From assembly GCF_014863405.1 (NCBI RefSeq), contig NZ_JACZZA010000001.1, positions 372,001 through 436,000 on the forward strand: a DNA stretch of 64,000 nucleotides. The letters are read 5' to 3'. The notes below the pieces were generated by a model. That model worked only from the letters and a program-made list of their open reading frames with translations, was not told the origin of the DNA and searched no databases. Below, in pieces: positions 1 to 64,000 of the stretch. The stretch comes from Dyella acidiphila. Lineage in GTDB: Bacteria; Pseudomonadota; Gammaproteobacteria; Xanthomonadales; Rhodanobacteraceae. The translations under genes and the position numbers were made by a program. Within the stretch, counting starts at the first letter, position 1. Every line of letters starts with the position of its first letter.

Positions 1-1
1 A

Positions 2-343
2 TTGATGGGCAATGGGCAGTGTGTTTCGCTGATCCACGCGGTAACAGTGATTCCGCCAGCATCAACATGGCGCCGCGGCCTGCAGGTTAAAAACAGTAAA
101 AACATTCTGCGAGGAACCATCATTGCCACCTTCGACCGCTATGGGCATTACGGCAACCAGACGAACGGCACCAGTCACGCCGCGATCTATCTGTACCAAA
201 CGCCAACTGGCATCGTCGTCATAGATCAATGGAAAGGCCATGGATCTCAGAAGGATCATGCTCCACAACAAAGGACGATACACTTTGATGGCCTTTCGAG
301 CCTGCCCGTCAACAAGGGAGATAACTACTATGTGGTGGAGTAA
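2..343 (+). CDS. BPSL0067-like putative NlpC/P60-type amidase, 5' end missing
   Basis: The reading frame is open from the left edge, so the N-terminus lies outside the window and the initial TTG is not a real start. The visible 113 residues resemble the BPSL0067 family, small proteins with a papain-like cysteine-amidase layout. A Cys sits in a GNGQCV context at the start, a His in SHAAIYL about 55 residues later, and a DQWKGHG segment follows, as expected for a Cys-His-polar triad. No signal peptide can be judged. The stop overlaps the next gene by 14 bases, so the two are co-translated. Family assignment is by recalled resemblance; cell-wall amidase activity is inferred. A toxin or effector role is possible but not shown by the sequence. 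Confidence 0.72.
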   Translation: MMGNGQCVSLIHAVTVIPPASTWRRGLQVKNSKNILRGTIIATFDRYGHYGNQTNGTSHAAIYLYQTPTGIVVIDQWKGHGSQKDHAPQQRTIHFDGLSSLPVNKGDNYYVVE

Positions 344-668
344 ATGGCTCGCACCGGCTTTGGCGCTCGGCATATCCGCAACAACCTTTGCGGCACCACC
401 ACACCGCTACGCATGCCCGCCAGCACTGGTCGACGGCCAAGTCAAACACGCATTCCTGAATGTCGAAGCTTACGACGGTCCACCCGAGCAACAGGCAGCC
501 CTGATGGGCGCTGAGACGAAAGACGGCGTCAAATGGGAATTCGAAAGACCCGGCGATATCTACCTGATCTGCGGTTATAGCGGAACCAGCAAGACCATCA
601 CCGTCCATGCAGCCAAGGTGACCGCATGCAAAGGAACTGCATCGCCCTTGGCCGCTTATTGCGACTAG
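330..668 (+). CDS. STY0301-like secreted protein
   Basis: A 112-residue protein. The ATG at 330 is chosen over upstream codons because AAGGGAG lies 9 bases before it and a classic signal peptide follows (MWWSKWLAPALALG, cleavage near TFA-AP at residue 21). The mature part begins with a Cys-Pro pair and carries FDGPP-type wording (YDGPPEQQAALMG), a conserved LICGY/GT segment and a C-terminal Cys, which match my recollection of STY0301-family proteins. It overlaps the BPSL0067-like gene by 14 bases, an arrangement I associate with these two families. A periplasmic location is well supported; a role as inhibitor or immunity partner of the upstream amidase is a hypothesis. Confidence 0.72.
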   Translation: MWWSKWLAPALALGISATTFAAPPHRYACPPALVDGQVKHAFLNVEAYDGPPEQQAALMGAETKDGVKWEFERPGDIYLICGYSGTSKTITVHAAKVTACKGTASPLAAYCD

Positions 669-721
669 AAGGCGACGAAAGCCGAAGCATCGTGGCCAAC
701 AGGCCATACATGGAGGTTGTT

Positions 722-1051
722 ATGCGCCACATTCTTATCGGCACCGCACTGTTGCTTGCCATTGCCACAGCCGCATGTGCTCATATCGAACAACCGGCGC
801 AGCTGACGGGCTCGGATGAAGGTACCGTCGCATGCAAAAGCGAATCTGCCTCGGTTGCCCTTCTACGGGCATCGCCACCCTCGCTGCCCACCAACGACAA
901 GGTGCTAAATGCCTTTGTTGCGCGCGGCGACTGCCTGGTCATGCCTGCCGGCTGGCAAATTCTCGTGGCGGAAGATCCACTGCTGGACCAGCAAGAACAG
1001 CATGCTTCCAAATGGACCACCCGCACGCCGCACGGGATCGTCCATATGTAG
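722..1051 (+). CDS. small secreted protein of unknown function
   Basis: A 109-residue protein that I do not recognise. The ATG at 722 has GGAGG 5-10 bases upstream. The N-terminus MRHILIGTALLLAIATAACA is a signal peptide, and the Cys at residue 19 could be lipidated, although the residue at -3 is Thr rather than Leu, so lipoprotein status is uncertain. The mature part has two further Cys residues (TVACKSES and RGDCLVM) that could form a disulfide. It lies 53 bases after the STY0301-like gene on the same strand and may be the third gene of that exported cassette. Confidence 0.6.
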   Translation: MRHILIGTALLLAIATAACAHIEQPAQLTGSDEGTVACKSESASVALLRASPPSLPTNDKVLNAFVARGDCLVMPAGWQILVAEDPLLDQQEQHASKWTTRTPHGIVHM

Positions 1052-1164
1052 GGTACACCGATGGGTGGCGACTAGGTCAAGCAAGCCAAGGGAGGGAGAT
1101 TGCTTACCCCCCTCCCCTCGCTCAACGACAACCCACCGGGCTTAGTCGCCTACTCCAGCGTGAA

Positions 1165-1443
1165 CTATGGGTTGACCTGCCGTCCCAACGCTTTATATGC
1201 GGATGGCGTAAGGCAACCATCCAATGCGGCACCCATCTGGGTCGACATGCGCAGAAAGAGCTGCGACAGCGCCGTAGGCGACAGCCGCACGACATCGTCT
1301 TCCTCGCTACTGGTACGCGAGGCCAGCGTGGCGAAGATATCCAGCTCGCAGCGGATTTGAATCAAGGATTGGCGGGCTGATTCGGGGAGGTGGTAATGCA
1401 CTTCGCGGATGGAGGGCGAAGAAATGTTGGCAATTGCTTCCAT
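1165..1443 (-). CDS. XAC0095-like small protein
   Basis: A 92-residue cytoplasmic-looking protein. The stretch VHYHLPESARQSLIQIRCEL, followed by an acidic EED patch and a predicted helix (SPTALSQLFLRMSTQM), resembles the XAC0095 family, small proteins found mainly in xanthomonads and often in several copies per genome. Their function is unknown to me. No strong ribosome binding site is visible (AGAAGA about 10 bases before the ATG). It faces the upstream cassette, and the next 440 bases toward nrdJb hold only repeats and hairpins. Confidence 0.62.
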   Translation of the reverse strand: MEAIANISSPSIREVHYHLPESARQSLIQIRCELDIFATLASRTSSEEDDVVRLSPTALSQLFLRMSTQMGAALDGCLTPSAYKALGRQVNP

Positions 1444-1883
1444 GATGACGTCTTCTACGTGATTAAAAACACGCGATGACGTTTCTAGGTATCAACGCGA
1501 GGTGTCGGGAGGCTAGAAAACCGCACGTAGACGGCGGGCAGTTTTTCCCTTGCGGGTGTTCTATAGCTGCCCCCTCCCGACGTAAAAGCTCATCGGAGGA
1601 GTGCCCAAAGTACACAAAACCCGCCTGTCGAGGGCGGGTACCGCTACGTGGGGAGTTTTCTAGGCTCCGTGGGACGAAGCGTGCGTAGCGGAGTTGCAGG
1701 CGTCAAGAACGAGCTTGGAATTTAAAAAAGGATCGAAGGTGGCGTGTTGCACAACCATCCTTCGCATCTATCTCAATCGCCCACACAACAAAAATACCTA
1801 GTCCCAACCCTTAGCAATTCGGGCATCAAAAAGCAAACAGGCAGCGTAAGCGCTGCCTGTTTGCTTAACTCAGAATTCGCAGA
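1444..1883. other. gene-free gap with large imperfect inverted repeat
   Basis: No convincing gene lies here. Roughly 1500-1700 is built of nested inverted repeats. GTCGGGAGG (1504-1512) pairs with CCTCCCGAC (1573-1581). TAGAA (1514-1518) pairs with TTCTA (1559-1563). GGGCAG (1536-1541) could alternatively pair with CTGCCC (1567-1572). ACCCGCC (1619-1625) pairs with GGCGGGT (1633-1639). CCGCTACG (1641-1648) pairs with CGTAGCGG (1684-1691). On a larger scale 1508-1522 matches the reverse complement of 1654-1668 at 13 of 15 bases. A further bulged hairpin spans 1734-1764. This looks like a structured RNA or the remnant of a mobile or phage repeat; I cannot name it. Confidence 0.6.
1828..1866 (-). 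terminator. rho-independent terminator of nrdJb
   Basis: A perfect 16-bp stem (1831-1846 with 1851-1866, AAGCAAACAGGCAGCG, loop TAAG) lies 18 bases beyond the nrdJb stop. Read on the minus strand it runs into a T-tract formed by the A-run at 1828-1832. Confidence 0.9.
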
Positions 1884-2615
1884 TTAACCACACTTGGAAT
1901 ACCCACAGTTCAAACACGTCTGACACCCATCCATCAACACCAACGCCTTGGTATTGCACTTCCCGCACAAGGTCGCCCCCGGCGGGAAGCCCGCGGAGTC
2001 ATTGGTGTCGGCGTCGGTGGGGCTCAGCTCAGTTTTTTTTTGCGCAGCCTGCTCGTACGCGGCGCGCTTCTCGGCGATCAGCGCGCGCTGGGCATCGGTC
2101 ATCTCCGGATCGTGGATCAGGCCGATGTTCTTCATGTGCTGCTCGATCACCGCACCGATCTCGGCCACGATGCTGGGCATGTAGATGCCACCGGACTTGA
2201 AGTAGCCGCCGCGCGGGTCGAATACGGCCTTGAGCTCTTCCACGATGAAGGTGACGTCGCCGCCCTTGCGGAACACGGCGGAGAGGATGCGGGTGAGCGC
2301 GACGATCCACTGGAAGTGGTCCATGTTCTTCGAGTTGATGAAGATCTCGAAGGGGCGGCGCTGCTCGTAGGCGGTGCCGGCGTTGAGCACGATGTCGTTG
2401 ATGGTGACGTACAGGGCGTGCTCGAACAGCGGTGACTTGATCTTGAAGGTGGAGCCTATCAGCGCCTCGGGGCGCTCCAGGCTCTCGTGCATCTGGATGA
2501 CTTCCGCAACGGGCGCCTCTTTGGCTTCGGCGACGGGTGCGGCAGCGAGTGCGGCTTTATCCTCGGGTTTGACGACCTGGTAGCCCTTGATCTTTTTTTC
2601 GATCTTGATCGTCAT
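1884..2615 (-). CDS. nrdJb: B12-dependent ribonucleotide reductase, small C-terminal subunit
   Basis: A 243-residue protein corresponding to the C-terminal part of class II (adenosylcobalamin) ribonucleotide reductase, which in Pseudomonas aeruginosa is a separate subunit (NrdJb, about 230 residues). A TSCPD-type region occupies roughly residues 45-165. The C-terminus has paired CxxC-type motifs (CGKCNTKALVLMDGC, then CLNCGYSKCG) that probably carry the redox-active cysteines re-reducing the active site and may bind zinc. AGGAG lies 9 bases before the ATG. It is separated from nrdJa by a histone H1-like gene with its own terminator, so it may need its own promoter within 2616-2766. Confidence 0.9.
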   Translation of the reverse strand: MTIKIEKKIKGYQVVKPEDKAALAAAPVAEAKEAPVAEVIQMHESLERPEALIGSTFKIKSPLFEHALYVTINDIVLNAGTAYEQRRPFEIFINSKNMDHFQWIVALTRILSAVFRKGGDVTFIVEELKAVFDPRGGYFKSGGIYMPSIVAEIGAVIEQHMKNIGLIHDPEMTDAQRALIAEKRAAYEQAAQKKTELSPTDADTNDSAGFPPGATLCGKCNTKALVLMDGCQTCLNCGYSKCG

Positions 2616-2702
2616 GTGCGGAACTCCTGAGGTGGCGCGGTTCGCTTGGTATGCGTGGATGGCGTTGCTGAGTGCTGTCGCGAGGGTGCCCCCTCACACC
2701 GG

Positions 2703-2726
2703 CCCTCTCCCCGCAGGGGCGAGGGG
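2703..2726. repeat. CCTCTCCCC-type palindromic repeat, copy 1
   Basis: CCCTCTCCCC, a short spacer and AGGGGCGAGG form an imperfect hairpin. Related units occur at 18120-18141, 26559-26581 and 26680-26702, always between genes, which suggests a REP-like dispersed element. Confidence 0.6.
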
Positions 2727-2761
2727 AAAAGCGGGTCCTCGCCAGGCTGGGGAGGACAAAT

Positions 2762-2792
2762 AAAAATCCGGCCCGACTTACGTCGGGCCGGA
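2762..2792 (-). terminator. terminator of histone H1-like gene
   Basis: An 11-bp perfect stem, TCCGGCCCGAC (2767-2777) with GTCGGGCCGGA (2782-2792), loop TTAC. It lies just past the stop at 2803 and is followed on the minus strand by a long T-rich run (A-run at 2759-2766). Confidence 0.9.
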
Positions 2793-2802
2793 CGTTTATG
2801 GC

Positions 2803-3279
2803 TTACTTCTTGCGGCCGGCCTTCTTGGCGACGCGCTTGGTCGCCGTACGGCCTGCCTTCTTGCTGGCAGTGGACCTCTTGACCGCTTTTTTGGCGGTTT
2901 TCTTGCTGGCGGCCTTTTTGACCGACTTCTTCGATACGGCCTTGCGGGCCGTCTTTTTGCTGCTGACCTTCTTTGCAGCTTTGCGGGCCGTCTTCTTCAC
3001 GGCCTTGCTGGCTTTCTTCGCAGCCTTCTTGGCGACCTTCTTGGCAACTTTCTTGCCGGCGGCCTTCTTGGCTACTTTCTTGGCGGCCTTCTTGGCGGTG
3101 CCCTTCTTGGCGGCTTTCTTCACTGCCTTCTTGGCAGCTTTCTTGGCCGGGGCAGCGGCCTTCTTGGCAGTGCGCTTCTTGCGGGCCTTCTTCGGTGCAG
3201 CGGCAGCTTCTTCGCTGGCCGGCGCAGCCGGGGCAAGCAGATCGTGCTGGTGAACTTCGAGCTCGGTATCGATAGACAT
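2803..3279 (-). CDS. histone H1-like Lys/Ala-rich DNA-binding protein
   Basis: A 158-residue protein with a short acidic N-terminus (about 25 residues with several Glu) followed by some 130 residues of Lys-Lys-Ala-Ala repeats with no aromatic residues, resembling the C-terminal tail of eukaryotic histone H1 and bacterial AlgP/HctB-type proteins. Such proteins coat or compact DNA and may influence global expression. GGAGG lies about 11 bases before the ATG, and a strong terminator follows. It sits between nrdJa and nrdJb, which is odd because those two genes normally adjoin. Repeat length in such genes varies by slippage, so size may differ between strains. A second paralogue lies at the right edge of the window. 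Confidence 0.85.
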   Translation of the reverse strand: MSIDTELEVHQHDLLAPAAPASEEAAAAPKKARKKRTAKKAAAPAKKAAKKAVKKAAKKGTAKKAAKKVAKKAAGKKVAKKVAKKAAKKASKAVKKTARKAAKKVSSKKTARKAVSKKSVKKAASKKTAKKAVKRSTASKKAGRTATKRVAKKAGRKK

Positions 3280-3316
3280 GCGGGTATTCCCCTCCGTACG
3301 TTTGTTATGGAACTTG

Positions 3317-3366
3317 CCGTAAGTCTATTACGGTGTGAGCAAAAACGTAGCGCGAATTCGCGTTAC
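3317..3366 (-). terminator. probable nrdJa terminator and adjacent palindrome
   Basis: On the minus strand, just past the nrdJa stop, GTAACGCG-AATT-CGCGCTAC (3347-3366, one mismatch) is followed by GTTTTTG, a weak intrinsic terminator. Immediately beyond it CCGTAA-GTCTA-TTACGG (3317-3333) is a perfect 6-bp inverted repeat lying 38-54 bases before the histone gene start, where a regulator could bind. The regulatory reading is inference. Confidence 0.5.
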
Positions 3367-3375
3367 ATGCCACAA

Positions 3376-5523
3376 CTAAAATTTGCCGTAATAGCCTTCC
3401 TTCAAGGCATCGAACAGATTGGCAGCGGTGTGCATCTCTCCGTCGTACTCCACTTCCTCGTTGCCTTTCAGTTCCACAACGCTACCGTCTTCCAATTCGA
3501 AGCGGTAGAGGGTGTTCTCCAGGTCCGCTTCTTTCACCAGCACGCCCTGGAACGCGGCGGGGTTGAAGCGGAAGGTGGTGCAGCCCTTGAGGCCCTGTTT
3601 ATAGGCGTAGAAGTAGATGTCTTTGAAGTCTTCGTATGGGTAATCGGTCGGTACGTTGGCGGTCTTGGAGATGGACGAGTCCACCCACAGCTGCGAGGCC
3701 GCCTGGATATCGACGTGTTCTTTCGGGGAGATGTCGTCGGCCGCCACGAAGTACTCCGGCAGCTTGGCCTTCGGGTCGTCGCTGAACGGCATCGCCTCGG
3801 CATTGATGATGGCGCGGTAGGCCAGCAGCTCGAAGCTGTATACCTCCACCTTCTCCTTGGTCTTGCGACCTTCGCGGATCACGTTGCGCGAGTAGTGATG
3901 GGCGAAGCTCGGCTCGATGCCGTTGCTGGCGTTGTTGGCCAGCGACAGCGAGATGGTGCCGGTGGGCGCGATCGAGGTGTGGTGGGTGAAGCGGGCGCCG
4001 ACTTCGGCCAGCTCCTTCACCAGGTTGGGCGCCACGCCGGCCACGCGCTGCATGTAGCGGCTGTATTTGGCGTGCAGTACGCGGCCGGGGATCAGGTCGC
4101 CGACCTTGTAGCCGTCCTCGGCCATTTCCGGACGCTTGCGCAGCATGTCGCCGGTGACGGTGTAGTTGGTGGTGAGTACCGGGGCCGGGCCTTTTTCCTT
4201 GGCCAGGTCCAGCGCCACTTCCCAGCCGGCCACGGCCATTTCGCGCGAGACGTCTTCGGTGAAGCTCACCGCCTCGGCGCTGCCGTAGCGCATCTTCAGC
4301 ATGGTGATGGTGCTGCCCAGGCCGAGAAAGCCCATGCCGTGGCGGCGCTTGGAGAGGATTTCGTGGCGCTGCTGCTCCAGCGGCAGGCCGTTGATCTCCA
4401 CCACGTTGTCGAGCATGCGGGTGAAGATCTTCACCACTTCGCGGTATTCGTCCCAGTCGAAGCGGGCCTTGGGGCCGAAGGGATCGCGCACGAAGGTGGT
4501 GAGGTTGACCGAGCCGAGCAGGCAGGAGCCGTAGGGCGGCAGCGGCTGCTCGCCGCAGGGGTTGGTGGCGCGGATGTGCTCGCACCACCAGTTGTTGTTC
4601 ATCTCGTTGACCTTGTCGATCAGGATGAAGCCGGGCTCCGCGTAGTCGTACGTGGAGACCATGATCATGTCCCACAGGTGGCGCGCGCGGATGTGGCCGT
4701 AGATCCTGCAGGCGACCAGGCCGTCTTCGCGCTCCACGTAGTTTTCGTGCGTGGGCCATTCGCGCCACACGATGGTGCTGGCGTCGGCGAGATCGAGCTC
4801 GTCCTGTTCCTTGACGTGCACGGGGAAGACCAGCGGCCAATCGTGGTCCTGCTCCACCGCCTGCATGAAGCCGTCGGTGATCAGCAGCGACAGGTTGAAC
4901 TGGCGCAGGCGCCCGTCTTCGCGCTTGGCGCGGATGAATTCCTTCACGTCCGGATGGCTGACATCGAAGGTGCCCATCTGCGCACCGCGGCGGCCGCCGG
5001 CGGAGGAGACGGTGAAGCACATCTTGTCGTAGATATCCATGAAGGACAGCGGGCCGCTGGTATATGCGCCGGCGCCCGATACGTAGGCACCGCGCGGACG
5101 CAGCGTGCTGAACTCGTAGCCGATGCCGCAACCGGCCTTCAGCGTGAGGCCGGCCTGGTGCACCTTCTCCAGGATGTCATCCATCGAATCGCGGATGGTG
5201 CCGGAGACCGTGCAGTTGATGGTGGAGGTGGCGGGCTTGTGCTCCAACGCGCCGGCATTGGAGGTGATGCGGCCGGCGGGAATCGCGCCGCGGCGCAGCG
5301 CCCACAGGAAACGCTCGAACCAGTGTTCGCGCAATTCCGGCGTGGCTTCCACTTCGGACAGGGCGCGCGCCACGCGCTGCCAGCTGTCGTCAATGGTGGC
5401 ATCCACCGGTTGGCCCGACTTGGTGCGCAGGCGGTATTTCTTATCCCAGATGTCCTGCGAAGCAGGCTGCAACGGAATGGCAGCGGCATCGACACCTATG
5501 GTTGTTGCACGCAGGGTGCTCAT
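3376..5523 (-). CDS. nrdJa: B12-dependent ribonucleotide reductase, catalytic subunit
   Basis: Class II ribonucleotide reductase, which reduces ribonucleotides to deoxyribonucleotides using adenosylcobalamin to make the thiyl radical, with or without oxygen. The protein has 715 residues from the ATG at 5523, preferred over the GTG at 5553 because AGGAAG and GGGAGG precede it. Visible signatures are the N-terminal TSTINCTVSG segment, the active-site NPCGEQPLPPYGSCLLGSVN segment with its asparagine-cysteine-glutamate triad, the APTGTISL loop and a C-terminal TSCPD-like part. Length matches the Pseudomonas NrdJa form (about 730), with the C-terminal redox tail on the separate nrdJb gene. A candidate NrdR box lies about 210 bases upstream. 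Confidence 0.94.
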   Translation of the reverse strand: MSTLRATTIGVDAAAIPLQPASQDIWDKKYRLRTKSGQPVDATIDDSWQRVARALSEVEATPELREHWFERFLWALRRGAIPAGRITSNAGALEHKPATSTINCTVSGTIRDSMDDILEKVHQAGLTLKAGCGIGYEFSTLRPRGAYVSGAGAYTSGPLSFMDIYDKMCFTVSSAGGRRGAQMGTFDVSHPDVKEFIRAKREDGRLRQFNLSLLITDGFMQAVEQDHDWPLVFPVHVKEQDELDLADASTIVWREWPTHENYVEREDGLVACRIYGHIRARHLWDMIMVSTYDYAEPGFILIDKVNEMNNNWWCEHIRATNPCGEQPLPPYGSCLLGSVNLTTFVRDPFGPKARFDWDEYREVVKIFTRMLDNVVEINGLPLEQQRHEILSKRRHGMGFLGLGSTITMLKMRYGSAEAVSFTEDVSREMAVAGWEVALDLAKEKGPAPVLTTNYTVTGDMLRKRPEMAEDGYKVGDLIPGRVLHAKYSRYMQRVAGVAPNLVKELAEVGARFTHHTSIAPTGTISLSLANNASNGIEPSFAHHYSRNVIREGRKTKEKVEVYSFELLAYRAIINAEAMPFSDDPKAKLPEYFVAADDISPKEHVDIQAASQLWVDSSISKTANVPTDYPYEDFKDIYFYAYKQGLKGCTTFRFNPAAFQGVLVKEADLENTLYRFELEDGSVVELKGNEEVEYDGEMHTAANLFDALKEGYYGKF

Positions 5524-5729
5524 CGGCTTCCTGACCTCCCGGTATGGCCTCACGGCCCCGTTGGTTTCTTATAGATAGGTGTGACTTCGTCAGTGGGCCG
5601 GCACCGAACCGATCCCGCCTGGCGCATACCCCGCGCATGTACCAGGCCTGGCGTTGCGTCGAACAATGGCAGCCCCCGTGCTGACTTTGCCTGTCAGGCA
5701 CCAGGGTTGGGTCATCAACCGGTGCCCGC

Positions 5730-5745
5730 ACACAAGATGTTGTGG
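5730..5745. promoter_or_regulatory. candidate NrdR box
   Basis: ACACAAGATGTTGTGG matches the 16-base NrdR consensus (acaCwAtATaTwGtgt) at 13 positions. NrdR represses ribonucleotide reductase operons. The site lies about 210 bases before the nrdJa start. NrdR normally binds paired boxes about 31-32 bases apart, and I could not find a convincing second one. Confidence 0.45.
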
Positions 5746-5920
5746 TTGCGAACGTAGGCGAACGTTACCCCTGCGCCCGGTCGATGTAAAGTGGTAACCC
5801 GGTCTCATTTGTGGCCAGTCGCCTACAAATCGCTCCGGTGTATTCCGACGACTCGACGGGACGCTCAGAATGGTTCTGTCATGCATGCGGCCGGTCCGGA
5901 TATCGAACCGCTGTTTTCAT

Positions 5921-5948
5921 GGAATTTTTCGAGGCGCGCCCTGTCTGT
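5921..5948 (+). promoter_or_regulatory. candidate sigma-E-type promoter of degQ
   Basis: GGAATTT (5921-5927), 16 bases, then TCTGT (5944-5948) resembles the envelope-stress sigma-E pattern GGAACTT-N16-TCTGA. It lies about 70 bases before the start of a periplasmic protease gene, a typical sigma-E target. Confidence 0.4.
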
Positions 5949-6016
5949 GCGCATGCCTTCGGTCGATCGCGGCACGCGGTGGCCGGATTTTTGCTCGCCG
6001 ATCTTCAGGAGACTCC

Positions 6017-7393
6017 ATGCCACGTCGTTTCCTCAGCAGCGCCGTCGCTGCCCTCGCCATTACCTCGATCGCTGCGCTGCCGCCGGGCGCGCATGCGCAC
6101 GCCCTGCCGCTGGTGGTGGATGGCCAGCCCCTGCCCTCGCTCGCACCGATGCTGCAGAAGGTGACGCCGGCGGTGGTGAACATTTCCACCAAGACGCGCG
6201 TGCGGGTGAGCAATCCGTTTTTCGACGATCCGGTGTTCCGGCAGTTCTTCGGCCTGAACGGCACGCCGCGCGAGCAGGTGGAGCAGAGCCTGGGCTCGGG
6301 CGTGATCGTGGATGCGGACAAGGGCTACATCCTCACCAACAATCACGTGGTGGGCGGCGCCGACGACATCACCGTAACGCTGCAGGATGGGCGCAATTTC
6401 AAAGGCACGCTGGTGGGCACCGATCCGGCCACCGACGTGGCGGTAGTGAAGATCACCCCGGACCATCTGCAGGCGCTGCCGATCGCCGACTCCTCTTCGC
6501 TGCGTGTAGGCGATTTCGTAGTGGCGGTAGGTGAACCCTTCGGGCTGGGTCAGACGGTGACGTCGGGCATCGTGTCAGCGCTGGGGCGCTCCGGACTGGG
6601 CGGATCGAGCTTCCAGAATTTCATCCAGACCGATGCTTCGATCAATCCGGGCAACTCGGGTGGCCCGCTGGTGAATCTGCGCGGTGAATTGGTGGGCATC
6701 AACACCATGATCCTGTCGCCCTCGGGCGGCAATGTCGGCATCGGCTTTGCGATTCCGAGCAAGATCGCCAGCGCGGTGATGGGGCAGCTGATCACCAGCG
6801 GCAAGGTGAGCCGCGGCAATCTGGGCGTGCAGACGCAGGACATCACACCCAACATCGCCAAGCTGCTTGGCCTGAAAGACAACAACGGCGCGGTGGTGAC
6901 GCGCGTGCTGCCCGGCTCGCCGGCCGATCGCGCGGGCCTGCAGACTGGCGACGTGCTCACCTCGATCAACGGCACGCCGCTGCAGAGTGCCGATCAGCTC
7001 AACAATGCCGAAGGCCTGCTGCCAGCCAACAGCAGCATCACCCTCAGCGTGCTGCGCAACGGCAACACGCGCCAGGTCACCGCGCAGCTCGCGCCGGAGA
7101 AGAACGCCACGCTGGATGGCGGCACGCTCGATCCGCGCCTGGCCGGCGTGACGTTCAGCGAATTGACCGACCAGCAGACCAGCCAGGGGCTGTCGGGCGT
7201 GGCCGTAGCCAACGTGTCGGCGAGCAGCCGCGCCGCGCACGCGGGCCTTTCGGTGGGCGATGTCATTGTCGGCATCGGCAACCGCCGCATCAGCAATCTG
7301 CGTGATTTGCAGGGACTTGCCGCTGCCAAGCCGCGCCAGCTGGTGTTGCTGGTGGCCACCGACGATGGGCTCAACTACGTGCTTATTCAGTAG
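6017..7393 (+). CDS. degQ: periplasmic serine endoprotease, DegQ/DegP family
   Basis: A 458-residue HtrA-type protease that degrades or refolds damaged envelope proteins. The ATG at 6017 follows CAGGAG and starts a signal peptide ending near AHA (residue 28). The trypsin-like domain has the full triad: His110 in TNNHVV, Asp140 in ATDVAV and Ser214 in GNSGGP. Two PDZ domains follow at about 265-355 and 370-455; the first has the LGVQTQD start and the SPADRAGL loop typical of the family. Length agrees with DegQ/MucD-type members. It stands alone, divergent from nrdJa, with a sigma-E-like promoter. The degQ/degP/mucD distinction cannot be made from the sequence alone. Confidence 0.93.
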   Translation: MPRRFLSSAVAALAITSIAALPPGAHAHALPLVVDGQPLPSLAPMLQKVTPAVVNISTKTRVRVSNPFFDDPVFRQFFGLNGTPREQVEQSLGSGVIVDADKGYILTNNHVVGGADDITVTLQDGRNFKGTLVGTDPATDVAVVKITPDHLQALPIADSSSLRVGDFVVAVGEPFGLGQTVTSGIVSALGRSGLGGSSFQNFIQTDASINPGNSGGPLVNLRGELVGINTMILSPSGGNVGIGFAIPSKIASAVMGQLITSGKVSRGNLGVQTQDITPNIAKLLGLKDNNGAVVTRVLPGSPADRAGLQTGDVLTSINGTPLQSADQLNNAEGLLPANSSITLSVLRNGNTRQVTAQLAPEKNATLDGGTLDPRLAGVTFSELTDQQTSQGLSGVAVANVSASSRAAHAGLSVGDVIVGIGNRRISNLRDLQGLAAAKPRQLVLLVATDDGLNYVLIQ

Positions 7394-7597
7394 ATGCTCA
7401 GCCCGGAACGTGCCGGAATTCACTTTCTGGCCGTTCCCTCGCATTGGGACGAATGACGCAACTACATGAACGCACTTGATGTTTTTGCTTGATGTTTTGG
7501 CCCGGGACCGCTGAAATACGCGGAGTCCGCCGCTGCACAGTCCCGCAACGGACGGCATGCCAGCATCATTTTCCTTTTACGTAGGTTGCGCCTCCCT

Positions 7598-8992
7598 ATG
7601 CCAGTACGCCTTACCCGCCTGCTTACCGCCGCCTTGATCAGCGCCGGTCTTTCCACTGTGGTGCTCGCTGCGACCACCCAGTCATTGACCTGGCGCGGCG
7701 ACGTCGTCACCGCCAACGGCGTGGTGAAGGGCATGGCGAAGGCCTGGCAGTCGACCGGGCACGGCACAGTGGAGATCCAGTCGTTCAATACGGCATCCGG
7801 TCTCGATGCGGTCGCCAGCGGCGCCGCCGATATCGCCGGCAGCGCGCGTCCGGGCAATGGCGGTGCCACCGATGCCGGCCTCACCTTCACGCCGGTGGCG
7901 TGGGACGGCCTGGTGCTGATCACCAGCCCTTCCAATCCGGTCAGCAGCCTGACCTTGCAGCAAGTGCACGACATCTACTTCGGCAAGATCACCAACTGGA
8001 AAGATGTCGGCGGCAACGATGCGCCGATGGATGTGTTCGCCGTAGCCAGCCCCGGCGACGGCGTGGAATTCAGCCTGCGCAAGCTGCTGTTCGGCCGCGG
8101 CAGCCAGCCGGTGGCGGCGCCGCGCCTGTACGTGAATACCAAGTCGATGGAATCGGAAGTGGAGCTCGATCCGCGCGCCTTCGGCGTGAGCACGCTGTCG
8201 AGCGTGGTGGGCAATCCCAAGATCAAGATGCTGCGCATCGATGGCGTGGCGCCGAGCGTGTCCACGGTATCCAGCGGCAGCTATCCGCTGTTCACCGAGC
8301 TGTATCTGGTGACCAACCCGAGCAGCCCGAATGCGGCCTCGGCCAAGGCCTTCGTCGATTTCACGCAAAGTACGCAGGGCGGCTCGGTGCTGCGCTCGCA
8401 TAGCCTGGTGCCGTATGGCGATGGCAGCGCGCTGGTGGCCATGGATGCCTCGCGCCGCAGCCGTATTCTCGCCGCAGTGGGCGCGCATGCCAGCGCCGAG
8501 CCGACCCAGGTCGCTTCCGCTGCGCCGGTACGTCCGGTGGTGTCGCCGGCCGTCGCCGCGGCCGCTGCTCGCGCAGCCGCCGCTTCCACGCCGGATCTGA
8601 AGAACGTGACCGGCAGTGTGGTGGCCGCACCGGAACTGGCCAGCATCAAGGGCGTGCGCGGCGATGCCTTCACCGTGGCCGATGCCAGCAGCCATGGCGC
8701 CAGCTTCGCCAAGGTGACGGGCGATGCGTTCGTGAGCTACAGCAAGGTGATCGCCAAGGCGCCGGCCAAGGCCAGCAAGACTGCGGCCACTGAAGAAAAG
8801 AAAGTGGACAGCAAGAAGGTAGCGAGCGCGCCGGCCAAGGCTTCGGCACGCTCCTATCGCGTCGGTGCCGGCGAGACGCTGTATTCGATCGCGCGCAAGC
8901 ACGGCGTGGACGTGGCGCAGATCCGCAACTGGAATCACCTGAAGGACAACACGGTGCGCACCGGCCAGGTGCTGCGCATCGAATCGCGCTAA
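7598..8992 (+). CDS. secreted PstS-like substrate-binding protein with C-terminal LysM domain
   Basis: 464 residues from the ATG at 7598 (an in-frame TTG lies 12 bases upstream). The signal peptide ends about residue 25 (VVLAAT). Residues 28-290 resemble the PstS-type phosphate-binding fold: SGLDAVASGAADIAGSAR, the LTLQQVHDIYFGKITNWKDVGG segment and a GVEFSLRKLLF helix. Residues about 300-415 are a low-complexity Ala/Ser/Lys linker. The last 46 residues are a LysM peptidoglycan-binding module (YRVGAGETLYSIARKHGVDV). No pst transporter genes adjoin, so import is unlikely. An anchored phosphate or ligand sensor in the cell wall is a reasonable guess. The domain fusion is the notable point. Confidence 0.85.
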   Translation: MPVRLTRLLTAALISAGLSTVVLAATTQSLTWRGDVVTANGVVKGMAKAWQSTGHGTVEIQSFNTASGLDAVASGAADIAGSARPGNGGATDAGLTFTPVAWDGLVLITSPSNPVSSLTLQQVHDIYFGKITNWKDVGGNDAPMDVFAVASPGDGVEFSLRKLLFGRGSQPVAAPRLYVNTKSMESEVELDPRAFGVSTLSSVVGNPKIKMLRIDGVAPSVSTVSSGSYPLFTELYLVTNPSSPNAASAKAFVDFTQSTQGGSVLRSHSLVPYGDGSALVAMDASRRSRILAAVGAHASAEPTQVASAAPVRPVVSPAVAAAAARAAAASTPDLKNVTGSVVAAPELASIKGVRGDAFTVADASSHGASFAKVTGDAFVSYSKVIAKAPAKASKTAATEEKKVDSKKVASAPAKASARSYRVGAGETLYSIARKHGVDVAQIRNWNHLKDNTVRTGQVLRIESR

Positions 8993-9051
8993 GCGCACCC
9001 GCACTACGCAGCGGCAGGCCTGCTGTCCGCTGCTCCAAGATCCATTCGCCC

Positions 9052-9747
9052 ATGCGCATCCTCGCCATCACCATCGATCTCGACGATACGCTGTGGCCGA
9101 TCATGCCGGCGCTGGAGCGCGCCGACCGCGATCTGGACAACTACCTGCGCCAGCACTATCCGCACGTAGCGCGCACCTGGCCGATTGCCGCCATGCGCGA
9201 ACTGCGCGCCCGCGTCGCCGCCGAGCGGCTGGATCTGGCGCACGATTTCACCGCCCAGCGCTACCTCACCCTGCAGATGGCCTTCGACGCCTGCGGCATC
9301 GCCGAGGCGCCGCTGGATACGCTGTGGGAGATTTACGCCACCGCCCGCAACAGCGTGGAGTTTTATCCCGATGCGCTGCCGGCGCTGGATCGGCTGCGTG
9401 TGCTGCAGCCGGTGGCCAGCCTTACCAATGGCAATGCCGACCTTGAGCGCATGGGGCTGCATCTGCATTTTGCGCATCACATCGCGGCACGCGATATCGG
9501 CTCGGCGAAACCTGATCCGCGTATTTTCCTGGCCGCGGCCGAACGCCTTGGCGTGGCGCCGGAAAATATCTTGCATGTGGGCGACGATCCGGAGCTCGAT
9601 GTGGTCGGTGCGCGCGACGCGGGGATGCGTACTGCGTGGATCAATCGGGCGGGGCATCGGTGGCCGGGGGCGTTGGGGGTTGCGCCGGATCTGGATCTGC
9701 CGGATCTGGCTGCGCTGGTGGCGTGGTTCGAGCAGCAGAGCGCGTAA
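9052..9747 (+). CDS. HAD-superfamily phosphatase (YigB-like)
   Basis: A 231-residue haloacid-dehalogenase hydrolase. Motif I is DLDDTLW with nucleophile Asp9 and general acid Asp11. Motif II is the SLTNGN segment, motif III the Lys in GSAKPDPRIF, and motif IV GDDPELDVVGA. A helical cap covers residues about 15-100 (type C1). The pattern resembles YigB/YjjG, which dephosphorylate a riboflavin intermediate or nucleotides. The substrate cannot be read from sequence. It lies 59 bases after the LysM protein gene on the same strand. Confidence 0.86.
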   Translation: MRILAITIDLDDTLWPIMPALERADRDLDNYLRQHYPHVARTWPIAAMRELRARVAAERLDLAHDFTAQRYLTLQMAFDACGIAEAPLDTLWEIYATARNSVEFYPDALPALDRLRVLQPVASLTNGNADLERMGLHLHFAHHIAARDIGSAKPDPRIFLAAAERLGVAPENILHVGDDPELDVVGARDAGMRTAWINRAGHRWPGALGVAPDLDLPDLAALVAWFEQQSA

Positions 9748-10077
9748 TGCGCGACTTGGGTGAGGCCGGACGTGATCCGGTAAGCCAGTGATGGTTCGCC
9801 GCTGGCATGAAGATTTGTTGGGTTACGCTGCGCTAACCCAACCTACCCTCGGACACTGAGTCATCCATCACCCCATAACCGTCATCCCGGCGCAGGCCGG
9901 GGCCCAGTGACGGCAACTCGCGAAAGACGCTGGATCCCGGCCTTCGCCGGGGTGATGCTAGGGCGTGAAATGGCTTATTTGCCCCATGGCGCGACTTTGA
10001 CCTGCGTGCAAAAGCGCGCATGATGTGCGGTCAACGACCACCGCCACGCGCATGCAAAAACATGCGCCAGGATCCGC
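9748..10077. repeat. intergenic gap with REP-like repeats
   Basis: 330 bases without a gene. At 9817-9846 lies GTTGGGTTACGCTGCGCTAA followed by CCCAACCTAC; the same unit occurs twice, inverted, at 18479-18506 and 18524-18549. At about 9880-9957 a second palindromic repeat reads CATCCCGGCGCAGGCCGGG on one arm and CCCGGCCTTCGCCGGGGTGATG on the other, the widespread proteobacterial 'cgtcatcccggcg' type. The promoter of the M17 peptidase gene must lie after it. Confidence 0.75.
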
Positions 10078-11457
10078 ATGCCAGCCCTGATCGAACTCCG
10101 CTCCAGCCGCCGCGCCCCGACCCCGATCGAGGCGACCGATGCCGTCCAGCTCAGCGCCACGCGCAAACGCCTGAGTGCCGCGCAGCGCAGCTGGCTGGAT
10201 GACAACGGTTTCGATGCCGCGCCCGGCAGCGTGTGCCTGCTGGCCGATGCGCAGGGCAAGCTGGCGCGCGTGCTGGTGGGCGTGGATCGGCGTGAGCCGC
10301 TGGCCGCATTGGCAGGGCTGCCGGTGAGCCTGCCGGTCGGCGAATACACGCTGGCCAGCGAAGGCGTGCCGCTCGATGCGCAGTTGGCCGCACTCGGTTG
10401 GGCGCTGGGCGCGTATCAGTTCACCCGCTATCGCAAGGCCAAGCGCGCACCGGCCACGCTCGCCGTCGATGCCAAGACACTGGACGCCGTGGAACCGCTG
10501 GTCGATGCCACCCAGCTGGTACGCGATCTGGTCAACACGCCCACCGAAGACATGGGCCCCAAGCAGCTGAGCGACGCGGTGAAGCAGCTCGGCAAAACGT
10601 ATAAGGCCAAGGTGCGCGAGTGGGTCGGCGATGAATTGCTGGAAGACAACTTCCCCACCATCCACGCCGTGGGCCGCGCCAGTCATCGTCCGCCGCGCCT
10701 GATCGAACTGAGCTGGGGCAAGGCCACCGATCCGAAGCTGGTGCTGGTGGGCAAGGGTGTGTGCTTCGATACCGGTGGCCTGGATCTGAAATCCAGCGAC
10801 GGCATGCGCTGGATGAAGAAGGACATGGGCGGTGCCGCGCACGCGATCGCACTGGCCGGGCTGGTGATGGAAGCAAAGCTGCCGGTGCGCCTCACTTTGT
10901 TGATTCCCGCAGTGGAAAACGCGGTAGCCGGCAATGCCCTGCGTCCGGGCGAAGTGGTGGTGACGCGCGCCGGGCACAGCGTGGAAATCGACAATACCGA
11001 TGCCGAAGGCCGCCTGGTGCTGTGCGATGCGCTGGCCTACGGCGCCGAACAGCAGCCGGAGCTGATCATCGACTTCGCCACGCTTACCGGTGCCGCACGC
11101 GTGGCGCTCGGTCCCGACCTGCCGGCGCTGTTCGCCAACGATGATGCGATCGCCGACCAGGCGCTGGCCTGCAGCCGCACGGTGGCCGATCCGCTGTGGC
11201 GGCTGCCGCTGTGGCGTCCGTACCGCAAGATGCTCGATTCCTATATCGCCGACTTCGCCAACTCCGGCCCGTCGCGGCATGCCGGTGCGATTACTGCAGC
11301 GCTGTATATGGAGCGCTTCGTGCCCGAAGGCATGCCCTGGCTGCACCTGGATACTTACGCCTGGAACGACGGCGACCGTCCGGGTCGTCCGCGCGGTGGC
11401 GAGGCGATGGGCCTGCGCGCGATGTTCGCCCTGCTGAGCAAGCGCTACCCCCGCTGA
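10078..11457 (+). CDS. M17 family leucyl aminopeptidase
   Basis: A 459-residue cytosolic metallo-aminopeptidase that removes N-terminal residues from peptides using two metal ions. The M17 signature NTDAEGRL is at 306-313. The metal and catalytic residues can be placed: Lys226 and Asp231 (GKGVCFDTGG), Lys238, Asp249 (KKDMGG), Asp308, Glu310 and Arg312. It is shorter than PepA (about 500) and nearer PepB-like members; the divergent N-terminal domain covers residues 1-150. It is followed by a hairpin at 11496-11520, then another aminopeptidase gene, an apparent peptide-use pair. Confidence 0.92.
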   Translation: MPALIELRSSRRAPTPIEATDAVQLSATRKRLSAAQRSWLDDNGFDAAPGSVCLLADAQGKLARVLVGVDRREPLAALAGLPVSLPVGEYTLASEGVPLDAQLAALGWALGAYQFTRYRKAKRAPATLAVDAKTLDAVEPLVDATQLVRDLVNTPTEDMGPKQLSDAVKQLGKTYKAKVREWVGDELLEDNFPTIHAVGRASHRPPRLIELSWGKATDPKLVLVGKGVCFDTGGLDLKSSDGMRWMKKDMGGAAHAIALAGLVMEAKLPVRLTLLIPAVENAVAGNALRPGEVVVTRAGHSVEIDNTDAEGRLVLCDALAYGAEQQPELIIDFATLTGAARVALGPDLPALFANDDAIADQALACSRTVADPLWRLPLWRPYRKMLDSYIADFANSGPSRHAGAITAALYMERFVPEGMPWLHLDTYAWNDGDRPGRPRGGEAMGLRAMFALLSKRYPR

Positions 11458-11495
11458 TGCCGGGGGCGTGACTTCTGGCTTTGTCGCACGCGGCC

Positions 11496-11520
11496 AATAC
11501 CGCCCATGATGGGCGGTATT
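11496..11520 (+). terminator. hairpin after M17 peptidase gene
   Basis: A perfect 11-bp stem AATACCGCCCA / TGGGCGGTATT with a 3-base loop, 38 bases after the stop codon. Only a short T-run follows, so it may attenuate rather than fully terminate before the M1 gene at 11540. Confidence 0.6.
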
Positions 11521-11539
11521 TCCCAATGGCCTCGATACC

Positions 11540-13279
11540 ATGCCCAAGCTGCGTCCCGCCCTGCTCGCCCTCAGCCTCGTCGCCGGCATCGCCAGTGCCG
11601 CCAGCACGCAACCGCCAGCACAGCCGCCGCTTACCGCACTGACGGAAAACTCCGGCGGCATCATGCCGCCCGAGCAGCGCCGCACGCATTTCGATCATGC
11701 GGAACTGCATATCGCCGTGGATCCGGCCCAGCAGCGCATCGACGCCACCGCCACGCTGACCTTCACGGCGAATGCGGCCACCGATGTGTTGCTGCTCGAT
11801 CTGGACCGCAACCTGCCGATCAGCGCCATTGAACTGGACGGCATGCCGCTGCCCGCCAGCGCCTGGAGCAATCCGGAAGGACGCCTGCGCGTGCAGTTGC
11901 CACATGCGCTGAGCGCGGGCGAAAAGGTCTCGGCCACCGTGCATTACGGCGGCCGTCCGCACGTGGCCAAGCGCGCGCCCTGGGATGGCGGTTTTGTGTG
12001 GAGCCATACCGCCGACGGCCAGCCCTGGGTAGGCAGCGCGGTGGAAGGCGAAGGCTGCGATCTGTTCTGGCCGTGCATCGATCATCCGGAAGGCAAGCCG
12101 GATCTGGTCGACCTGTATGTCACCGTGCCCAAGCCGCTGGTGGCGCCGGGCAACGGCGTACTGGTCGGTGTCAGCGAGGAAGGCGACAAGCGCACTTATC
12201 ACTGGCGCGCCAAACATCCCACCACCTATGCGATCTCGATCAACGTAGGGCCGTACAAGGAACTCACCGGCGACTATCACAGCCGCTACGGCAACACGAT
12301 CCCGCTGCAGTACTGGTATCTGCCCGGTCACGAGCAGCAGGCACAGGGCCTGTTCGCCGAATTCCCGCGCATGCTGGAATTTTTCGAAGCGCAGATCGGG
12401 CCCTACCCGTTCGGCGACGAAAAAATGGGCGTGGTGGAAACGCCGTACGAAGGTATGGAACACCAGACCATCAACGCCTACGGCAACGACTACAAGAAAG
12501 ACGGCAGCGGCTTCGACTGGCTGCTGCAGCACGAGTTCTCGCACGAATGGTTCGGCAACCAGATGACCAATGCCGACTGGAACGACATGTGGCTGCATGA
12601 GGCCTTTGCCACTTACATGCAGCCGCTGTACAGCCAGGCGATCAACGGCGACATGGGCTATTACGCGTGGCTGGACAAGCTGCGCCTGTCGCTGCAGAAC
12701 CGCTATCCGGTGGTGTCTGAGCACAGCGAGACCGAAGCGCAGGTCTACGACGACGCGCACGGCCCGGGCCTGGATATCTACAACAAGGGCGCGCTGATGC
12801 TGCATTCGCTGCGCGACCTGATCGGCGACCAGGCCTTCTTCGCCAGCCTGCGCGAGCTGGTATACGGACGGCCGGATCCGCAGCCGGGCAATTTCCAGCC
12901 GCACTACCAGGGCACGCAGGATTTCGTGGCGATCGTGAACAAGGCGGCCGGGCGCGATCTCAGCTGGTTCTTCAATGTGTATCTGTATCAGCCTGTGCTA
13001 CCCAAGCTCGACGTGCAGCATCAGGGCGACACGCTGGCCCTGCACTGGCAAGTACCGCACGATCTGCCCTTCCCGATGCCGGTGGAAGTCCAGGTCGATG
13101 GCAAGCTGCACACGCTGCCGATGGCCAATGGCCAGGGCAGCCTCGACAACGTGCCCGCACATGCGCTGGTGATCGTGGATCCGCATTCGAAGTTGTTGCG
13201 CGATCTGCCGCAGGTCACCGAGTACCAGCAGTGGCGCAAGCAGCAAGCGGCCAAGGGCAAGCCCAAGCAGGATGGCTGA
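11540..13279 (+). CDS. secreted M1 family metallo-aminopeptidase
   Basis: 579 residues. A signal peptide (LALSLVAGIASA, about 20 residues) indicates a periplasmic or secreted gluzincin. An N-terminal beta domain spans about 45-240. The exopeptidase loop is GMEHQ (305-309, variant of GAMEN), the zinc motif HEFSHEWFGN is at 331-340 and the third zinc ligand Glu354 lies in LHEAFATY. It lacks the large C-terminal helical domain of PepN, so it belongs with the short aminopeptidase N/leukotriene-hydrolase-like forms. It probably trims imported or extracellular peptides. Gene order suggests a peptide-use role shared with the preceding M17 enzyme. Confidence 0.92.
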   Translation: MPKLRPALLALSLVAGIASAASTQPPAQPPLTALTENSGGIMPPEQRRTHFDHAELHIAVDPAQQRIDATATLTFTANAATDVLLLDLDRNLPISAIELDGMPLPASAWSNPEGRLRVQLPHALSAGEKVSATVHYGGRPHVAKRAPWDGGFVWSHTADGQPWVGSAVEGEGCDLFWPCIDHPEGKPDLVDLYVTVPKPLVAPGNGVLVGVSEEGDKRTYHWRAKHPTTYAISINVGPYKELTGDYHSRYGNTIPLQYWYLPGHEQQAQGLFAEFPRMLEFFEAQIGPYPFGDEKMGVVETPYEGMEHQTINAYGNDYKKDGSGFDWLLQHEFSHEWFGNQMTNADWNDMWLHEAFATYMQPLYSQAINGDMGYYAWLDKLRLSLQNRYPVVSEHSETEAQVYDDAHGPGLDIYNKGALMLHSLRDLIGDQAFFASLRELVYGRPDPQPGNFQPHYQGTQDFVAIVNKAAGRDLSWFFNVYLYQPVLPKLDVQHQGDTLALHWQVPHDLPFPMPVEVQVDGKLHTLPMANGQGSLDNVPAHALVIVDPHSKLLRDLPQVTEYQQWRKQQAAKGKPKQDG

Positions 13280-13282
13280 GGC

Positions 13283-13891
13283 CTAGCCGGGCGGCGCCGA
13301 TGCCGCCCGGAAGCTGCGCAGTCGCCGGAAGATCGCGCGCCATCCGCGCACGATCTTCGGCAGCAGCCAGCACAGCAGCGCCAGGAACAGCAGCAACAGC
13401 ACCAGCAAGACCAACGGGTGCTGCCACATCAGATAGAAGATGCCGAGCAGGGAAAGATCCTCGCCCGCGCTGGCGCCCCAGTTGCTCAGCGGCTCGGGCG
13501 AGGTATTGATCAGCGCGCGCGTACCGGCCTTGGCCAGATGCGTACCGGTCACCACCACCCCGCCGAGCAGCGCGGCAATGAACTGCTGATCCGCGCCCGC
13601 ATGGCTGAACACGCCCCAGGCCAGCAAGGTGCCGACCGGAATGCGGATAAAGGTCTGGATCGCATCCCACACGCTGTCGAACACCGGAATCTTGTCGGCC
13701 AGGAATTCGCCAACCATCAGCACGCCGGCCACGATCAGCACCCAGTCGTGGCTGAGCACGGCCAGCCCCGGCGGCAGCTGCACATAACCGAGACGGCCCA
13801 GCAGGCCGGCGAGAAAAAGCGTGGCGTACAGGCGGATGCCGCTGGCCCAGGCCAGGCCGCCGGCAAGGGCGAGATTGGATAGCTCGTTCAT
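13283..13891 (-). CDS. DUF4126 membrane protein
   Basis: A 202-residue integral membrane protein. The N-terminal ASGIRLYATLFLAGLLGRLGYV segment, then WVLIVAGVLMVGEFLADKIP and a glycine-rich helix (ALLGGVVVTGTHLAKAGTRA), match DUF4126, a family of unknown function. Five or so membrane helices are visible, with a basic cytoplasmic C-terminus (RGWRAIFRRLRSFR). It converges on the M1 gene with only 3 bases between stops, so a 9-bp hairpin at 13287-13310 serves the M1 transcript while encoding this protein's last residues. Confidence 0.8.
   Translation of the reverse strand: MNELSNLALAGGLAWASGIRLYATLFLAGLLGRLGYVQLPPGLAVLSHDWVLIVAGVLMVGEFLADKIPVFDSVWDAIQTFIRIPVGTLLAWGVFSHAGADQQFIAALLGGVVVTGTHLAKAGTRALINTSPEPLSNWGASAGEDLSLLGIFYLMWQHPLVLLVLLLLFLALLCWLLPKIVRGWRAIFRRLRSFRAASAPPG
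13287..13310. terminator. hairpin in the 3' end of the DUF4126 gene
   Basis: CCGGGCGGC (13287-13295) pairs perfectly with GCCGCCCGG (13302-13310). It lies 8 bases after the M1 peptidase stop and inside the DUF4126 coding end; no T-tract follows on the plus strand. Terminator use is inferred. Confidence 0.45.
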
Positions 13892-13955
13892 GCGCGCTGC
13901 CTCCGTGGCTGGTGGCTACGATAGCGCGGCTGCGCGGTGTGGGCTTTGCCAAAAG

Positions 13956-13984
13956 AAAAAGGCAGCGCGTTGCGCTGCCTTTTT
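13956..13984 (-). terminator. terminator of the lipA-prc transcript
   Basis: A perfect 13-bp stem AAAAAGGCAGCGC / GCGCTGCCTTTTT with loop GTT, 24 bases past the prc stop, with T-rich flanks in both orientations. Confidence 0.92.
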
Positions 13985-14007
13985 CAGATAACCGGAGCCG
14001 CTGGAAC

Positions 14008-16338
14008 TTAGTGGCCGCTCGATCCTGCCGGGGCCGGGGCCACCGGGGCATCCTTGGAAGCACCCTGGTTCTGGGCCGGCGCACCCGCCGCCGGCAGCGA
14101 CGACGGTGCTGCCGCACCGGCCGCAGCCACCATGTTGGCGCTTTCCTTGCCGCCATACGGCAGCACTTCGGCGGCCAGCTTCGGATTCGCGTTGATCAGG
14201 CCGATGGCGTCGAACAGGATGTGCGCGGTTTCCTGCAGCTGCGGATCCGGCGCGTTCTTGGCGTCTTCCTGTTCCTTCAGCTCGCTCTTCAGGCTGCGCT
14301 CGTTGGCGTTGAGGCCGTCGTCGAGCTGGCTGTCGTCGTCGTTGTCCACCGCGGTGTTGCCGTCGATGGTCTTGTGACGCGCACGGAATTCCGCCTGGGT
14401 AGCATCCAGCTGCTTGCGTTCGGCCTGGCGCTGGTCGAAGTTCAGCGAGATGGTGGTGCGATCGGCCAGCTTCTTGTACTGGTTGATCTCGTCCAGCATC
14501 AGCTGCCACGCCGGCGACTTCCCATCGCGCGCGTCATGCAGTTGTTCCAGCTGCGGCAGGTAGGCCTTCATGTCGGCCACCGGCTTGTAGTCGGCCGGCG
14601 GGATCTGCGTCCACGGCAGCGCGTTGTCGTAGGTCGATTCGCCGAAATCCTTCTCGTCGCCGTTGGTCGGATACAGGATGTCCGGGGTAACGCCCTTGAG
14701 CTGGGTGGAACCGCCATTGATGCGGAAGAATTCCTGCACCGTCATCTTCAGCGCACCGAAGTTCGGGTTGCTGGCCGGATCGGAGGCGAAGCGGTTGAGA
14801 TCGATCAGGGTCTGCACCGTGCCCTTGCCGAAGGTGGGCGTACCGATGATCAGGCCGCGGCCGTAATCCTGGATCGCGGCGGAGAAAATCTCCGAGGCCG
14901 AAGCCGTGCCGCGATTGACCAGCACCGCCAGCGGGCCGCTCCAGGTCATCGGGGCAGTGTCGTCCTTGCCCTGCGCCTGTACCTGGCCGCGCGCATCGCG
15001 CACCTGTACGTCCGGACCCTTGTCGATGAACAGGCCGCTGAGTTCGTTGGCTTCGTACAGCGAACCGCCGCCGTTGTTGCGCAGGTCGATCACCACACCC
15101 TGCACGCCGTCGGCCTTCAGTTCGTTCAACAGCTTGGTCACGTCGCGGGTGGCGCTCTTGAAATCCTTGTCGCCTTCGCTGCGCGCGCCGAAATCGGAAT
15201 AGAACATCGGCAGCTCGATCACACCGATCTTGCGGGTGACGCCGGCGTCGGTGATGGTGATCACCTTCTTCTTGGCCGACTGTTCTTCGATCGCCACCTT
15301 CTGGCGCACCAGGGTGATGATCTCGTGCTTGCCGTCTTCGCCCTGATCGGCGGGTACGATTTCCAGGCGCACGGTGGTGTCTTTCTTGCCGCGGATCAGG
15401 TTGACCACGTCATCCAGGCGCCAGCCCACCACATCGGTGATCGGGCCGTTGGCACCCTGGCCCACGCCCAGCACCAGGTCGCCGACATGGATCTTGCCGG
15501 ACTTGATCGCCGGGCCGGCGGGCACCAGCTCGCGGATCTGGGTGTAGTCGTCGCGCGCCTGCAGCACCGCGCCGATGCCTTCGAGCGAGAGCTTCATGGT
15601 GATATCGAAGTTCTCGGCGGCACGCGGACCCATGTAGTCCGTATGCGGATCGGTGGAGTTGGCGTAGGCGGTCATGAAGGTCTGGAAGGCGTCTTCGCCA
15701 TCGAGCTGCTTCACGCGCTCGATGTAGTTGGCGTAGCGCTTGTCCAGGGTCTTGCGGATGTCGTCGTCATTCTTGCCGGCCAGCTTCAGGCGCAGCCAGT
15801 CGTTCATGGTGCGCTCGCGCCACAGCTTGTCGAGCTCGGCCTTGTCCTTGGGCCAGTCGGCGTTCTTGCGGTCGGTGTTGTAGGTTTCGCTGGTGTTGAA
15901 GTCGAAGCCCTGCTTCAACAGGCCGCGCGCATACGTCATGCGGTCGATCGCGCGCAGGATGTACTGATTGAAGATGTCGAACGGGCCGGACAGATCCTTG
16001 TTCCAGATCTCGTTGCCGAACTCGTCCTTGTACTTGGCGAAGTTCGCCATGTCTTCCTGGGTGAAGAACACCTTCTCGCCGTCCAGCAGCTTGAAATACA
16101 AGCTGTAGATCTTCTCCGACATGCTGGTGTCGAGCGGCTGCGCGTCGTAGTGGAAGCGCGTGAGCAGATGCGCGGAGATCAGCGCCGCATTGGCCTGGGT
16201 GTCGGTCGGCTTGAGCGGCAGCTCCGACACTTTGCGCGGCTTGGCCGCACCCATGTCGGCGGCCGACTGGGCCAGGGCCGAGCCGGAGGTGGTGACGCTG
16301 AAGGCGATCAGCAGGGCGAGCAGAGGACGGAAGGTCAT
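14008..16338 (-). CDS. prc: tail-specific (C-terminal processing) periplasmic protease
   Basis: 776 residues from the ATG at 16338, the start that gives a signal peptide (MTFRPLLALLIAFSVTTSG). Prc/Tsp removes C-termini of periplasmic proteins and, in E. coli, processes PBP3 and degrades the hydrolase MepS. An N-terminal helical domain spans about 35-235 and a PDZ domain about 245-330 (PAGPAIKSGKIHVGD). The Ser/Lys dyad is Ser480 (GTASASEIF) and Lys505 (PTFGKGTVQ), with the same 25-residue spacing as E. coli. The C-terminal DUF3340-like region is rich in charged residues and ends in an Ala/Pro tail. It starts only 7 bases after the lipA stop with no visible Shine-Dalgarno, so translation is probably coupled. 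Confidence 0.94.
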   Translation of the reverse strand: MTFRPLLALLIAFSVTTSGSALAQSAADMGAAKPRKVSELPLKPTDTQANAALISAHLLTRFHYDAQPLDTSMSEKIYSLYFKLLDGEKVFFTQEDMANFAKYKDEFGNEIWNKDLSGPFDIFNQYILRAIDRMTYARGLLKQGFDFNTSETYNTDRKNADWPKDKAELDKLWRERTMNDWLRLKLAGKNDDDIRKTLDKRYANYIERVKQLDGEDAFQTFMTAYANSTDPHTDYMGPRAAENFDITMKLSLEGIGAVLQARDDYTQIRELVPAGPAIKSGKIHVGDLVLGVGQGANGPITDVVGWRLDDVVNLIRGKKDTTVRLEIVPADQGEDGKHEIITLVRQKVAIEEQSAKKKVITITDAGVTRKIGVIELPMFYSDFGARSEGDKDFKSATRDVTKLLNELKADGVQGVVIDLRNNGGGSLYEANELSGLFIDKGPDVQVRDARGQVQAQGKDDTAPMTWSGPLAVLVNRGTASASEIFSAAIQDYGRGLIIGTPTFGKGTVQTLIDLNRFASDPASNPNFGALKMTVQEFFRINGGSTQLKGVTPDILYPTNGDEKDFGESTYDNALPWTQIPPADYKPVADMKAYLPQLEQLHDARDGKSPAWQLMLDEINQYKKLADRTTISLNFDQRQAERKQLDATQAEFRARHKTIDGNTAVDNDDDSQLDDGLNANERSLKSELKEQEDAKNAPDPQLQETAHILFDAIGLINANPKLAAEVLPYGGKESANMVAAAGAAAPSSLPAAGAPAQNQGASKDAPVAPAPAGSSGH

Positions 16339-16345
16339 AGGAGTT

Positions 16346-17356
16346 TTAGGCTTGCTCGGTGACACCAGCTGCATGGGCCTGCAGGTCGGCGTGGTAGGAG
16401 GAACGGACGAGTGGACCGGAGGCGACGTGATGGAAACCCATCTCCTCGCCTGCCACGCGCAGCGCATCGAATTCGTCGGGCGTCCAGTAGCGCACCACCG
16501 GATGATGATGCGGCGTGGGCTGCAGGTACTGGCCGATGGTGATCATGTCCACATCGTGCGCGCGCAGGTCGCGCATGGTTTCGATCACCTGCTCGTAGGT
16601 TTCGCCCAGGCCCAGCATGATGCCGGACTTGGTCGGCACATCCGGATGCTGCGCCTTGAAGCGCTTGAGCAAGTCCAGCGACCACTGGTAGTCGGCGCCC
16701 GGACGTACTTCGCGATACAGGTGCGGCACGGTTTCCAGATTGTGGTTGAACACGTCCGGCGGGAAATCCTTGAGCACTTCCAGCGCGCGCTCCATGCGAC
16801 CCTTGCCGCGGAAATCCGGAGTGAGGATTTCGATGCGGATGTTCGGGCTGGCATGGCGCACGGCGCGGACGCAGGCGGCGAAATGCTCGGCGCCGCCGTC
16901 GCGCAGATCGTCGCGATCCACCGAGGTGATCACCACGTATTTCAGGCGCATGTCGCGAATGGTTTCAGCCAGGCGCGCCGGCTCCAGCGGATCGGGCGCG
17001 GCCGGGCGGCCATGCGCCACGTCGCAGAACGAGCAGCGCCGCGTGCACACCTCGCCGAGGATCATGAAGGTGGCGGTGCCCTTGCTGAAACACTCGTGGA
17101 TGTTCGGGCACGATGCTTCTTCGCACACCGTTACCAGCGCGTTTTCGCGCAGGCGTGCCTTCAGCTGCTGCACGGCATTGCCTTGCGGCAGACGCACGCG
17201 AATCCAGCTCGGTTTGCGCAAGGTAGGCGTATTGGCATCGAAGCCCGCGCGATTGAGCGCGATCTTGTCGTTGCCCAATTGCTTCTCGACCGCCGGCGTA
17301 CCGCTGACGACGCTGATCGGGATGTTCTTCGTGGATGAAGCTGACGTTTCGCTCAT
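16346..17356 (-). CDS. lipA: lipoyl synthase
   Basis: A 336-residue radical-SAM enzyme that inserts two sulfur atoms into octanoyl-protein to make lipoate. The auxiliary cluster Cys78, Cys83, Cys89 ([12 protein letters not shown]) and the radical-SAM CxxxCxxC Cys104, Cys108, Cys111 (CTRRCSFC) are all present, and the C-terminal RSSYHADLQ matches the conserved RSSYHA serine ligand of the auxiliary cluster. The ATG at 17356 is used; extension upstream to 17440 would run into lipB. It lies 8 bases downstream of lipB, in a lipB-lipA-prc unit. Confidence 0.96.
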
Positions 17357-17364
17357 GAGGTAGG

Positions 17365-18033
17365 TCAGACCGCCACGCGAGCGGGGAGTTCGGGAATAAG
17401 GGGAGCGGCCGGTTCCGCATCGAAATCGAACTGCCGGCAAAATTCGCCGATCAGCACATCTTCGACCTCCGCCAGCCGCGACGGACCGCCCAAGTCTAGC
17501 ACCTGCGTGACCGCCAGGTCCTTGTAACCACAGGGATTGATGCGGTGGAAAGGTTCCAGATTCATGTTCACATTGAAGGCCAGGCCGTGGAAGCTGCAGC
17601 CGCGCCGCACCCGCAGGCCCAGGGCCGCGACCTTGGCCCCGGCCACGTACACGCCCGGGGCGCCCTCGCGGCGCAGGGCCTCGATGTTCCAGTGCGCCAG
17701 CGTATCGATAAGCGCCTGCTCGATCTTGCAGACCAACTCGCGCACGCCCACCCCGGTGCGGCGCAGGTCGATCAGCGGGTAGGCCACGATCTGGCCGGGG
17801 CCGTGATAGGTGACCTGGCCGCCGCGATCCACCGGCACCACCGGAATCTCACCCGGCGCCAAGACATGCTCCATCTTGCCGGCCTGGCCGAGGGTGAAGA
17901 CCGGATCGTGTTCCAGCACCCACAGCTCGTCGACGGTGTCGGCGGTGCGGTTGTCGGTAAAGGCGCTCATCGCCTGCCACACCGGAGCGTAGGGCTGGCG
18001 GCCCAGGCGGCGGATTTTCAGCGGTTGGGACAT
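17365..18033 (-). CDS. lipB: octanoyl-[acyl-carrier-protein]:protein N-octanoyltransferase
   Basis: 222 residues. It moves octanoate from ACP to the lipoyl domains of 2-oxoacid dehydrogenases and the glycine cleavage H protein, supplying the LipA substrate. Signatures are [12 protein letters not shown] (70-81), Lys134 in AGAKVAALG and the catalytic Cys168 in NPCGY. Length is normal. ybeD lies upstream and lipA 8 bases downstream, as in many gammaproteobacteria. Confidence 0.96.
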
Positions 18034-18119
18034 GGATCGCAGGCCTGCGTGGGGATGGGGGCCAATCTGTGGCCGGGGCCAGTGGCTTGCAAGTGAAGGA
18101 AGTCGCTGTGCTGGCCGCG

Positions 18120-18141
18120 CCCTCTCCCCGGCGGGGAGAGG
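18120..18141. repeat. CCTCTCCCC-type palindromic repeat, copy 2
   Basis: CCTCTCCCC-GGC-GGGGAGAGG hairpin in the short gap between ybeD and lipB. It resembles the copies at 2703, 26559 and 26680 and could act as a transcript-stabilising or attenuating hairpin. Confidence 0.6.
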
Positions 18142-18149
18142 AAAGTCGA

Positions 18150-18440
18150 TTACAGGGTGAAGCGGATATCCGGATCCGCGCGCAGCGCCGCATGTGCGGC
18201 GTCGTACTGCTCGCGGGTGTCGCAGCGGAAGCTGACCGTCACCGAGAGGAAGTTACCTTCGCGTGAATGCTTGTGCCGCACGGTTTCGTGCAGCACATGC
18301 AGGCCGATGCCTTCGAGAATCTGCGGCACGCGCGCTTTCAGATCCGCGCTGGCGTTGCCCATGGCGGTGATTTCGAACTCACCGGGAAACTGGAAACCCT
18401 GGCCTTCCTGCTGTGGCTTGATCTCGTCCAGGTCTTTCAT
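18150..18440 (-). CDS. ybeD: YbeD/DUF493 family protein
   Basis: A 96-residue small alpha/beta protein of the DUF493 (YbeD) family, found beside lipB and dacA in many proteobacteria. Function is unsettled; an ACT-like fold suggests a regulatory role. Visible family features are [11 protein letters not shown], a central helix ([12 protein letters not shown]) and a [20 protein letters not shown] segment. The second ATG (18440) is chosen because GGAGA lies 8 bases away; for the first ATG (18446) it would be too close. Confidence 0.9.
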
Positions 18441-18478
18441 CGGCATTCTCCGTCTCGAACATTTGCCGCGGGCTGCGC

Positions 18479-18549
18479 AGGTTGGGTTAGCGCAGCGTAA
18501 CCCAACGTCATTTCTGCGAATTTGTTGGGTTACGCTGCGCTAACCCAAC
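18479..18549. repeat. paired inverted GTTGGGTTA palindromic repeat
   Basis: Two copies of a 26-base unit (GTTGGGTTA, 8-base centre, TAACCCAAC) sit in opposite orientation at 18481-18506 and 18524-18549, forming a REP-doublet or BIME-like structure between dacA and ybeD. A single copy occurs at 9817-9846 with the same TTTGTTGGGTTA and CCAACCTAC flanks. Confidence 0.85.
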
Positions 18550-18566
18550 CTACGCGCCCCACGCTT

Positions 18567-19808
18567 TTACTTTTTGTCGCTGCCGTGGAACCACAGCAGG
18601 ATGCTGTCCCACAGGCGCTTGAAGAAACCGCCCTGCGGCGCATCGTTCATCGACACCAGCGGCACGTCGAGCACCGGCTGGCCATCTTCGGTGACGTGCA
18701 GCGTGCCCACCTGCTGGCCCTTCTTGAACGGCGCGATCAGGGTGGACGGGATGTCCATGGTGGCCTTGAGCTTGTCGTAGTCGCCGGTTTTCACCGTGAC
18801 CAGCACGTCCTGCTGCACGCCCAGCGGCAGCTGGTCTTCCTCGCCCTTCCACAGGCGCGGCGTGGCCAGCGGCTTGCCGGATTCATACAGCTTGTGCGTT
18901 TCGAAGAAGCGGAAGCCGTAATTGAGCAGCGCAATGGCCGAATCGGCGCGCGCCTTCTCGTTGCTGGCGCCCATCACGATGGCGATCATGCGCTGGTCGC
19001 CGCGCTTGGCCGAGGCGTCGAGGCAGAAGCCGGCTTCGGCGGTGTGGCCGGTTTTCACGCCATCGACGCTGGAATCGCGCCACAGCAGCGTGTTGCGGTT
19101 GCCCTGCTTGATGCCGTTCCACTCGAACTCCTTGATGGCGGAGATCGCGTAGTCGTCCGGGTAATCGTGGATCAGCGCGCGGGTGAGGATCGCCACGTCG
19201 TGCGCGGTGGTGTAGTGGTTGTCGACCGGATAGCCGGACGCATTGACGAAGTGCGAGTTCACCATGCCGAGCTGCTTGGCATAGGCGTTCATCAGGCTGG
19301 CGAAGGTTTCTTCGGAGCCGGCGGTGTGTTCGGCCAGCGCAATGGCCGAATCGTTGCCGGACTGGATGATCATGCCGTACAGCAGGTCCTTCAGCGGCAC
19401 CTGGCTGTTGAGCTTGAGGAAGCTGGTGGAACCGTCGGTACCCGCACCACCGGCGCGCCAGGCGTGCTCGCTGATGCTGACCTGATCGGTGAGGTGGATC
19501 TTGCCCGAGGCGATCTGCGCGGAGATCACGTAGTCGGTCATCACCTTGGTGATCGAAGCGGGCACCACGCGTACATCCGCATCCTTGGACGCCAGGATCT
19601 GCCCGGTGGCGTAATCCATCAGCACCCAGGTCTTGCCGTCGACATCCGGCGGCGGCGGCACCGGTACCTGCACCGCGGCAGGCGCGGGTACGTTGGCTAC
19701 CGGCTTGGGCGGCAGGTTGGGGGTCGGCGTCTGCTGGGCGATGGCGCTGGCACCGAACACCAGCGCGGCGGCAGCAATCACGTACAGGGGGCGGCGGAAC
19801 AGATTCAT
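18567..19808 (-). CDS. dacA: D-alanyl-D-alanine carboxypeptidase, PBP5/6 type
   Basis: A 413-residue periplasmic low-molecular-mass penicillin-binding protein that removes the terminal D-Ala from pentapeptides and so limits crosslinking. The signal peptide ends near residue 24 (SAIA-QQ). A Pro-rich linker (27-55) is longer than in E. coli. Catalytic motifs are SITK (Ser85, Lys88), SGN (150-152) and KTG (252-254). The C-terminal domain ends in an amphipathic helix (GGFFKRLWDSILLWFHG) that anchors such proteins to the outer face of the inner membrane. It lies between rlpA and ybeD as in E. coli. Confidence 0.95.
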   Translation of the reverse strand: MNLFRRPLYVIAAAALVFGASAIAQQTPTPNLPPKPVANVPAPAAVQVPVPPPPDVDGKTWVLMDYATGQILASKDADVRVVPASITKVMTDYVISAQIASGKIHLTDQVSISEHAWRAGGAGTDGSTSFLKLNSQVPLKDLLYGMIIQSGNDSAIALAEHTAGSEETFASLMNAYAKQLGMVNSHFVNASGYPVDNHYTTAHDVAILTRALIHDYPDDYAISAIKEFEWNGIKQGNRNTLLWRDSSVDGVKTGHTAEAGFCLDASAKRGDQRMIAIVMGASNEKARADSAIALLNYGFRFFETHKLYESGKPLATPRLWKGEEDQLPLGVQQDVLVTVKTGDYDKLKATMDIPSTLIAPFKKGQQVGTLHVTEDGQPVLDVPLVSMNDAPQGGFFKRLWDSILLWFHGSDKK

Positions 19809-19873
19809 CGTGGGCTTACATCCGTTTGTGCTGGATCATCGGCGCGCGCGGCGCCACTACAAGTGGAAAACGC

Positions 19874-20797
19874 TCAGTCTACCGCGACCTGCGGGTGGGG
19901 CAGGCCCATTTGCTCGATCTGCGTGGTCACCCGGTCGGCGGTGTCGACATCCGCCAGCGGCCCGACCCGCACGCGATGCACGAGACGACCGCCGATGGTG
20001 GCATCCACCACCTGCACCGGAGCGAAATTCGCAGTGCGCAGCTGGGCGGCGACTTTCTCGGCATTGGCCGGATCGGCGAACGCGCCGACCTGCAGGAAGA
20101 TCCCCGGCGGCGGCGCAGACGGCGAGACCACCGGCGGCGGTGGCGCTTCGGCCTGCGGCGGCGCGGAGGGATCGATGCCCTGCACTTCCACCAGGCCGGT
20201 GCCCTTGGGCCAGATGCCGATCTTCACCGCGGCGGCGTAGGAAAGATCGATCACGCGGTCCTCGTGGAACGGGCCGCGGTCGTTCACGCGTACCACCACG
20301 CTCTTGCCGTTCTGCAGATTGGTCACCCGCGCATAGCTCGGCAGCGGCAGCACCGTGCTGGCGGCGCTGAACTTGTACATGTCGTAGTCCTCGAGATTCG
20401 AGGTTTTGTAGCCGTGGAACTTGTTGCCGTAGAACGAGGCTATGCCGCGCTCGTCATAGCCGCGTGCCGTCGGCAGCACACTGTAGGTGCGGCCCAGCAC
20501 GGTGTATGGCGACTTGTTGCCGTAGAGCGAACGCGGCTCCACCTTGGGCACCGGCTCCGGCAGGTTGCTCAGATCGGGCGGCGGACCATCCGGAATGCTG
20601 TCGCTGCCATCGCGATAGCGGCTGCTCTGCGGCCGGCTGGTGTCGTCGTAGATGCCGCCCGAAGCAGACGCACCGGAACCGGAGCTGCTGCCGCTGCGCG
20701 AGGACGATGCATAAGGCCGCGTACTCTTATGACCGCCGCAGCCGGCCAGTATCGCCAGGCACGCACACGGCAGGAGCAGGCGCCACGGCGCCCTCAT
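19874..20797 (-). CDS. rlpA: septal ring lipoprotein RlpA with SPOR domain
   Basis: 307 residues. The lipobox LAGC places the lipidated Cys at residue 20. A Ser/Gly-rich linker runs to about 65, then a double-psi beta-barrel (GIASFYGNKFHGYKTSN to VRVNDRGPFHEDRVIDLS, about 120-205) holding the His and Asp expected for lytic transglycosylase activity on denuded glycan. A Pro-rich linker and a SPOR domain follow (about 230-305), which binds denuded septal peptidoglycan. Its ATG overlaps the mltB stop (ATGA). Whether this homologue is an active transglycosylase, as in Pseudomonas, or only structural, as argued for E. coli, is open. Confidence 0.93.
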   Translation of the reverse strand: MRAPWRLLLPCACLAILAGCGGHKSTRPYASSSRSGSSSGSGASASGGIYDDTSRPQSSRYRDGSDSIPDGPPPDLSNLPEPVPKVEPRSLYGNKSPYTVLGRTYSVLPTARGYDERGIASFYGNKFHGYKTSNLEDYDMYKFSAASTVLPLPSYARVTNLQNGKSVVVRVNDRGPFHEDRVIDLSYAAAVKIGIWPKGTGLVEVQGIDPSAPPQAEAPPPPVVSPSAPPPGIFLQVGAFADPANAEKVAAQLRTANFAPVQVVDATIGGRLVHRVRVGPLADVDTADRVTTQIEQMGLPHPQVAVD

Positions 20798-21831
20798 TGC
20801 GTAGCCTGTTCCGGACTATTGGCTCCCGCGGCGATCGCGTCGGCCAGCTGGCTCACCGCCATGGCGTACATCGGACTGCGGTTGTAGCGCGTGATCACGT
20901 AGAAGTTCTGGAAGGTGAACCAGTATTCCGGACCGTTGAGGCCCTGGAATTTCTGCACGCTGCTGCTGGCGCCCGGGTCCAGGTGCTGGATCGGCGCATA
21001 GCCCCAGGCTTCCAGTTGCTCGATCGTCCATTGCGGCGTGGAGTCTTTCACGTCCAGTTGCTTGGCCGCGCCGTCGGGCTGCGCGCGCGCCGCCACCATG
21101 CCGCCGCTGACCCAGCCATGCTTGGCGAAATAATTGGCCACGCTGGCGAGGATGTCGGGCAGCGAATTCTGCAGGTCGATGCGCCCGTCGCCGTCTTCAT
21201 CCACGGCGAAATCGCGAATGCTGCCCGGCATGAACTGGCCCCAGCCCTGGGCGCCGGCATAGGAGCCGGTCAGGGTGTCGACCGGACCGGCCAGCTGGCT
21301 GTCCGGCAGCTCCAGCAAGGTTTTCAGCTGGTCGCGGAAGAACGCCGCGCGCGGCGGGTAGTACAGACCCAGCGTAACCAGCGCATCGAGCACCTTGTAC
21401 TTGCCGGTGTTGCGCCCGTAGAAGGTTTCCACGCCCAGGATCGCCACGATGTACTGCGGCGCCACGCCGTATTCGGCGCCGATCTTTTCCAGCAGGGCGC
21501 GATGGGCACGGTAGAAATCGATACCGGCATCAATCCGCTGCGGGGTGAGGAAGATCTGCCGGTAGTCGCTCCACGGCTTGGCTTCGGCCGGGCGGCTGAT
21601 CGCGTTGAGGATGCTTTGCTGCATCTTCGCGCCATCGAGCAGCGCGTTGAGTTGTGCCGGATCCTTGCCAGTGTCCTTGGCCACTTCCTGCACGAGCTTG
21701 GCTTGCCCGGGGTGGTCGGCCCACGCCGGCATCGCCGCGCTCAGCGCCAGCGCAGCGAGCAGCAAACAGGGACGAAAACAGATCGGCCGCAAGGCTCGAA
21801 GAGAATGAAATGTCGCGGCGGTCATCGGCAT
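20794..21831 (-). CDS. mltB: membrane-bound lytic transglycosylase B
   Basis: A 345-residue enzyme that cleaves the MurNAc-GlcNAc bond to a 1,6-anhydro product. A signal peptide (LLLAALALSAAMPAWA) is present without a clear lipobox, so it may be soluble rather than lipid-anchored. The catalytic Glu135 lies in ILGVETFYGRNTG; GAQGWGQFMPGSIRDFAVDEDGDGR and the C-terminal YNRSPMYAMAVSQLA are family hallmarks. The reading frame stays open far upstream across rodA, but only the part from about 21831 fits the family. No clear Shine-Dalgarno is visible and the start could be 21825. It overlaps rlpA by 4 bases. Confidence 0.93.
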   Translation of the reverse strand: MPMTAATFHSLRALRPICFRPCLLLAALALSAAMPAWADHPGQAKLVQEVAKDTGKDPAQLNALLDGAKMQQSILNAISRPAEAKPWSDYRQIFLTPQRIDAGIDFYRAHRALLEKIGAEYGVAPQYIVAILGVETFYGRNTGKYKVLDALVTLGLYYPPRAAFFRDQLKTLLELPDSQLAGPVDTLTGSYAGAQGWGQFMPGSIRDFAVDEDGDGRIDLQNSLPDILASVANYFAKHGWVSGGMVAARAQPDGAAKQLDVKDSTPQWTIEQLEAWGYAPIQHLDPGASSSVQKFQGLNGPEYWFTFQNFYVITRYNRSPMYAMAVSQLADAIAAGANSPEQATQ

Positions 21832-21899
21832 TGCGCAAAGCGTAGCATGCAAAACGGCGCAAACCCGGGCACATGATGGGCGCGCTGCGGGTCCTGCAT

Positions 21900-23015
21900 T
21901 CAGTCGTGCACCTTGCGGTTGGCGTGGATCGACATCAGCACGCCGAAGCCCACCAGCAGCGATACCGCCGAGGTGCCGCCATAGCTGACCATCGGCATCG
22001 GCACGCCCACCACTGGCAGCAGTCCGGCGACCATGCCGCCGTTGACGAACACGTAGACGAAAAAGCTCATGCCGATAGCGCCGGCCAGCAGGCGCGAATA
22101 GGTATCGCGCGCTTCCATCGCGATCCACAGGCAGCGCCCGATGATGAAGGCATATAACACCAGGATCGCGCATACGCCGATCAGGCCGAATTCCTCGGAA
22201 AACACCGCGAAGATGAAATCGGTGGTGTGCTCGGGCAGGAAGTCCAGGCGCGACTGCGTGCCCTGCTCGAAGCCTTTGCCGAAGATGCCGCCCGAGCCCA
22301 CGGCGATCTGCGACTGGATGATGTGCCAGCCGTCGCCGAGCGGATCGGATTCCGGATTGAGCATGGTGAGGATGCGATTGCGCTGGTACTGGTGCATGAA
22401 ATGCCAGGCCACCGGCGCCATGCCGCCGGCAATCGCCGCCAGCAGGCCGAAGCGCCACCACGCCATGCCCGACAGAAACAGCGCAAAGGTGCCCGCCGCG
22501 GTGACCAGCAGGGCAGTGCCCAGGTCCGGCTGCTTGGCGATCAAGGCGGCCGGAATCGCAATCAGTGCGCCGACTACCGCGATATCTTTCCAACCCGGCG
22601 GCAGCTGGCGCGGATGCAGGTACCACGCCACCATCATCGGCATGGTCAGCTTCATCAGCTCGGACGGCTGGAAACGCATGATGCCGAGATTGAGCCAGCG
22701 ACCGGCACCGCGTCCTTCGCCGAGCACCGCCACCACCACCAGCAGCACGGTGCTGCCGGCATACAGCCACGGCGTCCAGTTGCGCAGCGTGGACGGCGGA
22801 ATGCGCGACATCAGCATGATGAAAATGGCGCCCAGCAGGAAGCGCGCGGCCTGGCCGCCGACCAGCCCGACATTGGCTTCGCCCGCGCTGTACAGCGTGA
22901 CCAGGCCGACGCCACTCAGCAGCAGCAGCGCGAAGGCCAGCGGCAGGTCGATGCGCGGACGCCGCCACAGGCGCCGCAGGAATCGATAAACGCGGGTGCG
23001 CCAGGTATCGATCAT
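21900..23015 (-). CDS. rodA: rod-shape SEDS peptidoglycan glycosyltransferase
   Basis: A 371-residue polytopic SEDS protein that polymerises lipid II during cell elongation together with PBP2. About ten membrane helices are visible. Family signatures include GRGAGRWLNLGIMRFQPSELMK with the loop Glu-Leu-Met-Lys, KQPDLGTALL containing the essential Asp, and the C-terminal GVPMPMVSYGGTSAVSLLVGFG. Its ATG overlaps the mrdA stop (ATGA), so the polymerase and its transpeptidase partner are made together. Confidence 0.96.
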   Translation of the reverse strand: MIDTWRTRVYRFLRRLWRRPRIDLPLAFALLLLSGVGLVTLYSAGEANVGLVGGQAARFLLGAIFIMLMSRIPPSTLRNWTPWLYAGSTVLLVVVAVLGEGRGAGRWLNLGIMRFQPSELMKLTMPMMVAWYLHPRQLPPGWKDIAVVGALIAIPAALIAKQPDLGTALLVTAAGTFALFLSGMAWWRFGLLAAIAGGMAPVAWHFMHQYQRNRILTMLNPESDPLGDGWHIIQSQIAVGSGGIFGKGFEQGTQSRLDFLPEHTTDFIFAVFSEEFGLIGVCAILVLYAFIIGRCLWIAMEARDTYSRLLAGAIGMSFFVYVFVNGGMVAGLLPVVGVPMPMVSYGGTSAVSLLVGFGVLMSIHANRKVHD

Positions 23016-25036
23016 TGGTCGTTGTCTCCGGCACTGGAGCTGTCCGGCGCAGGCGCGTCGCCCTGCGGGGTGTCTTCCGGCATTACTTCGCTGGCGGTGG
23101 TGGAGGCCGCTGCGGGTGCCGCGGTCACACCGTTCTCGGGCAGCGGCGTGTCGGGCGGTACCGCGCCGCCCTGCGTGGCCAGCCAGGCGTCGAGAATCTT
23201 GCGCGCAATCGGACCGGCATCTTCCGCACCCCAGGCGCCCGCCTCCAGCACCACGGCGACGGCAATGCGCGGATTTTCGGCCGGCGTAAACACTTCGAAC
23301 CAGGCGCGGTGGCGCGCCGCGAGATAGGCAGTATTGCGGTTCTCGTTATAGGCATCGCTGGTACGCGAGAAGCGTTCGGCAGTACCGCTCTTGCCAGCAA
23401 GGCGATAGGGGAAGCCGTCGCCCAGCCGGAATTTGAAACCGGTGGACAGCGGGTCGTTGCTGTAGATCACCAGTTGCATGCCTTCGTTTACCGCATCCCA
23501 GTCCTTCATGTTCTTGATCAGCGAAGGGCCGGCGGGCGGATTGGGCAGCGGCGACGGCGTATGGCCGACATCCGCGGTGGACATCACCACGCGCGGCGCA
23601 TACGGCACGCCGCGACCGGCGAAGGTCGCCAGGGCATGCGCCAATTGCAGAGCGGTCACCGACCAATAACCCTGGCCGATACCTGCAATGACCGTTTCGC
23701 CGGGATACCAGGTGCGTTCCTTGGGCGAGTGCTTGGCCTTCCATGCGCGCGACGGCAGGATGCCGGATACCTCGCCCGGCAGGTCGATACCGCTGGGCCG
23801 CCCGAAGCCATAGCCACTCATGAACTCGCTGACGCGATCAATGCCCAGGTCCAGCGCGAGCTTGTAGAAGTAAGTGTTTACCGAGGCGTAGATCGCCTTG
23901 TAGAGATTCACCGTGCCGGCACCGTAGCGCTGGTCATCGCGGTAGCCGCGCGATTGCCCCGGAATGTAGAACACGCCGGTGGAAAGCACCGAGTCTTCCG
24001 GCCTGCGCACGCCATATTCCAGGCCGGCCAGGCCCATGAAGGGCTTCACGGTGGAGCCGGGCGGATAGCCCGCCTTCATCGCGCGATTGATCAGCGGTTT
24101 GTCGGGCGAAGTAATCAGCGATTTGTAATCGGCCGTGCTGATGCCGTTGACGAACAGGTTCGGATCGAACGAAGGCACGCTGACCATCGCCAGTACCTGG
24201 CCGTTGCGCGGATCGATCGCTACCGCCGCACCCGCACGGCCCTCGAACGCATCCTGGGCTGCTTTCTGCACGCGCGCATCGATGCTCAGATAGAGATTCT
24301 TGCCGGGAATCGGCGGATGCGTTTCCAGCACCTGCTGGATGCGTCCGTCGGCATTCACTTCATCGAGCTCGTAGCCGGGCGAGCCGTGCAGCATGTCCTC
24401 GTACGAGCGCTCAAGACCGATGCGCCCGATATGCGTGGTGCCCTTGTAGCGCTCCGGATCGAGGCTGTCCAAATCGTCCGCGTCGATGCGGCTGACGTAG
24501 CCCACCACATGTGCGAACAGCGATCCCAGCGGGTAGTAGCGGATGAGATACGGCACCACGTCCACGCCAGGGAAACGCCAGCGGCTGACGGCGAAGCGGG
24601 CGATATCGTCTTCGGTCAAGCGCATTTTCAACGGCACGCTGTCGAAGCGGCGGCTTTGCTTGAGCTGCTTGCGGAAGGCGTCCAAGTCATCCGGGTCCAG
24701 CGGCACCACCTTGCCGAGCTGGGCCAGCATCTGGTTCATGTTCTGCACCTGGTCCGGCCGCACTTCCAGCCGGAAGGCCGGCACGTTGTCGGCCAGCAGT
24801 ACGCCGTTGCGGTCGTAGATCAGGCCGCGCGCGGGCGGAATGGCGCGCGGCTTGACGCTGTTGTTGACCGAGCGCAGGGCGAATTCATCGTGATGCAGCA
24901 CCTGCAGGAACACATAGCGCCCGACCAGCGCGCACAAGCCCAGCAGGATCAGCGCAAAGCCGGCCAGCGCGCGACGGCGGAACAGTTCGCCTTCGCCGCG
25001 GGTATCCTTGAACTGGCGGCGGATCAGGCGCGGCAT
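23012..25036 (-). CDS. mrdA: penicillin-binding protein 2, elongation transpeptidase
   Basis: 674 residues. A cytoplasmic N-terminus with an RRQFKDTRGE segment precedes one membrane helix (about 24-46), then the pedestal and allosteric dimerisation domain (about 60-240) and the transpeptidase domain. Active-site motifs are STVK (Ser328, Lys331), SVN (385-387) and KSGT (549-552). The C-terminal 40 residues are a Pro/Ala/acidic tail beyond the usual end of the E. coli protein (633), probably disordered. It crosslinks new side-wall glycan with RodA and is the classical mecillinam target. It lies between mreD (16 bases) and rodA (4-base overlap). Confidence 0.96.
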   Translation of the reverse strand: MPRLIRRQFKDTRGEGELFRRRALAGFALILLGLCALVGRYVFLQVLHHDEFALRSVNNSVKPRAIPPARGLIYDRNGVLLADNVPAFRLEVRPDQVQNMNQMLAQLGKVVPLDPDDLDAFRKQLKQSRRFDSVPLKMRLTEDDIARFAVSRWRFPGVDVVPYLIRYYPLGSLFAHVVGYVSRIDADDLDSLDPERYKGTTHIGRIGLERSYEDMLHGSPGYELDEVNADGRIQQVLETHPPIPGKNLYLSIDARVQKAAQDAFEGRAGAAVAIDPRNGQVLAMVSVPSFDPNLFVNGISTADYKSLITSPDKPLINRAMKAGYPPGSTVKPFMGLAGLEYGVRRPEDSVLSTGVFYIPGQSRGYRDDQRYGAGTVNLYKAIYASVNTYFYKLALDLGIDRVSEFMSGYGFGRPSGIDLPGEVSGILPSRAWKAKHSPKERTWYPGETVIAGIGQGYWSVTALQLAHALATFAGRGVPYAPRVVMSTADVGHTPSPLPNPPAGPSLIKNMKDWDAVNEGMQLVIYSNDPLSTGFKFRLGDGFPYRLAGKSGTAERFSRTSDAYNENRNTAYLAARHRAWFEVFTPAENPRIAVAVVLEAGAWGAEDAGPIARKILDAWLATQGGAVPPDTPLPENGVTAAPAAASTTASEVMPEDTPQGDAPAPDSSSAGDNDQ

Positions 25037-25052
25037 GGATGGGTCGCCGCAC

Positions 25053-25541
25053 TCATTGCAACCTCAGCCGCATCCGCAGATCGTCCAGCAACAGGAACAG
25101 GAACGGCCACAGCAGCGCGCTCACAAACGGCGAGGCCCACCACAGCGCCGGCGGCGTGGACTCACCCGCGAACGCCCGCACGATCAGCAGCAGGAAACGA
25201 TCGTTGACCAGCAGCGCCAGCACCGCCAGCGTCTGCTGCCACATCGGGAAAAAGCGCAGCCGCGAGCGGAAGCGCAGCGCGATAAAGGTGAGCACGCACA
25301 GACGCAGCGCCTGCTCGCCGAGCAGCACGCCGTTGAACATGTCGGCGCAGACGCCGATCACAAAGGCCAGGCCGAGCGTGACGCGCTGCTCGCCCGACTC
25401 CAGCGCCCAATACAGCAGCACCAGCGCTGGCCAGTACGGCTTGAACGGATCCAGCACGCTGGGCAGCGGGATCAGCATCAGCAGCAGCGCCCCAGCCAAC
25501 GTGCCGACGAACCACCAGAATGACAGTCGCTGCCGGCTCAT
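25053..25541 (-). CDS. mreD: rod shape-determining protein MreD
   Basis: A 162-residue small membrane protein of the elongasome with five or six predicted helices (GTLAGALLLMLIPLPSVLDPFKPYWPALVLLYW near the N-terminus; LLWPFLFLLLDDLRMRLR at the end). It links MreC, RodA and PBP2 in the inner membrane. Its ATG overlaps the mreC stop by 4 bases and mrdA follows 16 bases after it, so mreC-mreD-mrdA-rodA is one transcript. Confidence 0.94.
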   Translation of the reverse strand: MSRQRLSFWWFVGTLAGALLLMLIPLPSVLDPFKPYWPALVLLYWALESGEQRVTLGLAFVIGVCADMFNGVLLGEQALRLCVLTFIALRFRSRLRFFPMWQQTLAVLALLVNDRFLLLIVRAFAGESTPPALWWASPFVSALLWPFLFLLLDDLRMRLRLQ

Positions 25542-26527
25542 GTTTGCGGCACTCCCGCGGACGCCGCCGCGGCAGGCGAAACGGCACGCGGCGCCGCGGC
25601 GCTGCTGCCGGCTGGTGCAGGCGGGGGTGGCGCCTCGTCGGTCGGCGGGCCGGCCGGCGATGGCGGCGGCGGCGGCCCGGCCGGCTCGGCCAGGTCGTGC
25701 AGCACCAGCACTTCGTCGCTGCGGTCGAGATCGGCGCTGGGATTGGCGTGCGCTTCCAGGAACATGCCGCTGGGCGCCGGCCCCACGGTGGCGACTTCAC
25801 CGACCGGGAAACCTTCCGGGAAACGGCCGCCCAAACCCGAGGTCAGCAGCTTGTCGCCGACATGGATATCGGCCGCCATCGGCACCGTGGGCAAGGTGAG
25901 CTGCTCGCCGTTGCGCGAACCGTAGGCGATCGTGCGCAGGCCCGTGCGCTCGACTACGACCGGCAGCGCATGATCCGGATCGGTCACCAGCATCACGGTG
26001 GCGGAGTTGGGCAGCACATCGATCACCTGCCCCATCACGCCGTGCGCATCGATCACCGGCTGGCCGGCCTTGACGCCATCGCGCGCGCCGAGGTTGATCA
26101 TCATGCGATGGCGGAACGCACCCAGGTCGATGCCGATCACGCGCGCCATCTGCACATGCAGCTCCAGGCTGTGCTGGGTATCGAGCAATTCCTTCAGGCG
26201 CTGGTTCTGCTCGGCCACCGCGGCCATGCGGTTGAGCTTGGCATTGGCCAGCAGCAGATCTTCGCGCAGGCGCTGGTTCTGCTCCGTGAGCAAACGGCGA
26301 TCGGCAAAGGCCACGCCCAGCGCATGCATGCCGTCGGCGGGCAGGCTGGCCAGGCGATACACCGGCTCGATCACGATCGCGGTGGCATAGCGCATGCGCC
26401 ACAACCAGCCGTTGCGGTGATCGAGCACCATCAACACCATCGCGATGGCGAGATAGAAGATCAGCCGCAGGGTGCCGGCCGCGGTGCCGGCGAACAGGGG
26501 CGAGGATTCCTCGCGACTCAGTGGCAT
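25538..26527 (-). CDS. mreC: rod shape-determining protein MreC
   Basis: 329 residues from the ATG at 26527, which has GGAGTG 7 bases upstream; the earlier ATG at 26542 has none. A short cytoplasmic N-terminus, one membrane helix (about 20-40), a coiled coil (LTEQNQRLREDLLLANAKLNRM, AVAEQNQRLKELL) and a periplasmic beta domain ending in GLGGRFPEGFPVGEV are typical. The last 60 residues are a Pro/Ala-rich tail, longer than in E. coli. MreC activates PBP2-RodA and scaffolds the elongasome. Confidence 0.95.
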   Translation of the reverse strand: MPLSREESSPLFAGTAAGTLRLIFYLAIAMVLMVLDHRNGWLWRMRYATAIVIEPVYRLASLPADGMHALGVAFADRRLLTEQNQRLREDLLLANAKLNRMAAVAEQNQRLKELLDTQHSLELHVQMARVIGIDLGAFRHRMMINLGARDGVKAGQPVIDAHGVMGQVIDVLPNSATVMLVTDPDHALPVVVERTGLRTIAYGSRNGEQLTLPTVPMAADIHVGDKLLTSGLGGRFPEGFPVGEVATVGPAPSGMFLEAHANPSADLDRSDEVLVLHDLAEPAGPPPPPSPAGPPTDEAPPPPAPAGSSAAAPRAVSPAAAASAGVPQT

Positions 26528-26729
26528 GCGGGCACTCCGCATGCCATGGGCGTCAGCACCCTCTTGCCCGCTGGCAGAGGGTCGGCGTGAGGGGGCAAGC
26601 TCGCGAAAAGCGTCACAGCGAATGCCTGTTTAGATGCGCTTCGAATGAACATGGACGCAAGCCCTGGCCCTTCACCCTGCCCTCTCCCCGCTGGGGAGAG
26701 GGAATTGTGTCCTCGCGTTGCGAGGACGC
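26528..26729. repeat. mreB-mreC spacer with two palindromic repeats
   Basis: 202 bases between mreB and mreC. Two hairpin-forming units of the CCTCTCCCC type lie at 26559-26581 (CCCTCTTGCC-CGCT-GGCAGAGGG) and 26680-26702 (CCCTCTCCCC-GCT-GGGGAGAGGG). Such hairpins may uncouple abundant mreB expression from mreCD. Confidence 0.65.
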
Positions 26730-27800
<1,071 letters not shown>

Positions 27801-28034
27801 CTAAAAAGTAAGCGCGCCAGTCTAGTCAGCAAACCCCTTGTTCGCAAGGACAATCTCGTTAAGAAAGGCTTTGTTTTTGCTGGAAACGGCGTGTCAAAAA
27901 TGAGGCGACCATGGGTCCCGGGCCGAGTCTGCCGGGCGGCTGCCTGTTTCCCGTACTGCTCCTACCAGCTACGATAATGTGTTTGCCGCCAGCGGCCCCG
28001 CCGCATTCAGCCAACCCATTGGGACCACTGCCAC

Positions 28035-28970
28035 ATGTCTGCCGTTATCTGCGGATCGCTTGCCTACGACACCATCATGGTCTTCCAGGACCAGTTCAAG
28101 AACCACATCATTCCGGACCAGGTGCACATCCTGAACGTGTCGTTCCTGGTGCCGCGCATGCGCCGCGAATTCGGCGGCTGCGCCGGCAACATCGCCTATA
28201 ACCTCAAGCTGCTGGGCGGCGATCCGCTGCCGGTGGCCGCCGTGGGCCAGGATTTCGCGCCGTACCGCGAGCACTTGGAAAAATGCGGTATCCGCATGGA
28301 CTGCATCCGCGTATTCGAGGACCAGTTCACGCCGCAGTGCTTCATCACCACCGACCTGGACAACAACCAGATCACCGCCTTCCATCCGGGCGCGATGTCC
28401 AGCGCGCATGCCAACCACGTGCGCAATATCCCCCAGATCAGCTTCGGCATCGTGGCGCCGGACGGCCGCGAGGCGATGCTGCAGCACGTGGACGAATTCG
28501 CCGCGCGCGGCGTGCCCTTCGTGTTCGACCCGGGCCAGGCGATGCCGCTGTTCAATGGCGACGAGTTCCGCGCCATGATCGAAAAATCCACCTATGTGAT
28601 CGTCAACGACTACGAATCGCAGCTGCTGCAGCAGCGCACCGGCTGGAGCGCGGCGGACATTGCCTCGCGCGTGAAGGCCTATATCGTGACGCTCGGCCCG
28701 CGCGGCTCGCTGATCCACGCCGACGGCACCACCCATGAGATTCCGCCTGCGCGCGAGCGCCAGGTGGTCGATCCCACCGGCTGCGGCGACGCTTATCGCG
28801 CCGGCCTGATCTTCGGCATCATGAACGGCCTGGACTGGCCGACCATCGGCCGCATGGCCTCGCTGATGGGCGCGCTGAAGGTGGAACATCCCGGCACGCA
28901 GAACCAGCATTTCAGCTACGGCGAGTTCGCGGCCGCGTTCAAGGAACAGTTCGGCTACGCGCTGGCCTGA
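28035..28970 (+). CDS. PfkB-family carbohydrate/adenosine kinase
   Basis: A 311-residue ribokinase-fold sugar or nucleoside kinase. The substrate side shows ICGSLAYDTIM and FGGCAGNIAYNLKLLGG. The C-terminal signature DPTGCGDAYRAGLIFG (about 250-265) contains the catalytic Asp in a G-C-G-D loop rather than the common GAGD. The sequence is closest in feel to the proteobacterial proteins annotated as adenosine kinase; nucleoside phosphorylation is likely but unproven. DUF1304 and M24 genes follow closely on the same strand. Confidence 0.88.
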   Translation: MSAVICGSLAYDTIMVFQDQFKNHIIPDQVHILNVSFLVPRMRREFGGCAGNIAYNLKLLGGDPLPVAAVGQDFAPYREHLEKCGIRMDCIRVFEDQFTPQCFITTDLDNNQITAFHPGAMSSAHANHVRNIPQISFGIVAPDGREAMLQHVDEFAARGVPFVFDPGQAMPLFNGDEFRAMIEKSTYVIVNDYESQLLQQRTGWSAADIASRVKAYIVTLGPRGSLIHADGTTHEIPPARERQVVDPTGCGDAYRAGLIFGIMNGLDWPTIGRMASLMGALKVEHPGTQNQHFSYGEFAAAFKEQFGYALA

Positions 28971-28990
28971 GCCGGCGCCAGGGGAGCAGC

Positions 28991-29350
28991 ATGTCGATCC
29001 TCGTCAACATCGTGGTCGCGGTCATCGCGCTGATGCATGTGTGGTTCCTGGTCCTGGAGATGTTTCTCTGGGACAAGCCCACCGGCCGGCGCGCCTTCGG
29101 CCTCACTCCCGAATTCGCCACACAGAGCAAGGTGCTGGCCGCCAACCAGGGGCTGTACAACGGGTTCCTGGCCGCGGGGCTGATCTGGGGCATCCTGCTC
29201 GGCGGCCCCGAAGGCACCCACGTAAAGCTGTTTTTCCTGGCCTGCGTGCTGATTGCCGGCCTCTACGGCGGCTTCACCGCCACCCGCAAGGTGCTGTGGA
29301 TCCAGGGCCTGCCTGCAGCAATTGGCCTGGCATTGGTGCTGCTGGGCTGA
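28991..29350 (+). CDS. DUF1304 membrane protein
   Basis: A 119-residue protein with four predicted helices. The pattern IALMHVWFLVLEMFLWDKPTGRRAFGL, then LAANQGLYNGFLAAGLIWG and a glycine-rich last helix, is that of DUF1304, whose function I do not know. It lies 20 bases after the kinase gene with GGGGAG just before the ATG and probably shares its transcript. Confidence 0.88.
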   Translation: MSILVNIVVAVIALMHVWFLVLEMFLWDKPTGRRAFGLTPEFATQSKVLAANQGLYNGFLAAGLIWGILLGGPEGTHVKLFFLACVLIAGLYGGFTATRKVLWIQGLPAAIGLALVLLG

Positions 29351-29375
29351 GCATGGCAACGCGGATGACGCCCCC

Positions 29376-30047
29376 GTGACGCAGCACGCCCGCGAAGCCG
29401 TCGGCAGCACGTTCGACCCGGCGCGCATGCAGCACGCGCGCCGCCAGAGCTGGGCTGCGCTGCAGGGCATCCGCCAGCGCATGCGGCCGGGCATCAGCGA
29501 GGACGAGGCCAAGGCCGAAGCGGCGAAAGTTTTTGCGGAACTGGGCATGGAGCGGCTGTGGCACCCGGTCATCATCCGGATCGGCCCCAATACCATCAAG
29601 ACCTACCGCCAGCCCTCGGCCCCGGACGTGCGCCTGGGCCAGGACGACATCTATTTCATCGACCTGGGCCTGGTTTTCGATGGCCACGAGGGCGATGTGG
29701 GCGATACCTTCACGGTCGGCCATGCCCCGGCCCAGCAGGCCTGCGCCCAGGCGGCACGCGATCTGCACCGGGATGTGGCCGATGCGTGGCACACTCGCGG
29801 CCTGAGCGGCCAAGCCCTGTATAATTACGCCGATGCGCGTGCCGAAGCGATGGGATGGCGGTTCAACCACGCCATCAAGGGACATCGCGTCAGCGACTTC
29901 CCGCACGCCATACACAAGGGCGGCGACCTGGGTGATTTCGAGCACCGGCCTGGCGAAGGCCTGTGGATCCTCGAGATCCAGATCAGCCACCCGACCGAGC
30001 CCTTCGGCGCCTTCTACGAGGACCTGCTGATCCACGCAGCGTCCTGA
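29376..30047 (+). CDS. M24 family metallopeptidase-like protein
   Basis: 223 residues from the GTG at 29376; an ATG at 29427 is an alternative, and neither has a strong Shine-Dalgarno. The creatinase/aminopeptidase (pita-bread) fold is indicated by DLGLVFDGHEGDVGDTFTVG carrying two metal Asp residues, a His in GHRVSDFPHAIH, a Glu in ILEIQIS and a final Glu in AFYEDLLI. All five usual metal ligands therefore seem present in order. It lacks the N-terminal domain of Xaa-Pro dipeptidases and is a short single-domain member. Substrate unknown. Confidence 0.8.
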   Translation: MTQHAREAVGSTFDPARMQHARRQSWAALQGIRQRMRPGISEDEAKAEAAKVFAELGMERLWHPVIIRIGPNTIKTYRQPSAPDVRLGQDDIYFIDLGLVFDGHEGDVGDTFTVGHAPAQQACAQAARDLHRDVADAWHTRGLSGQALYNYADARAEAMGWRFNHAIKGHRVSDFPHAIHKGGDLGDFEHRPGEGLWILEIQISHPTEPFGAFYEDLLIHAAS

Positions 30048-30159
30048 ATGCGCCAGACCGGACCGGACACGCTGGATACACATTGAAAACGTACGCTGCG
30101 GGCAGAACTCGCGTCCGCAATTATTTCGCCTAACGAACTTTAATCACGGAACCAAGACT

Positions 30160-32316
30160 GTGGCCCGCCAAAAACCCCTCAACCTCTATCGCAACATCGG
30201 CATCATTGCCCACATCGACGCCGGTAAGACCACCACCACCGAGCGCGTGCTGTATTACACGGGCAAGAAGCATCAGATCGTCGACGTGCATGACACCAAG
30301 GACGGCAAGGGCTCGACCACCACCGACTATCTCGAGCAGGAACGCAAGCGCGGCATCACCATTCAGTCCGCCGCTGTGTCCACCGAGTGGAAGGGTCACC
30401 AGATCAACGTGATCGACACCCCAGGCCACGTGGACTTCACCATCGAAGTGAACCGCAGCCTGCGCGTGCTCGACGGTGCCGTGGTGGTGTTCGACGGCGT
30501 GGCCGGCGTGGAACCGCAGACCGAAACCAACTGGCGCCTGGCCGACCAGTACAACGTGCCGCGCATGTGCTACATCAACAAGATGGACCGCATCGGCGCG
30601 AACTTCAAGCACGCCGTGGAAGGCATCAAGAACCGCCTCGGCGCCAACGCCGTGCTGTGCCAGATTCCGCTGGGCAGCCACGACGAATTCGTCGGCATGG
30701 TCGACCTGATCACCGGCCAGGGCTACATCTGGAAGGGTCACGACAAGGACAGCCAGTGGGACGTGGTACCGCTGGAAGAAGTTGCCAGCAAGGTGAACTT
30801 CACCTCCACCGCCGATCAGGAATGGGTCGCCAACCTCGCCCAGCTGCGCGATGAAACCATCGAAAAAGCACTGGAAATGGACGACGAAGCGTTCGACAAG
30901 CTGCTCAATGCCGGCGACGTCGAAACCTTCATCAAGAGCGGCGACTTCAGCATCGAGCTGCTCAAGAAGTGCATCCGCAAGGGTTGCGTGGAAGGCAAGC
31001 TGGTGCCGGTGTTCTGCGGCTCCTCCTACCGCAACAAGGGCGTGCAGCAGCTGCTCGACGGCGTGGTCGACTACATGCCCTACCCGGGCGAGAACGGCGG
31101 CATCGGCCTGGTGGACGAAGACGGCAATGTGGTTGGCGAACAGGGCGTCGTCGACGACGCACCGGCACGCGCACTGGCGTTCAAGGTGATCAACGACCAG
31201 TTCGGCACGCTCACCTTCTGCCGCATCTACTCCGGCGTGATCAAGAAGGGCGACACCCTGCAGAACGTCACCCGCGGCAAGAAAGAGCGCATCGGCCGCA
31301 TCGTTGAAGTGCAGGCCAACGCCACCAAGGACATCGAAGAAGTGCGCGCCGGCGACATCTGCGCCTTCGTCTCGATGAAGGAAACCGAGACCGGCGACTC
31401 GCTCACCGATCCGGCCCATCCGGTGCTGCTGGAGCGCATGCGCTTCCCCGACCCGGTGATCAGCGTGGCAGTGGAACCGAAGAGCCGCAACGACATCGAC
31501 AAGCTCTCCACCGCGCTCTACAAGATGGTGAAGGCCGATCCGTCGCTGCGCATGGAAGTGGACAAGGAAACCGGACAGACCGTGCTCAAGGGCATGGGCG
31601 AACTGCATCTGGAAATCACCATCGACCGCATGCGCACGGAACTGGGCGTGGAAGCCAACATGGGCAAGCCCAAGGTCAGCTTCCGCGAAGCCTTCGGCCA
31701 GACCGTCGAGCACACCTACACGCACAAGAAGCAGTCCGGCGGCTCGGGCCAGTTCGCCGAAGTGAAGATGATCTTCGAACCGGGTGAACCGGGCAGCGGC
31801 GTGGTGTTCTCCGACGAAATCGTCGGCGGCCGCGTGCCGCGCGAATACATCCCGGCGGTGGAACATGCCATCACGGTGGAATCGCGCCAGGGCCAGGTGG
31901 CCGGCTACGAAGTGCTGGATTTCAAGGCACGCCTGATCGACGGCAAGTACCACGACGTCGACTCCTCGGCGCTCGCCTTCGAAATCGCCGGCCGCGCCTG
32001 CTTCCGCGAAGCGCAGCGCATGTCCAAGCCCAAGCTGCTGGAGCCGGTGATGAAGCTGGAAGTGGTCACCGAAGCCGACTACCTCGGCGACGTGATCGGC
32101 GACATCAACCGTCGCCGCGGCTCGATCAGCGAGCAGGGCCAGAAGGGCACCAACGCCTTCGTGCAGGGCTTCGTGCCGCTGGCGGAAATGTTCGGCTACA
32201 TCAACTTCCTGCGCTCGGCCACCAGCGGTCGCGGCACCTTCACCATGATCTTCGATCATTACGAAGAAGTGCCGGCGAGCATGGTCGCCAAGCTGATGGA
32301 GAAGGAAGCGAAGTAA
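30160..32316 (+). CDS. fusA: translation elongation factor G, outside a str operon
   Basis: A 718-residue translational GTPase that drives ribosomal translocation or recycling. The start is GTG at 30160. GTP motifs are AHIDAGKT (about 17-24), the RGITIQSA switch I end, DTPGHVDF and NKMDR. Domains II-V are complete, with the domain IV KKQSGGSGQFAEVK loop. The gene is not flanked by rpsL, rpsG or tuf, so it is probably a second EF-G copy or a relocated one. A strong terminator follows at 32341-32371. Confidence 0.93.
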   Translation: MARQKPLNLYRNIGIIAHIDAGKTTTTERVLYYTGKKHQIVDVHDTKDGKGSTTTDYLEQERKRGITIQSAAVSTEWKGHQINVIDTPGHVDFTIEVNRSLRVLDGAVVVFDGVAGVEPQTETNWRLADQYNVPRMCYINKMDRIGANFKHAVEGIKNRLGANAVLCQIPLGSHDEFVGMVDLITGQGYIWKGHDKDSQWDVVPLEEVASKVNFTSTADQEWVANLAQLRDETIEKALEMDDEAFDKLLNAGDVETFIKSGDFSIELLKKCIRKGCVEGKLVPVFCGSSYRNKGVQQLLDGVVDYMPYPGENGGIGLVDEDGNVVGEQGVVDDAPARALAFKVINDQFGTLTFCRIYSGVIKKGDTLQNVTRGKKERIGRIVEVQANATKDIEEVRAGDICAFVSMKETETGDSLTDPAHPVLLERMRFPDPVISVAVEPKSRNDIDKLSTALYKMVKADPSLRMEVDKETGQTVLKGMGELHLEITIDRMRTELGVEANMGKPKVSFREAFGQTVEHTYTHKKQSGGSGQFAEVKMIFEPGEPGSGVVFSDEIVGGRVPREYIPAVEHAITVESRQGQVAGYEVLDFKARLIDGKYHDVDSSALAFEIAGRACFREAQRMSKPKLLEPVMKLEVVTEADYLGDVIGDINRRRGSISEQGQKGTNAFVQGFVPLAEMFGYINFLRSATSGRGTFTMIFDHYEEVPASMVAKLMEKEAK

Positions 32317-32340
32317 GCCTTCGCCCGCCACTTGCAAGCC

Positions 32341-32371
32341 AAAGCCCGGGGAGCGATCCCCGGGCTTTTTT
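32341..32371 (+). terminator. fusA terminator
   Basis: A perfect 12-bp stem AAAGCCCGGGGA / TCCCCGGGCTTT with loop GCGA, followed by further Ts, 24 bases after the stop codon. Confidence 0.93.
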
Positions 32372-32462
32372 ATGCCTTCCGGCGCCGCGTATCCCGGATT
32401 CCGGAGCCCGGCAAATACCCGCTGGCCGTATGTGGTTACGCCAACGAAGTGGTCGTTACGCC

Positions 32463-32768
32463 CTAAGGCTTGCCCCGTAATCGCGATTTCCGCAAAAGCC
32501 GCTCGCAGCGCATCACATAGAGAACGACCACCGCGTCTGCGTCGACACGGTAGAAGATCCTGCATGGAGGTTCGACTATTTGCCGATAGCGCGACCCCTT
32601 CAGCTCTGGCGGCCTGGACCCACTGACCGGATGATCCGCCAGTTGCGCAACATGCGCGAGAATGCGCTGGACGAGTTCACGTGCAGCCTGCGGGTTGTCC
32701 AGCGCGATGTAATCGGCGATTTCGTCGAGCTCGCTGAGCGCGGGCTCGGTCCAGATTATTTCAGCCAT
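32463..32768 (-). CDS. ParE/RelE-family toxin
   Basis: A 101-residue toxin of the ParE/RelE superfamily. The start IIWTEPALSELDEIADYIALDNPQAARELVQRI and the later RYRQIVEPPCRIFYRVDADAVVVLYVMRCERLL match the two helices plus sheet of ParE-like gyrase inhibitors. It overlaps the antitoxin gene by 13 bases, ensuring antitoxin-first synthesis. Whether it acts on gyrase or on ribosome-bound mRNA cannot be told from the sequence. Confidence 0.9.
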   Translation of the reverse strand: MAEIIWTEPALSELDEIADYIALDNPQAARELVQRILAHVAQLADHPVSGSRPPELKGSRYRQIVEPPCRIFYRVDADAVVVLYVMRCERLLRKSRLRGKP

Positions 32769-33013
32769 CGCTTCAGGCGTGTCCTTGCCTCTGCATGCGT
32801 CATGGTGCGCTGCTCCTCCAGCGCACGCTCGCCCCGCGCAATACCTTCCAGCATCCTCATGCGCTGCTGCATGGCATCGAATGACTCCACGTCAACAAGA
32901 TATGCACTCGGCATGCCGTGCTGCGTGATCAGAATCGGTTCGCGGTCGCGCTCCAGTTCTGCCAGCAGCTCGGTGGCTTGTCGCTTCAGGGTGGTGACCA
33001 GTTCAGTGCGCAT
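32756..33013 (-). CDS. Phd/YefM-family antitoxin
   Basis: An 85-residue antitoxin. The N-terminal half (TLKRQATELLAELERDREPILITQHGMPSAYLVDVESF) is the Phd/YefM DNA-binding fold; the charged C-terminal helix wraps the toxin. A near-perfect 20-base palindrome at 33016-33035 lies right against the start codon, so it probably represses its own promoter. No Shine-Dalgarno fits between palindrome and ATG, suggesting a leaderless transcript. Confidence 0.9.
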   Translation of the reverse strand: MRTELVTTLKRQATELLAELERDREPILITQHGMPSAYLVDVESFDAMQQRMRMLEGIARGERALEEQRTMTHAEARTRLKRWLK

Positions 33014-33015
33014 GA

Positions 33016-33046
33016 AGTGATACTAAAGTGCCACTATGGCCGGAGC
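33016..33046 (-). promoter_or_regulatory. candidate toxin-antitoxin operator and promoter
   Basis: AGTGATACTAAAGTGCCACT (33016-33035) is palindromic apart from two base pairs (AGTG-NN-ACTWWAGT-NN-CACT). On the minus strand a TAGTAT -10-like hexamer lies inside it (33021-33026), with TTGCTC 17 bases upstream. Initiation would then fall at or next to the antitoxin ATG. Confidence 0.55.
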
Positions 33047-33153
33047 AAGCCACCTCACAAGACCGGCGTCCAAGTGCGCGGAGCCTGTTCACTGGCACTG
33101 CCCGGGGGATAGCCACGTTACAATACGCGCTCCACGCTCCAGCCGATCCGCCC

Positions 33154-34755
<1,602 letters not shown>

Positions 34756-34854
34756 TCCACGGCGCCGGCGGCCGTCCGGCGCGCGTGACCTCTGGCACTG
34801 CGATGGCGCATTGCGCCGCCCTAGCCTGCTGGTGAGCCGACCAGGGGAGTCCGC

Positions 34855-35760
34855 ATGAGCCAGAGCATCGCTTTCACCACGCCATCCAATGCACCAGCCT
34901 GGCAGCGCTGGCTGGTGTTTTCGACGCTGGCGCGCATCGTGATCTTTGCCGCCCTGCTGCTCGGCATCGGTTATCTGATGCATGCGCTGTTGCCGATGAC
35001 CGGCTGGACGGACAAGAGCGCCGCCCCGACCCTGCGCGCGCTGGCGCATCTGTTGCTGGAACTGGTGCCCAGCGTGGTCGGTTATCTGGTTCTGGTGAAA
35101 CTGATCGAACGGCGCCGCATGCAGGAGTTTTCCGCGCGCAGCGTCGTCAGCGCCGGCATCCCCGCCTTCCTGGGCGGCTTCGTGCTGTTCAGCACCGTAG
35201 TGGGACTGCTGTGGCTGTTCGGCAGCTATCACGTGCTGGGGATCAACACCCAAGTGGACTGGCTGCCGGAGATCCTGGTCGACGGCGTGGCCGCCGGCAT
35301 CGCCGAAGAGATCGTGACGCGCGGCGTACTGTTCCGTGCCGTCGAAGAGGGCATGGGCACCTGGTGGGCGCTGATCATTTCGGCGCTGTTTTTCGGCGCC
35401 GCGCATATCTTCAATCCCGGCGCCACGCTGTGGAGCTCGCTGGCGATCGCGATCGAAGCCGGCATCCTGCTCGCCCTGGTGTTCCACGTCACCCGCTCGC
35501 TATGGGCCTGCGTGGGGCTGCATGCGGCGTGGAATATCGCCCAGGGCACCATCTATGGCATCCCGGTCTCCGGCACGCATAGCGACGGCCTGCTGGTTTC
35601 CAGCCGCAGCGGCCCGGACTGGCTCAGCGGCGGTGGCTTCGGCGCCGAGGCGTCGGTGGTGGCGCTGGCAACCTGCAGCCTGGTGTCCGCGGCCTTGCTG
35701 CTGATTGCGTTGCGCCGCCGCAGCATCGTGGCGCCCAGCTGGCGCAGGAAGAACGCCTGA
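34855..35760 (+). CDS. CPBP family intramembrane metalloprotease
   Basis: 301 residues with about eight membrane helices. The Abi/CAAX-protease signature is intact: Glu151-Glu152 and Arg156 (AEEIVTRGVLFR), then His184 (FFGAAHIFN) and a third motif GLHAAWNIAQG. Prokaryotic members are glutamic intramembrane proteases sometimes tied to bacteriocin self-immunity; no bacteriocin gene is visible here. GGGGAG lies 5-10 bases before the ATG. The stop is immediately adjacent to the stop of the convergent DUF4442 gene (shared TGATCA). Confidence 0.9.
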   Translation: MSQSIAFTTPSNAPAWQRWLVFSTLARIVIFAALLLGIGYLMHALLPMTGWTDKSAAPTLRALAHLLLELVPSVVGYLVLVKLIERRRMQEFSARSVVSAGIPAFLGGFVLFSTVVGLLWLFGSYHVLGINTQVDWLPEILVDGVAAGIAEEIVTRGVLFRAVEEGMGTWWALIISALFFGAAHIFNPGATLWSSLAIAIEAGILLALVFHVTRSLWACVGLHAAWNIAQGTIYGIPVSGTHSDGLLVSSRSGPDWLSGGGFGAEASVVALATCSLVSAALLLIALRRRSIVAPSWRRKNA

Positions 35761-36234
35761 TCAGTGTCGCGTGCGCGGCGACAGCCACATGGTGATGCGC
35801 GCACGAAATACTTCCTGTCCGGCGGCATCGCTGACACGCACCGTTACCGGCCACTCATAGCCGGCGGCGGATTCCACCGCCGCTGCGTCCGGCGTAGCAA
35901 GGGCATGCATGCTGCCGATGGCCTTGGCGAGATAATCGACCGACATGCCCTTCGGAATCCAGCGCATGCCCGGCGGCATGCTCGCCTCCGCCATCGTACC
36001 GGCACTGAGCTCGGCCAGATTGCATAGAGCGATCGCATGCACCGTGCCGAGGTGGTTATGCACGCGACGGCGATCGCGCATGCGCACTTCGCAGCGACCC
36101 GGCGCCAATACGACGAAACGCGGCGCAATGGTGGCGAAGTAAGGCGCACGCAAACACACGGCGCGCGAAAACAGCCAATGCCCCGCCGGCCAGCGCGTGA
36201 TGCGCTGATACAAGGACAATAACGACGCACTCAT
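35761..36234 (-). CDS. DUF4442 hotdog-fold protein
   Basis: A 157-residue protein resembling DUF4442, a hotdog-fold (thioesterase-like) family. Supporting segments are FATIAPRFVVLAPGRCEVRMRDRRRVHNHLGTVHAIALCNLAELSAG, carrying the usual central helix preceded by N-H, and WIPKGMSVDYLAKA. It may hydrolyse acyl-CoA, which would suit its position downstream of fadE on the same strand, but the catalytic residue is not obvious. Confidence 0.82.
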   Translation of the reverse strand: MSASLLSLYQRITRWPAGHWLFSRAVCLRAPYFATIAPRFVVLAPGRCEVRMRDRRRVHNHLGTVHAIALCNLAELSAGTMAEASMPPGMRWIPKGMSVDYLAKAIGSMHALATPDAAAVESAAGYEWPVTVRVSDAAGQEVFRARITMWLSPRTRH

Positions 36235-36300
36235 CAGCCCCTCCTTGCGAAGACGGCGACCGAAGTCGCCGTCTTCCTCGTCAATCGCTTGTATGCGGAC

Positions 36301-38769
36301 TTAGGCCGCGTCGGCCAACTTCTTCGGATCCTTGCGGGTCACCGCCGAACGCAGTTCTTCCGGATCGAAATCGTCCACCGAAATAAACTCGAACACGCCT
36401 TCGCGCACGCGCTTGAGCAGGGCCGCTTCGCTCGGATCGATCACGCCGGCCTTCACCGCCTCGTCCAGCTGGCCGAGGTAGTCGTGCGAGGTGAACTGGC
36501 CCGCCTTCTGCGCCTTGCCGAACTTGCGCTCGACCGGCTCGGCGGCGATCACGTCCGGCAGCAGCTTGTTCATGCGGCCCACGGTGTTGTTCTGCGTCGG
36601 CGTGAGATAGGTCCACTCCAGCAGGCGATCGCGCGCTTCGCCCGGCGCGGTAATGATGGCTGCAACGCGACGCCCCAGGCGATCGGACGGCGGCACTTCG
36701 CGGCGGCCGAACGGGAACACCAGCACATACAGCAGCCACGCGACCGGGCGCACCGGGAAGTTGCGGATGGCGCCATCCAGCGCCATCTGCGTACGCCACA
36801 TGCATTCGTGGAAGGCCCAGGCCAGCAGCGGGCGATCCGCTTCCGGACGGCCGGTGTCTTCGTAGCGTTTGAGCATCGCACTGGCGATATACAGATAGCT
36901 CAGCACGTCGCCCAGGCGAGCGGAGAGTTTTTCCTTGAACTTCAGCTTGCCGCCGAGCACACCCATGAAAGTATCGGCGCACAGCGCCAACGCGGCCGAA
37001 TAGCGATTGAGCTTGCGGTAGTAGCGGCGCGTATACGCATCGCCCGCGGCATCGCCGATGGTCGCCCCGGTGACGCCGAGCACGAAGCTGCGCACGGCGT
37101 TGGAAATGCCAAAGCCGATATGGCCGAATAGCGCGCGATCGAAGGTTTTCAGGCGCTCTTTGTAATCGGGAATGCTCAGCGCCTGCATTTCCTTCAGTAC
37201 GTATGGATGGCAGCGGATCGCCCCCTGGCCGAAGATCATCAAGCTACGCGTCATGATGTTCGCGCCTTCCACCGTGATGGCGATCGGCACGCCCTGCCAG
37301 GCGCGGCCCGCGTAGTTCTTCGGGCCCAACTGCACGCCCTTGCCGCCATGCACATCCAGCGCATCGCCGGCGATGGTGCGGCCCCATTCGGTGGCGTGGT
37401 ACTTGGCGATCGCCGACGGCACGGCCGGCTTCTCGCCGCGATCCACTGCCGCCGCCGTGGCGCGCGACAGGGCTGCGGTGGCGTAAGTGAGACCGCCGAT
37501 GCGGGCCAACGCTTCCTCGACACCTTCGAAACGCGCCACCGCCAGGCCGAACTGCTTGCGCATGCGTGCATAGGCGCCGGTTGCCGCCACCGCCATGCGC
37601 ACACCGCCGGTGGCATTGGACGGCAGCGAAATCGCGCGTCCCACCGACAGGCATTCCACCAGCATGCGCCAGCCGTGGCCGGCCATATGCGGGCCGCCGA
37701 TCAGCGTGGACAGCGGCGCAAAAATATCCTTGCCGCGCACCGGGCCGTTCTGGAACGGAATATTCAACGGGAAGTGGCGACGGCCGATTTCCAGGCCAGG
37801 CGTGCTACGCGGCAGCAGCGCCAGCGTGATGCCCAGATCTTCCTTGTCGCCCAGCAGATGTTCCGGGTCGTACAGACGGAAGGCCAGGCCCACCACCGTC
37901 GCAATCGGCGCCAGCGTGATGTAGCGCTTGTCGAAGTTGAGCTTCATGCCGATGGTTTCCACCCCATCGACCACCTGCTTGCACACCACGCCGTAGTCGG
38001 GAATCGACGTGGCATCGGACCCCGCATACGGACCGGTCAGCGCGAAGCATGGAATCTCCTCGCCGACGGCCAGGCGCGGCAGGTAGAAGTTTTTCTGCTC
38101 GTCGCTGCCGTAATGCAGCAGCAGCTCGGCCGGACCGAGCGAGTTGGGCACCGCCACGGTGGAAGCTACCGTCGCCGACATGGTCGCCAGCTTCTGCAAC
38201 ACCGCCGAATGCGCCAGCGCCGAGAAACCCAGGCCGCCGTACTGCTTGGGAATGATCATGCCGAAGAATTTGTGCTTCTTGACGAAGTCCCACACTTCCG
38301 GCGGCAGGTCGGCCAGTTCGTGCGTGATCTGCCAGTCGTCGAGCATGCCGCACAGCTGTTCCACCGGGCCGTCCAGGAAGGCCTTTTCTTCCACGCTCAG
38401 TTCGGGCTTGGGCTGCTTGATCAGCTCATGCCAGTCCGGCTTGCCGGAGAACAGCTCGCCTTCGAAACCCACCGTGCCGGCTTCCAGCGCCGTCTGCTCG
38501 GTATCGGACAGCTTCGGCGTGACCTTGGCGAACATCTTCAGCAGCGGCGCGGTGATCTGCTTGCGCCGGAAATCGACCATCAGCAACGGCACCGCGACCA
38601 GCAATTCGAGGATCAGCAGGATCACCGTGGTGATCGGCGCCCCTAGCAGCAGGCCGACCACCAGCGTGACGGCGATCGTCACGATCGCCCACGTGCGCAG
38701 GCTGCTGCGGTGGTAAGCGCAGGCGCCGGTCGCAATCAGCGCCGCCAACACAGTCAGTAGTACGGACAT
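36301..38769 (-). CDS. fadE: acyl-CoA dehydrogenase FadE
   Basis: 822 residues, close to E. coli FadE (814) rather than the 400-residue enzymes. An N-terminal hydrophobic region (residues 1-60, two helices) suggests membrane association. The dehydrogenase core follows (GGLGFSALAHSAVLQKLATMSATVASTVAVPNSLGPAELLLHYG; ALTGPYAGSDATSIPD) with the probable catalytic Glu in IAITVEGANIMTRS, and a long C-terminal DUF1974-type extension. It performs the first step of beta-oxidation. GAGGTG lies before the ATG at 38769. The alpha/beta hydrolase gene ends 1 base upstream. Confidence 0.94.
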   Translation of the reverse strand: MSVLLTVLAALIATGACAYHRSSLRTWAIVTIAVTLVVGLLLGAPITTVILLILELLVAVPLLMVDFRRKQITAPLLKMFAKVTPKLSDTEQTALEAGTVGFEGELFSGKPDWHELIKQPKPELSVEEKAFLDGPVEQLCGMLDDWQITHELADLPPEVWDFVKKHKFFGMIIPKQYGGLGFSALAHSAVLQKLATMSATVASTVAVPNSLGPAELLLHYGSDEQKNFYLPRLAVGEEIPCFALTGPYAGSDATSIPDYGVVCKQVVDGVETIGMKLNFDKRYITLAPIATVVGLAFRLYDPEHLLGDKEDLGITLALLPRSTPGLEIGRRHFPLNIPFQNGPVRGKDIFAPLSTLIGGPHMAGHGWRMLVECLSVGRAISLPSNATGGVRMAVAATGAYARMRKQFGLAVARFEGVEEALARIGGLTYATAALSRATAAAVDRGEKPAVPSAIAKYHATEWGRTIAGDALDVHGGKGVQLGPKNYAGRAWQGVPIAITVEGANIMTRSLMIFGQGAIRCHPYVLKEMQALSIPDYKERLKTFDRALFGHIGFGISNAVRSFVLGVTGATIGDAAGDAYTRRYYRKLNRYSAALALCADTFMGVLGGKLKFKEKLSARLGDVLSYLYIASAMLKRYEDTGRPEADRPLLAWAFHECMWRTQMALDGAIRNFPVRPVAWLLYVLVFPFGRREVPPSDRLGRRVAAIITAPGEARDRLLEWTYLTPTQNNTVGRMNKLLPDVIAAEPVERKFGKAQKAGQFTSHDYLGQLDEAVKAGVIDPSEAALLKRVREGVFEFISVDDFDPEELRSAVTRKDPKKLADAA

Positions 38770-38770
38770 C

Positions 38771-39676
38771 TCAACACCTCGTTGCGGGTTGCTTGATCGC
38801 CGCGCCGGCAACGGCATCGGCTGAACTCAGGCTTTGGAGAAAGCCTGCAATCTGGGCCGTGAATGCGTCGTTCGCATCGCCGGCCAGCATATGGGTGGCA
38901 CCGGGTACTACGGCGTGCCGTGCATGCGGCACCAGGGCCAGGAATTCGTCGACCGTACGATGCGACACCACATCGCTGCGTTCGCCTGAGAGCAGCAGCA
39001 CCGGCACCTCCACCTTGGCCGCGGCCTGCAGCAGGCGCGGCTGGTAGCGCTCGCTCTCGCCGATCAGGCTGCCGGCGAGCAAGGCCGGATCCCAGTGCCA
39101 GCGCAGCCGCCCATCCGCACCCTCGCGCAGGAGCGGGCGCAGTTGCTGCTCGCTCTTGCGCTCGCGCCGTTGCGGCAGGTACGCGGCAATCTGCTCGGCC
39201 GCTTCGGCATAGCTGGCGAAACCGTCCGGATGCGCTTGCATGAAAGCAAGAATGCGCTCCACGCCGGAGGTTTCCCAGCGCGGGGTGATATCCACGAGCA
39301 CCAGCGCACGGAACGGCGTGGGGCGGATTTCACCCGCCGCGACCAGACCGAGCAGGCCACCCATCGAAGCGCCGATCAGAATTGGCGGCTCAGGCTGCGC
39401 CTGCGCCATGCCGAGCAGATCATCGACGAACTGCTGCATGTGATATTCGCCGCCCGGCACGCGGCCGCTTTCGCCATGGCCACGGCTGTCGAAACTGACG
39501 CAGCGGCAGCCCTGCGCCACCATGGTCGCTGCCGCGGTGTTCCAGGCTCCGCGCGTCTGGCCGAAACCGTGCGCAAACAGCAGGGTCGGGGCGCCGGAGG
39601 CGTGGCGCAGGTCTACCGCCAGCGTTAAACCATCGGCGGCGGTGTAGTCGGCTCGTACGGGCGGCGGCGATTCCAT
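38771..39676 (-). CDS. alpha/beta hydrolase
   Basis: A 301-residue alpha/beta-fold hydrolase. The oxyanion segment FAHGFGQTRGAW, nucleophile Ser104 in GASMGG, the acid near SGERSDVV and His in GATHMLAGD make a complete triad. It is the first gene of a two-gene unit with fadE (1-base gap), so it may release fatty acids from esters for beta-oxidation. Substrate unknown. Divergent from a TetR regulator. Confidence 0.9.
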   Translation of the reverse strand: MESPPPVRADYTAADGLTLAVDLRHASGAPTLLFAHGFGQTRGAWNTAAATMVAQGCRCVSFDSRGHGESGRVPGGEYHMQQFVDDLLGMAQAQPEPPILIGASMGGLLGLVAAGEIRPTPFRALVLVDITPRWETSGVERILAFMQAHPDGFASYAEAAEQIAAYLPQRRERKSEQQLRPLLREGADGRLRWHWDPALLAGSLIGESERYQPRLLQAAAKVEVPVLLLSGERSDVVSHRTVDEFLALVPHARHAVVPGATHMLAGDANDAFTAQIAGFLQSLSSADAVAGAAIKQPATRC

Positions 39677-39728
39677 ACGGGCGAGTATGGATTGCGTCCT
39701 GGGACGGCGTCAACCGGCCCGGGGCCGG
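39672..39728. promoter_or_regulatory. candidate TetR operators between hydrolase-fadE and tetR
   Basis: Two palindromes lie in the 94-base divergent gap: TCCATACGGGCGAGTATGGA (39672-39691, 6-base half-sites, overlapping the hydrolase start codon) and CCGGCCC-G-GGGCCGG (39714-39728). CCATACGG recurs just before the tetR ATG (39761-39768). Either could bind the divergent regulator; this is inference from position and symmetry. Confidence 0.35.
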
Positions 39729-39770
39729 GGGCCGCCACAGCTCAATCCCGGTCTGGGCTACCATACGGAA

Positions 39771-40349
39771 ATGAATGTCCGCCAAAAACCTGAACGCACG
39801 CGCCTTTCCGCCGAAGACTGGGAAGATGCCGCCCTCAACCTGATTGCTGAGCAAGGTGTCGGCGCCCTGGCCGTCGAGGCTCTTGCCCGTCAGCTTGGCG
39901 TCACCAAAGGCAGCTTTTACTGGCACTTCCGCACCCGCGAGGCCCTGTTGCAGGCGGCGCTGGAGCGCTGGGAACAGTATGGCGAGCGCGAAATCATCAG
40001 CCAGATCGAGGCCATTCCCGATCCGCGCGAACGACTGCCGGAACTGTTCCGTCGGGTGGCGCACGAACTCCACCCGCACCGCGTTTACGCGGCACTGCTG
40101 AAGGCGCTGGACCACCCGCTGGTGGTCCCGGTGATGGCGCGCGTCTCCAAGCGGCGCACGGAATTCCTGCACACGGCCTACTCCGAGGCCGGCCTGGAAG
40201 CCGAGGAGGCGCTGAACCGCGCCCGCCTTACCTATGCCGCCTATGTCGGCTTTCTGCAGCTGAATTTCACGCTCGGCCTGCCACGCTTGTCGCATGAAGA
40301 GTTCGACGCCTACGTCGAACACATGATCGCCACTCTGATCCCCGCCTGA
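39771..40349 (+). CDS. TetR-family transcriptional regulator
   Basis: A 192-residue regulator. The N-terminal helix-turn-helix is clear (AEDWEDAALNLIAEQGVGALAVEALARQLGVTKGSFYWHFRTREALLQAAL, about residues 12-62). The C-terminal ligand domain is unassigned. The ATG at 39771 is used because upstream codons lack the family pattern. It is divergent from the hydrolase-fadE unit, 94 bases away, so it probably represses it until an acyl ligand binds. Confidence 0.92.
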   Translation: MNVRQKPERTRLSAEDWEDAALNLIAEQGVGALAVEALARQLGVTKGSFYWHFRTREALLQAALERWEQYGEREIISQIEAIPDPRERLPELFRRVAHELHPHRVYAALLKALDHPLVVPVMARVSKRRTEFLHTAYSEAGLEAEEALNRARLTYAAYVGFLQLNFTLGLPRLSHEEFDAYVEHMIATLIPA

Positions 40350-40495
40350 GGCCGCCAGGGCGCCCAGGCGGCGCCCGGCCAGATCCCCCCGCAAGCCCCA
40401 GCCGCATGCCGTTTGCTGCATGCCACCTTGCAATGCCAGTTTCCGTAACTTAGCGTCACTACTCCTTTTTGTGGGTAGACCAAGGCGAGGGAAAC

Positions 40496-42274
40496 ATGGC
40501 GAGCAAGCTGGATTCGCTCGAGCAATGGGTCCATGACGTGGCGGCTATGACCCGCCCCGCGACGATCCATTGGTGTGACGGTTCCGATACCGAATATCGG
40601 GCGCTGGTGCAGCAGATGCTGCAGAGCGGAGATCTGATCGAACTCAACCAGCAGACCCATCCGGGCTGCTACCTGCACCGCTCCAGCCCATCCGACGTGG
40701 CGCGCGTGGAGCACCTGACCTTCGTCTGCACCAGGGACGAAGCCGACGCAGGCCCGAACAACCATTGGATGGCCCCGGCCGAGGCGCACGCCAAAATGGA
40801 TGCGCTGTTCGACGGCTGCATGGAAGGCCGCACCATGTATGTGATTCCTTACTGCATGGGGCCGATCGATTCGCCGCTGTCGCGCTGCGGCGTCGAAATC
40901 ACCGACAGCCCCTACGTGGTGGCGAACATGCGCACCATGACCCGCATGGGTGCCGCGGCGCTGGCTCGCATCGAGCGCGAAGGCCGCTTCGTGAAGGGAC
41001 TGCACTCCACTGGCGAGCTGGACCCGGAGCGCCGTTTCATCATGCATTTCCCGGAAGAGCTGAGCATCCGCTCCTACGGCTCCGGCTACGGCGGCAACGC
41101 CCTGCTGGGCAAGAAATGCCATGCCTTGCGCATCGCCAGCCACCAGGCGCGCAGCGAAGGCTGGCTGGCCGAGCACATGCTGATCGTCGGTATCGAGAAT
41201 CCGCAGGGCCAGACCCACTACATCGCCGCGGCGTTCCCATCGGCCTGCGGCAAGACCAACCTGGCGATGCTGATTCCGCCAGAGGGCTATCGCAAGGAAG
41301 GCTGGCGGGTGTGGACAGTGGGCGACGATATCTGCTGGATGCGCCCCGGTGCGGATGGACGTCTATACGCCATCAACCCGGAAGCCGGCTTCTTCGGCGT
41401 AGCGCCGGGCACCAGCGACAGCAGCAATCCGAATGCGCTGGCCAGCATCGCGCGCGACACCATCTTCACCAACGTGGCAGTCACCGCCGACAACCAGCCG
41501 TGGTGGGAAGGTCTGCCCGGCACGCCGGTTACCGATTGGCAGGGGCGTCCCTACGATCCGGCCAATGGCCCGGCCGCCCATCCGAACTCACGTTTTACCG
41601 TCAGCGCCAGACAATGCCCAACCTGGTCGCCAAAGGCCGAAGACGCGCAGGGAGTGCCGATCAGCGCAATTGTGTTCGGCGGTCGCCGCCCTTCGCTGCT
41701 GCCGCTGGTGATGGAGGCTCGCGACTGGACCCATGGCGTGCTGATGGGTGCGGCGATGGGCTCGGAAACCACTGCGGCCGCCACCGGCGCCGTGGGTGTG
41801 CTGCGGCGCGATTCGATGGCCATGAAGCCGTTCTGCGGCTACCACTACGGCGATTACTTCACGCATTGGCTGTCGCTCGACCAACCCGGGGCCAAGCTGC
41901 CGAAGATCTTCCACGTGAACTGGTTCCGCAAGGGCAAGGACGGCAAGTTCATGTGGCCGGGCTTCGGCGAGAACCTGCGTGTGCTGGAATGGATGATCCA
42001 GCGCGTGGAGGGCAACGCGGCCGGCGTGCAGACACCGATCGGCACCCTGCCCGCGCAGGGCGAACTCAAGCTCGACGGACTGAACCTGCCGCGCGAAACG
42101 CTGGCTGAGCTGCTTGAGGTCGATACCGCCGGCTGGCAGACCGAACTGCACGCCATCGGCGAATACCTCGACAGCTTCGCCCCGCGCCTGCCCGCCCGCC
42201 TGCGGCAGGAGCAACAACGCGTCGCCCAGGCGCTCGAAACACCGGCCTCGCCGCGCAAAGCGGCCAACGCCTAA
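40496..42274 (+). CDS. pckG: phosphoenolpyruvate carboxykinase (GTP)
   Basis: A 592-residue GTP-dependent PEPCK, converting oxaloacetate to PEP for gluconeogenesis. The GTP-type P-loop FPSACGKTN (247-255) contains the reactive Cys251. [55 protein letters not shown] and [12 protein letters not shown] are typical of this class. GAGGGA precedes the ATG at 40496. It sits beside the fatty-acid degradation genes, which fits growth on acids and lipids, where gluconeogenesis is needed. Confidence 0.96.
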
Positions 42275-42277
42275 GGC

Positions 42278-42304
42278 AGCGCCGCGGGCCAGGCCCGCGG
42301 CGCT
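42278..42304 (+). terminator. hairpin after pckG
   Basis: A 13-bp GC-rich inverted repeat, AGCGCCGCGGGCC / GGCCCGCGGCGCT, starts 4 bases after the pckG stop. There is no clear T-tract, so termination may be partial. Confidence 0.6.
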
Positions 42305-42376
42305 CTAAACCCTCCGGCCCCTGGCCGCATCCAAGCTGGCAAGATGATTGCTGCTTGCATCGCCAACGGAAGCGCC

Positions 42377-42928
42377 ATGCCACCTGCGCTCGCTGCGGGA
42401 CCCAACGACGATAAGGATGACGTGCGCGCTGCCGCAGCGGGCGACCGTAAGGCCTTCCAGCGCCTGTACCGCCAGCACGTGGGGCGTATTCATGGCGCCA
42501 TGCTGCGACTGTCCGGCTACGATCATGCGCGTGCCGAAGATCTTACGCAGGATGCCTTCGTGCGCGCCTGGCAGAAGCTGGACAGCTTCCGTGAGCAGAG
42601 CGCCTTCGGCACCTGGCTTTACCGATTGGCGGTGAATGTGGCACTGATGGACATACGGGCGCGGGGCGCCGATCCGGTCGGCTATGTCGACGAAGAAAGC
42701 ATCCCCGAGCCTGGCGAAACCCCGTTCTGTGCCGCCGAACGCGACGAACTGGAACGCGCAATCGGCAAGCTGCCGCCACGGGCTCGCGCAGTGCTGGTAT
42801 TGCACGACGTGGAAGGCTGGCGCCATGAGGAAATCGCCGGCGAACTGGAAATGGCAGTAGGGTCGTCCAAGGCGCAACTGCATCGTGCACGTGGCTTGTT
42901 GCGCAAAGCGTTGGGAGAAGTGCGATGA
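42377..42928 (+). CDS. ECF-family RNA polymerase sigma factor
   Basis: 183 residues from the ATG at 42377 (GGAAG upstream). Region 2 is FQRLYRQHVGRIHGAMLRLSGYDHARAEDLTQDAFVRAWQKLDSFREQSAFGTWLYRLAVNVALMDIR. Region 4 is LPPRARAVLVLHDVEGWRHEEIAGELEMAVGSSKAQLHRARGLLRKAL, with the helix-turn-helix that reads the -35. Its stop overlaps the next ATG (ATGA), the usual sigma/anti-sigma coupling. A DUF4097 protein gene follows, a recurring arrangement. Confidence 0.93.
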   Translation: MPPALAAGPNDDKDDVRAAAAGDRKAFQRLYRQHVGRIHGAMLRLSGYDHARAEDLTQDAFVRAWQKLDSFREQSAFGTWLYRLAVNVALMDIRARGADPVGYVDEESIPEPGETPFCAAERDELERAIGKLPPRARAVLVLHDVEGWRHEEIAGELEMAVGSSKAQLHRARGLLRKALGEVR

Positions 42929-43371
42929 ACGAATTCGAATGGCTGCGCCAGATGCGCGACTTGAATCAGCCGGCCGCCCCGCGCAACGACTTGTGGGCGC
43001 GCATCGATGCCGCGCTCGACGCGCAGGTACCGGCTGAAGAAGCGGTAGTGATTCCCATCCGGCGTGCACGGCATGGCCGGGTCTGGGCGGTAGCCGCCAG
43101 CCTCGCCGCCACCTTCGCACTGGCCTGCGGCATCGTGTGGCACGCGCAGTCGATCCAGCCTGCCGCCACGCCTTCCATCGCTGCCAATACGCCGCCCTGG
43201 AAACCCAACGACCCGCGCCTGGCCGGCGCCGCCGTCGAATTGGATGCAGCGCGCATGGAATTGCAACAGGCCATCCAGCAAGCTCCCGATTCGCCCGCGC
43301 TGCAACGCTTGCTGCAGCGGACCGATGCCCAGCAGACCATGCTGCGCGAACTTGAAAAACATGCCGGCTGA
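42925..43371 (+). CDS. putative anti-sigma factor, single-pass membrane protein
   Basis: 148 residues. An N-terminal cytoplasmic part (about 50 residues, starting NEFEWLRQMRDLNQPAAPRNDLWARIDAAL) could bind the sigma factor. One membrane helix follows (VWAVAASLAATFALACGIVW, about 53-72), then a periplasmic part predicted as a helix rich in Gln and Leu. It has no zinc-finger HxxxCxxC motif. Position overlapping the sigma gene is the main reason for the call. Confidence 0.72.
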   Translation: MNEFEWLRQMRDLNQPAAPRNDLWARIDAALDAQVPAEEAVVIPIRRARHGRVWAVAASLAATFALACGIVWHAQSIQPAATPSIAANTPPWKPNDPRLAGAAVELDAARMELQQAIQQAPDSPALQRLLQRTDAQQTMLRELEKHAG

Positions 43372-43392
43372 AGCACCCAGGACACCATAACT

Positions 43393-44301
43393 ATGAAAAA
43401 CGCCCGCTATCTGCCGCTGTTGTACTGCCTGTGCTGGGGAGGACAGGCACTTGCCGACACCCCGCTCGATCTCAGTCATCCGGCGGCACCCACCGCACAC
43501 ATCGACATCACCAACGTCAAAGGCGAGGTCTCCATCACCGCCTGGAATCGCAACGAGGTGCATGTCAGCGGCCAGCTCGGCAACGGTGCCGAACCACTGA
43601 CCATTGAGGGCAGCGAAAACAATCTGGTGATCAAGGTGCAGGCGCAAGGCCACGACGGCTGGCTTAACTGGGGCGGCGACAAGGCGATGTCTTCGTCCAC
43701 GCTGGATATCAACGTGCCGCGCGGCGCATCGGTGAAGGTAAACGTGGTGAGCGCACCATTGAGCATCGACGGCATCGACGGCGGCGACATCGCGGTCAAT
43801 TCAGTCAGCGGCCGCGTGCGCATCAATGCACAGACGCCGATGCTCGACGTGGTAACGGTGAGCGGCAACGTCGCTTTCTCCGGCCATGCCAGGCAGGCCA
43901 AGCTGCAGACGGTAAGCGGCGACATCCTGGCCCCTTCGCTGGGACAGTCGGTAGACCTGCAAACCGTATCCGGCCATATCCAGGCCAGCGGCGGCCCGTG
44001 GGATCACCTCGGCCTGAGCACCGTATCCGGCGATGTGCAATTGACCGGCGGCCTGGCCCCGAACGGCAACATCAGCATCGACAGCATGAGCGGCGACCTG
44101 CAGCTGCAATTCCCGGCCTCGCTGTCCAGCAATCTGCATGCGACCACCTTCAGCGGCGATCTGCGCAGCGACTTCGGTACGCCCACGCGCCCCGAACATG
44201 GACCGGGCAGCACGCTCGATACCGTCGCCGGTGGCGGCAACGGCAAGATCAGCGTCGAGACCTTCAGCGGGGACTTGAGAATTCGAAAAGGCAGCGATTG
44301 A
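43393..44301 (+). CDS. DUF4097 secreted beta-helix-like protein
   Basis: 302 residues with an N-terminal signal peptide (LPLLYCLCWGGQALA). The mature part is a run of degenerate repeats built on VSG-D/H/R phrases (NSVSGRVRIN, VTVSGNVAFSG, QTVSGDILA, QTVSGHIQASG, STVSGDVQLTG, DSMSGDLQLQF, ETFSGDLRIR), as in DUF4097 proteins that form a right-handed beta-helix. It follows the sigma/anti-sigma pair by 21 bases and is likely part of the regulon or a periplasmic signal input. A hairpin at 44313-44336 follows. Confidence 0.87.
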   Translation: MKNARYLPLLYCLCWGGQALADTPLDLSHPAAPTAHIDITNVKGEVSITAWNRNEVHVSGQLGNGAEPLTIEGSENNLVIKVQAQGHDGWLNWGGDKAMSSSTLDINVPRGASVKVNVVSAPLSIDGIDGGDIAVNSVSGRVRINAQTPMLDVVTVSGNVAFSGHARQAKLQTVSGDILAPSLGQSVDLQTVSGHIQASGGPWDHLGLSTVSGDVQLTGGLAPNGNISIDSMSGDLQLQFPASLSSNLHATTFSGDLRSDFGTPTRPEHGPGSTLDTVAGGGNGKISVETFSGDLRIRKGSD

Positions 44302-44312
44302 GCGAAATCGCA

Positions 44313-44336
44313 ATGGCTATGCGCCAGCATAGCCAT
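44313..44336 (+). terminator. hairpin after the DUF4097 gene
   Basis: ATGGCTATG / CATAGCCAT, a perfect 9-bp stem with a 6-base loop 11 bases after the stop. No T-tract follows, so terminator function is uncertain. Confidence 0.45.
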
Positions 44337-44395
44337 CGAATTCCACGGCGCATGCTGTGACTTCGCTCCAGCTTGCGCCGCACCTCTTCGGGGTA

Positions 44396-44791
44396 TTACT
44401 GCGCAGGTTTCGGGCGAAATACGAAAATACACGCCCCAATGAAACTGACGCCCGTATAGGCGGCCACACCAAACAACTGCGCCAGCCTGTGGTCAATGTG
44501 CAATACATCACGGGCCGTCAACATTACCCAGAGATTGACCGCATATGCGCCACCCGCGACGAGCACGAAGCGCACGAATTTAGCCACCGTGGGGCGGTCC
44601 TGTTCGAAGGTCCATTTATTGTTGACGAAGAAACTTACGCAGATTCCCACGGCATAGCCAACCGCATTGGACGCGACATCGCTCAGCCCGATCGCCATAC
44701 ACGAATAAATCAGCGTCAGGCCGACCGCCGTGTTCAACAATCCGGTCGCCAGGTATTTAAGAAACTTCAGGTAGATCTGCTGCATGGTCAT
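44396..44791 (-). CDS. gtrA: GtrA-family membrane protein
   Basis: 131 residues with four membrane helices: FLKYLATGLLNTAVGLTLIYSCM, NAVGYAVGICVSFFVNNKWTF, FVRFVLVAGGAYAVNLWVML and LFGVAAYTGVSFIGACIFVF. The GtrA signature NKWTF is present. GtrA proteins are thought to flip polyprenyl-phosphate-linked sugars to the periplasm. It is the last gene of the CDP-sugar/glycosyltransferase island, supporting an O-antigen or wall-glycan modification role. Confidence 0.9.
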   Translation of the reverse strand: MTMQQIYLKFLKYLATGLLNTAVGLTLIYSCMAIGLSDVASNAVGYAVGICVSFFVNNKWTFEQDRPTVAKFVRFVLVAGGAYAVNLWVMLTARDVLHIDHRLAQLFGVAAYTGVSFIGACIFVFRPKPAQ

Positions 44792-44833
44792 GATATTCCG
44801 GCGGACTGCCGGGATATTCCGGAACTGGCCGGC

Positions 44834-46354
44834 CTATCCCGCTGCCACCACCTCCAGCGCCCCATCATTCCAGCGCGTGACAAGCACTCCTGCCTTCGGC
44901 CCGGACTTGAGCTCAGGCAGATCCTCGCATCGCGGCGTGGACGAAATCGGGAAACGTCGAGCGACCGGATCGATCCTGTCTACAGAAAGCGGCGTACAGA
45001 TCGTGGCCTCTACCCCCTCGGTTCCCGACGCCCCCAAGGCCTGACTCAAAGTGTGCTGGTAAAGCGTGTAGACGTCACCCAGCTGCCCGGTCATGTCTTC
45101 AATGACCAGCGTTCGCGACTTGTGTGCTTTCACCACATTTAATGCCTGAGTTATCACATTTCGCTGCAATACGGCATCTTGCCGTACCGCGTTACCCAGG
45201 AAGCCGCAATTAATCAACAAAATCAAGACAACCATTGAACCGTTCACGGCGTTGACCGCCTGCATACGGCGCCGCGAAAAGAAGTTGAGCAGCGCAAAGG
45301 CAAGCAAAACTGCGCCCGCCGAAAGTGGGAACGTAATGCGCTGAGGATCGTTCAAATGCAACGCATCTACATAGACCAGACCGAGCAACGGCATCAATAC
45401 CAGGCAGAGAAGCGCCAGCAGCATCACGCGCCATTGAAGCGAACGTTGCTCGAGTTTTTCCATCCCCGGCCAACACAGCATACCGATGGCGGCAAACAAC
45501 AACGGCAATACTGTGGGCTGCTTGACGTAGCTGGTCACGACAACCGCCTTGACATGCGCAATGACCGCAGGAAGCGTGAACAGACTGCCCGAGCCGCTAG
45601 CGATATTTTCCTCGTACAGATCCGCGCCCAATACGTGGGAAATCACCAGCCAGTAGAGCCCGTAGACCACACCTCCCAACGCAATGGCCGCATACATCCG
45701 GACCATGGAATTGATCGTAGTAGCGAATGTTTCGGCCCGACCGTCGACGCCCTCGCCGCGCAGCGAGAGAATGGCAAATGGCGCAACCGCAATGCACAGG
45801 AACAAGCCCTGATACGTAGCCAGCAGGAGCAATACGCATAAGGCGCACATGGCGCCCCACCTTACCGACCAGCGTGGGTACAACCGAATAACGCAACCAA
45901 AGGCCAGAAAGAAAAAGACCGCCGACAATTGCGAAGGCGCGTAACGCCCAAGCCATGCACCATCCCATGGCACAAGTACTGCGGCCATCGTCGAAATTAC
46001 CCAGCGGCCATGCCCGGTCAATAGCGGACTCACCGCCCAACGAGCCGCAAAGTAGCGCAATAGCAAAAACACCGCCGTTGCAGCCGCTACGCCAAGCCTC
46101 GGATGATGCCCGGCACCCAGCACCCATTGCGTTGCGTACGCAATGAGGTGCAGTGGGCGCATCGTGTGGAAAAAGCCCGTTGCAATATATCCGAGGCCAT
46201 AATCGTGAAAAGCGAGTAGCAACCCCCACTCTTCAAGCAAAGGACCTACACAAGCAAAAGCGATCACCATGAGCACGCACAATGTCAGCAGCTCCAGCCG
46301 CAGCTGACTACGAACCTCGTCCGGTGACGCCGTCATCTTGTTTTCCTCTGCCAC
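44834..46354 (-). CDS. polytopic GT-C-like membrane protein, putative Gtr-type glycosyltransferase
   Basis: 506 residues with about ten membrane helices. It resembles the GtrII-type (Glucos_trans_II) family: an acidic first loop after helix 1 (FHDYGLGYIATGFF), MVPWDGAWLGRYAPSQLSAVFFF and a soluble C-terminal domain after residue about 400. In phage-type gtr operons such proteins transfer the lipid-carried sugar to lipopolysaccharide in the periplasm. The sequence is divergent and the call rests on topology plus neighbours (gtrA 42 bases downstream, a gtrB-like gene two genes upstream). Base composition is visibly more AT-rich than the surrounding genome. Confidence 0.65.
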   Translation of the reverse strand: MAEENKMTASPDEVRSQLRLELLTLCVLMVIAFACVGPLLEEWGLLLAFHDYGLGYIATGFFHTMRPLHLIAYATQWVLGAGHHPRLGVAAATAVFLLLRYFAARWAVSPLLTGHGRWVISTMAAVLVPWDGAWLGRYAPSQLSAVFFFLAFGCVIRLYPRWSVRWGAMCALCVLLLLATYQGLFLCIAVAPFAILSLRGEGVDGRAETFATTINSMVRMYAAIALGGVVYGLYWLVISHVLGADLYEENIASGSGSLFTLPAVIAHVKAVVVTSYVKQPTVLPLLFAAIGMLCWPGMEKLEQRSLQWRVMLLALLCLVLMPLLGLVYVDALHLNDPQRITFPLSAGAVLLAFALLNFFSRRRMQAVNAVNGSMVVLILLINCGFLGNAVRQDAVLQRNVITQALNVVKAHKSRTLVIEDMTGQLGDVYTLYQHTLSQALGASGTEGVEATICTPLSVDRIDPVARRFPISSTPRCEDLPELKSGPKAGVLVTRWNDGALEVVAAG

Positions 46355-46520
46355 TTATATTTCCCCAACGATTTTTAACTCGACCCAATTCAGTGGAACG
46401 ACTTGAATAATCGAGGCGCCCCAGCAACTCCCCAGCTTCAATTCCGCGACCTTGAATGCCGGCGGGCGAAACAGCACAGACTGGAGATCATGCATCGGCA
46501 GCTACGCCGCCTTACCAAGC

Positions 46521-47309
46521 TCAGACTTTTATCCTGTCAACGCTTTTCAGCCACGGCGCGTCACCGCTTTCCCAAAGCGCCTGCAATTCCCGCTTGTCGC
46601 GGAGCGTATCGCAAGGGCGCCAAAAGCCAGCGTGCTGATAGGCGGCAAGCTGCCCGTCTTTCGCCAGATTGGAAAGCGGCTCGCGCTCCCATGACATGGC
46701 ATCACCTGCCACATAGTCGATGGCAGCAGCTTCAAGCACGAAAAACCCGCCATTGATCCAGCCGATTTCGTCCTGGGGCTTTTCCTCGAAACTCGAGACC
46801 AGCTTGCTTTCATTGATACTGAGTACGCCAAACCGCCCCGGAGGCTGCACGGCGCACACGGTGGCAAGCTTCCCGTGCTTGCGATGAAAGGCGATTTCGG
46901 CGCCCAGATCGACATCGGACAAGCCGTCGCCATAGGTCATGCAAAATGTTTCGTTGCCGAGATAAGGCGCTACACGCTTCAGCCTTCCGCCAGTCATCGT
47001 GTCGGCACCGGTGTCGACCAGCGTAATCCGCCAATCTTCCGATTGACTGTTCAACGTCTCATGTGAACCGGTGCGCAGATCGATGCGCATATCGGACATA
47101 TGGCGGTAGTAGTTGAAGAAGAACTCCTTGATCACATAGCCCTTGTAGCCGAGGCAGATCACGAAATCGTTGATGCCGTGCGCCGCATACATCTTCATGA
47201 TGTGCCACAGCAATGGCCGGCCGCCCACTTCAACCATCGGCTTGGGCCGGGCATCCGATTCTTCTGCAATACGCGTACCCAGTCCGCCGGCGAGAATAAC
47301 TGCTTTCAT
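46521..47309 (-). CDS. rfbF: glucose-1-phosphate cytidylyltransferase
   Basis: 262 residues. It makes CDP-glucose from CTP and glucose-1-phosphate, the first step to CDP-linked deoxy sugars. The nucleotidyltransferase start MKAVILAGGLGTR, the KPMVEVGGRPLLWHIMKMYAAHGINDFVICLGYKG block, TYGDGLSDVD with the metal Asp, and FWRPCDTLRDKRELQALWESG are characteristic of RfbF. It lies 14 bases after the GT2 gene in the same unit; rfbG, the next enzyme of the pathway, is three genes upstream. Confidence 0.95.
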   Translation of the reverse strand: MKAVILAGGLGTRIAEESDARPKPMVEVGGRPLLWHIMKMYAAHGINDFVICLGYKGYVIKEFFFNYYRHMSDMRIDLRTGSHETLNSQSEDWRITLVDTGADTMTGGRLKRVAPYLGNETFCMTYGDGLSDVDLGAEIAFHRKHGKLATVCAVQPPGRFGVLSINESKLVSSFEEKPQDEIGWINGGFFVLEAAAIDYVAGDAMSWEREPLSNLAKDGQLAAYQHAGFWRPCDTLRDKRELQALWESGDAPWLKSVDRIKV

Positions 47310-47323
47310 GACGATTCCTGTTA

Positions 47324-48286
47324 CTACAGTTTGAGGTCGCCAGGCTCAATATTGAGGCTCTGCTCGACGATGGCGATGGGGTCCGCTCGCAAGGTGCGGT
47401 AAATTCGCAGAATGTATTCCCCGATTATTCCCAGCAGAAATGCATTCAATCCGATGCCGAACAACAGCAGGAGCTGAATGCTGGTAAAGCCCCTGGGAAG
47501 ATTGGGATCGATCAACCGTAAACCCACATAATAAATGGCGGCGGCACCGCTCAGAAAAAGAATGAGCACCCCTACGTAGGTCGCCAGGCGCAGCGGCACC
47601 GCAGAGTGATTGAACACCGCGGTCAGGCCAAGCCGCAGAAGCCGCACTACATTGAATTTGCTCTCGCCACCCGTGCGAGCATCTCTGTCGTAGACGATGC
47701 CGGTCTGCTCGAACCCCATTCCGGCAATCATGCCCCGCAGATAAGGAGTGGCCGAACGAGTGCGTGCAAGCGCATTGATGACTGCACGGTCGACGAGTCG
47801 AAAATCGCCAACATCCCGAGGAATGGAGTGTTCGCTGATCTTGTCGATAAACCAGTATCCGCATTTGCGGAACATGTTCAGCAATGCGCTTTCGGGCCGT
47901 TTTCTACGAATGCCGTATACAACCTTGTAACCCTGCTGCCAGAGCTCGAAAAACTGTTCGAGCAGCTCCGGCGGATCCTGCAAATCCGCGTCGACCTGCA
48001 TGACAGCATCGCCACGCGTGTGCAGATAGTTGGCCAGGATCGAATTCTGGAAGCCAAAATTCCGCGAAAAGCGGATCGCCCTTACCCGCGAATCGCTTGC
48101 AGCAAGCCCGCGAATGATCGCCCAGGTACGATCTTCGGAATGGTTATCCGTAAAGACGAACTCAAGCTCGCAACGATCCGCCATGCGCTCAGCCAGAGCG
48201 CAAAGCCGCGCATACAACGTATCGAGGTTGCTTTCCTCGTTCAAAACGGGAATGGATATGGAAATGAGCGGCTTCTTGTTGGTCAT
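47324..48286 (-). CDS. GtrB-like polyprenyl-phosphate glycosyltransferase (GT2)
   Basis: 320 residues from the ATG at 48286, which has GGAAG upstream and overlaps the previous stop (ATGA). The GT2 domain has SISIPVLNEESNLDTL, the acidic TDNHSED motif, MQVDADLQDPPELL and DVGDFRLVDR, followed by two C-terminal membrane helices and the IIGEYILRIYRTLRADP ending of DPM/GtrB enzymes. Such enzymes charge undecaprenyl phosphate with a sugar. The first Asp motif reads TDNHSED instead of the DDGSRD seen in the second homologue at 56343, which may reflect a different nucleotide-sugar donor, plausibly a CDP sugar made by its neighbours. Confidence 0.9.
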   Translation of the reverse strand: MTNKKPLISISIPVLNEESNLDTLYARLCALAERMADRCELEFVFTDNHSEDRTWAIIRGLAASDSRVRAIRFSRNFGFQNSILANYLHTRGDAVMQVDADLQDPPELLEQFFELWQQGYKVVYGIRRKRPESALLNMFRKCGYWFIDKISEHSIPRDVGDFRLVDRAVINALARTRSATPYLRGMIAGMGFEQTGIVYDRDARTGGESKFNVVRLLRLGLTAVFNHSAVPLRLATYVGVLILFLSGAAAIYYVGLRLIDPNLPRGFTSIQLLLLFGIGLNAFLLGIIGEYILRIYRTLRADPIAIVEQSLNIEPGDLKL

Positions 48287-49137
48287 GATCCGATCTTCCC
48301 GGCAGCCACCGCCCCGGATGTGCAGCAAGCGCACATATATTCGACAACCCCCTGAATCGCATCACGGAATTCAATCGTATCCAGCATCATCGTCGGCGCA
48401 AAGGTTTTGCCGTAATTTTCTTCGCTCGGTTCCGGCAACGCCCCTACGCGAAGCAAATGATTTTTTTCGAGCGCCCCAAATACTGCTTCAGCAAGCGCCC
48501 GCAAACTTACGGGCTTGCCGTGACTGAGGTTTGTCACACCGACCATCTCGGGCATCCCGGCAATTAAGCGGACGGCGCGCGCCTCGTCTTCAAAATGGTG
48601 ATATTCGCGAAGCTGGCGCCCGGAGGTCATCCGGAACGGCTCATTGTTGCGGATGGCAGTCAGCATCTGCCCAAGGAACATGAACGGACTGGGCTGCCCA
48701 CCGCCATAAAGCGTATGAATTTGCAGATGCAATACGGGCCATGCGGCACTGAGCGCCTCTTCAACGTATTCGCGGAGCCGCTTCTTGCTCTCGACATAGG
48801 CATTGCCTACATCCAGCAGGCTTTCCATGATGGTGCCGAAGGTCACTACCTTGATGCCAAGCCGGGCCGCGCCGTCTATCACGTTTCTAGGCAAGCGGTA
48901 GTTCACGCTCACCAACTCATCCGTCGCCAAACGGGGATCCAGCAAACCCGACGCAACAAAGACCGTAGCATCGGCGGCATGCGGACTGAAGTAACGGGCA
49001 ATCCGATCTACCGCATTCGCTCCCGACCAGTCCGCGTAGACCGAACGCTGCAACGATATGATTTCCTGGTTGGCATACTGGCTTGCGATGGCCTGCCCCA
49101 GTCGCCCGCCTCCCCCGATCAAATAGTAGGTGCTCAC
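48283..49137 (-). CDS. NAD(P)-dependent SDR epimerase/reductase, putative CDP-4-keto-6-deoxyhexose reductase
   Basis: 284 residues from the GTG at 49137, whose GTGA overlaps the rfbG stop. An extended-SDR protein: cofactor loop GGGGRLG (8-14), the active-site Thr/Ser region (VTFGTIMES) and the YVESK catalytic Tyr-Lys. It is shorter and more divergent than rfbG and resembles the C4-ketoreductases that finish deoxysugar pathways (RfbJ-like). With no rfbH (3-dehydrase) nearby, the likely substrate is CDP-4-keto-6-deoxyglucose, giving CDP-fucose or CDP-quinovose. That assignment is inferred from context. Confidence 0.72.
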   Translation of the reverse strand: MSTYYLIGGGGRLGQAIASQYANQEIISLQRSVYADWSGANAVDRIARYFSPHAADATVFVASGLLDPRLATDELVSVNYRLPRNVIDGAARLGIKVVTFGTIMESLLDVGNAYVESKKRLREYVEEALSAAWPVLHLQIHTLYGGGQPSPFMFLGQMLTAIRNNEPFRMTSGRQLREYHHFEDEARAVRLIAGMPEMVGVTNLSHGKPVSLRALAEAVFGALEKNHLLRVGALPEPSEENYGKTFAPTMMLDTIEFRDAIQGVVEYMCACCTSGAVAAGKIGS

Positions 49138-50213
49138 TGGCTGCCCGCACGCCAGGCATTGATCTGGGCAAGCGATATGGCCTGTGCAGCAGCGGGATCT
49201 GCGTAATAGTCGCGATACCATCCGGCCGTTTCGCGCACAGCCTGTTCGGTATCCCACACCGGCAGCCATCCCAGCCGATTGCGTGCAAGGGAGCTGTCTA
49301 GCGCAAGCGCCTGGGCTTCCGGCAGCGGATTGTTCATGTATTCGAGTGCAGGACGTTTCCAGGACCCGCTCATGAGTTCGAGCACGTCGCGGACGGAATA
49401 TTGCTTGATATCCTGCGGCCCTAGATTCCACGCTCTGGCGACGGCGCCCGGGTCGTCCGAAGCCAATCCGGCGAGAATCAGCAAATAGCCGTGCACCAGG
49501 GCAAGTACGTGCTGCCACGGCCGCGTGGCATCGGGATAGCGCAAGGTCAGCTCGCCGCCACCCACCACGGCACGGACAAAATCCGGAATCAGGCGATCTT
49601 CGGACCAGTCACCGCCACCGATGATGTTGCCGCCACGAGCGGTCGCGATCGCAGGGCCCTTTCCTTCCGACCACGGATAGGAAACGGCATAGCTTTGTAT
49701 AACCATCTCGGCCGCAGCCTTCGATGCGCTATAGGGATCCTTGCCGCCCAGGGGATCATTCTCCCGATACGGCCAGGGCCACTCGTTGTTCTGATAAACC
49801 TTGTCTGTGGTGATGCAAAGCACCCCCTTGACGCTCTTCACCGAACGCGCCGCTTCCAGCACATGCGCCGTACCCTGCGCATTGACCATGAAAGTTCTTG
49901 CGGGCTCGCGATACGAACGCCGCACCAGAGGCTGCGCGGCAAGATGCAAGATCAGTTCGGGCTCAAAAGCCGATACGGCATGCCGCACGGCCTCATAGTC
50001 CGCCACGTCACCTAAAGTCGTTGCGGTATTTTTGGCCAGGCCGGTCGCCTCGAACATGGAGGGCGATGTCTCCGGCGGCAACGCGTAGCCGGCAATGTCC
50101 GCCCCGATCGAATGCAGCCAGAGGCAAGCCCAGCTTCCGGTAAAACCTGTGTGCCCTGTAACAAGAACCTTTTTGCCTGCCAGCAGGTTTTCAAAAGAAG
50201 CCATCTCGTCCAT
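49134..50213 (-). CDS. rfbG: CDP-glucose 4,6-dehydratase
   Basis: A 359-residue extended SDR converting CDP-glucose to CDP-4-keto-6-deoxyglucose. The NAD loop is VTGHTGFTGSWACLWL, then HLAAQPLVRRSYREP, TTDKVY with the catalytic Thr, and PYSASKAAAE with Tyr and Lys. DATRPWQHVL and YRDYY near the C-terminus are typical of RfbG rather than RfbB. It is the first gene of the six-gene minus-strand island. An alternative ATG lies 9 bases in (50204). Its promoter should lie in 50214-50423. Confidence 0.94.
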   Translation of the reverse strand: MDEMASFENLLAGKKVLVTGHTGFTGSWACLWLHSIGADIAGYALPPETSPSMFEATGLAKNTATTLGDVADYEAVRHAVSAFEPELILHLAAQPLVRRSYREPARTFMVNAQGTAHVLEAARSVKSVKGVLCITTDKVYQNNEWPWPYRENDPLGGKDPYSASKAAAEMVIQSYAVSYPWSEGKGPAIATARGGNIIGGGDWSEDRLIPDFVRAVVGGGELTLRYPDATRPWQHVLALVHGYLLILAGLASDDPGAVARAWNLGPQDIKQYSVRDVLELMSGSWKRPALEYMNNPLPEAQALALDSSLARNRLGWLPVWDTEQAVRETAGWYRDYYADPAAAQAISLAQINAWRAGSQ

Positions 50214-50423
50214 TCCAATGAATTCTTCAGCTCAAGCATGACCATTGAGCTTCATTCCGCAAAAGAAACATGCCCACTGCGGACCACCTGATGGCGGCCG
50301 TCGATCATGGCAAGCAACAGCTCCCAAGGCACGCTTTTCAGCAAATGCACCTGCCTGGGAAGGCGGAATTGTAATCCAGGTCAGCCCTGCGGGACGCGGG
50401 GTGTCTTATGCGGCACAGGGCCG

Positions 50424-51305
50424 TCAGAGGTCCTGATGATATTGAACGTAAGGCGTGCGCGACTGGTCGGGCTCAGGCGGCCCGGCCGGCGTATTGGTGC
50501 TATTGCCGGAAGACCACAGGTTCTGCGCACCGAAGCTCAGCGAACCCTGCCACGGCAGGCGCCAGGTGACGCCCAGATCGATGCTGTTCCAGCGACGATC
50601 GGTGGTAAAGCTGGACGGCAGCCCCACGCCCTGCTCGGGCTGCATGGTGCGGCCGATGATGCTGCCACTGACCGAGCCATGCTCGACGCCGAAACTCAGC
50701 GCTTTCTGATCCAGCGCATTGAGTCCAAGCAGATTGCCCGGCATCAGGCGGATGCGGCCCATGCTTGCGCCGAGCAATACGCCATTGTTGTTGTTCAACG
50801 CGAAACGGCCACGCGCATTGACCTGCGTGCTGCTATCGAAATCCGCCAGCCCGTTTACGCCGGTTACCGCGCCCGGCAATACACGCGGCAGGACCACCGC
50901 GCTATTGGGCATCTGGTCCTGCGCCACACTCAAGCCCAGGCTGTAGCGGCCGGTGTTGTAGGTGGCGCCGACTTCACTGCCGACAATACGCGGCTGGCTG
51001 ACCCAGGAGCGCTGGGTTACGTCGGCCTGCGCGGTAACGTTCGGCGTGACGCTGTACTGCAGCCCGCTGGAACTGACCGTACCGCCCGAAAGCGGGTTGA
51101 ACGACAGATTGGAGTTGTTCTGCGCGCCGGCCGTCGATGCATTTTGCGACTGCACCAGCAGCGAGCCCTGCGGCAGTTGCCCGGACTTGGCAAGCGCGGA
51201 TTGCTGCAGCCACACCGGGTTGCCCTGCTGATCGCCGTCCAGCGTCTGCCCTGCCGCAAGAAGCGGCACGCAGAGCAGCGGCAATGTGAGCAACAGTCGG
51301 CGCAT
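50424..51305 (-). CDS. secreted putative outer-membrane beta-barrel protein
   Basis: 293 residues that I do not recognise. A clear signal peptide (MRRLLLTLPLLCVPLLAAG) is followed by alternating polar/hydrophobic strands rich in Asn, Ser, Gln and Gly (TPNVTAQADVTQRSW, YNTGRYSLGLSVAQDQ, VNARGRFALNNNNGVLLGASMG, WNSIDLGVTWRLPWQGSLSFGAQNLW). These look like transmembrane beta-strands, but the last residue is Leu rather than the usual Phe. It could be a small porin-like or autotransporter-remnant protein. It is upstream of the rfbG island, on the same strand, 210 bases away. Confidence 0.7.
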   Translation of the reverse strand: MRRLLLTLPLLCVPLLAAGQTLDGDQQGNPVWLQQSALAKSGQLPQGSLLVQSQNASTAGAQNNSNLSFNPLSGGTVSSSGLQYSVTPNVTAQADVTQRSWVSQPRIVGSEVGATYNTGRYSLGLSVAQDQMPNSAVVLPRVLPGAVTGVNGLADFDSSTQVNARGRFALNNNNGVLLGASMGRIRLMPGNLLGLNALDQKALSFGVEHGSVSGSIIGRTMQPEQGVGLPSSFTTDRRWNSIDLGVTWRLPWQGSLSFGAQNLWSSGNSTNTPAGPPEPDQSRTPYVQYHQDL

Positions 51306-51459
51306 GAGATTGACAAGTGGTATTGCAGACCCAGCCGGCCCTCGATGGAGGGGCGGACTCCCGGGGGCAAGTTTACCCCATTTTACTTTTTACTAACACC
51401 CCGGAAAGATCTTTTTTCTATGCAGAATCTGCCAAAACCGTCGACTCGGCGCATACTTG

Positions 51460-51477
51460 CTGGCACGGTGAATGCAT
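51460..51477 (+). promoter_or_regulatory. candidate sigma-54 promoter
   Basis: CTGGCACG-GTGA-ATGCAT matches the -24/-12 consensus YTGGCACG-N4-TTGCW at every position except the first T of TTGC. The initiation site would fall near 51488, giving a leader of about 100 bases before the GGDEF-EAL gene at 51591. Confidence 0.6.
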
Positions 51478-51590
51478 AGGGCTTTCAACCACTCCCAAGC
51501 GCTTCCCTGAAGCCCGGACGATGGCGACATGACACGACCAGCAAGCGATATAGTCATCTCCGATACAGCGTATGGACCCGCTCACTGGTC

Positions 51591-54479
51591 ATGAGTTCAG
51601 TGCCTGACAGCCCCAATTTCACGTCCACTTCACCCGGAGCCATCCCGGCGGGGTTGCGTGACACCATGGAGCGGCTGTTCCGGGCGGTGGACCCCGGGAG
51701 CGTGCTGGAGACCTGCCAGTTGGCCCTGGACCACCTGGGTATCCGCGGCGAGCTGCGCTGGGTGCCGGCAGAGGCGGCCGACCAGCCCCTGCCCGGCCGC
51801 CTGAACCTGGCCAAGGATCCGCAGAGCCAGCAGACCCTGACCTTCCTCGGCGACCCGACCGGCATCAACGAGGCGGTCGGCGCGGAACTGAGCTGGCTGG
51901 GCCGGCTGGCCGGCACCCGCCTGCGCCAGCTGAGCGAGACCGGGCGCCTGTACGAGGCCATCTCTCGCCTGGCCATGGCCGAGCGGCTGCAGCGCGCCCT
52001 GTATGCCATCGCGGAGCTGGCTGGCACCGCGCACAACATGACCGAGATGATGCAGTCCCTGCACGCCATCGTCGGCATGCTGATGTATGCGGAAAATTTC
52101 TACATTTTTCTCTACGACGCGGCCACGGACAGCGTGCGCTTCCCGTACTACGTGGACACCGTCGACCAGAAGCCGCCCGCGCCGGAGGAAAATTATCCGC
52201 TGCAGGACATGCGCCACAGCCTGACCTGGAATCTGCTGCAGACCGGGCAGCCCATCATGGGTTCGGTGGAAGAACTGGCGCGACAGCTGGAAGGACGCTT
52301 CACCCTGGTCGGGCCGGCCTGCGAACACTGGCTGGGCGTGCCGCTCATGCGCGGCAATCAGGTCGTCGGCGGCATTGCAGTGCAGACCTATCGCACCGAC
52401 ACCCGCTACACCCGACACGATCGCGACCTGTTGAGCTATGTCGCCCAGCATATGCAGACCGCCCTGGAACGCCGCGAAGCGCATGCGGAGCTGGAGCGTC
52501 GCGTGGCCGATCGCACGGCTGCCCTGCGCGCCACCAATCGCGTGCTGCGCCAGCAAGTGCTGCAGCGGCAACGCGGCGAGCGCCTGCAATCGGCGTTGTT
52601 CCGCATCGCCGAACTGGCCAGCGCGCCGGAAAGCCAGCAGAACTTCTACGCTGCTGTACACCGCGTAGTGGGCGGACTGCTGTATGCGCGTAATTTCTAT
52701 ATCGCGCTGCTGGATGAAAGCGCCGAGAACATTACTTTTCCCTACTCGATCGACGAGATCGAACCCCCACGGGTAACCCGCCAGATCCGCAACGGCGCCA
52801 CCGAGTACGTGCTCAAGCACGGCAAGCCGCTGCTGGCCGACCGCCAGACTTTCGAGCGCCTGGCCGCCAGCGGCGAATGCGCGCAGCTCGGCGCCAAGTC
52901 GGTGTGCTGGCTTGGCGTGCCGCTGGTATGGGATGACAAGGTGATGGGCGTGCTGGCGGTGCAGAGCTATTCGCCCAAGCATGTCTATGATACGCGCGAC
53001 CAGGAATTGCTCACTTTCGTGAGCTATCACATCGCCAATGCGCTGCAGCGCAAGCAGACCAGCGAATCCTTGAAGCAGGCCTATGTGAATCTGGAGCGGC
53101 GCGTCACCGAGCGCACGCGTGCGCTGGCGCTGGCCAACCGCGATCTGCGCGAACAGATTGCCGAGCGTGAACGCGTGGAACGCCGGCTGATGTACGAAAC
53201 CCTGCACGATTCCCTGACCGGACTGCCTAACCGCACACTGCTGCTGCAGCGGCTCGGCCAGGCGCTGCAGGCCTATCACGCCGATCCGCACCGCTTGTTC
53301 GCGGTGTTGTTCATCGATCTGGATCGCTTCAAGGTGATCAACGATTCGGTCGGCCATCTGATCGGCGACGATCTGCTGTTCCAGGCCGGCAGCCGCATCC
53401 GCGCCTGCCTGAAAACACGTGATCTGGTCGCGCGCCTGGGCGGTGACGAATTCGCAGTGCTGCTGGAAGGCATCAGCGAGCCAAGCAAGGCCAGCGTGGT
53501 CGCCGAACGCATCATTGCCGAACTGCACGTGCCGTTCCGGCTTGGCATCAAGGAAATCTTCACCTCGGCCTCGATCGGCATCGCCCTGCCCGGCCCGCAT
53601 TACCAGCAGCCGGAAGAATTGCTGCGCGACGCTGACGCCGCCATGTACCGGGCCAAGGACGAGGGCCGGCATCGCGCCGCCGTATTCGATGACCGCCTGC
53701 GCCGCGAAGTGCTGTCGCTGCTGGAAATGGAAGGCGATCTGCGCCGTGCGCTCAGCCGCAACGAATTCGTGCCGTTCTACCAGCCGATCGTATGCCTCGA
53801 CGATGGCCGCACCGTGGGCTACGAAGCCTTGCTGCGCTGGCGCCATCCCGATCGCGGCCTGCTATGCCCCGGCGATTTTCTGGCCGTGGCCGAAGAAAAC
53901 GGCAGCGCGGAAAACATCGACTGGCAGATTTTCGAACAGGTGGCGTCGCAGGCCGGCGCACTCGCCGGCCCGGACGGTTTTGTCAGCCTGAACGTATCGG
54001 GCCGCCACTTCCGCCAGCCCGACCTGGACGATCGCCTGCTCGGCCTGCTGCGTGCGCATCGTGTCAATCCGCATTCGCTGCGTATCGAAGTGACCGAGCG
54101 CACGCTGCTGGAAAATCCGGCCCAGGTGAAGCGCATTCTCGACAACCTGCGCCAGCACGGCGTAGGCATCGCGCTGGACGACTTCGGCACCGGCTATTCC
54201 TCACTCAGCTATCTGCACCAGTATCCGATCGAAACGCTGAAGATCGACCGCAGCTTCATCACCGAGCTCGCCAATCCGGGCAGCCACAGCCAGCCGGTGG
54301 TTCGCGCCATCCAGGTGCTGGCCGATTCGCTGCAGATGCAGGTGATCGCCGAAGGCATCGAAGAAGAAGCCCAGCGCAAGACCTTGAGCAACATCGGCTG
54401 CCGCTTCGGCCAAGGCTTTTTGTTTGCCCGGGCGCAGGCCGCGGAAGTGTGGCTGGGCCGGGTAAGCGCGGTGAACTGA
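51591..54479 (+). CDS. GAF-GAF-GGDEF-EAL cyclic-di-GMP signalling protein
   Basis: A 962-residue cytoplasmic protein. Two GAF-like sensor domains (about 140-300 and 325-490), each followed by a coiled coil with an ERR-V-RT phrase, precede a diguanylate cyclase domain and a phosphodiesterase domain. LGGDEF is intact (GGDEF at 617-621). The product-inhibition I-site RxxD is KTRD here, so feedback may be lost. The EAL domain keeps YEALLRW (EAL at 745-747), NVSGRHF, EVTERTLL and DDFGTGYSSLSYL (from about 863). Both activities are possible. There is no membrane segment. A near-consensus sigma-54 promoter lies upstream; a hairpin at 54493-54513 ends it. Confidence 0.95.
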   Translation: MSSVPDSPNFTSTSPGAIPAGLRDTMERLFRAVDPGSVLETCQLALDHLGIRGELRWVPAEAADQPLPGRLNLAKDPQSQQTLTFLGDPTGINEAVGAELSWLGRLAGTRLRQLSETGRLYEAISRLAMAERLQRALYAIAELAGTAHNMTEMMQSLHAIVGMLMYAENFYIFLYDAATDSVRFPYYVDTVDQKPPAPEENYPLQDMRHSLTWNLLQTGQPIMGSVEELARQLEGRFTLVGPACEHWLGVPLMRGNQVVGGIAVQTYRTDTRYTRHDRDLLSYVAQHMQTALERREAHAELERRVADRTAALRATNRVLRQQVLQRQRGERLQSALFRIAELASAPESQQNFYAAVHRVVGGLLYARNFYIALLDESAENITFPYSIDEIEPPRVTRQIRNGATEYVLKHGKPLLADRQTFERLAASGECAQLGAKSVCWLGVPLVWDDKVMGVLAVQSYSPKHVYDTRDQELLTFVSYHIANALQRKQTSESLKQAYVNLERRVTERTRALALANRDLREQIAERERVERRLMYETLHDSLTGLPNRTLLLQRLGQALQAYHADPHRLFAVLFIDLDRFKVINDSVGHLIGDDLLFQAGSRIRACLKTRDLVARLGGDEFAVLLEGISEPSKASVVAERIIAELHVPFRLGIKEIFTSASIGIALPGPHYQQPEELLRDADAAMYRAKDEGRHRAAVFDDRLRREVLSLLEMEGDLRRALSRNEFVPFYQPIVCLDDGRTVGYEALLRWRHPDRGLLCPGDFLAVAEENGSAENIDWQIFEQVASQAGALAGPDGFVSLNVSGRHFRQPDLDDRLLGLLRAHRVNPHSLRIEVTERTLLENPAQVKRILDNLRQHGVGIALDDFGTGYSSLSYLHQYPIETLKIDRSFITELANPGSHSQPVVRAIQVLADSLQMQVIAEGIEEEAQRKTLSNIGCRFGQGFLFARAQAAEVWLGRVSAVN

Positions 54480-54492
54480 TCGCCGCGCGGGG

Positions 54493-54513
54493 CGCCTGGG
54501 CCGAACCCAGGCG
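54493..54513. terminator. hairpin between convergent GGDEF-EAL and hslO genes
   Basis: CGCCTGGG / CCCAGGCG, an 8-bp stem with a 5-base loop in the 40-base convergent gap. It can serve both directions; no strong T-tract. Confidence 0.6.
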
Positions 54514-54519
54514 GCGCGT

Positions 54520-55413
54520 TTACTGCACGGTAGAGCTGCTGGTGGTGCCGCCGCTGAGCAGATGCTCGGCATCGACGCGGTCGAAGGTGTAGGTGCGCGC
54601 GCAAAATTCGCAGGTCACTTCGATGGTGCCATGCTGCGATTCCAGCGTCGCCTCGATTTCCTCGCGCCCCAGCGAGCGCAGCATGGCCTCCACGCGCTCA
54701 CGCGAGCAGCTGCAGCCGAAGGCCAGCGGCCGGGGCTGGAACAGCCGTACGGTTTCTTCGTGGTAGAGGCGATACAGCAGTTGTTCGGGCGGCGTGGCCA
54801 GCAGCTCCTCGCTGCCCAGGGTCGCGGTGAGAAGCTCGATGCGCGGCCAGGCGTCGTCGTCCCGTACCGCATCGCGGCCGCCTTCGCCTGGCAGTTTCTG
54901 CAGCATCAGACCGACGGCGTGCTGATCGTTGGCCGCCAGCACGATGCGCGCCGGCAACTGTTCGGATTGCCGGAAGTAGTTCTCCAGCGAGCCAGCCAGT
55001 TCGGCATGGCCCAGGTCGACCAGGCCCTGATAGCGCTGACCGCGTTCGGCATGACCAATGGTGATGGCCATCACCGCGCTGGGCAGGTCCTTCAACGACA
55101 GCTGTTCGGGCAGCTCGCCGTTCCAGCGCGCAAGGCCGCGCAGGCGTCCGGTATCGGAGCATTCCGTGAACAGCAGGCGCAGCGCGCCCGCGCTCTTCAA
55201 TTCGACCGACAGCGCCCCGTCCAGCTTGATGTTGCCGGTCAGCAGTGCACTGGCCGCCAACGACTGGCCCAGCAGCTCCTGCAGCGGCGCCGGGTATTCC
55301 GCCCGCCCGGCCACTTCGCGCCAGGCCGGCCCCAGCCGCACGATAACGCCCCGAACGCCGGCGCGCTCAAGCAAAAAGCGGTGCAACACATCTTCGACAA
55401 GCACGGTTTCCAC
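54520..55413 (-). CDS. hslO: redox-regulated chaperone Hsp33
   Basis: 297 residues from a GTG at 55413, chosen because GAGGTG lies exactly 6 bases upstream; a TTG at 55437 is the longest alternative. Hsp33 is activated by oxidation and holds unfolding proteins. The zinc/redox cysteines are complete in the C-terminal domain: CSC (Cys234, Cys236) and CEFC (Cys268, Cys271). The N-terminal VLVEDVLHRFLLERAGVRGVIVRLG start and LLTGNIKLDGALSVEL match the family. Confidence 0.94.
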   Translation of the reverse strand: METVLVEDVLHRFLLERAGVRGVIVRLGPAWREVAGRAEYPAPLQELLGQSLAASALLTGNIKLDGALSVELKSAGALRLLFTECSDTGRLRGLARWNGELPEQLSLKDLPSAVMAITIGHAERGQRYQGLVDLGHAELAGSLENYFRQSEQLPARIVLAANDQHAVGLMLQKLPGEGGRDAVRDDDAWPRIELLTATLGSEELLATPPEQLLYRLYHEETVRLFQPRPLAFGCSCSRERVEAMLRSLGREEIEATLESQHGTIEVTCEFCARTYTFDRVDAEHLLSGGTTSSSTVQ

Positions 55414-55528
55414 GTGGATCACCTCGCAAAAGCTCAAGCGTGGGGAAATGGGGGCTCACCAGGGATCGGACAATGGTCGACAAGGGGCCAGCGCCTATAA
55501 TCCGGCGGGCTTTTGCATACGGTGGGCC

Positions 55529-56275
55529 ATGTCGCATCTTCCTCCATTCCGCCGCCTGCTGCGTTACGCCGGCATCGTGGTCCTGTCATGGATCGCCCTG
55601 AGCTGGTTCGTGGTGCTGGTGCTGCGCTTCGTGCCGCCCTGGACCTCGGCAGTGATGATGGAGCGCCAGCTCGCTGCGCTGCTCCACGGCGAAAAGGATT
55701 TTCACCTGCAGCATCGCTGGGTGCCGTGGTCGCGCATGTCGCCCTGGGTACCGCTGGCGATGGTGGCCGGGGAAGACCAGAAATTCCCGTTCCACCACGG
55801 CTTCGATTTTGATTCGATCCAGAACGCCATCGATGCCGCCGACGATGGCCGGCGCCTGCGCGGGGCCAGCACGATCAGCCAGCAGACGGCCAAGAACCTG
55901 TTCCTGTGGAACGGGCGCAGTTTCGTGCGCAAGGGGCTGGAGGCGTATTTCACGGTGCTGCTGGAAATCACCTGGCCGAAGCGCCGGATCCTGGAGGTAT
56001 ACGCCAACATCGCCCAGCTCGGTGACGGCATTTACGGGGTCGGCGCTGCCAGCGACGCGTTTTTCCGTCAGTCGCCGGCCCAGCTCGGACCGGCACAGGC
56101 CGCACGCCTGGCCGCGGTATTGCCCAGCCCGGATCGCTTCCATGTCGACCGCCCCAGCGCCTACGTCATGGAGCGCAGCCGCTGGATCGAGCAGCAGATG
56201 AGCCAGCTCGGCGGCCCGGCCTACCTGGACAGCACGCAAGCACCGCGCGATACCGCACGCGGACGCCGTCGCTGA
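55529..56275 (+). CDS. mtgA: monofunctional biosynthetic peptidoglycan transglycosylase
   Basis: A 248-residue GT51 glycosyltransferase polymerising lipid II without a transpeptidase domain. One N-terminal membrane helix (about 14-35). The catalytic Glu lies in VAGEDQKFPFHHGFD and the second motif is GASTISQQTAKNLFLW, followed by RKGLEAYFTVLLEITWPKRRILEVYANIAQLGDGIYGV. The ATG at 55529 matches the usual MtgA length. Confidence 0.94.
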   Translation: MSHLPPFRRLLRYAGIVVLSWIALSWFVVLVLRFVPPWTSAVMMERQLAALLHGEKDFHLQHRWVPWSRMSPWVPLAMVAGEDQKFPFHHGFDFDSIQNAIDAADDGRRLRGASTISQQTAKNLFLWNGRSFVRKGLEAYFTVLLEITWPKRRILEVYANIAQLGDGIYGVGAASDAFFRQSPAQLGPAQAARLAAVLPSPDRFHVDRPSAYVMERSRWIEQQMSQLGGPAYLDSTQAPRDTARGRRR

Positions 56276-56342
56276 AGCGCCGCATCTCGCCGCGGCCGCC
56301 GCACTTCGCTAGCATTCCGCGCACTCCTTTCGGATTCCTGGC

Positions 56343-57311
56343 ATGCCGCGACTTACGGTAGTTGTTCCCGCCTACAACGAATCAGCCGTGCTGACGGCAT
56401 TTCACGCGCGCCTGTCCAAGGTGCTCGATCAGCTGCCGCTGGCCTGCGACGTGATGTATGTGGACGACGGCAGCCGCGACGACACCTGGTCGATCATGCA
56501 GTCGCTGGCGGCGTCGGATCCGCGTGTCGGCACGCTGAAACTTTCGCGCAATTTCGGCAAGGAAGTGGCGCTCACGGCGGGGCTCGACCATGTGGATGCC
56601 GATGCCGCGGTGGTGATCGATGCCGACCTGCAGGATCCGCCCGAGCTGATTCCGCAACTGGTCGAGCAATGGCAGGCCGGCTACGACGTGGTATACGCCA
56701 CGCGCAGCGCACGGGCCGGCGAAACCGGTCTCAAGCGTTTCACCGCCGCCGCGTTCTACCGCACCATGGAAATGATGTCGGACGTGGCGGTGCCGCGCGA
56801 TACCGGTGACTTCCGGCTGCTTTCGCGCCGCGCGCTGGCCGCGCTCGGCCAGTTACGCGAGCGGCAGCGCTTTATGAAAGGCTTGTTCGCCTGGATCGGT
56901 TACCGCCAGACCTCGATCAAGTACATGCGCGATCCGCGCCTGGCCGGCGCCACCAAGTGGAATTACTGGCGCCTGACCCAGTTTGCGATCGAAGGCATCA
57001 CCTCGTTTTCCAGCGCACCGTTGAAGCTGGCCACCTGGACCGGCCTGGCCGCGGCGGTGCTGGCGTTCCTGCTCGCGGTGAAAGTGCTGGTGAAGGCGCT
57101 GCTGCACGGCGATCCGGTGCCGGGCTATCCGAGCCTGATGGTGGTGGTGCTGTTCCTGGGCGGCATTCAGCTGCTGGCGATCGGCGTGATCGGCGAATAC
57201 ATCGGCCGCAACTACAACGAGAGCAAGCAGCGGCCGCTTTATTTCATCGAGGAAGAACACCGGCCCGGCGCCCGCACGCCGCTTCACACCGAAGCAACGT
57301 TGCAGGACTAA
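56343..57311 (+). CDS. GtrB/DPM-like glycosyltransferase (GT2), second copy
   Basis: 322 residues. Canonical polyprenyl-phosphate glycosyltransferase: VVVPAYNESAVLTAFHARL, YVDDGSRDDTW, VIDADLQDPPELI, DTGDFRLLSRRAL and two C-terminal membrane helices ending IGVIGEYIGRNYNESKQRPLYFIEEE. It charges undecaprenyl phosphate, probably with glucose. Unlike the copy at 47324 it stands outside any sugar cluster, with no gtrA next to it. Its DDGS motif is standard. Confidence 0.9.
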   Translation: MPRLTVVVPAYNESAVLTAFHARLSKVLDQLPLACDVMYVDDGSRDDTWSIMQSLAASDPRVGTLKLSRNFGKEVALTAGLDHVDADAAVVIDADLQDPPELIPQLVEQWQAGYDVVYATRSARAGETGLKRFTAAAFYRTMEMMSDVAVPRDTGDFRLLSRRALAALGQLRERQRFMKGLFAWIGYRQTSIKYMRDPRLAGATKWNYWRLTQFAIEGITSFSSAPLKLATWTGLAAAVLAFLLAVKVLVKALLHGDPVPGYPSLMVVVLFLGGIQLLAIGVIGEYIGRNYNESKQRPLYFIEEEHRPGARTPLHTEATLQD

Positions 57312-57355
57312 ACTGTCCCCACGCGGCCATGCTGCGGCCGCTCGGGAGGTTTGGC

Positions 57356-57784
57356 ATGCGTCAGGTCAAGCACTTGCTGGCAATTAAAGGCACCGACATC
57401 TTCGCGGTCGCGCCGGAAGCACCTGTACTGGAAGCAATCAAGCACATGGCCGAGCGATGTGTCGGCGCCTTGCTGGTGATCCGCGGCGAGCAACTGGTGG
57501 GCATCGTTTCCGAACGCGATTACGCGCGCAAAGTCATCCTGCAGGGACGTTCCTCCGCGCAAACCGCTGTATCGGAAATCATGAGCAGTCCGGTGCTTAC
57601 GGTGGAGCCGGATACCGATGTATTCGACTGCATGCGCATGTGCACCGATAGCCGCGTGCGCCATCTGCCGGTGGTGCAGGACGGCCGCGTGCTCGGGGTC
57701 ATTTCGATCGGCGACCTGGTCAAGGAAGTGATCAACGCGCAGGCCGAGCAGATCGACCAGCTGCAACGCTACATCGCCAGCTGA
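57356..57784 (+). CDS. CBS-domain pair protein
   Basis: 142 residues made of two CBS modules (about 7-65 and 72-135), which bind adenine nucleotides. Hallmarks are APVLEAIKHMAERCVGALLVIRGEQLVGIVSERDYARKV and TDSRVRHLPVVQDGRVLGVISIGDLVKEVI. GGGAGG lies before the ATG. There is no catalytic domain, so it is a stand-alone energy-sensing regulator; partner unknown. Confidence 0.92.
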   Translation: MRQVKHLLAIKGTDIFAVAPEAPVLEAIKHMAERCVGALLVIRGEQLVGIVSERDYARKVILQGRSSAQTAVSEIMSSPVLTVEPDTDVFDCMRMCTDSRVRHLPVVQDGRVLGVISIGDLVKEVINAQAEQIDQLQRYIAS

Positions 57785-57803
57785 GCGAGCGCGGGACGGC
57801 GCC

Positions 57804-59108
57804 TCAGGCGAGGCTTGCGTTGCCGGTTCCCGCTTTCGGTCTGTCTTGCTCCGGCGCCAGGTCCGGCGCGCTGGCTGCCTGGCGTGCGATCCAGGCGGCG
57901 AGCGACGATGCCGCCACCCCGATCAAGGCAATGCTGCCCAGGCCGACACCCCATTTGCCCAGGCCGCTGACGCCGCTGGTGACTACCAGATCGCCGAAAC
58001 GCCATACCGCCGTTTCCACGAAATTCTTGCCCTTGTAGCGCGTCTCGCGCGGCACCCGGGTATACAGCGCATCGCTGGCCGGCTTGGTCATGCCGTACAT
58101 GAAACCGCGCGTGCCGATCATCATCAGCGCCAGTAGCGGCACGCTGTAGCCAAACAGCGATAGCTGCGCGTGGCCGCCGATCATCACCATTACCAGCAGG
58201 CCAAGATTCACCAGTTGCGGCAGCACCAGCGCCCAGCTCATGCCGCGACGTACCAGCAGCCAGCGCGACCAGGTCAGCTGCAACAGCGCGCCAAGCAGGT
58301 TCACGGCCAGATCGATGTGCGCGTAGAACGCGGTACGCACCGGCGCCGAAGTCAAATGGACCTTGGCGTAGTCGGCGACCAGCGCATAGGCCAGCGTGCC
58401 CACACCGTCGCCCAGCAGCATCAGGATCGCCATGTAGCGCAGGAACGGCCGCGACCATAGTTCCCTGATGCCGGCCCACAGCGAGCCGCCCACCGGCTGC
58501 TCCGCCGCACTGCCTTGCGCATGACTGGCCGACATCTGCAGCAGGAGCAGCAGCGCGATGCCGAGCATGACCGCCGAGACCAGCAGCAAGGGCGCCACGC
58601 CGATCAGCGCCACCAGCGAGCTGGTCAAAGCCGGGCCGAAGATCGCACCGGCCATGCCGCCGAGTGCAATCAGCGGAAATACCTCGCGCGCCCGGTGGCT
58701 GTCAAATACGTCCGCCATGAAGCTCCAGAACAGCGACACCACGAACAGGTTGAACACGCTGACCCAGATAAAGAACACCACGCCGAGTGCGCGCGCGCCG
58801 ATGCGATCCTGCGCCAGGAACGCCGGTATGAAGGCGATCAGGCAGAGCATGAAGAAGCTGTAGCTCCAGCCCAGCAGGCGCCGGCGCCGGAACCGCGCCA
58901 CCAGCGCGCCGAAAATCGGCGTCAGCACCAGCATGGCCAGGAAAGTCGCGGCATAGAACAGCGGCAGCTGGGCGGAACCCACCGCGCCGCCCAACTGGTC
59001 GCGTACGGGACGTACGATGTAATACGCCGTCAGCACGAAGAAAAACGCCAGCGCAGCCACCATGGGGGTGCTGTCTTTGCGTGCAGCGTCGGGGATTGGC
59101 AAGCTCAC
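57804..59108 (-). CDS. MFS transporter, NTP/NDP-exchanger-like
   Basis: 434 residues with about twelve membrane helices. The start MVAALAFFFVLTAYYIVRPVRDQLGG and the mid-protein SLFWSFMADVFDSHRAREVFPLIALGGMAGAIFGP are features I associate with the MFS branch annotated as NTP/NDP exchange or AmpG-like transporters in free-living proteobacteria. The later RGFMYGMTKPASDALYTRVPRETRYKGKNFVETAVWRFGD is also conserved in that branch. The substrate is unlikely to be ATP in a free-living cell and is unknown. Confidence 0.82.
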   Translation of the reverse strand: MSLPIPDAARKDSTPMVAALAFFFVLTAYYIVRPVRDQLGGAVGSAQLPLFYAATFLAMLVLTPIFGALVARFRRRRLLGWSYSFFMLCLIAFIPAFLAQDRIGARALGVVFFIWVSVFNLFVVSLFWSFMADVFDSHRAREVFPLIALGGMAGAIFGPALTSSLVALIGVAPLLLVSAVMLGIALLLLLQMSASHAQGSAAEQPVGGSLWAGIRELWSRPFLRYMAILMLLGDGVGTLAYALVADYAKVHLTSAPVRTAFYAHIDLAVNLLGALLQLTWSRWLLVRRGMSWALVLPQLVNLGLLVMVMIGGHAQLSLFGYSVPLLALMMIGTRGFMYGMTKPASDALYTRVPRETRYKGKNFVETAVWRFGDLVVTSGVSGLGKWGVGLGSIALIGVAASSLAAWIARQAASAPDLAPEQDRPKAGTGNASLA

Positions 59109-59183
59109 TGGCAGCTTCCAGCGTGGGGCGCGGCAAGACTAGCACGCGCCAGTTGCAGCGCAGCACAAAAACTCGGGGGTGAC

Positions 59184-60806
59184 ATGGAGTACGACTATGT
59201 GATCGTCGGCGCCGGCTCGGCCGGATGCGTACTGGCCCATCGCCTCAGCGCCGACCCCACCACACGCGTGCTGCTGCTCGAAGCCGGCGGCGCCGATTGG
59301 CATCCCCTGATCCATATGCCGGCCGGCATTGCGCGGCTGGCCAACAACCGCCAGTTGAATTGGAACTATCACACCGAACCGGAGGCAGCGCTGCAGGGAC
59401 GCCGGCTGTGGTGGCCGCGTGGCAAGACCCTGGGCGGTTCCAGCTCGATCAATGCGATGTGCTACGTGCGCGGCGTGCCGGCGGACTACGACAGCTGGGC
59501 GGCCGCCACCGACGACGCGCGCTGGTCGTGGCCGCAGGTGCTGCCGTGGTTTCTGCACAGCGAAGACAATACGCGTGGCGCCAGCGCCTGGCATGCCAAT
59601 GGCGGCCTGCTTGGTGTCGCCGACCTGCGTTATCACAATCCGCTTTCCGCGATGCTGATCGACGCCGGCGCCAGCGCAGGCTTCGGCCGCAACGCGGACT
59701 TCAACGGCCCAGACCAGGCCGGCTTCGGCTTTTATCAGGTCACCCAGCGCGACGGCGCCCGCTGCTCGACGGCGACTGCGTTCCTGCGTTGCGCACGCAA
59801 GCGCGCCAACCTGGAGGTACGCACGCACGCGCCGGTCGCGCGGATACGGATCGAGCGAGGACGCGCCACCGCGGTGGAGCTGCAGCACGCGCGCGGGCGC
59901 GAAATCATTCACGCCGGCGAGATCGTGCTTGCCGCCGGTGCGATCAACTCGCCGCAATTGCTGATGCTGTCCGGGATCGGGCCAGCCGATCATTTGCGCG
60001 AATCCGGCATTGCGCCACTGCTCGACCTGCCCGGCGTGGGCGAGAACCTGCACGATCATCTGGACATCTGCAGCCTGGTGAGCTGCACGCAGGACATCAC
60101 CTACGACCACCTCAACGAACTGGCCGCGGGCTGGCGCTATCTGCGCCATCGCGACGGCCCGGGCACTTCCAACGTGGCCGAATCCGGCGGCTTCGTGCGC
60201 AGCCGGCTGGCCGAGAACGCGCGCTGCGACATCCAGTTCCACTTCGTACCGGCGCTGCTCGACGATCACGGCCGCCATCGCCTGCCGGGCATCGGCTACA
60301 CCTTGCATGCCTGCTATCTGCATCCGCATAGCCGCGGCCGGCTGCGTTTGCGTACGGCCGATCCGATGGCGCCGATCGCCATCCATGCCCATTACCTCAG
60401 CGATCCGGCCGGCCATGATCTGGCGCGAATGATCGAAGCGGCAAAGCTCTCGCGCGAGATTCTCGCGCAGCCTGCCTTCGATCCGTATCGCGGCCGCCCG
60501 GTCTATCCGGAAACCGAGCCGCGCACGGATGGCGAGTGGGAGCAATTCATCCGGCGCAAGGCCGAGACCATTTATCACCCGGCCGGCACCTGCCGCATGG
60601 GCCGCGACGAGCGCGCCGTGGTGGATAGCGAGCTGCGCGTGCACGGCGTCGACGGCCTGCGGGTGGTGGACGCCTCGGTGATGCCCACGCTGCCCAGCGG
60701 CAATACCAATGCGCCCACCATCATGATCGCTGAACGGGCCGCGGCGCTGCTGCTGGCGCAGCACCAGCCTCCGGTCGGAACATTGGCCTCCACGGAAGGT
60801 CCATAG
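59184..60806 (+). CDS. GMC-family FAD oxidoreductase (choline/alcohol dehydrogenase-like)
   Basis: 540 residues from the ATG at 59184. The FAD-binding start EYDYVIVGAGSAGCVLAHRLSAD, GMC signature 1 (PRGKTLGGSSSINAMCYVRG), signature 2 (GAINSPQLLMLSGIGP) and the C-terminal active-site His in YHPAGTCRMG are intact, with ASVMPTLPSGNTNAPTIMIAERAA closing the protein. It probably oxidises an alcohol, passing electrons to quinone as AlkJ or BetA do. There is no betaine aldehyde dehydrogenase beside it, so choline is not favoured. Divergent from the transporter gene, 75 bases away. Confidence 0.93.
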   Translation: MEYDYVIVGAGSAGCVLAHRLSADPTTRVLLLEAGGADWHPLIHMPAGIARLANNRQLNWNYHTEPEAALQGRRLWWPRGKTLGGSSSINAMCYVRGVPADYDSWAAATDDARWSWPQVLPWFLHSEDNTRGASAWHANGGLLGVADLRYHNPLSAMLIDAGASAGFGRNADFNGPDQAGFGFYQVTQRDGARCSTATAFLRCARKRANLEVRTHAPVARIRIERGRATAVELQHARGREIIHAGEIVLAAGAINSPQLLMLSGIGPADHLRESGIAPLLDLPGVGENLHDHLDICSLVSCTQDITYDHLNELAAGWRYLRHRDGPGTSNVAESGGFVRSRLAENARCDIQFHFVPALLDDHGRHRLPGIGYTLHACYLHPHSRGRLRLRTADPMAPIAIHAHYLSDPAGHDLARMIEAAKLSREILAQPAFDPYRGRPVYPETEPRTDGEWEQFIRRKAETIYHPAGTCRMGRDERAVVDSELRVHGVDGLRVVDASVMPTLPSGNTNAPTIMIAERAAALLLAQHQPPVGTLASTEGP

Positions 60807-60937
60807 CACCCTGTGCGGACAGCGTTGTGAGCGGCTCCGAAGTACAGGACAATCGACCGTTCACTCCCATGGACGGTCTCCTCCCGCCAGCCACGTGAAC
60901 CCGGGCAGGCCCCACGCCCCCAGTACCGCGGAGTCGC

Positions 60938-62251
60938 ATGCAGTTTCGTAAGCTTTCTTTGCTGATCGCCGGCGTGCTCGGCATCACCGCCGCGCTGAGC
61001 GCCACACCCACGACATGTGCGGCGCCTGCGCCCGCCCATGGGCCGGCCACGGTGCACGACACCACCGATCTGGACAGCGCCACCAGCATTCCGCCGGAGC
61101 GCATCAAGAACGCGCTGGACGCCTATTCCCACTGGCTGGACGTGGTCGCCCAGCGCAACGAGGTGGCCGGCCTGGCCACGGCCGTGGTGGTGGACAACAA
61201 GGTGGCGTTCGAGCGCGAGATCGGCTACGCCGACGCTTCCACGCAAGCACCGATCACCGCCGATACGGTGTTCCGCCTCGCCTCGCTGTCCAAGGCCTTC
61301 GCCACCGCCGTGACCGGGCTGTTGATCGATGATGGCCGTTTCAGCTGGAACACCAAGCTGGCCGACGTACTGCCGTTCTTTCAGTTGAAAGATGCGCAGG
61401 CATCCGGCGAAGCCACGGTGAGGGACATCCTCGGACAGCGGCTCGGCCTGCCGCACAACACCTACGATGCGCTGCTGGAAGACAACGTCCCCTACGAGGA
61501 ACTGGTGCGCCGGCTCGACGAAGTCACGCTCACCTGCAACGTCGGCGAGTGCTATGGCTACCAGAATGTCGCCTTCAGCCTGATCGGCGACCTGATCTAT
61601 GCCGAGACCGGGGATTTTTTCTATCACCAGGTGGACAAGCGCCTGTTCTTTCCGCTCGGCATGAATTCGGCCAGCTATGGCCGCGACGCGCTGGAAAGCA
61701 GCAAGAGCTGGGCGCGCCCGCACCGCCCGCACGGCGCGCATGGCTGGATGTCGTTCGATCCCAAGGAAGCCTATTACCGCGTAGCACCGGCGGCGGGCGT
61801 CAACGCCAGCCTGCATGACATGGAGCAGTGGCTGATCGCGCAGATGGGCGGGCGCCCGGACGTGCTGCCGCAAACTCTGCTCGACTATCTGCATACGCCC
61901 GGCGTACCCACGCCCAGCGAAATGCATGCGGCGCCCTGGCGCCGTGCCCGGCTCACCTCAGCCAGCTATGCGCTGGGCTGGCGCGTGTTCACCTACGCCG
62001 GCGAAACGCTGATCTTCCATGCCGGCGAAGTGGAAGGCTATCGCACCATGATCGCCTTCTTTCCCAAGTACCACGTCGGTATGGTGTCGATGTGGAACTC
62101 GCCCGGCGCGATCGGCACCGACCTGATGCCGATGGTGTTCGACAGCATGCTGGGCCTGCCGCATGTGGACTGGGCCGGGGTGGAAGGCGATGCGCCCGCC
62201 AATCCGGCCACACCCGGCAGGCCGCATCACAAGCATCGTCGCCAGGGCTGA
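60938..62251 (+). CDS. secreted serine hydrolase, class C beta-lactamase-like
   Basis: 437 residues with a signal peptide (LLIAGVLGITAALSA). The beta-lactamase/penicillin-binding fold has SLSK (Ser116, Lys119), YQN (208-210) and HAGEVEG in place of KTG, as in esterase EstB, D-aminopeptidase-type and AmpC-related proteins. Residues about 45-60 plus a basic C-terminal tail (RPHHKHRRQG) are extra. Its substrate could be an ester, peptide or beta-lactam; antibiotic hydrolysis should not be assumed. Confidence 0.9.
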   Translation: MQFRKLSLLIAGVLGITAALSATPTTCAAPAPAHGPATVHDTTDLDSATSIPPERIKNALDAYSHWLDVVAQRNEVAGLATAVVVDNKVAFEREIGYADASTQAPITADTVFRLASLSKAFATAVTGLLIDDGRFSWNTKLADVLPFFQLKDAQASGEATVRDILGQRLGLPHNTYDALLEDNVPYEELVRRLDEVTLTCNVGECYGYQNVAFSLIGDLIYAETGDFFYHQVDKRLFFPLGMNSASYGRDALESSKSWARPHRPHGAHGWMSFDPKEAYYRVAPAAGVNASLHDMEQWLIAQMGGRPDVLPQTLLDYLHTPGVPTPSEMHAAPWRRARLTSASYALGWRVFTYAGETLIFHAGEVEGYRTMIAFFPKYHVGMVSMWNSPGAIGTDLMPMVFDSMLGLPHVDWAGVEGDAPANPATPGRPHHKHRRQG

Positions 62252-62280
62252 TCCGCAGCGCAGCGGCATCGGCGGAAACG

Positions 62281-62313
62281 AAAAAGGCGCAGCCATCGCG
62301 GCTGCGCCTTTTT
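62281..62313. terminator. bidirectional terminator
   Basis: A perfect 14-bp stem, AAAAAGGCGCAGCC / GGCTGCGCCTTTTT, with a 5-base loop in the gap between two convergent genes; T-runs exist on both strands. Confidence 0.95.
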
Positions 62314-62332
62314 GCTTGAGCGACCCGCCCGC

Positions 62333-63391
62333 TTATTGCGAGCTGGAGAGCTTGAACTCGATCCGCTTCTGCTGCTGGGACGCTACCGCCGCACCGTCGT
62401 GCAGTGCTGGCGAGAACTTGGCGCGGCGCAGGGCATCGACAGCAGCGCTGTCGAACACATGGCGCGGCTCGGCGCTCACCACGCTGATATTGCTCACGCT
62501 GCCATCCACATTGACGGTGTACTGCACGTCCACCCAGCCTTCCTGGCTGTTGCGCAGCGCGGTCGACGGGTAGCGCGGGCGAATGGTGGAAATCGGAATC
62601 GCTTCGCGTGTATCGCCACCGCCGACGCTGGCACTGCCGGTGTTGGTGCTCGGCGCCGCGCTGGCCGACGCCACCCGCTCCTTGGCCGCCTCTTCTTCCT
62701 TGGCCTTCTCCTGCTGCGCCAGCAACGCGGCCTGTGCCGCTGCAGCCTTGTCGGCCGCCGCCTTCTGCACCGCCGCCTGATCGGCGGCAGCTTTGTCCGA
62801 CGCGGCCTTCTGCGCGGCAAGATCGGCCAGACGCTGCTGGTCGAGCTGCTTCTGCTGCTCCTGGTCCAGCGTCTTGCGCTGCGCATCGAGCTTGGAGCGC
62901 AGGATGGTCAGCGTGTAATTGGTCGGATCCACCTTGGCCAGCAGATCGATCTCGCGCTGCGCTTCGTTGAAGTCGCGCTGGTTGATCACCTGCTCGACGT
63001 TGCTGGCCGCGAACGGAAAGGTTTCGCGCAGCGCATCGGCGGCGGTCTGGTTGCCGGGCTGCTTTTGCAGCACCTTCAGATAGAACTCGAAGGCATTGTT
63101 GCCGGCCGGGGAAATCACGCGCTGCTGGTTCATCGCCTTGCGGGCTTCGGCCAGCAGGTCATTGAGGCTGAGCGTTTCCACGTTCACCGGCGCGGCCGCC
63201 TGCGGCCCCTGCGTCACCGGCGTGGACGGATGACCGCCGCCATCGGTGCCCACGAGGTCCTCGTGCGGCTTGATGATGAAAATCCAGGACAGCACCGCCA
63301 GGCCCACGATGATGGCCAATACGGCAATGGTTACGGGCTTGACAGCCCCGCGCGCACGCGAGCGCGCATGACGACTATTTCGGGTATCCAT
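62333..63391 (-). CDS. TonB-family energy transducer-like protein
   Basis: 352 residues. A basic N-terminus (RNSRHARSRARGAVK) precedes one membrane helix (about 19-41). Next comes a helical region resembling TPR-type repeats (about 75-160), then a long Ala/Lys/Gln/Glu coiled coil (about 165-245), and finally a TonB C-terminal domain (about 262-352: RPRYPSTALRNSQEGWVDVQYTVNVDGSVSNISVVSAEPRHVFDSAAVDALRRAKFSPAL). The usual Pro-Lys/Pro-Glu linker of TonB is replaced by the coiled coil, as in TolA. It would span the periplasm from the inner membrane; no exbBD genes adjoin. Confidence 0.9.
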   Translation of the reverse strand: MDTRNSRHARSRARGAVKPVTIAVLAIIVGLAVLSWIFIIKPHEDLVGTDGGGHPSTPVTQGPQAAAPVNVETLSLNDLLAEARKAMNQQRVISPAGNNAFEFYLKVLQKQPGNQTAADALRETFPFAASNVEQVINQRDFNEAQREIDLLAKVDPTNYTLTILRSKLDAQRKTLDQEQQKQLDQQRLADLAAQKAASDKAAADQAAVQKAAADKAAAAQAALLAQQEKAKEEEAAKERVASASAAPSTNTGSASVGGGDTREAIPISTIRPRYPSTALRNSQEGWVDVQYTVNVDGSVSNISVVSAEPRHVFDSAAVDALRRAKFSPALHDGAAVASQQQKRIEFKLSSSQ

Positions 63392-63707
63392 GATCTCTCA
63401 CTAACTGCGTGGCATCAGATACCCGCGCTTCCCCCCTGTTATCCAGGAGCGGCTACCCCAGTTCGCCGCGGCGCGGATGGGGGAAAGGTAACCCGATTGC
63501 AGCGGCACGGCAAATGCGCGGCGCTTCACGGTGCGGCGCCCCGGTTTGCGCTAACGCGCGGCAGGGCGAAGAAAGGGGCCGGGCAGTTTTTTACGGACCC
63601 CAAAATGAAGCGTCCCGGCCAGAAGCCGGGACGAAACGCTTTCGAGACACCTCCCCGCGCTGGGCGTCGCAGGGAGACAAATCGATTCAAGCTAGTTGTT
63701 GTTGTGC
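63392..63707. other. intergenic gap before the tonB-like gene
   Basis: 316 bases without a gene. It contains a 9-bp hairpin CGTCCCGGC-CAGAA-GCCGGGACG (63611-63633) that, read on the minus strand, follows the histone-like gene and precedes a short T-rich stretch, so it is a plausible terminator of that gene. The promoter of the TonB-like gene lies in the remainder. Confidence 0.6.
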
Positions 63708-64000
63708 TTACTTCTTGGCTTTTGCAGTCTTGGTGGCCTTCACCACCTTGGCGGCAGCCGCGGTCTTGCGGGTAGCGCGCTTTGCGGTGCGCTTGCGGGC
63801 AGCCTTCTTGGTTGCAGTCTTCTTGGCAACGCGCTTGGCAGTCGCCTTCTTCGCGCCTACGCGCTTGGTGGCAGCCTTCTTGGCAGTCTTGCGCACAGTG
63901 CGCTTCTTGGCGGTGGCCTTCTTGGCGACCGGCCGCTTGGCGGCAGTCTTGCGGGTGGTCTTCTTGGCGGCTTTCTTAGCCGATTTCCTAACAGTTTTCT
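63708..64000 (-). CDS. histone H1-like Lys/Ala/Arg-rich protein, 5' end missing
   Basis: The frame is open to the right edge, so the N-terminus is outside the window; a GTG at 63896 is internal. The visible 96 residues are AKK, TKR and TAKR repeats ending in VVKATKTAKAKK. It is richer in Arg and Thr than the paralogue at 2803-3279. Likely a DNA-binding, chromatin-like protein. Confidence 0.82.
   Translation of the reverse strand, partial: KTVRKSAKKAAKKTTRKTAAKRPVAKKATAKKRTVRKTAKKAATKRVGAKKATAKRVAKKTATKKAARKRTAKRATRKTAAAAKVVKATKTAKAKK

Follow-up and report, generated by a model that had tools for sequence, protein, structure and literature searches.

Which nucleotide sugar feeds a gtr-type glycosylation set whose genes lie next to genes for CDP-glucose synthesis? 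We addressed this question for a gene island in a 64-kb window (the whole stretch of DNA that was analysed), and its sequence makes it fairly probable that the island encodes a horizontally acquired three-component periplasmic or surface glycosylation system that draws on a CDP-6-deoxyhexose, with CDP-D-fucose as the probable donor. The island and its genes are as follows:

44304..50422, minus strand: acquired island (approximate ends), from the empty-site comparison and low GC
49134..50213, minus strand: rfbG, CDP-glucose 4,6-dehydratase (TIGR02622)
48283..49137, minus strand: SDR, putative CDP-4-keto-6-deoxyglucose 4-reductase (PF01370; reaction proposed from position and pathway)
47324..48286, minus strand: GT2, GtrB-type polyprenyl-phosphate glycosyltransferase with Asn48 replacing the motif Asp (sll0501 match, AF2 model, residue comparison)
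46521..47309, minus strand: rfbF, glucose-1-phosphate cytidylyltransferase (TIGR02623)
44834..46354, minus strand: multi-helix protein, putative GT-C transferase (role proposed from its place beside gtrA)
44396..44791, minus strand: gtrA, putative lipid-linked sugar flippase (PF04138)

All six ORFs that the initial annotation had placed co-directionally on the minus strand at 44396-50213 were confirmed, as were its 4-base overlaps (rfbG/SDR and SDR/GT2, 4 bases each), and GT2 and rfbF are separated by 14 bases. The island had also been described as lower in GC than its flanks, and this held (57.0% versus 65.2% and 65.1% over 10 kb on either side): only 0.2% of the 6.1-kb stretches across the window have a GC content below that of the island, and GC3 was 0.66-0.70 in the six island genes versus 0.79-0.82 in five neighbouring genes. 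In 14 of 15 same-genus genomes, the two genes that flank the island lie directly side by side, and homology with this empty site ends at about position 44303 and restarts at about 50423. Mobile-element boundaries were considered for the island and rejected, because no tRNA genes were found in the window and no long repeats at the island ends. The GT2 relatives in 130 phage records were all below 60% identity, and for this reason a near phage source was not seen.

RfbF scored 405 bits against TIGR02623 (cut-off 300) and RfbG 422 bits against TIGR02622 (cut-off 278), which places both annotated identities above curated NCBIfam cut-offs; the second-best match to rfbG within the genome had 30% identity (53.5 bits). 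RfbF would produce CDP-glucose and RfbG would convert it to CDP-4-keto-6-deoxyglucose. The RfbF-RfbG-RfbH dideoxyhexose pathway is represented in the genome by RfbF and RfbG, and the RfbH 3-dehydrase, already described as missing from this gene set, was not found in the genome. Seven DegT-family matches were present, four strong and three weak and partial, and the four strong ones scored 142-193 bits against the RfbH model (cut-off 423), so that none of these four qualifies.

We then asked which donor the GT2 would use. The protein matched the sll0501 GtrB with 204 bits, and its AF2 model (pLDDT 83.6) had 9nyc as best PDB match (TM 0.73, rmsd 7.5), which indicates that the GT2 has the GtrB/ArnC fold. 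In the VIA-align comparison, broad GT-A matches ranked below the GtrB, ArnC, and DPMS rows and were left out of function calls. The annotated alteration of the donor motif proved to be Asn48, a position at which the motif otherwise has Asp, and both P22 GtrB and sll0501 are Asp-type at this position. By motif register, Asn48 presumably corresponds to Asp39 of SpsA. This SpsA residue is reported to coordinate uracil N-3, and mutants of its equivalent, Asp40, to retain <2% activity (excerpts of PMC3849446). We infer that the island GT2, a GtrB relative with the uracil-reading Asp changed to Asn, would use CDP, transferring the sugar from it onto undecaprenyl phosphate.

The distribution of this residue is consistent with such a role. 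Of 61 Asn-type GT2s, 50 had an rfbF or rfbG gene no more than 12 kb away, versus 2 of 51 Asp-type GT2s. These counts are not independent because Asn-type and Asp-type enzymes separate only once on the tree (a single clade split, SH-aLRT 89), and they leave out GT2 matches below 110 bits or covering fewer than about 250 residues (including L086 and the split G083 gene) as well as nine short loci duplicating refetched regions. Eight of the 11 Asn enzymes lacking these neighbours came from genomes carrying rfbF elsewhere, two came from MAGs in which no rfbF was found, and the last came from a genome whose only match was weak and partial. In a class-wide sample, the GT2 copies near rfbF were 9 Asn-type and 1 Asp-type, and those elsewhere 2 Asn-type and 49 Asp-type; the sample comprised 61 GT2 copies read among the matches listed, from at least 126 of 369 genomes, and the ten loci near rfbF were picked on purpose, their residues unseen beforehand except for L036. 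In L206, an Asp-type GT2 adjoins an rfbF.

The tie between the altered-motif enzyme and the CDP-glucose genes turned out to be conserved across related loci. The order rfbG-SDR-GT2-rfbF was found in 24 of 29 of them, from Variovorax to Pseudomonas, in a core scan whose seeds included, among others, the query's own motif stretch. Gene counts in related loci were taken from tblastn because greedy ORF calling failed to recover the GT2 ORF at 7 of 50 loci. The proposal that the island itself joins CDP-sugar synthesis to a gtr set was not supported, since the link is real but older than the island: the four-gene core occurs widely as a ready-made cassette, and the local part of the island is the GT-C/gtrA end only.

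An ordinary Gtr system, with the GT2 acting on UDP-glucose and RfbF, RfbG, and the SDR supplying a separate cytoplasmic glycosyltransferase, would fit an overall fold that is the same as that of GtrB and the UDP-glucose donor reported for characterised GtrB enzymes (excerpts of PMC4728340). We consider it very unlikely, because the motif Asp is replaced by Asn in an enzyme coupled to CDP genes, the core order is conserved in related loci, an Asp-type GtrB is already encoded in the same window (56343-57311), and the island contains no other glycosyltransferase gene. Related loci with RfbH, C-methyltransferase, or sugar dehydrogenase genes also keep rfbF, and the related locus L057 has an ArnT-like gene. 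Because the genes before GT2 vary in related loci while rfbF stays, the GT2 seems tied to CDP and not to a particular sugar. A wider proposal, which we regard as evenly poised, is that the Asn-type GT2s form an ancient CDP-only polyprenyl-phosphate branch, present in several phyla and distinguished by one base-reading residue, which would open a lipid-linked periplasmic route to CDP-sugars generally (6-deoxy, 3,6-dideoxy, and C-methylated sugars as well as dehydrogenase-derived ones). The cassette seen most often would then use a PF01593 flavoprotein to make the furanose (e.g., D-fucofuranose) and a PF03706 protein to flip it, the window holding a GtrA-flipped pyranose version.

No paper describing a Gtr system supplied by a CDP-sugar was listed in our literature searches. 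Excerpts of PMC9834719 mention rfbF/rfbG for some Oxalobacteraceae genera and gtrB for others, unlinked, those of PMC12361813 list rfbF and rfbG plus an RfbH for P. protegens, and excerpted text on P. syringae LPS genes contains no CDP-sugar terms.

The identity of the sugar depends on the SDR, which would reduce the keto group to give a CDP-6-deoxyhexose, with CDP-D-fucose as the most likely product of this putative step. The protein matched PF01370, and its YxxxK residues Y114 and K118 are kept in 26 of 26 aligned SDRs. A different sugar from the same machinery, with the SDR yielding CDP-D-quinovose, epimerising, or acting on the lipid-linked 4-keto sugar after loading, is possible but rather doubtful. 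It would agree with the two SDR types that fill this slot in related loci (23 and 6 of 29), with the absence of an NCBIfam equivalog match for the window SDR, and with the weakness of its match among PDB chains (MoeE5). Against it, though indirectly, the window-type SDR is present in the O-polysaccharide locus of P. avellanae, and D-Fucf is reported, in excerpted sources, for other, differing P. syringae-group strains; O-chains of pv. tomato are reported to bear FucNAc side residues instead (excerpts of PMC6804347). The SDR was also considered as a marker gene and dropped, because a search of 369 class genomes gave matches in 24, of which one is the window's own and the other 23 are weak (E 1e-11 or worse), and no relatives were found in plasmids.

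Once the sugar had been loaded, GtrA (PF04138, 85.8 bits versus a cut-off of 26.1) would flip the lipid-linked sugar, and the 44834-46354 protein would hand it on to a glycan in the periplasm, for which O-antigen is the likeliest candidate. The latter protein had no Pfam or NCBIfam family match; its single-sequence model, of low confidence (pLDDT 49.9), shows numerous helices and, at the C-terminus, a small strand-containing part, and we label it a putative GT-C from topology alone. A search of 233 family genomes recovered no copy besides that of the window, and no relatives were detected among neighbour ORFs of 50 loci or in plasmids. Its local alignment with a multi-helix protein of Variovorax scores 22 bits (E 0.051 for one comparison), which is only suggestive. 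We regard it as unlikely that the acceptor is another polysaccharide or a protein (pilin, for instance) rather than O-antigen, although the island has no acceptor gene and the putative GT-C resembles none of the families found. The P. avellanae core comes after genes for a methyltransferase, a GT4, and an ABC transporter that has a Wzt C-terminal domain, and the contig of the island holds a large polysaccharide locus 22-78 kb away (labels partly by eye), both of which argue against such an acceptor.

GtrB-type periplasmic modification is described as UDP-sugar-driven (excerpts of PMC11127046). The GT2 branch seems to have switched from this usual UDP handle to CDP, placing a rare deoxy sugar on a membrane lipid for cell-surface decoration. 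If true, a CDP-specific branch would account for unusual deoxy sugars added as side chains after polymerisation, offer a one-residue hypothesis for nucleotide choice, and provide a search key for further systems, namely a GtrB-like GT2 with DNxS near rfbF.

The GtrA/GtrB/Gtr(type) systems for O-antigen glucosylation (Shigella, Salmonella phage P22) share with the island a GtrB-type GT2, GtrA, a polytopic last gene, and acquisition as an island. Their donor is described as a UDP-sugar (PMC11127046, in part), whereas CDP genes adjoin in the island. They also have Asp in the motif (P22, sll0501) where the island GT2 has Asn, and unlike the island they lack sugar-synthesis genes of their own. The GT2 fold of ArnC/ArnT aminoarabinose transfer is related to that of the island GT2; this system uses a UDP donor, its sugar is 4-amino-arabinose, and its target is lipid A. 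The three-component addition of pentofuranose in Citrobacter youngae O1/O2 reportedly relies on a MATE-type flippase. As in the proposed island system, it involves a lipid-linked donor, periplasmic GT-C transfer, and exchangeable sugar-modifying enzymes, but the donor arises by a UbiA-like phosphoribosyl route unlike GtrB and the sugars are pentofuranoses (excerpts of PMC11127046). The E. coli O52 pathway also derives an activated D-fucose from glucose, but as dTDP-D-fucofuranose rather than a CDP-sugar, made by Fcf1 and the Fcf2 mutase (excerpts of PMC10888714). The C. jejuni HS:41 CDP-D-fucose/CDP-D-fucofuranose pathway ends with the CDP-sugar and has a flavin mutase among its enzymes, with no lipid carrier described in excerpts of PMC12369002. 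Unlike the HS:41 cluster, the island has no pyranose/furanose mutase gene, and the flavoprotein that related cassettes carry has a single match in the genome, with 29% identity and at a distance of about 45 kb from the island. Like the island reading, the HS:41 pathway makes CDP-glucose, dehydrates it, and reduces the 4-keto group (PMC12369002, in part), and both its cytidylyltransferase and its CDP-glucose 4,6-dehydratase have counterparts in the island by NCBIfam cut-offs.

ORF and family checks upheld the six island genes as the initial annotation had described them. RfbG and RfbF are both above their NCBIfam equivalog cut-offs, GtrA is above the PF04138 cut-off and the SDR above that of PF01370. 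For the product of 44834-46354, neither Pfam nor NCBIfam holds a match, apart from chance-level ones at E values up to 1. The GC content of the island is 57.0%, compared with about 65% on either side, and its six genes have a GC3 of 0.66-0.70, where five genes nearby have 0.79-0.82. In 14 of 15 other genomes of the genus, the counterparts of 43393-44301 and 50424-51305 lie directly side by side; in the fifteenth, the match of 50424-51305 abuts pckG. At the eight empty sites inspected, a short stretch with an apparent terminator hairpin separates the flanking genes; the same site in the window holds about 6.1 kb of DNA (44304-50422). The island SDR has no match across the 15 genomes, no long repeats were found at the island flanks, and the closest GT2s on the tree come from Variovorax and a Burkholderiales bacterium.

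The best matches of the GT2 model (pLDDT 83.6) are GtrB and ArnC. Its donor motif reads D47-N48-H49-S50 where sll0501 and phage P22 GtrB have N-D-G-S, and by the motif register N48 would be the position equivalent to SpsA Asp39. Since uracil carries a hydrogen at N3 that cytosine lacks, replacement of Asp by Asn is what would be expected of a CDP-using enzyme. A paper on a mycoplasma GT2 (PMC3849446) reports that N-3 of uracil is coordinated by Asp39 in SpsA and that less than 2% of activity remains when the equivalent Asp40 is mutated; it adds that a comparable mutation made little difference to another enzyme. The window also encodes, some 6 kb rightward of the island (56343-57311, plus strand), another GtrB-like GT2, which has the usual Asp (DDGS) motif and is 36% identical to the island enzyme.

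In a comparison of 112 GtrB-like GT2s, the residue at the N48 position is Asn in 61 and Asp in 51. rfbF or rfbG lies within 12 kb of 50 of the Asn enzymes and of 2 of the Asp enzymes (Fisher 2e-18, uncorrected for relatedness). The query's own motif was among the patterns of the scan that supplied many of the Asn rows, so a class-wide sample is fairer: among the matches listed (61 copies, including ten loci near rfbF chosen deliberately, with residues unseen beforehand except in L036), GT2s near rfbF comprised 9 Asn and 1 Asp and those elsewhere 2 Asn and 49 Asp (Fisher 3e-8). For 8 of the 11 Asn enzymes without rfbF or rfbG neighbours, rfbF occurs elsewhere in the genome; for another (genome G271), the same contig carries a weak partial rfbF match (37%) immediately past the stretch compared, and the genomes of the two from MAGs (loci L056 and L066) yielded no rfbF. 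For scale, rfbF is present in 89 of 369 genomes of the class. When the motif columns are left out, the GT2 tree places the Asn rows on one side of a single branch (SH-aLRT 89). On this tree, the split is one old event that stayed coupled to the CDP genes, not many repeated ones.

Seven related loci carry other pathway genes, and rfbF was found in all of them.

Pathway genes accompanying Asn-type GT2s in related loci
L073:7436-9097, RfbH, above cut-off, between rfbG and the GT2
L080:8514-9839, RfbH, above cut-off, between rfbG and the GT2
L077:7744-9075, RfbH-like protein, below cut-off, between rfbG and the GT2
L082:8116-9447, sugar C-methyltransferase (PF08421/PF08484), near the GT2, rfbF and rfbG
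L084:13376-14626, sugar C-methyltransferase (PF08421/PF08484), near the GT2, rfbF and rfbG
L057:91-1428, nucleotide-sugar dehydrogenase (TIGR03026, above cut-off), in rfbG's place
L064:7214-8581, nucleotide-sugar dehydrogenase (TIGR03026, above cut-off), in rfbG's place

L073, L080 and L077 suggest lipid loading of a CDP-3,6-dideoxyhexose. Despite the replacement of rfbG, L057 and L064 retain rfbF, an SDR and the Asn-type GT2, the final gene of L057 being ArnT-like; these two loci are possibly a CDP-uronate or CDP-pentose version. Since the pathway varies between loci while rfbF stays, the Asn-type GT2 seems to follow the nucleotide.

A GT2 scan of genome contigs found 49 loci. A core set of 29 takes in 27 of them (L038-L064; GT2 identity at least 63% over most of the protein), together with the partial locus L086 and a locus from a different genus in the window's family, L034. 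The order rfbG-SDR-GT2-rfbF is kept in 24 of these; L056 and L086 are truncated by contig ends and L059 is rearranged. In L059 (Xenophilus aerolatus), the GT2 stands beside PF03706, flavoprotein and GT-C genes, with rfbF, SDR and rfbG about 7 kb off on the opposite strand, so the two modules are able to separate. At the SDR position, 23 core loci have the window type and 6 another. gtrA, as in the window island, lies downstream in 8 core loci (seven Variovorax, one Burkholderiales bacterium), and in 18 its place is occupied by a PF01593 flavoprotein, accompanied in 17 by a PF03706 protein (e.g. L051:11731-14112); the Pfam families were assigned on representatives. No core locus has both of these downstream modules, and L056, L057 and L086 have neither. 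The flavoprotein, above cut-off for NF005560, a family that NCBIfam calls only 'hypothetical protein', and the PF03706 protein are candidates for the mutase and flippase of a lipid-linked furanose.

Genome searching, including with the RfbH model, found no RfbH in the window's genome, so a CDP-6-deoxyhexose is the expected product. From CDP-4-keto-6-deoxyglucose, the C4-reductase of HS:41 is reported to make CDP-D-fucose (PMC12369002). In Pseudomonas avellanae (L050), a cassette with the window-type SDR comes after an ABC-2 permease, Wzt, a methyltransferase and a GT4. Published work reports alpha-D-Fucf in the O-polysaccharide of P. syringae pv. phaseolicola (PMC10888714), D-fucofuranose in an EPS of pv. 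actinidiae (PMC12173070) and, instead of D-fucofuranose, FucNAc in pv. tomato (PMC6804347). This locus and these sugars favour D-fucose only indirectly. The island lacks a flavoprotein gene, hence the pyranose form is predicted.

The likeliest putative acceptor is O-antigen. A large polysaccharide locus lies on the same contig at about 445-500 kb, 22-78 kb from the island; its Wzm/Wzt, gmd-like and rml-like labels were assigned by eye and only some of its other genes were tested. Among the papers listed by full-text searches of open-access literature, there was no recognisable description of a CDP-sugar-fed GtrB system. About 45 kb from the island, a 29% identical relative of the cassette flavoprotein lies within another gene set. 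One stretch elsewhere in the genome (457-469 kb of the contig; L246:5153-6577, 10637-12894) encodes a UbiA+HAD protein together with an SDR and a PF01593 flavoprotein. This stretch recalls the pentofuranose three-component systems described in PMC11127046.
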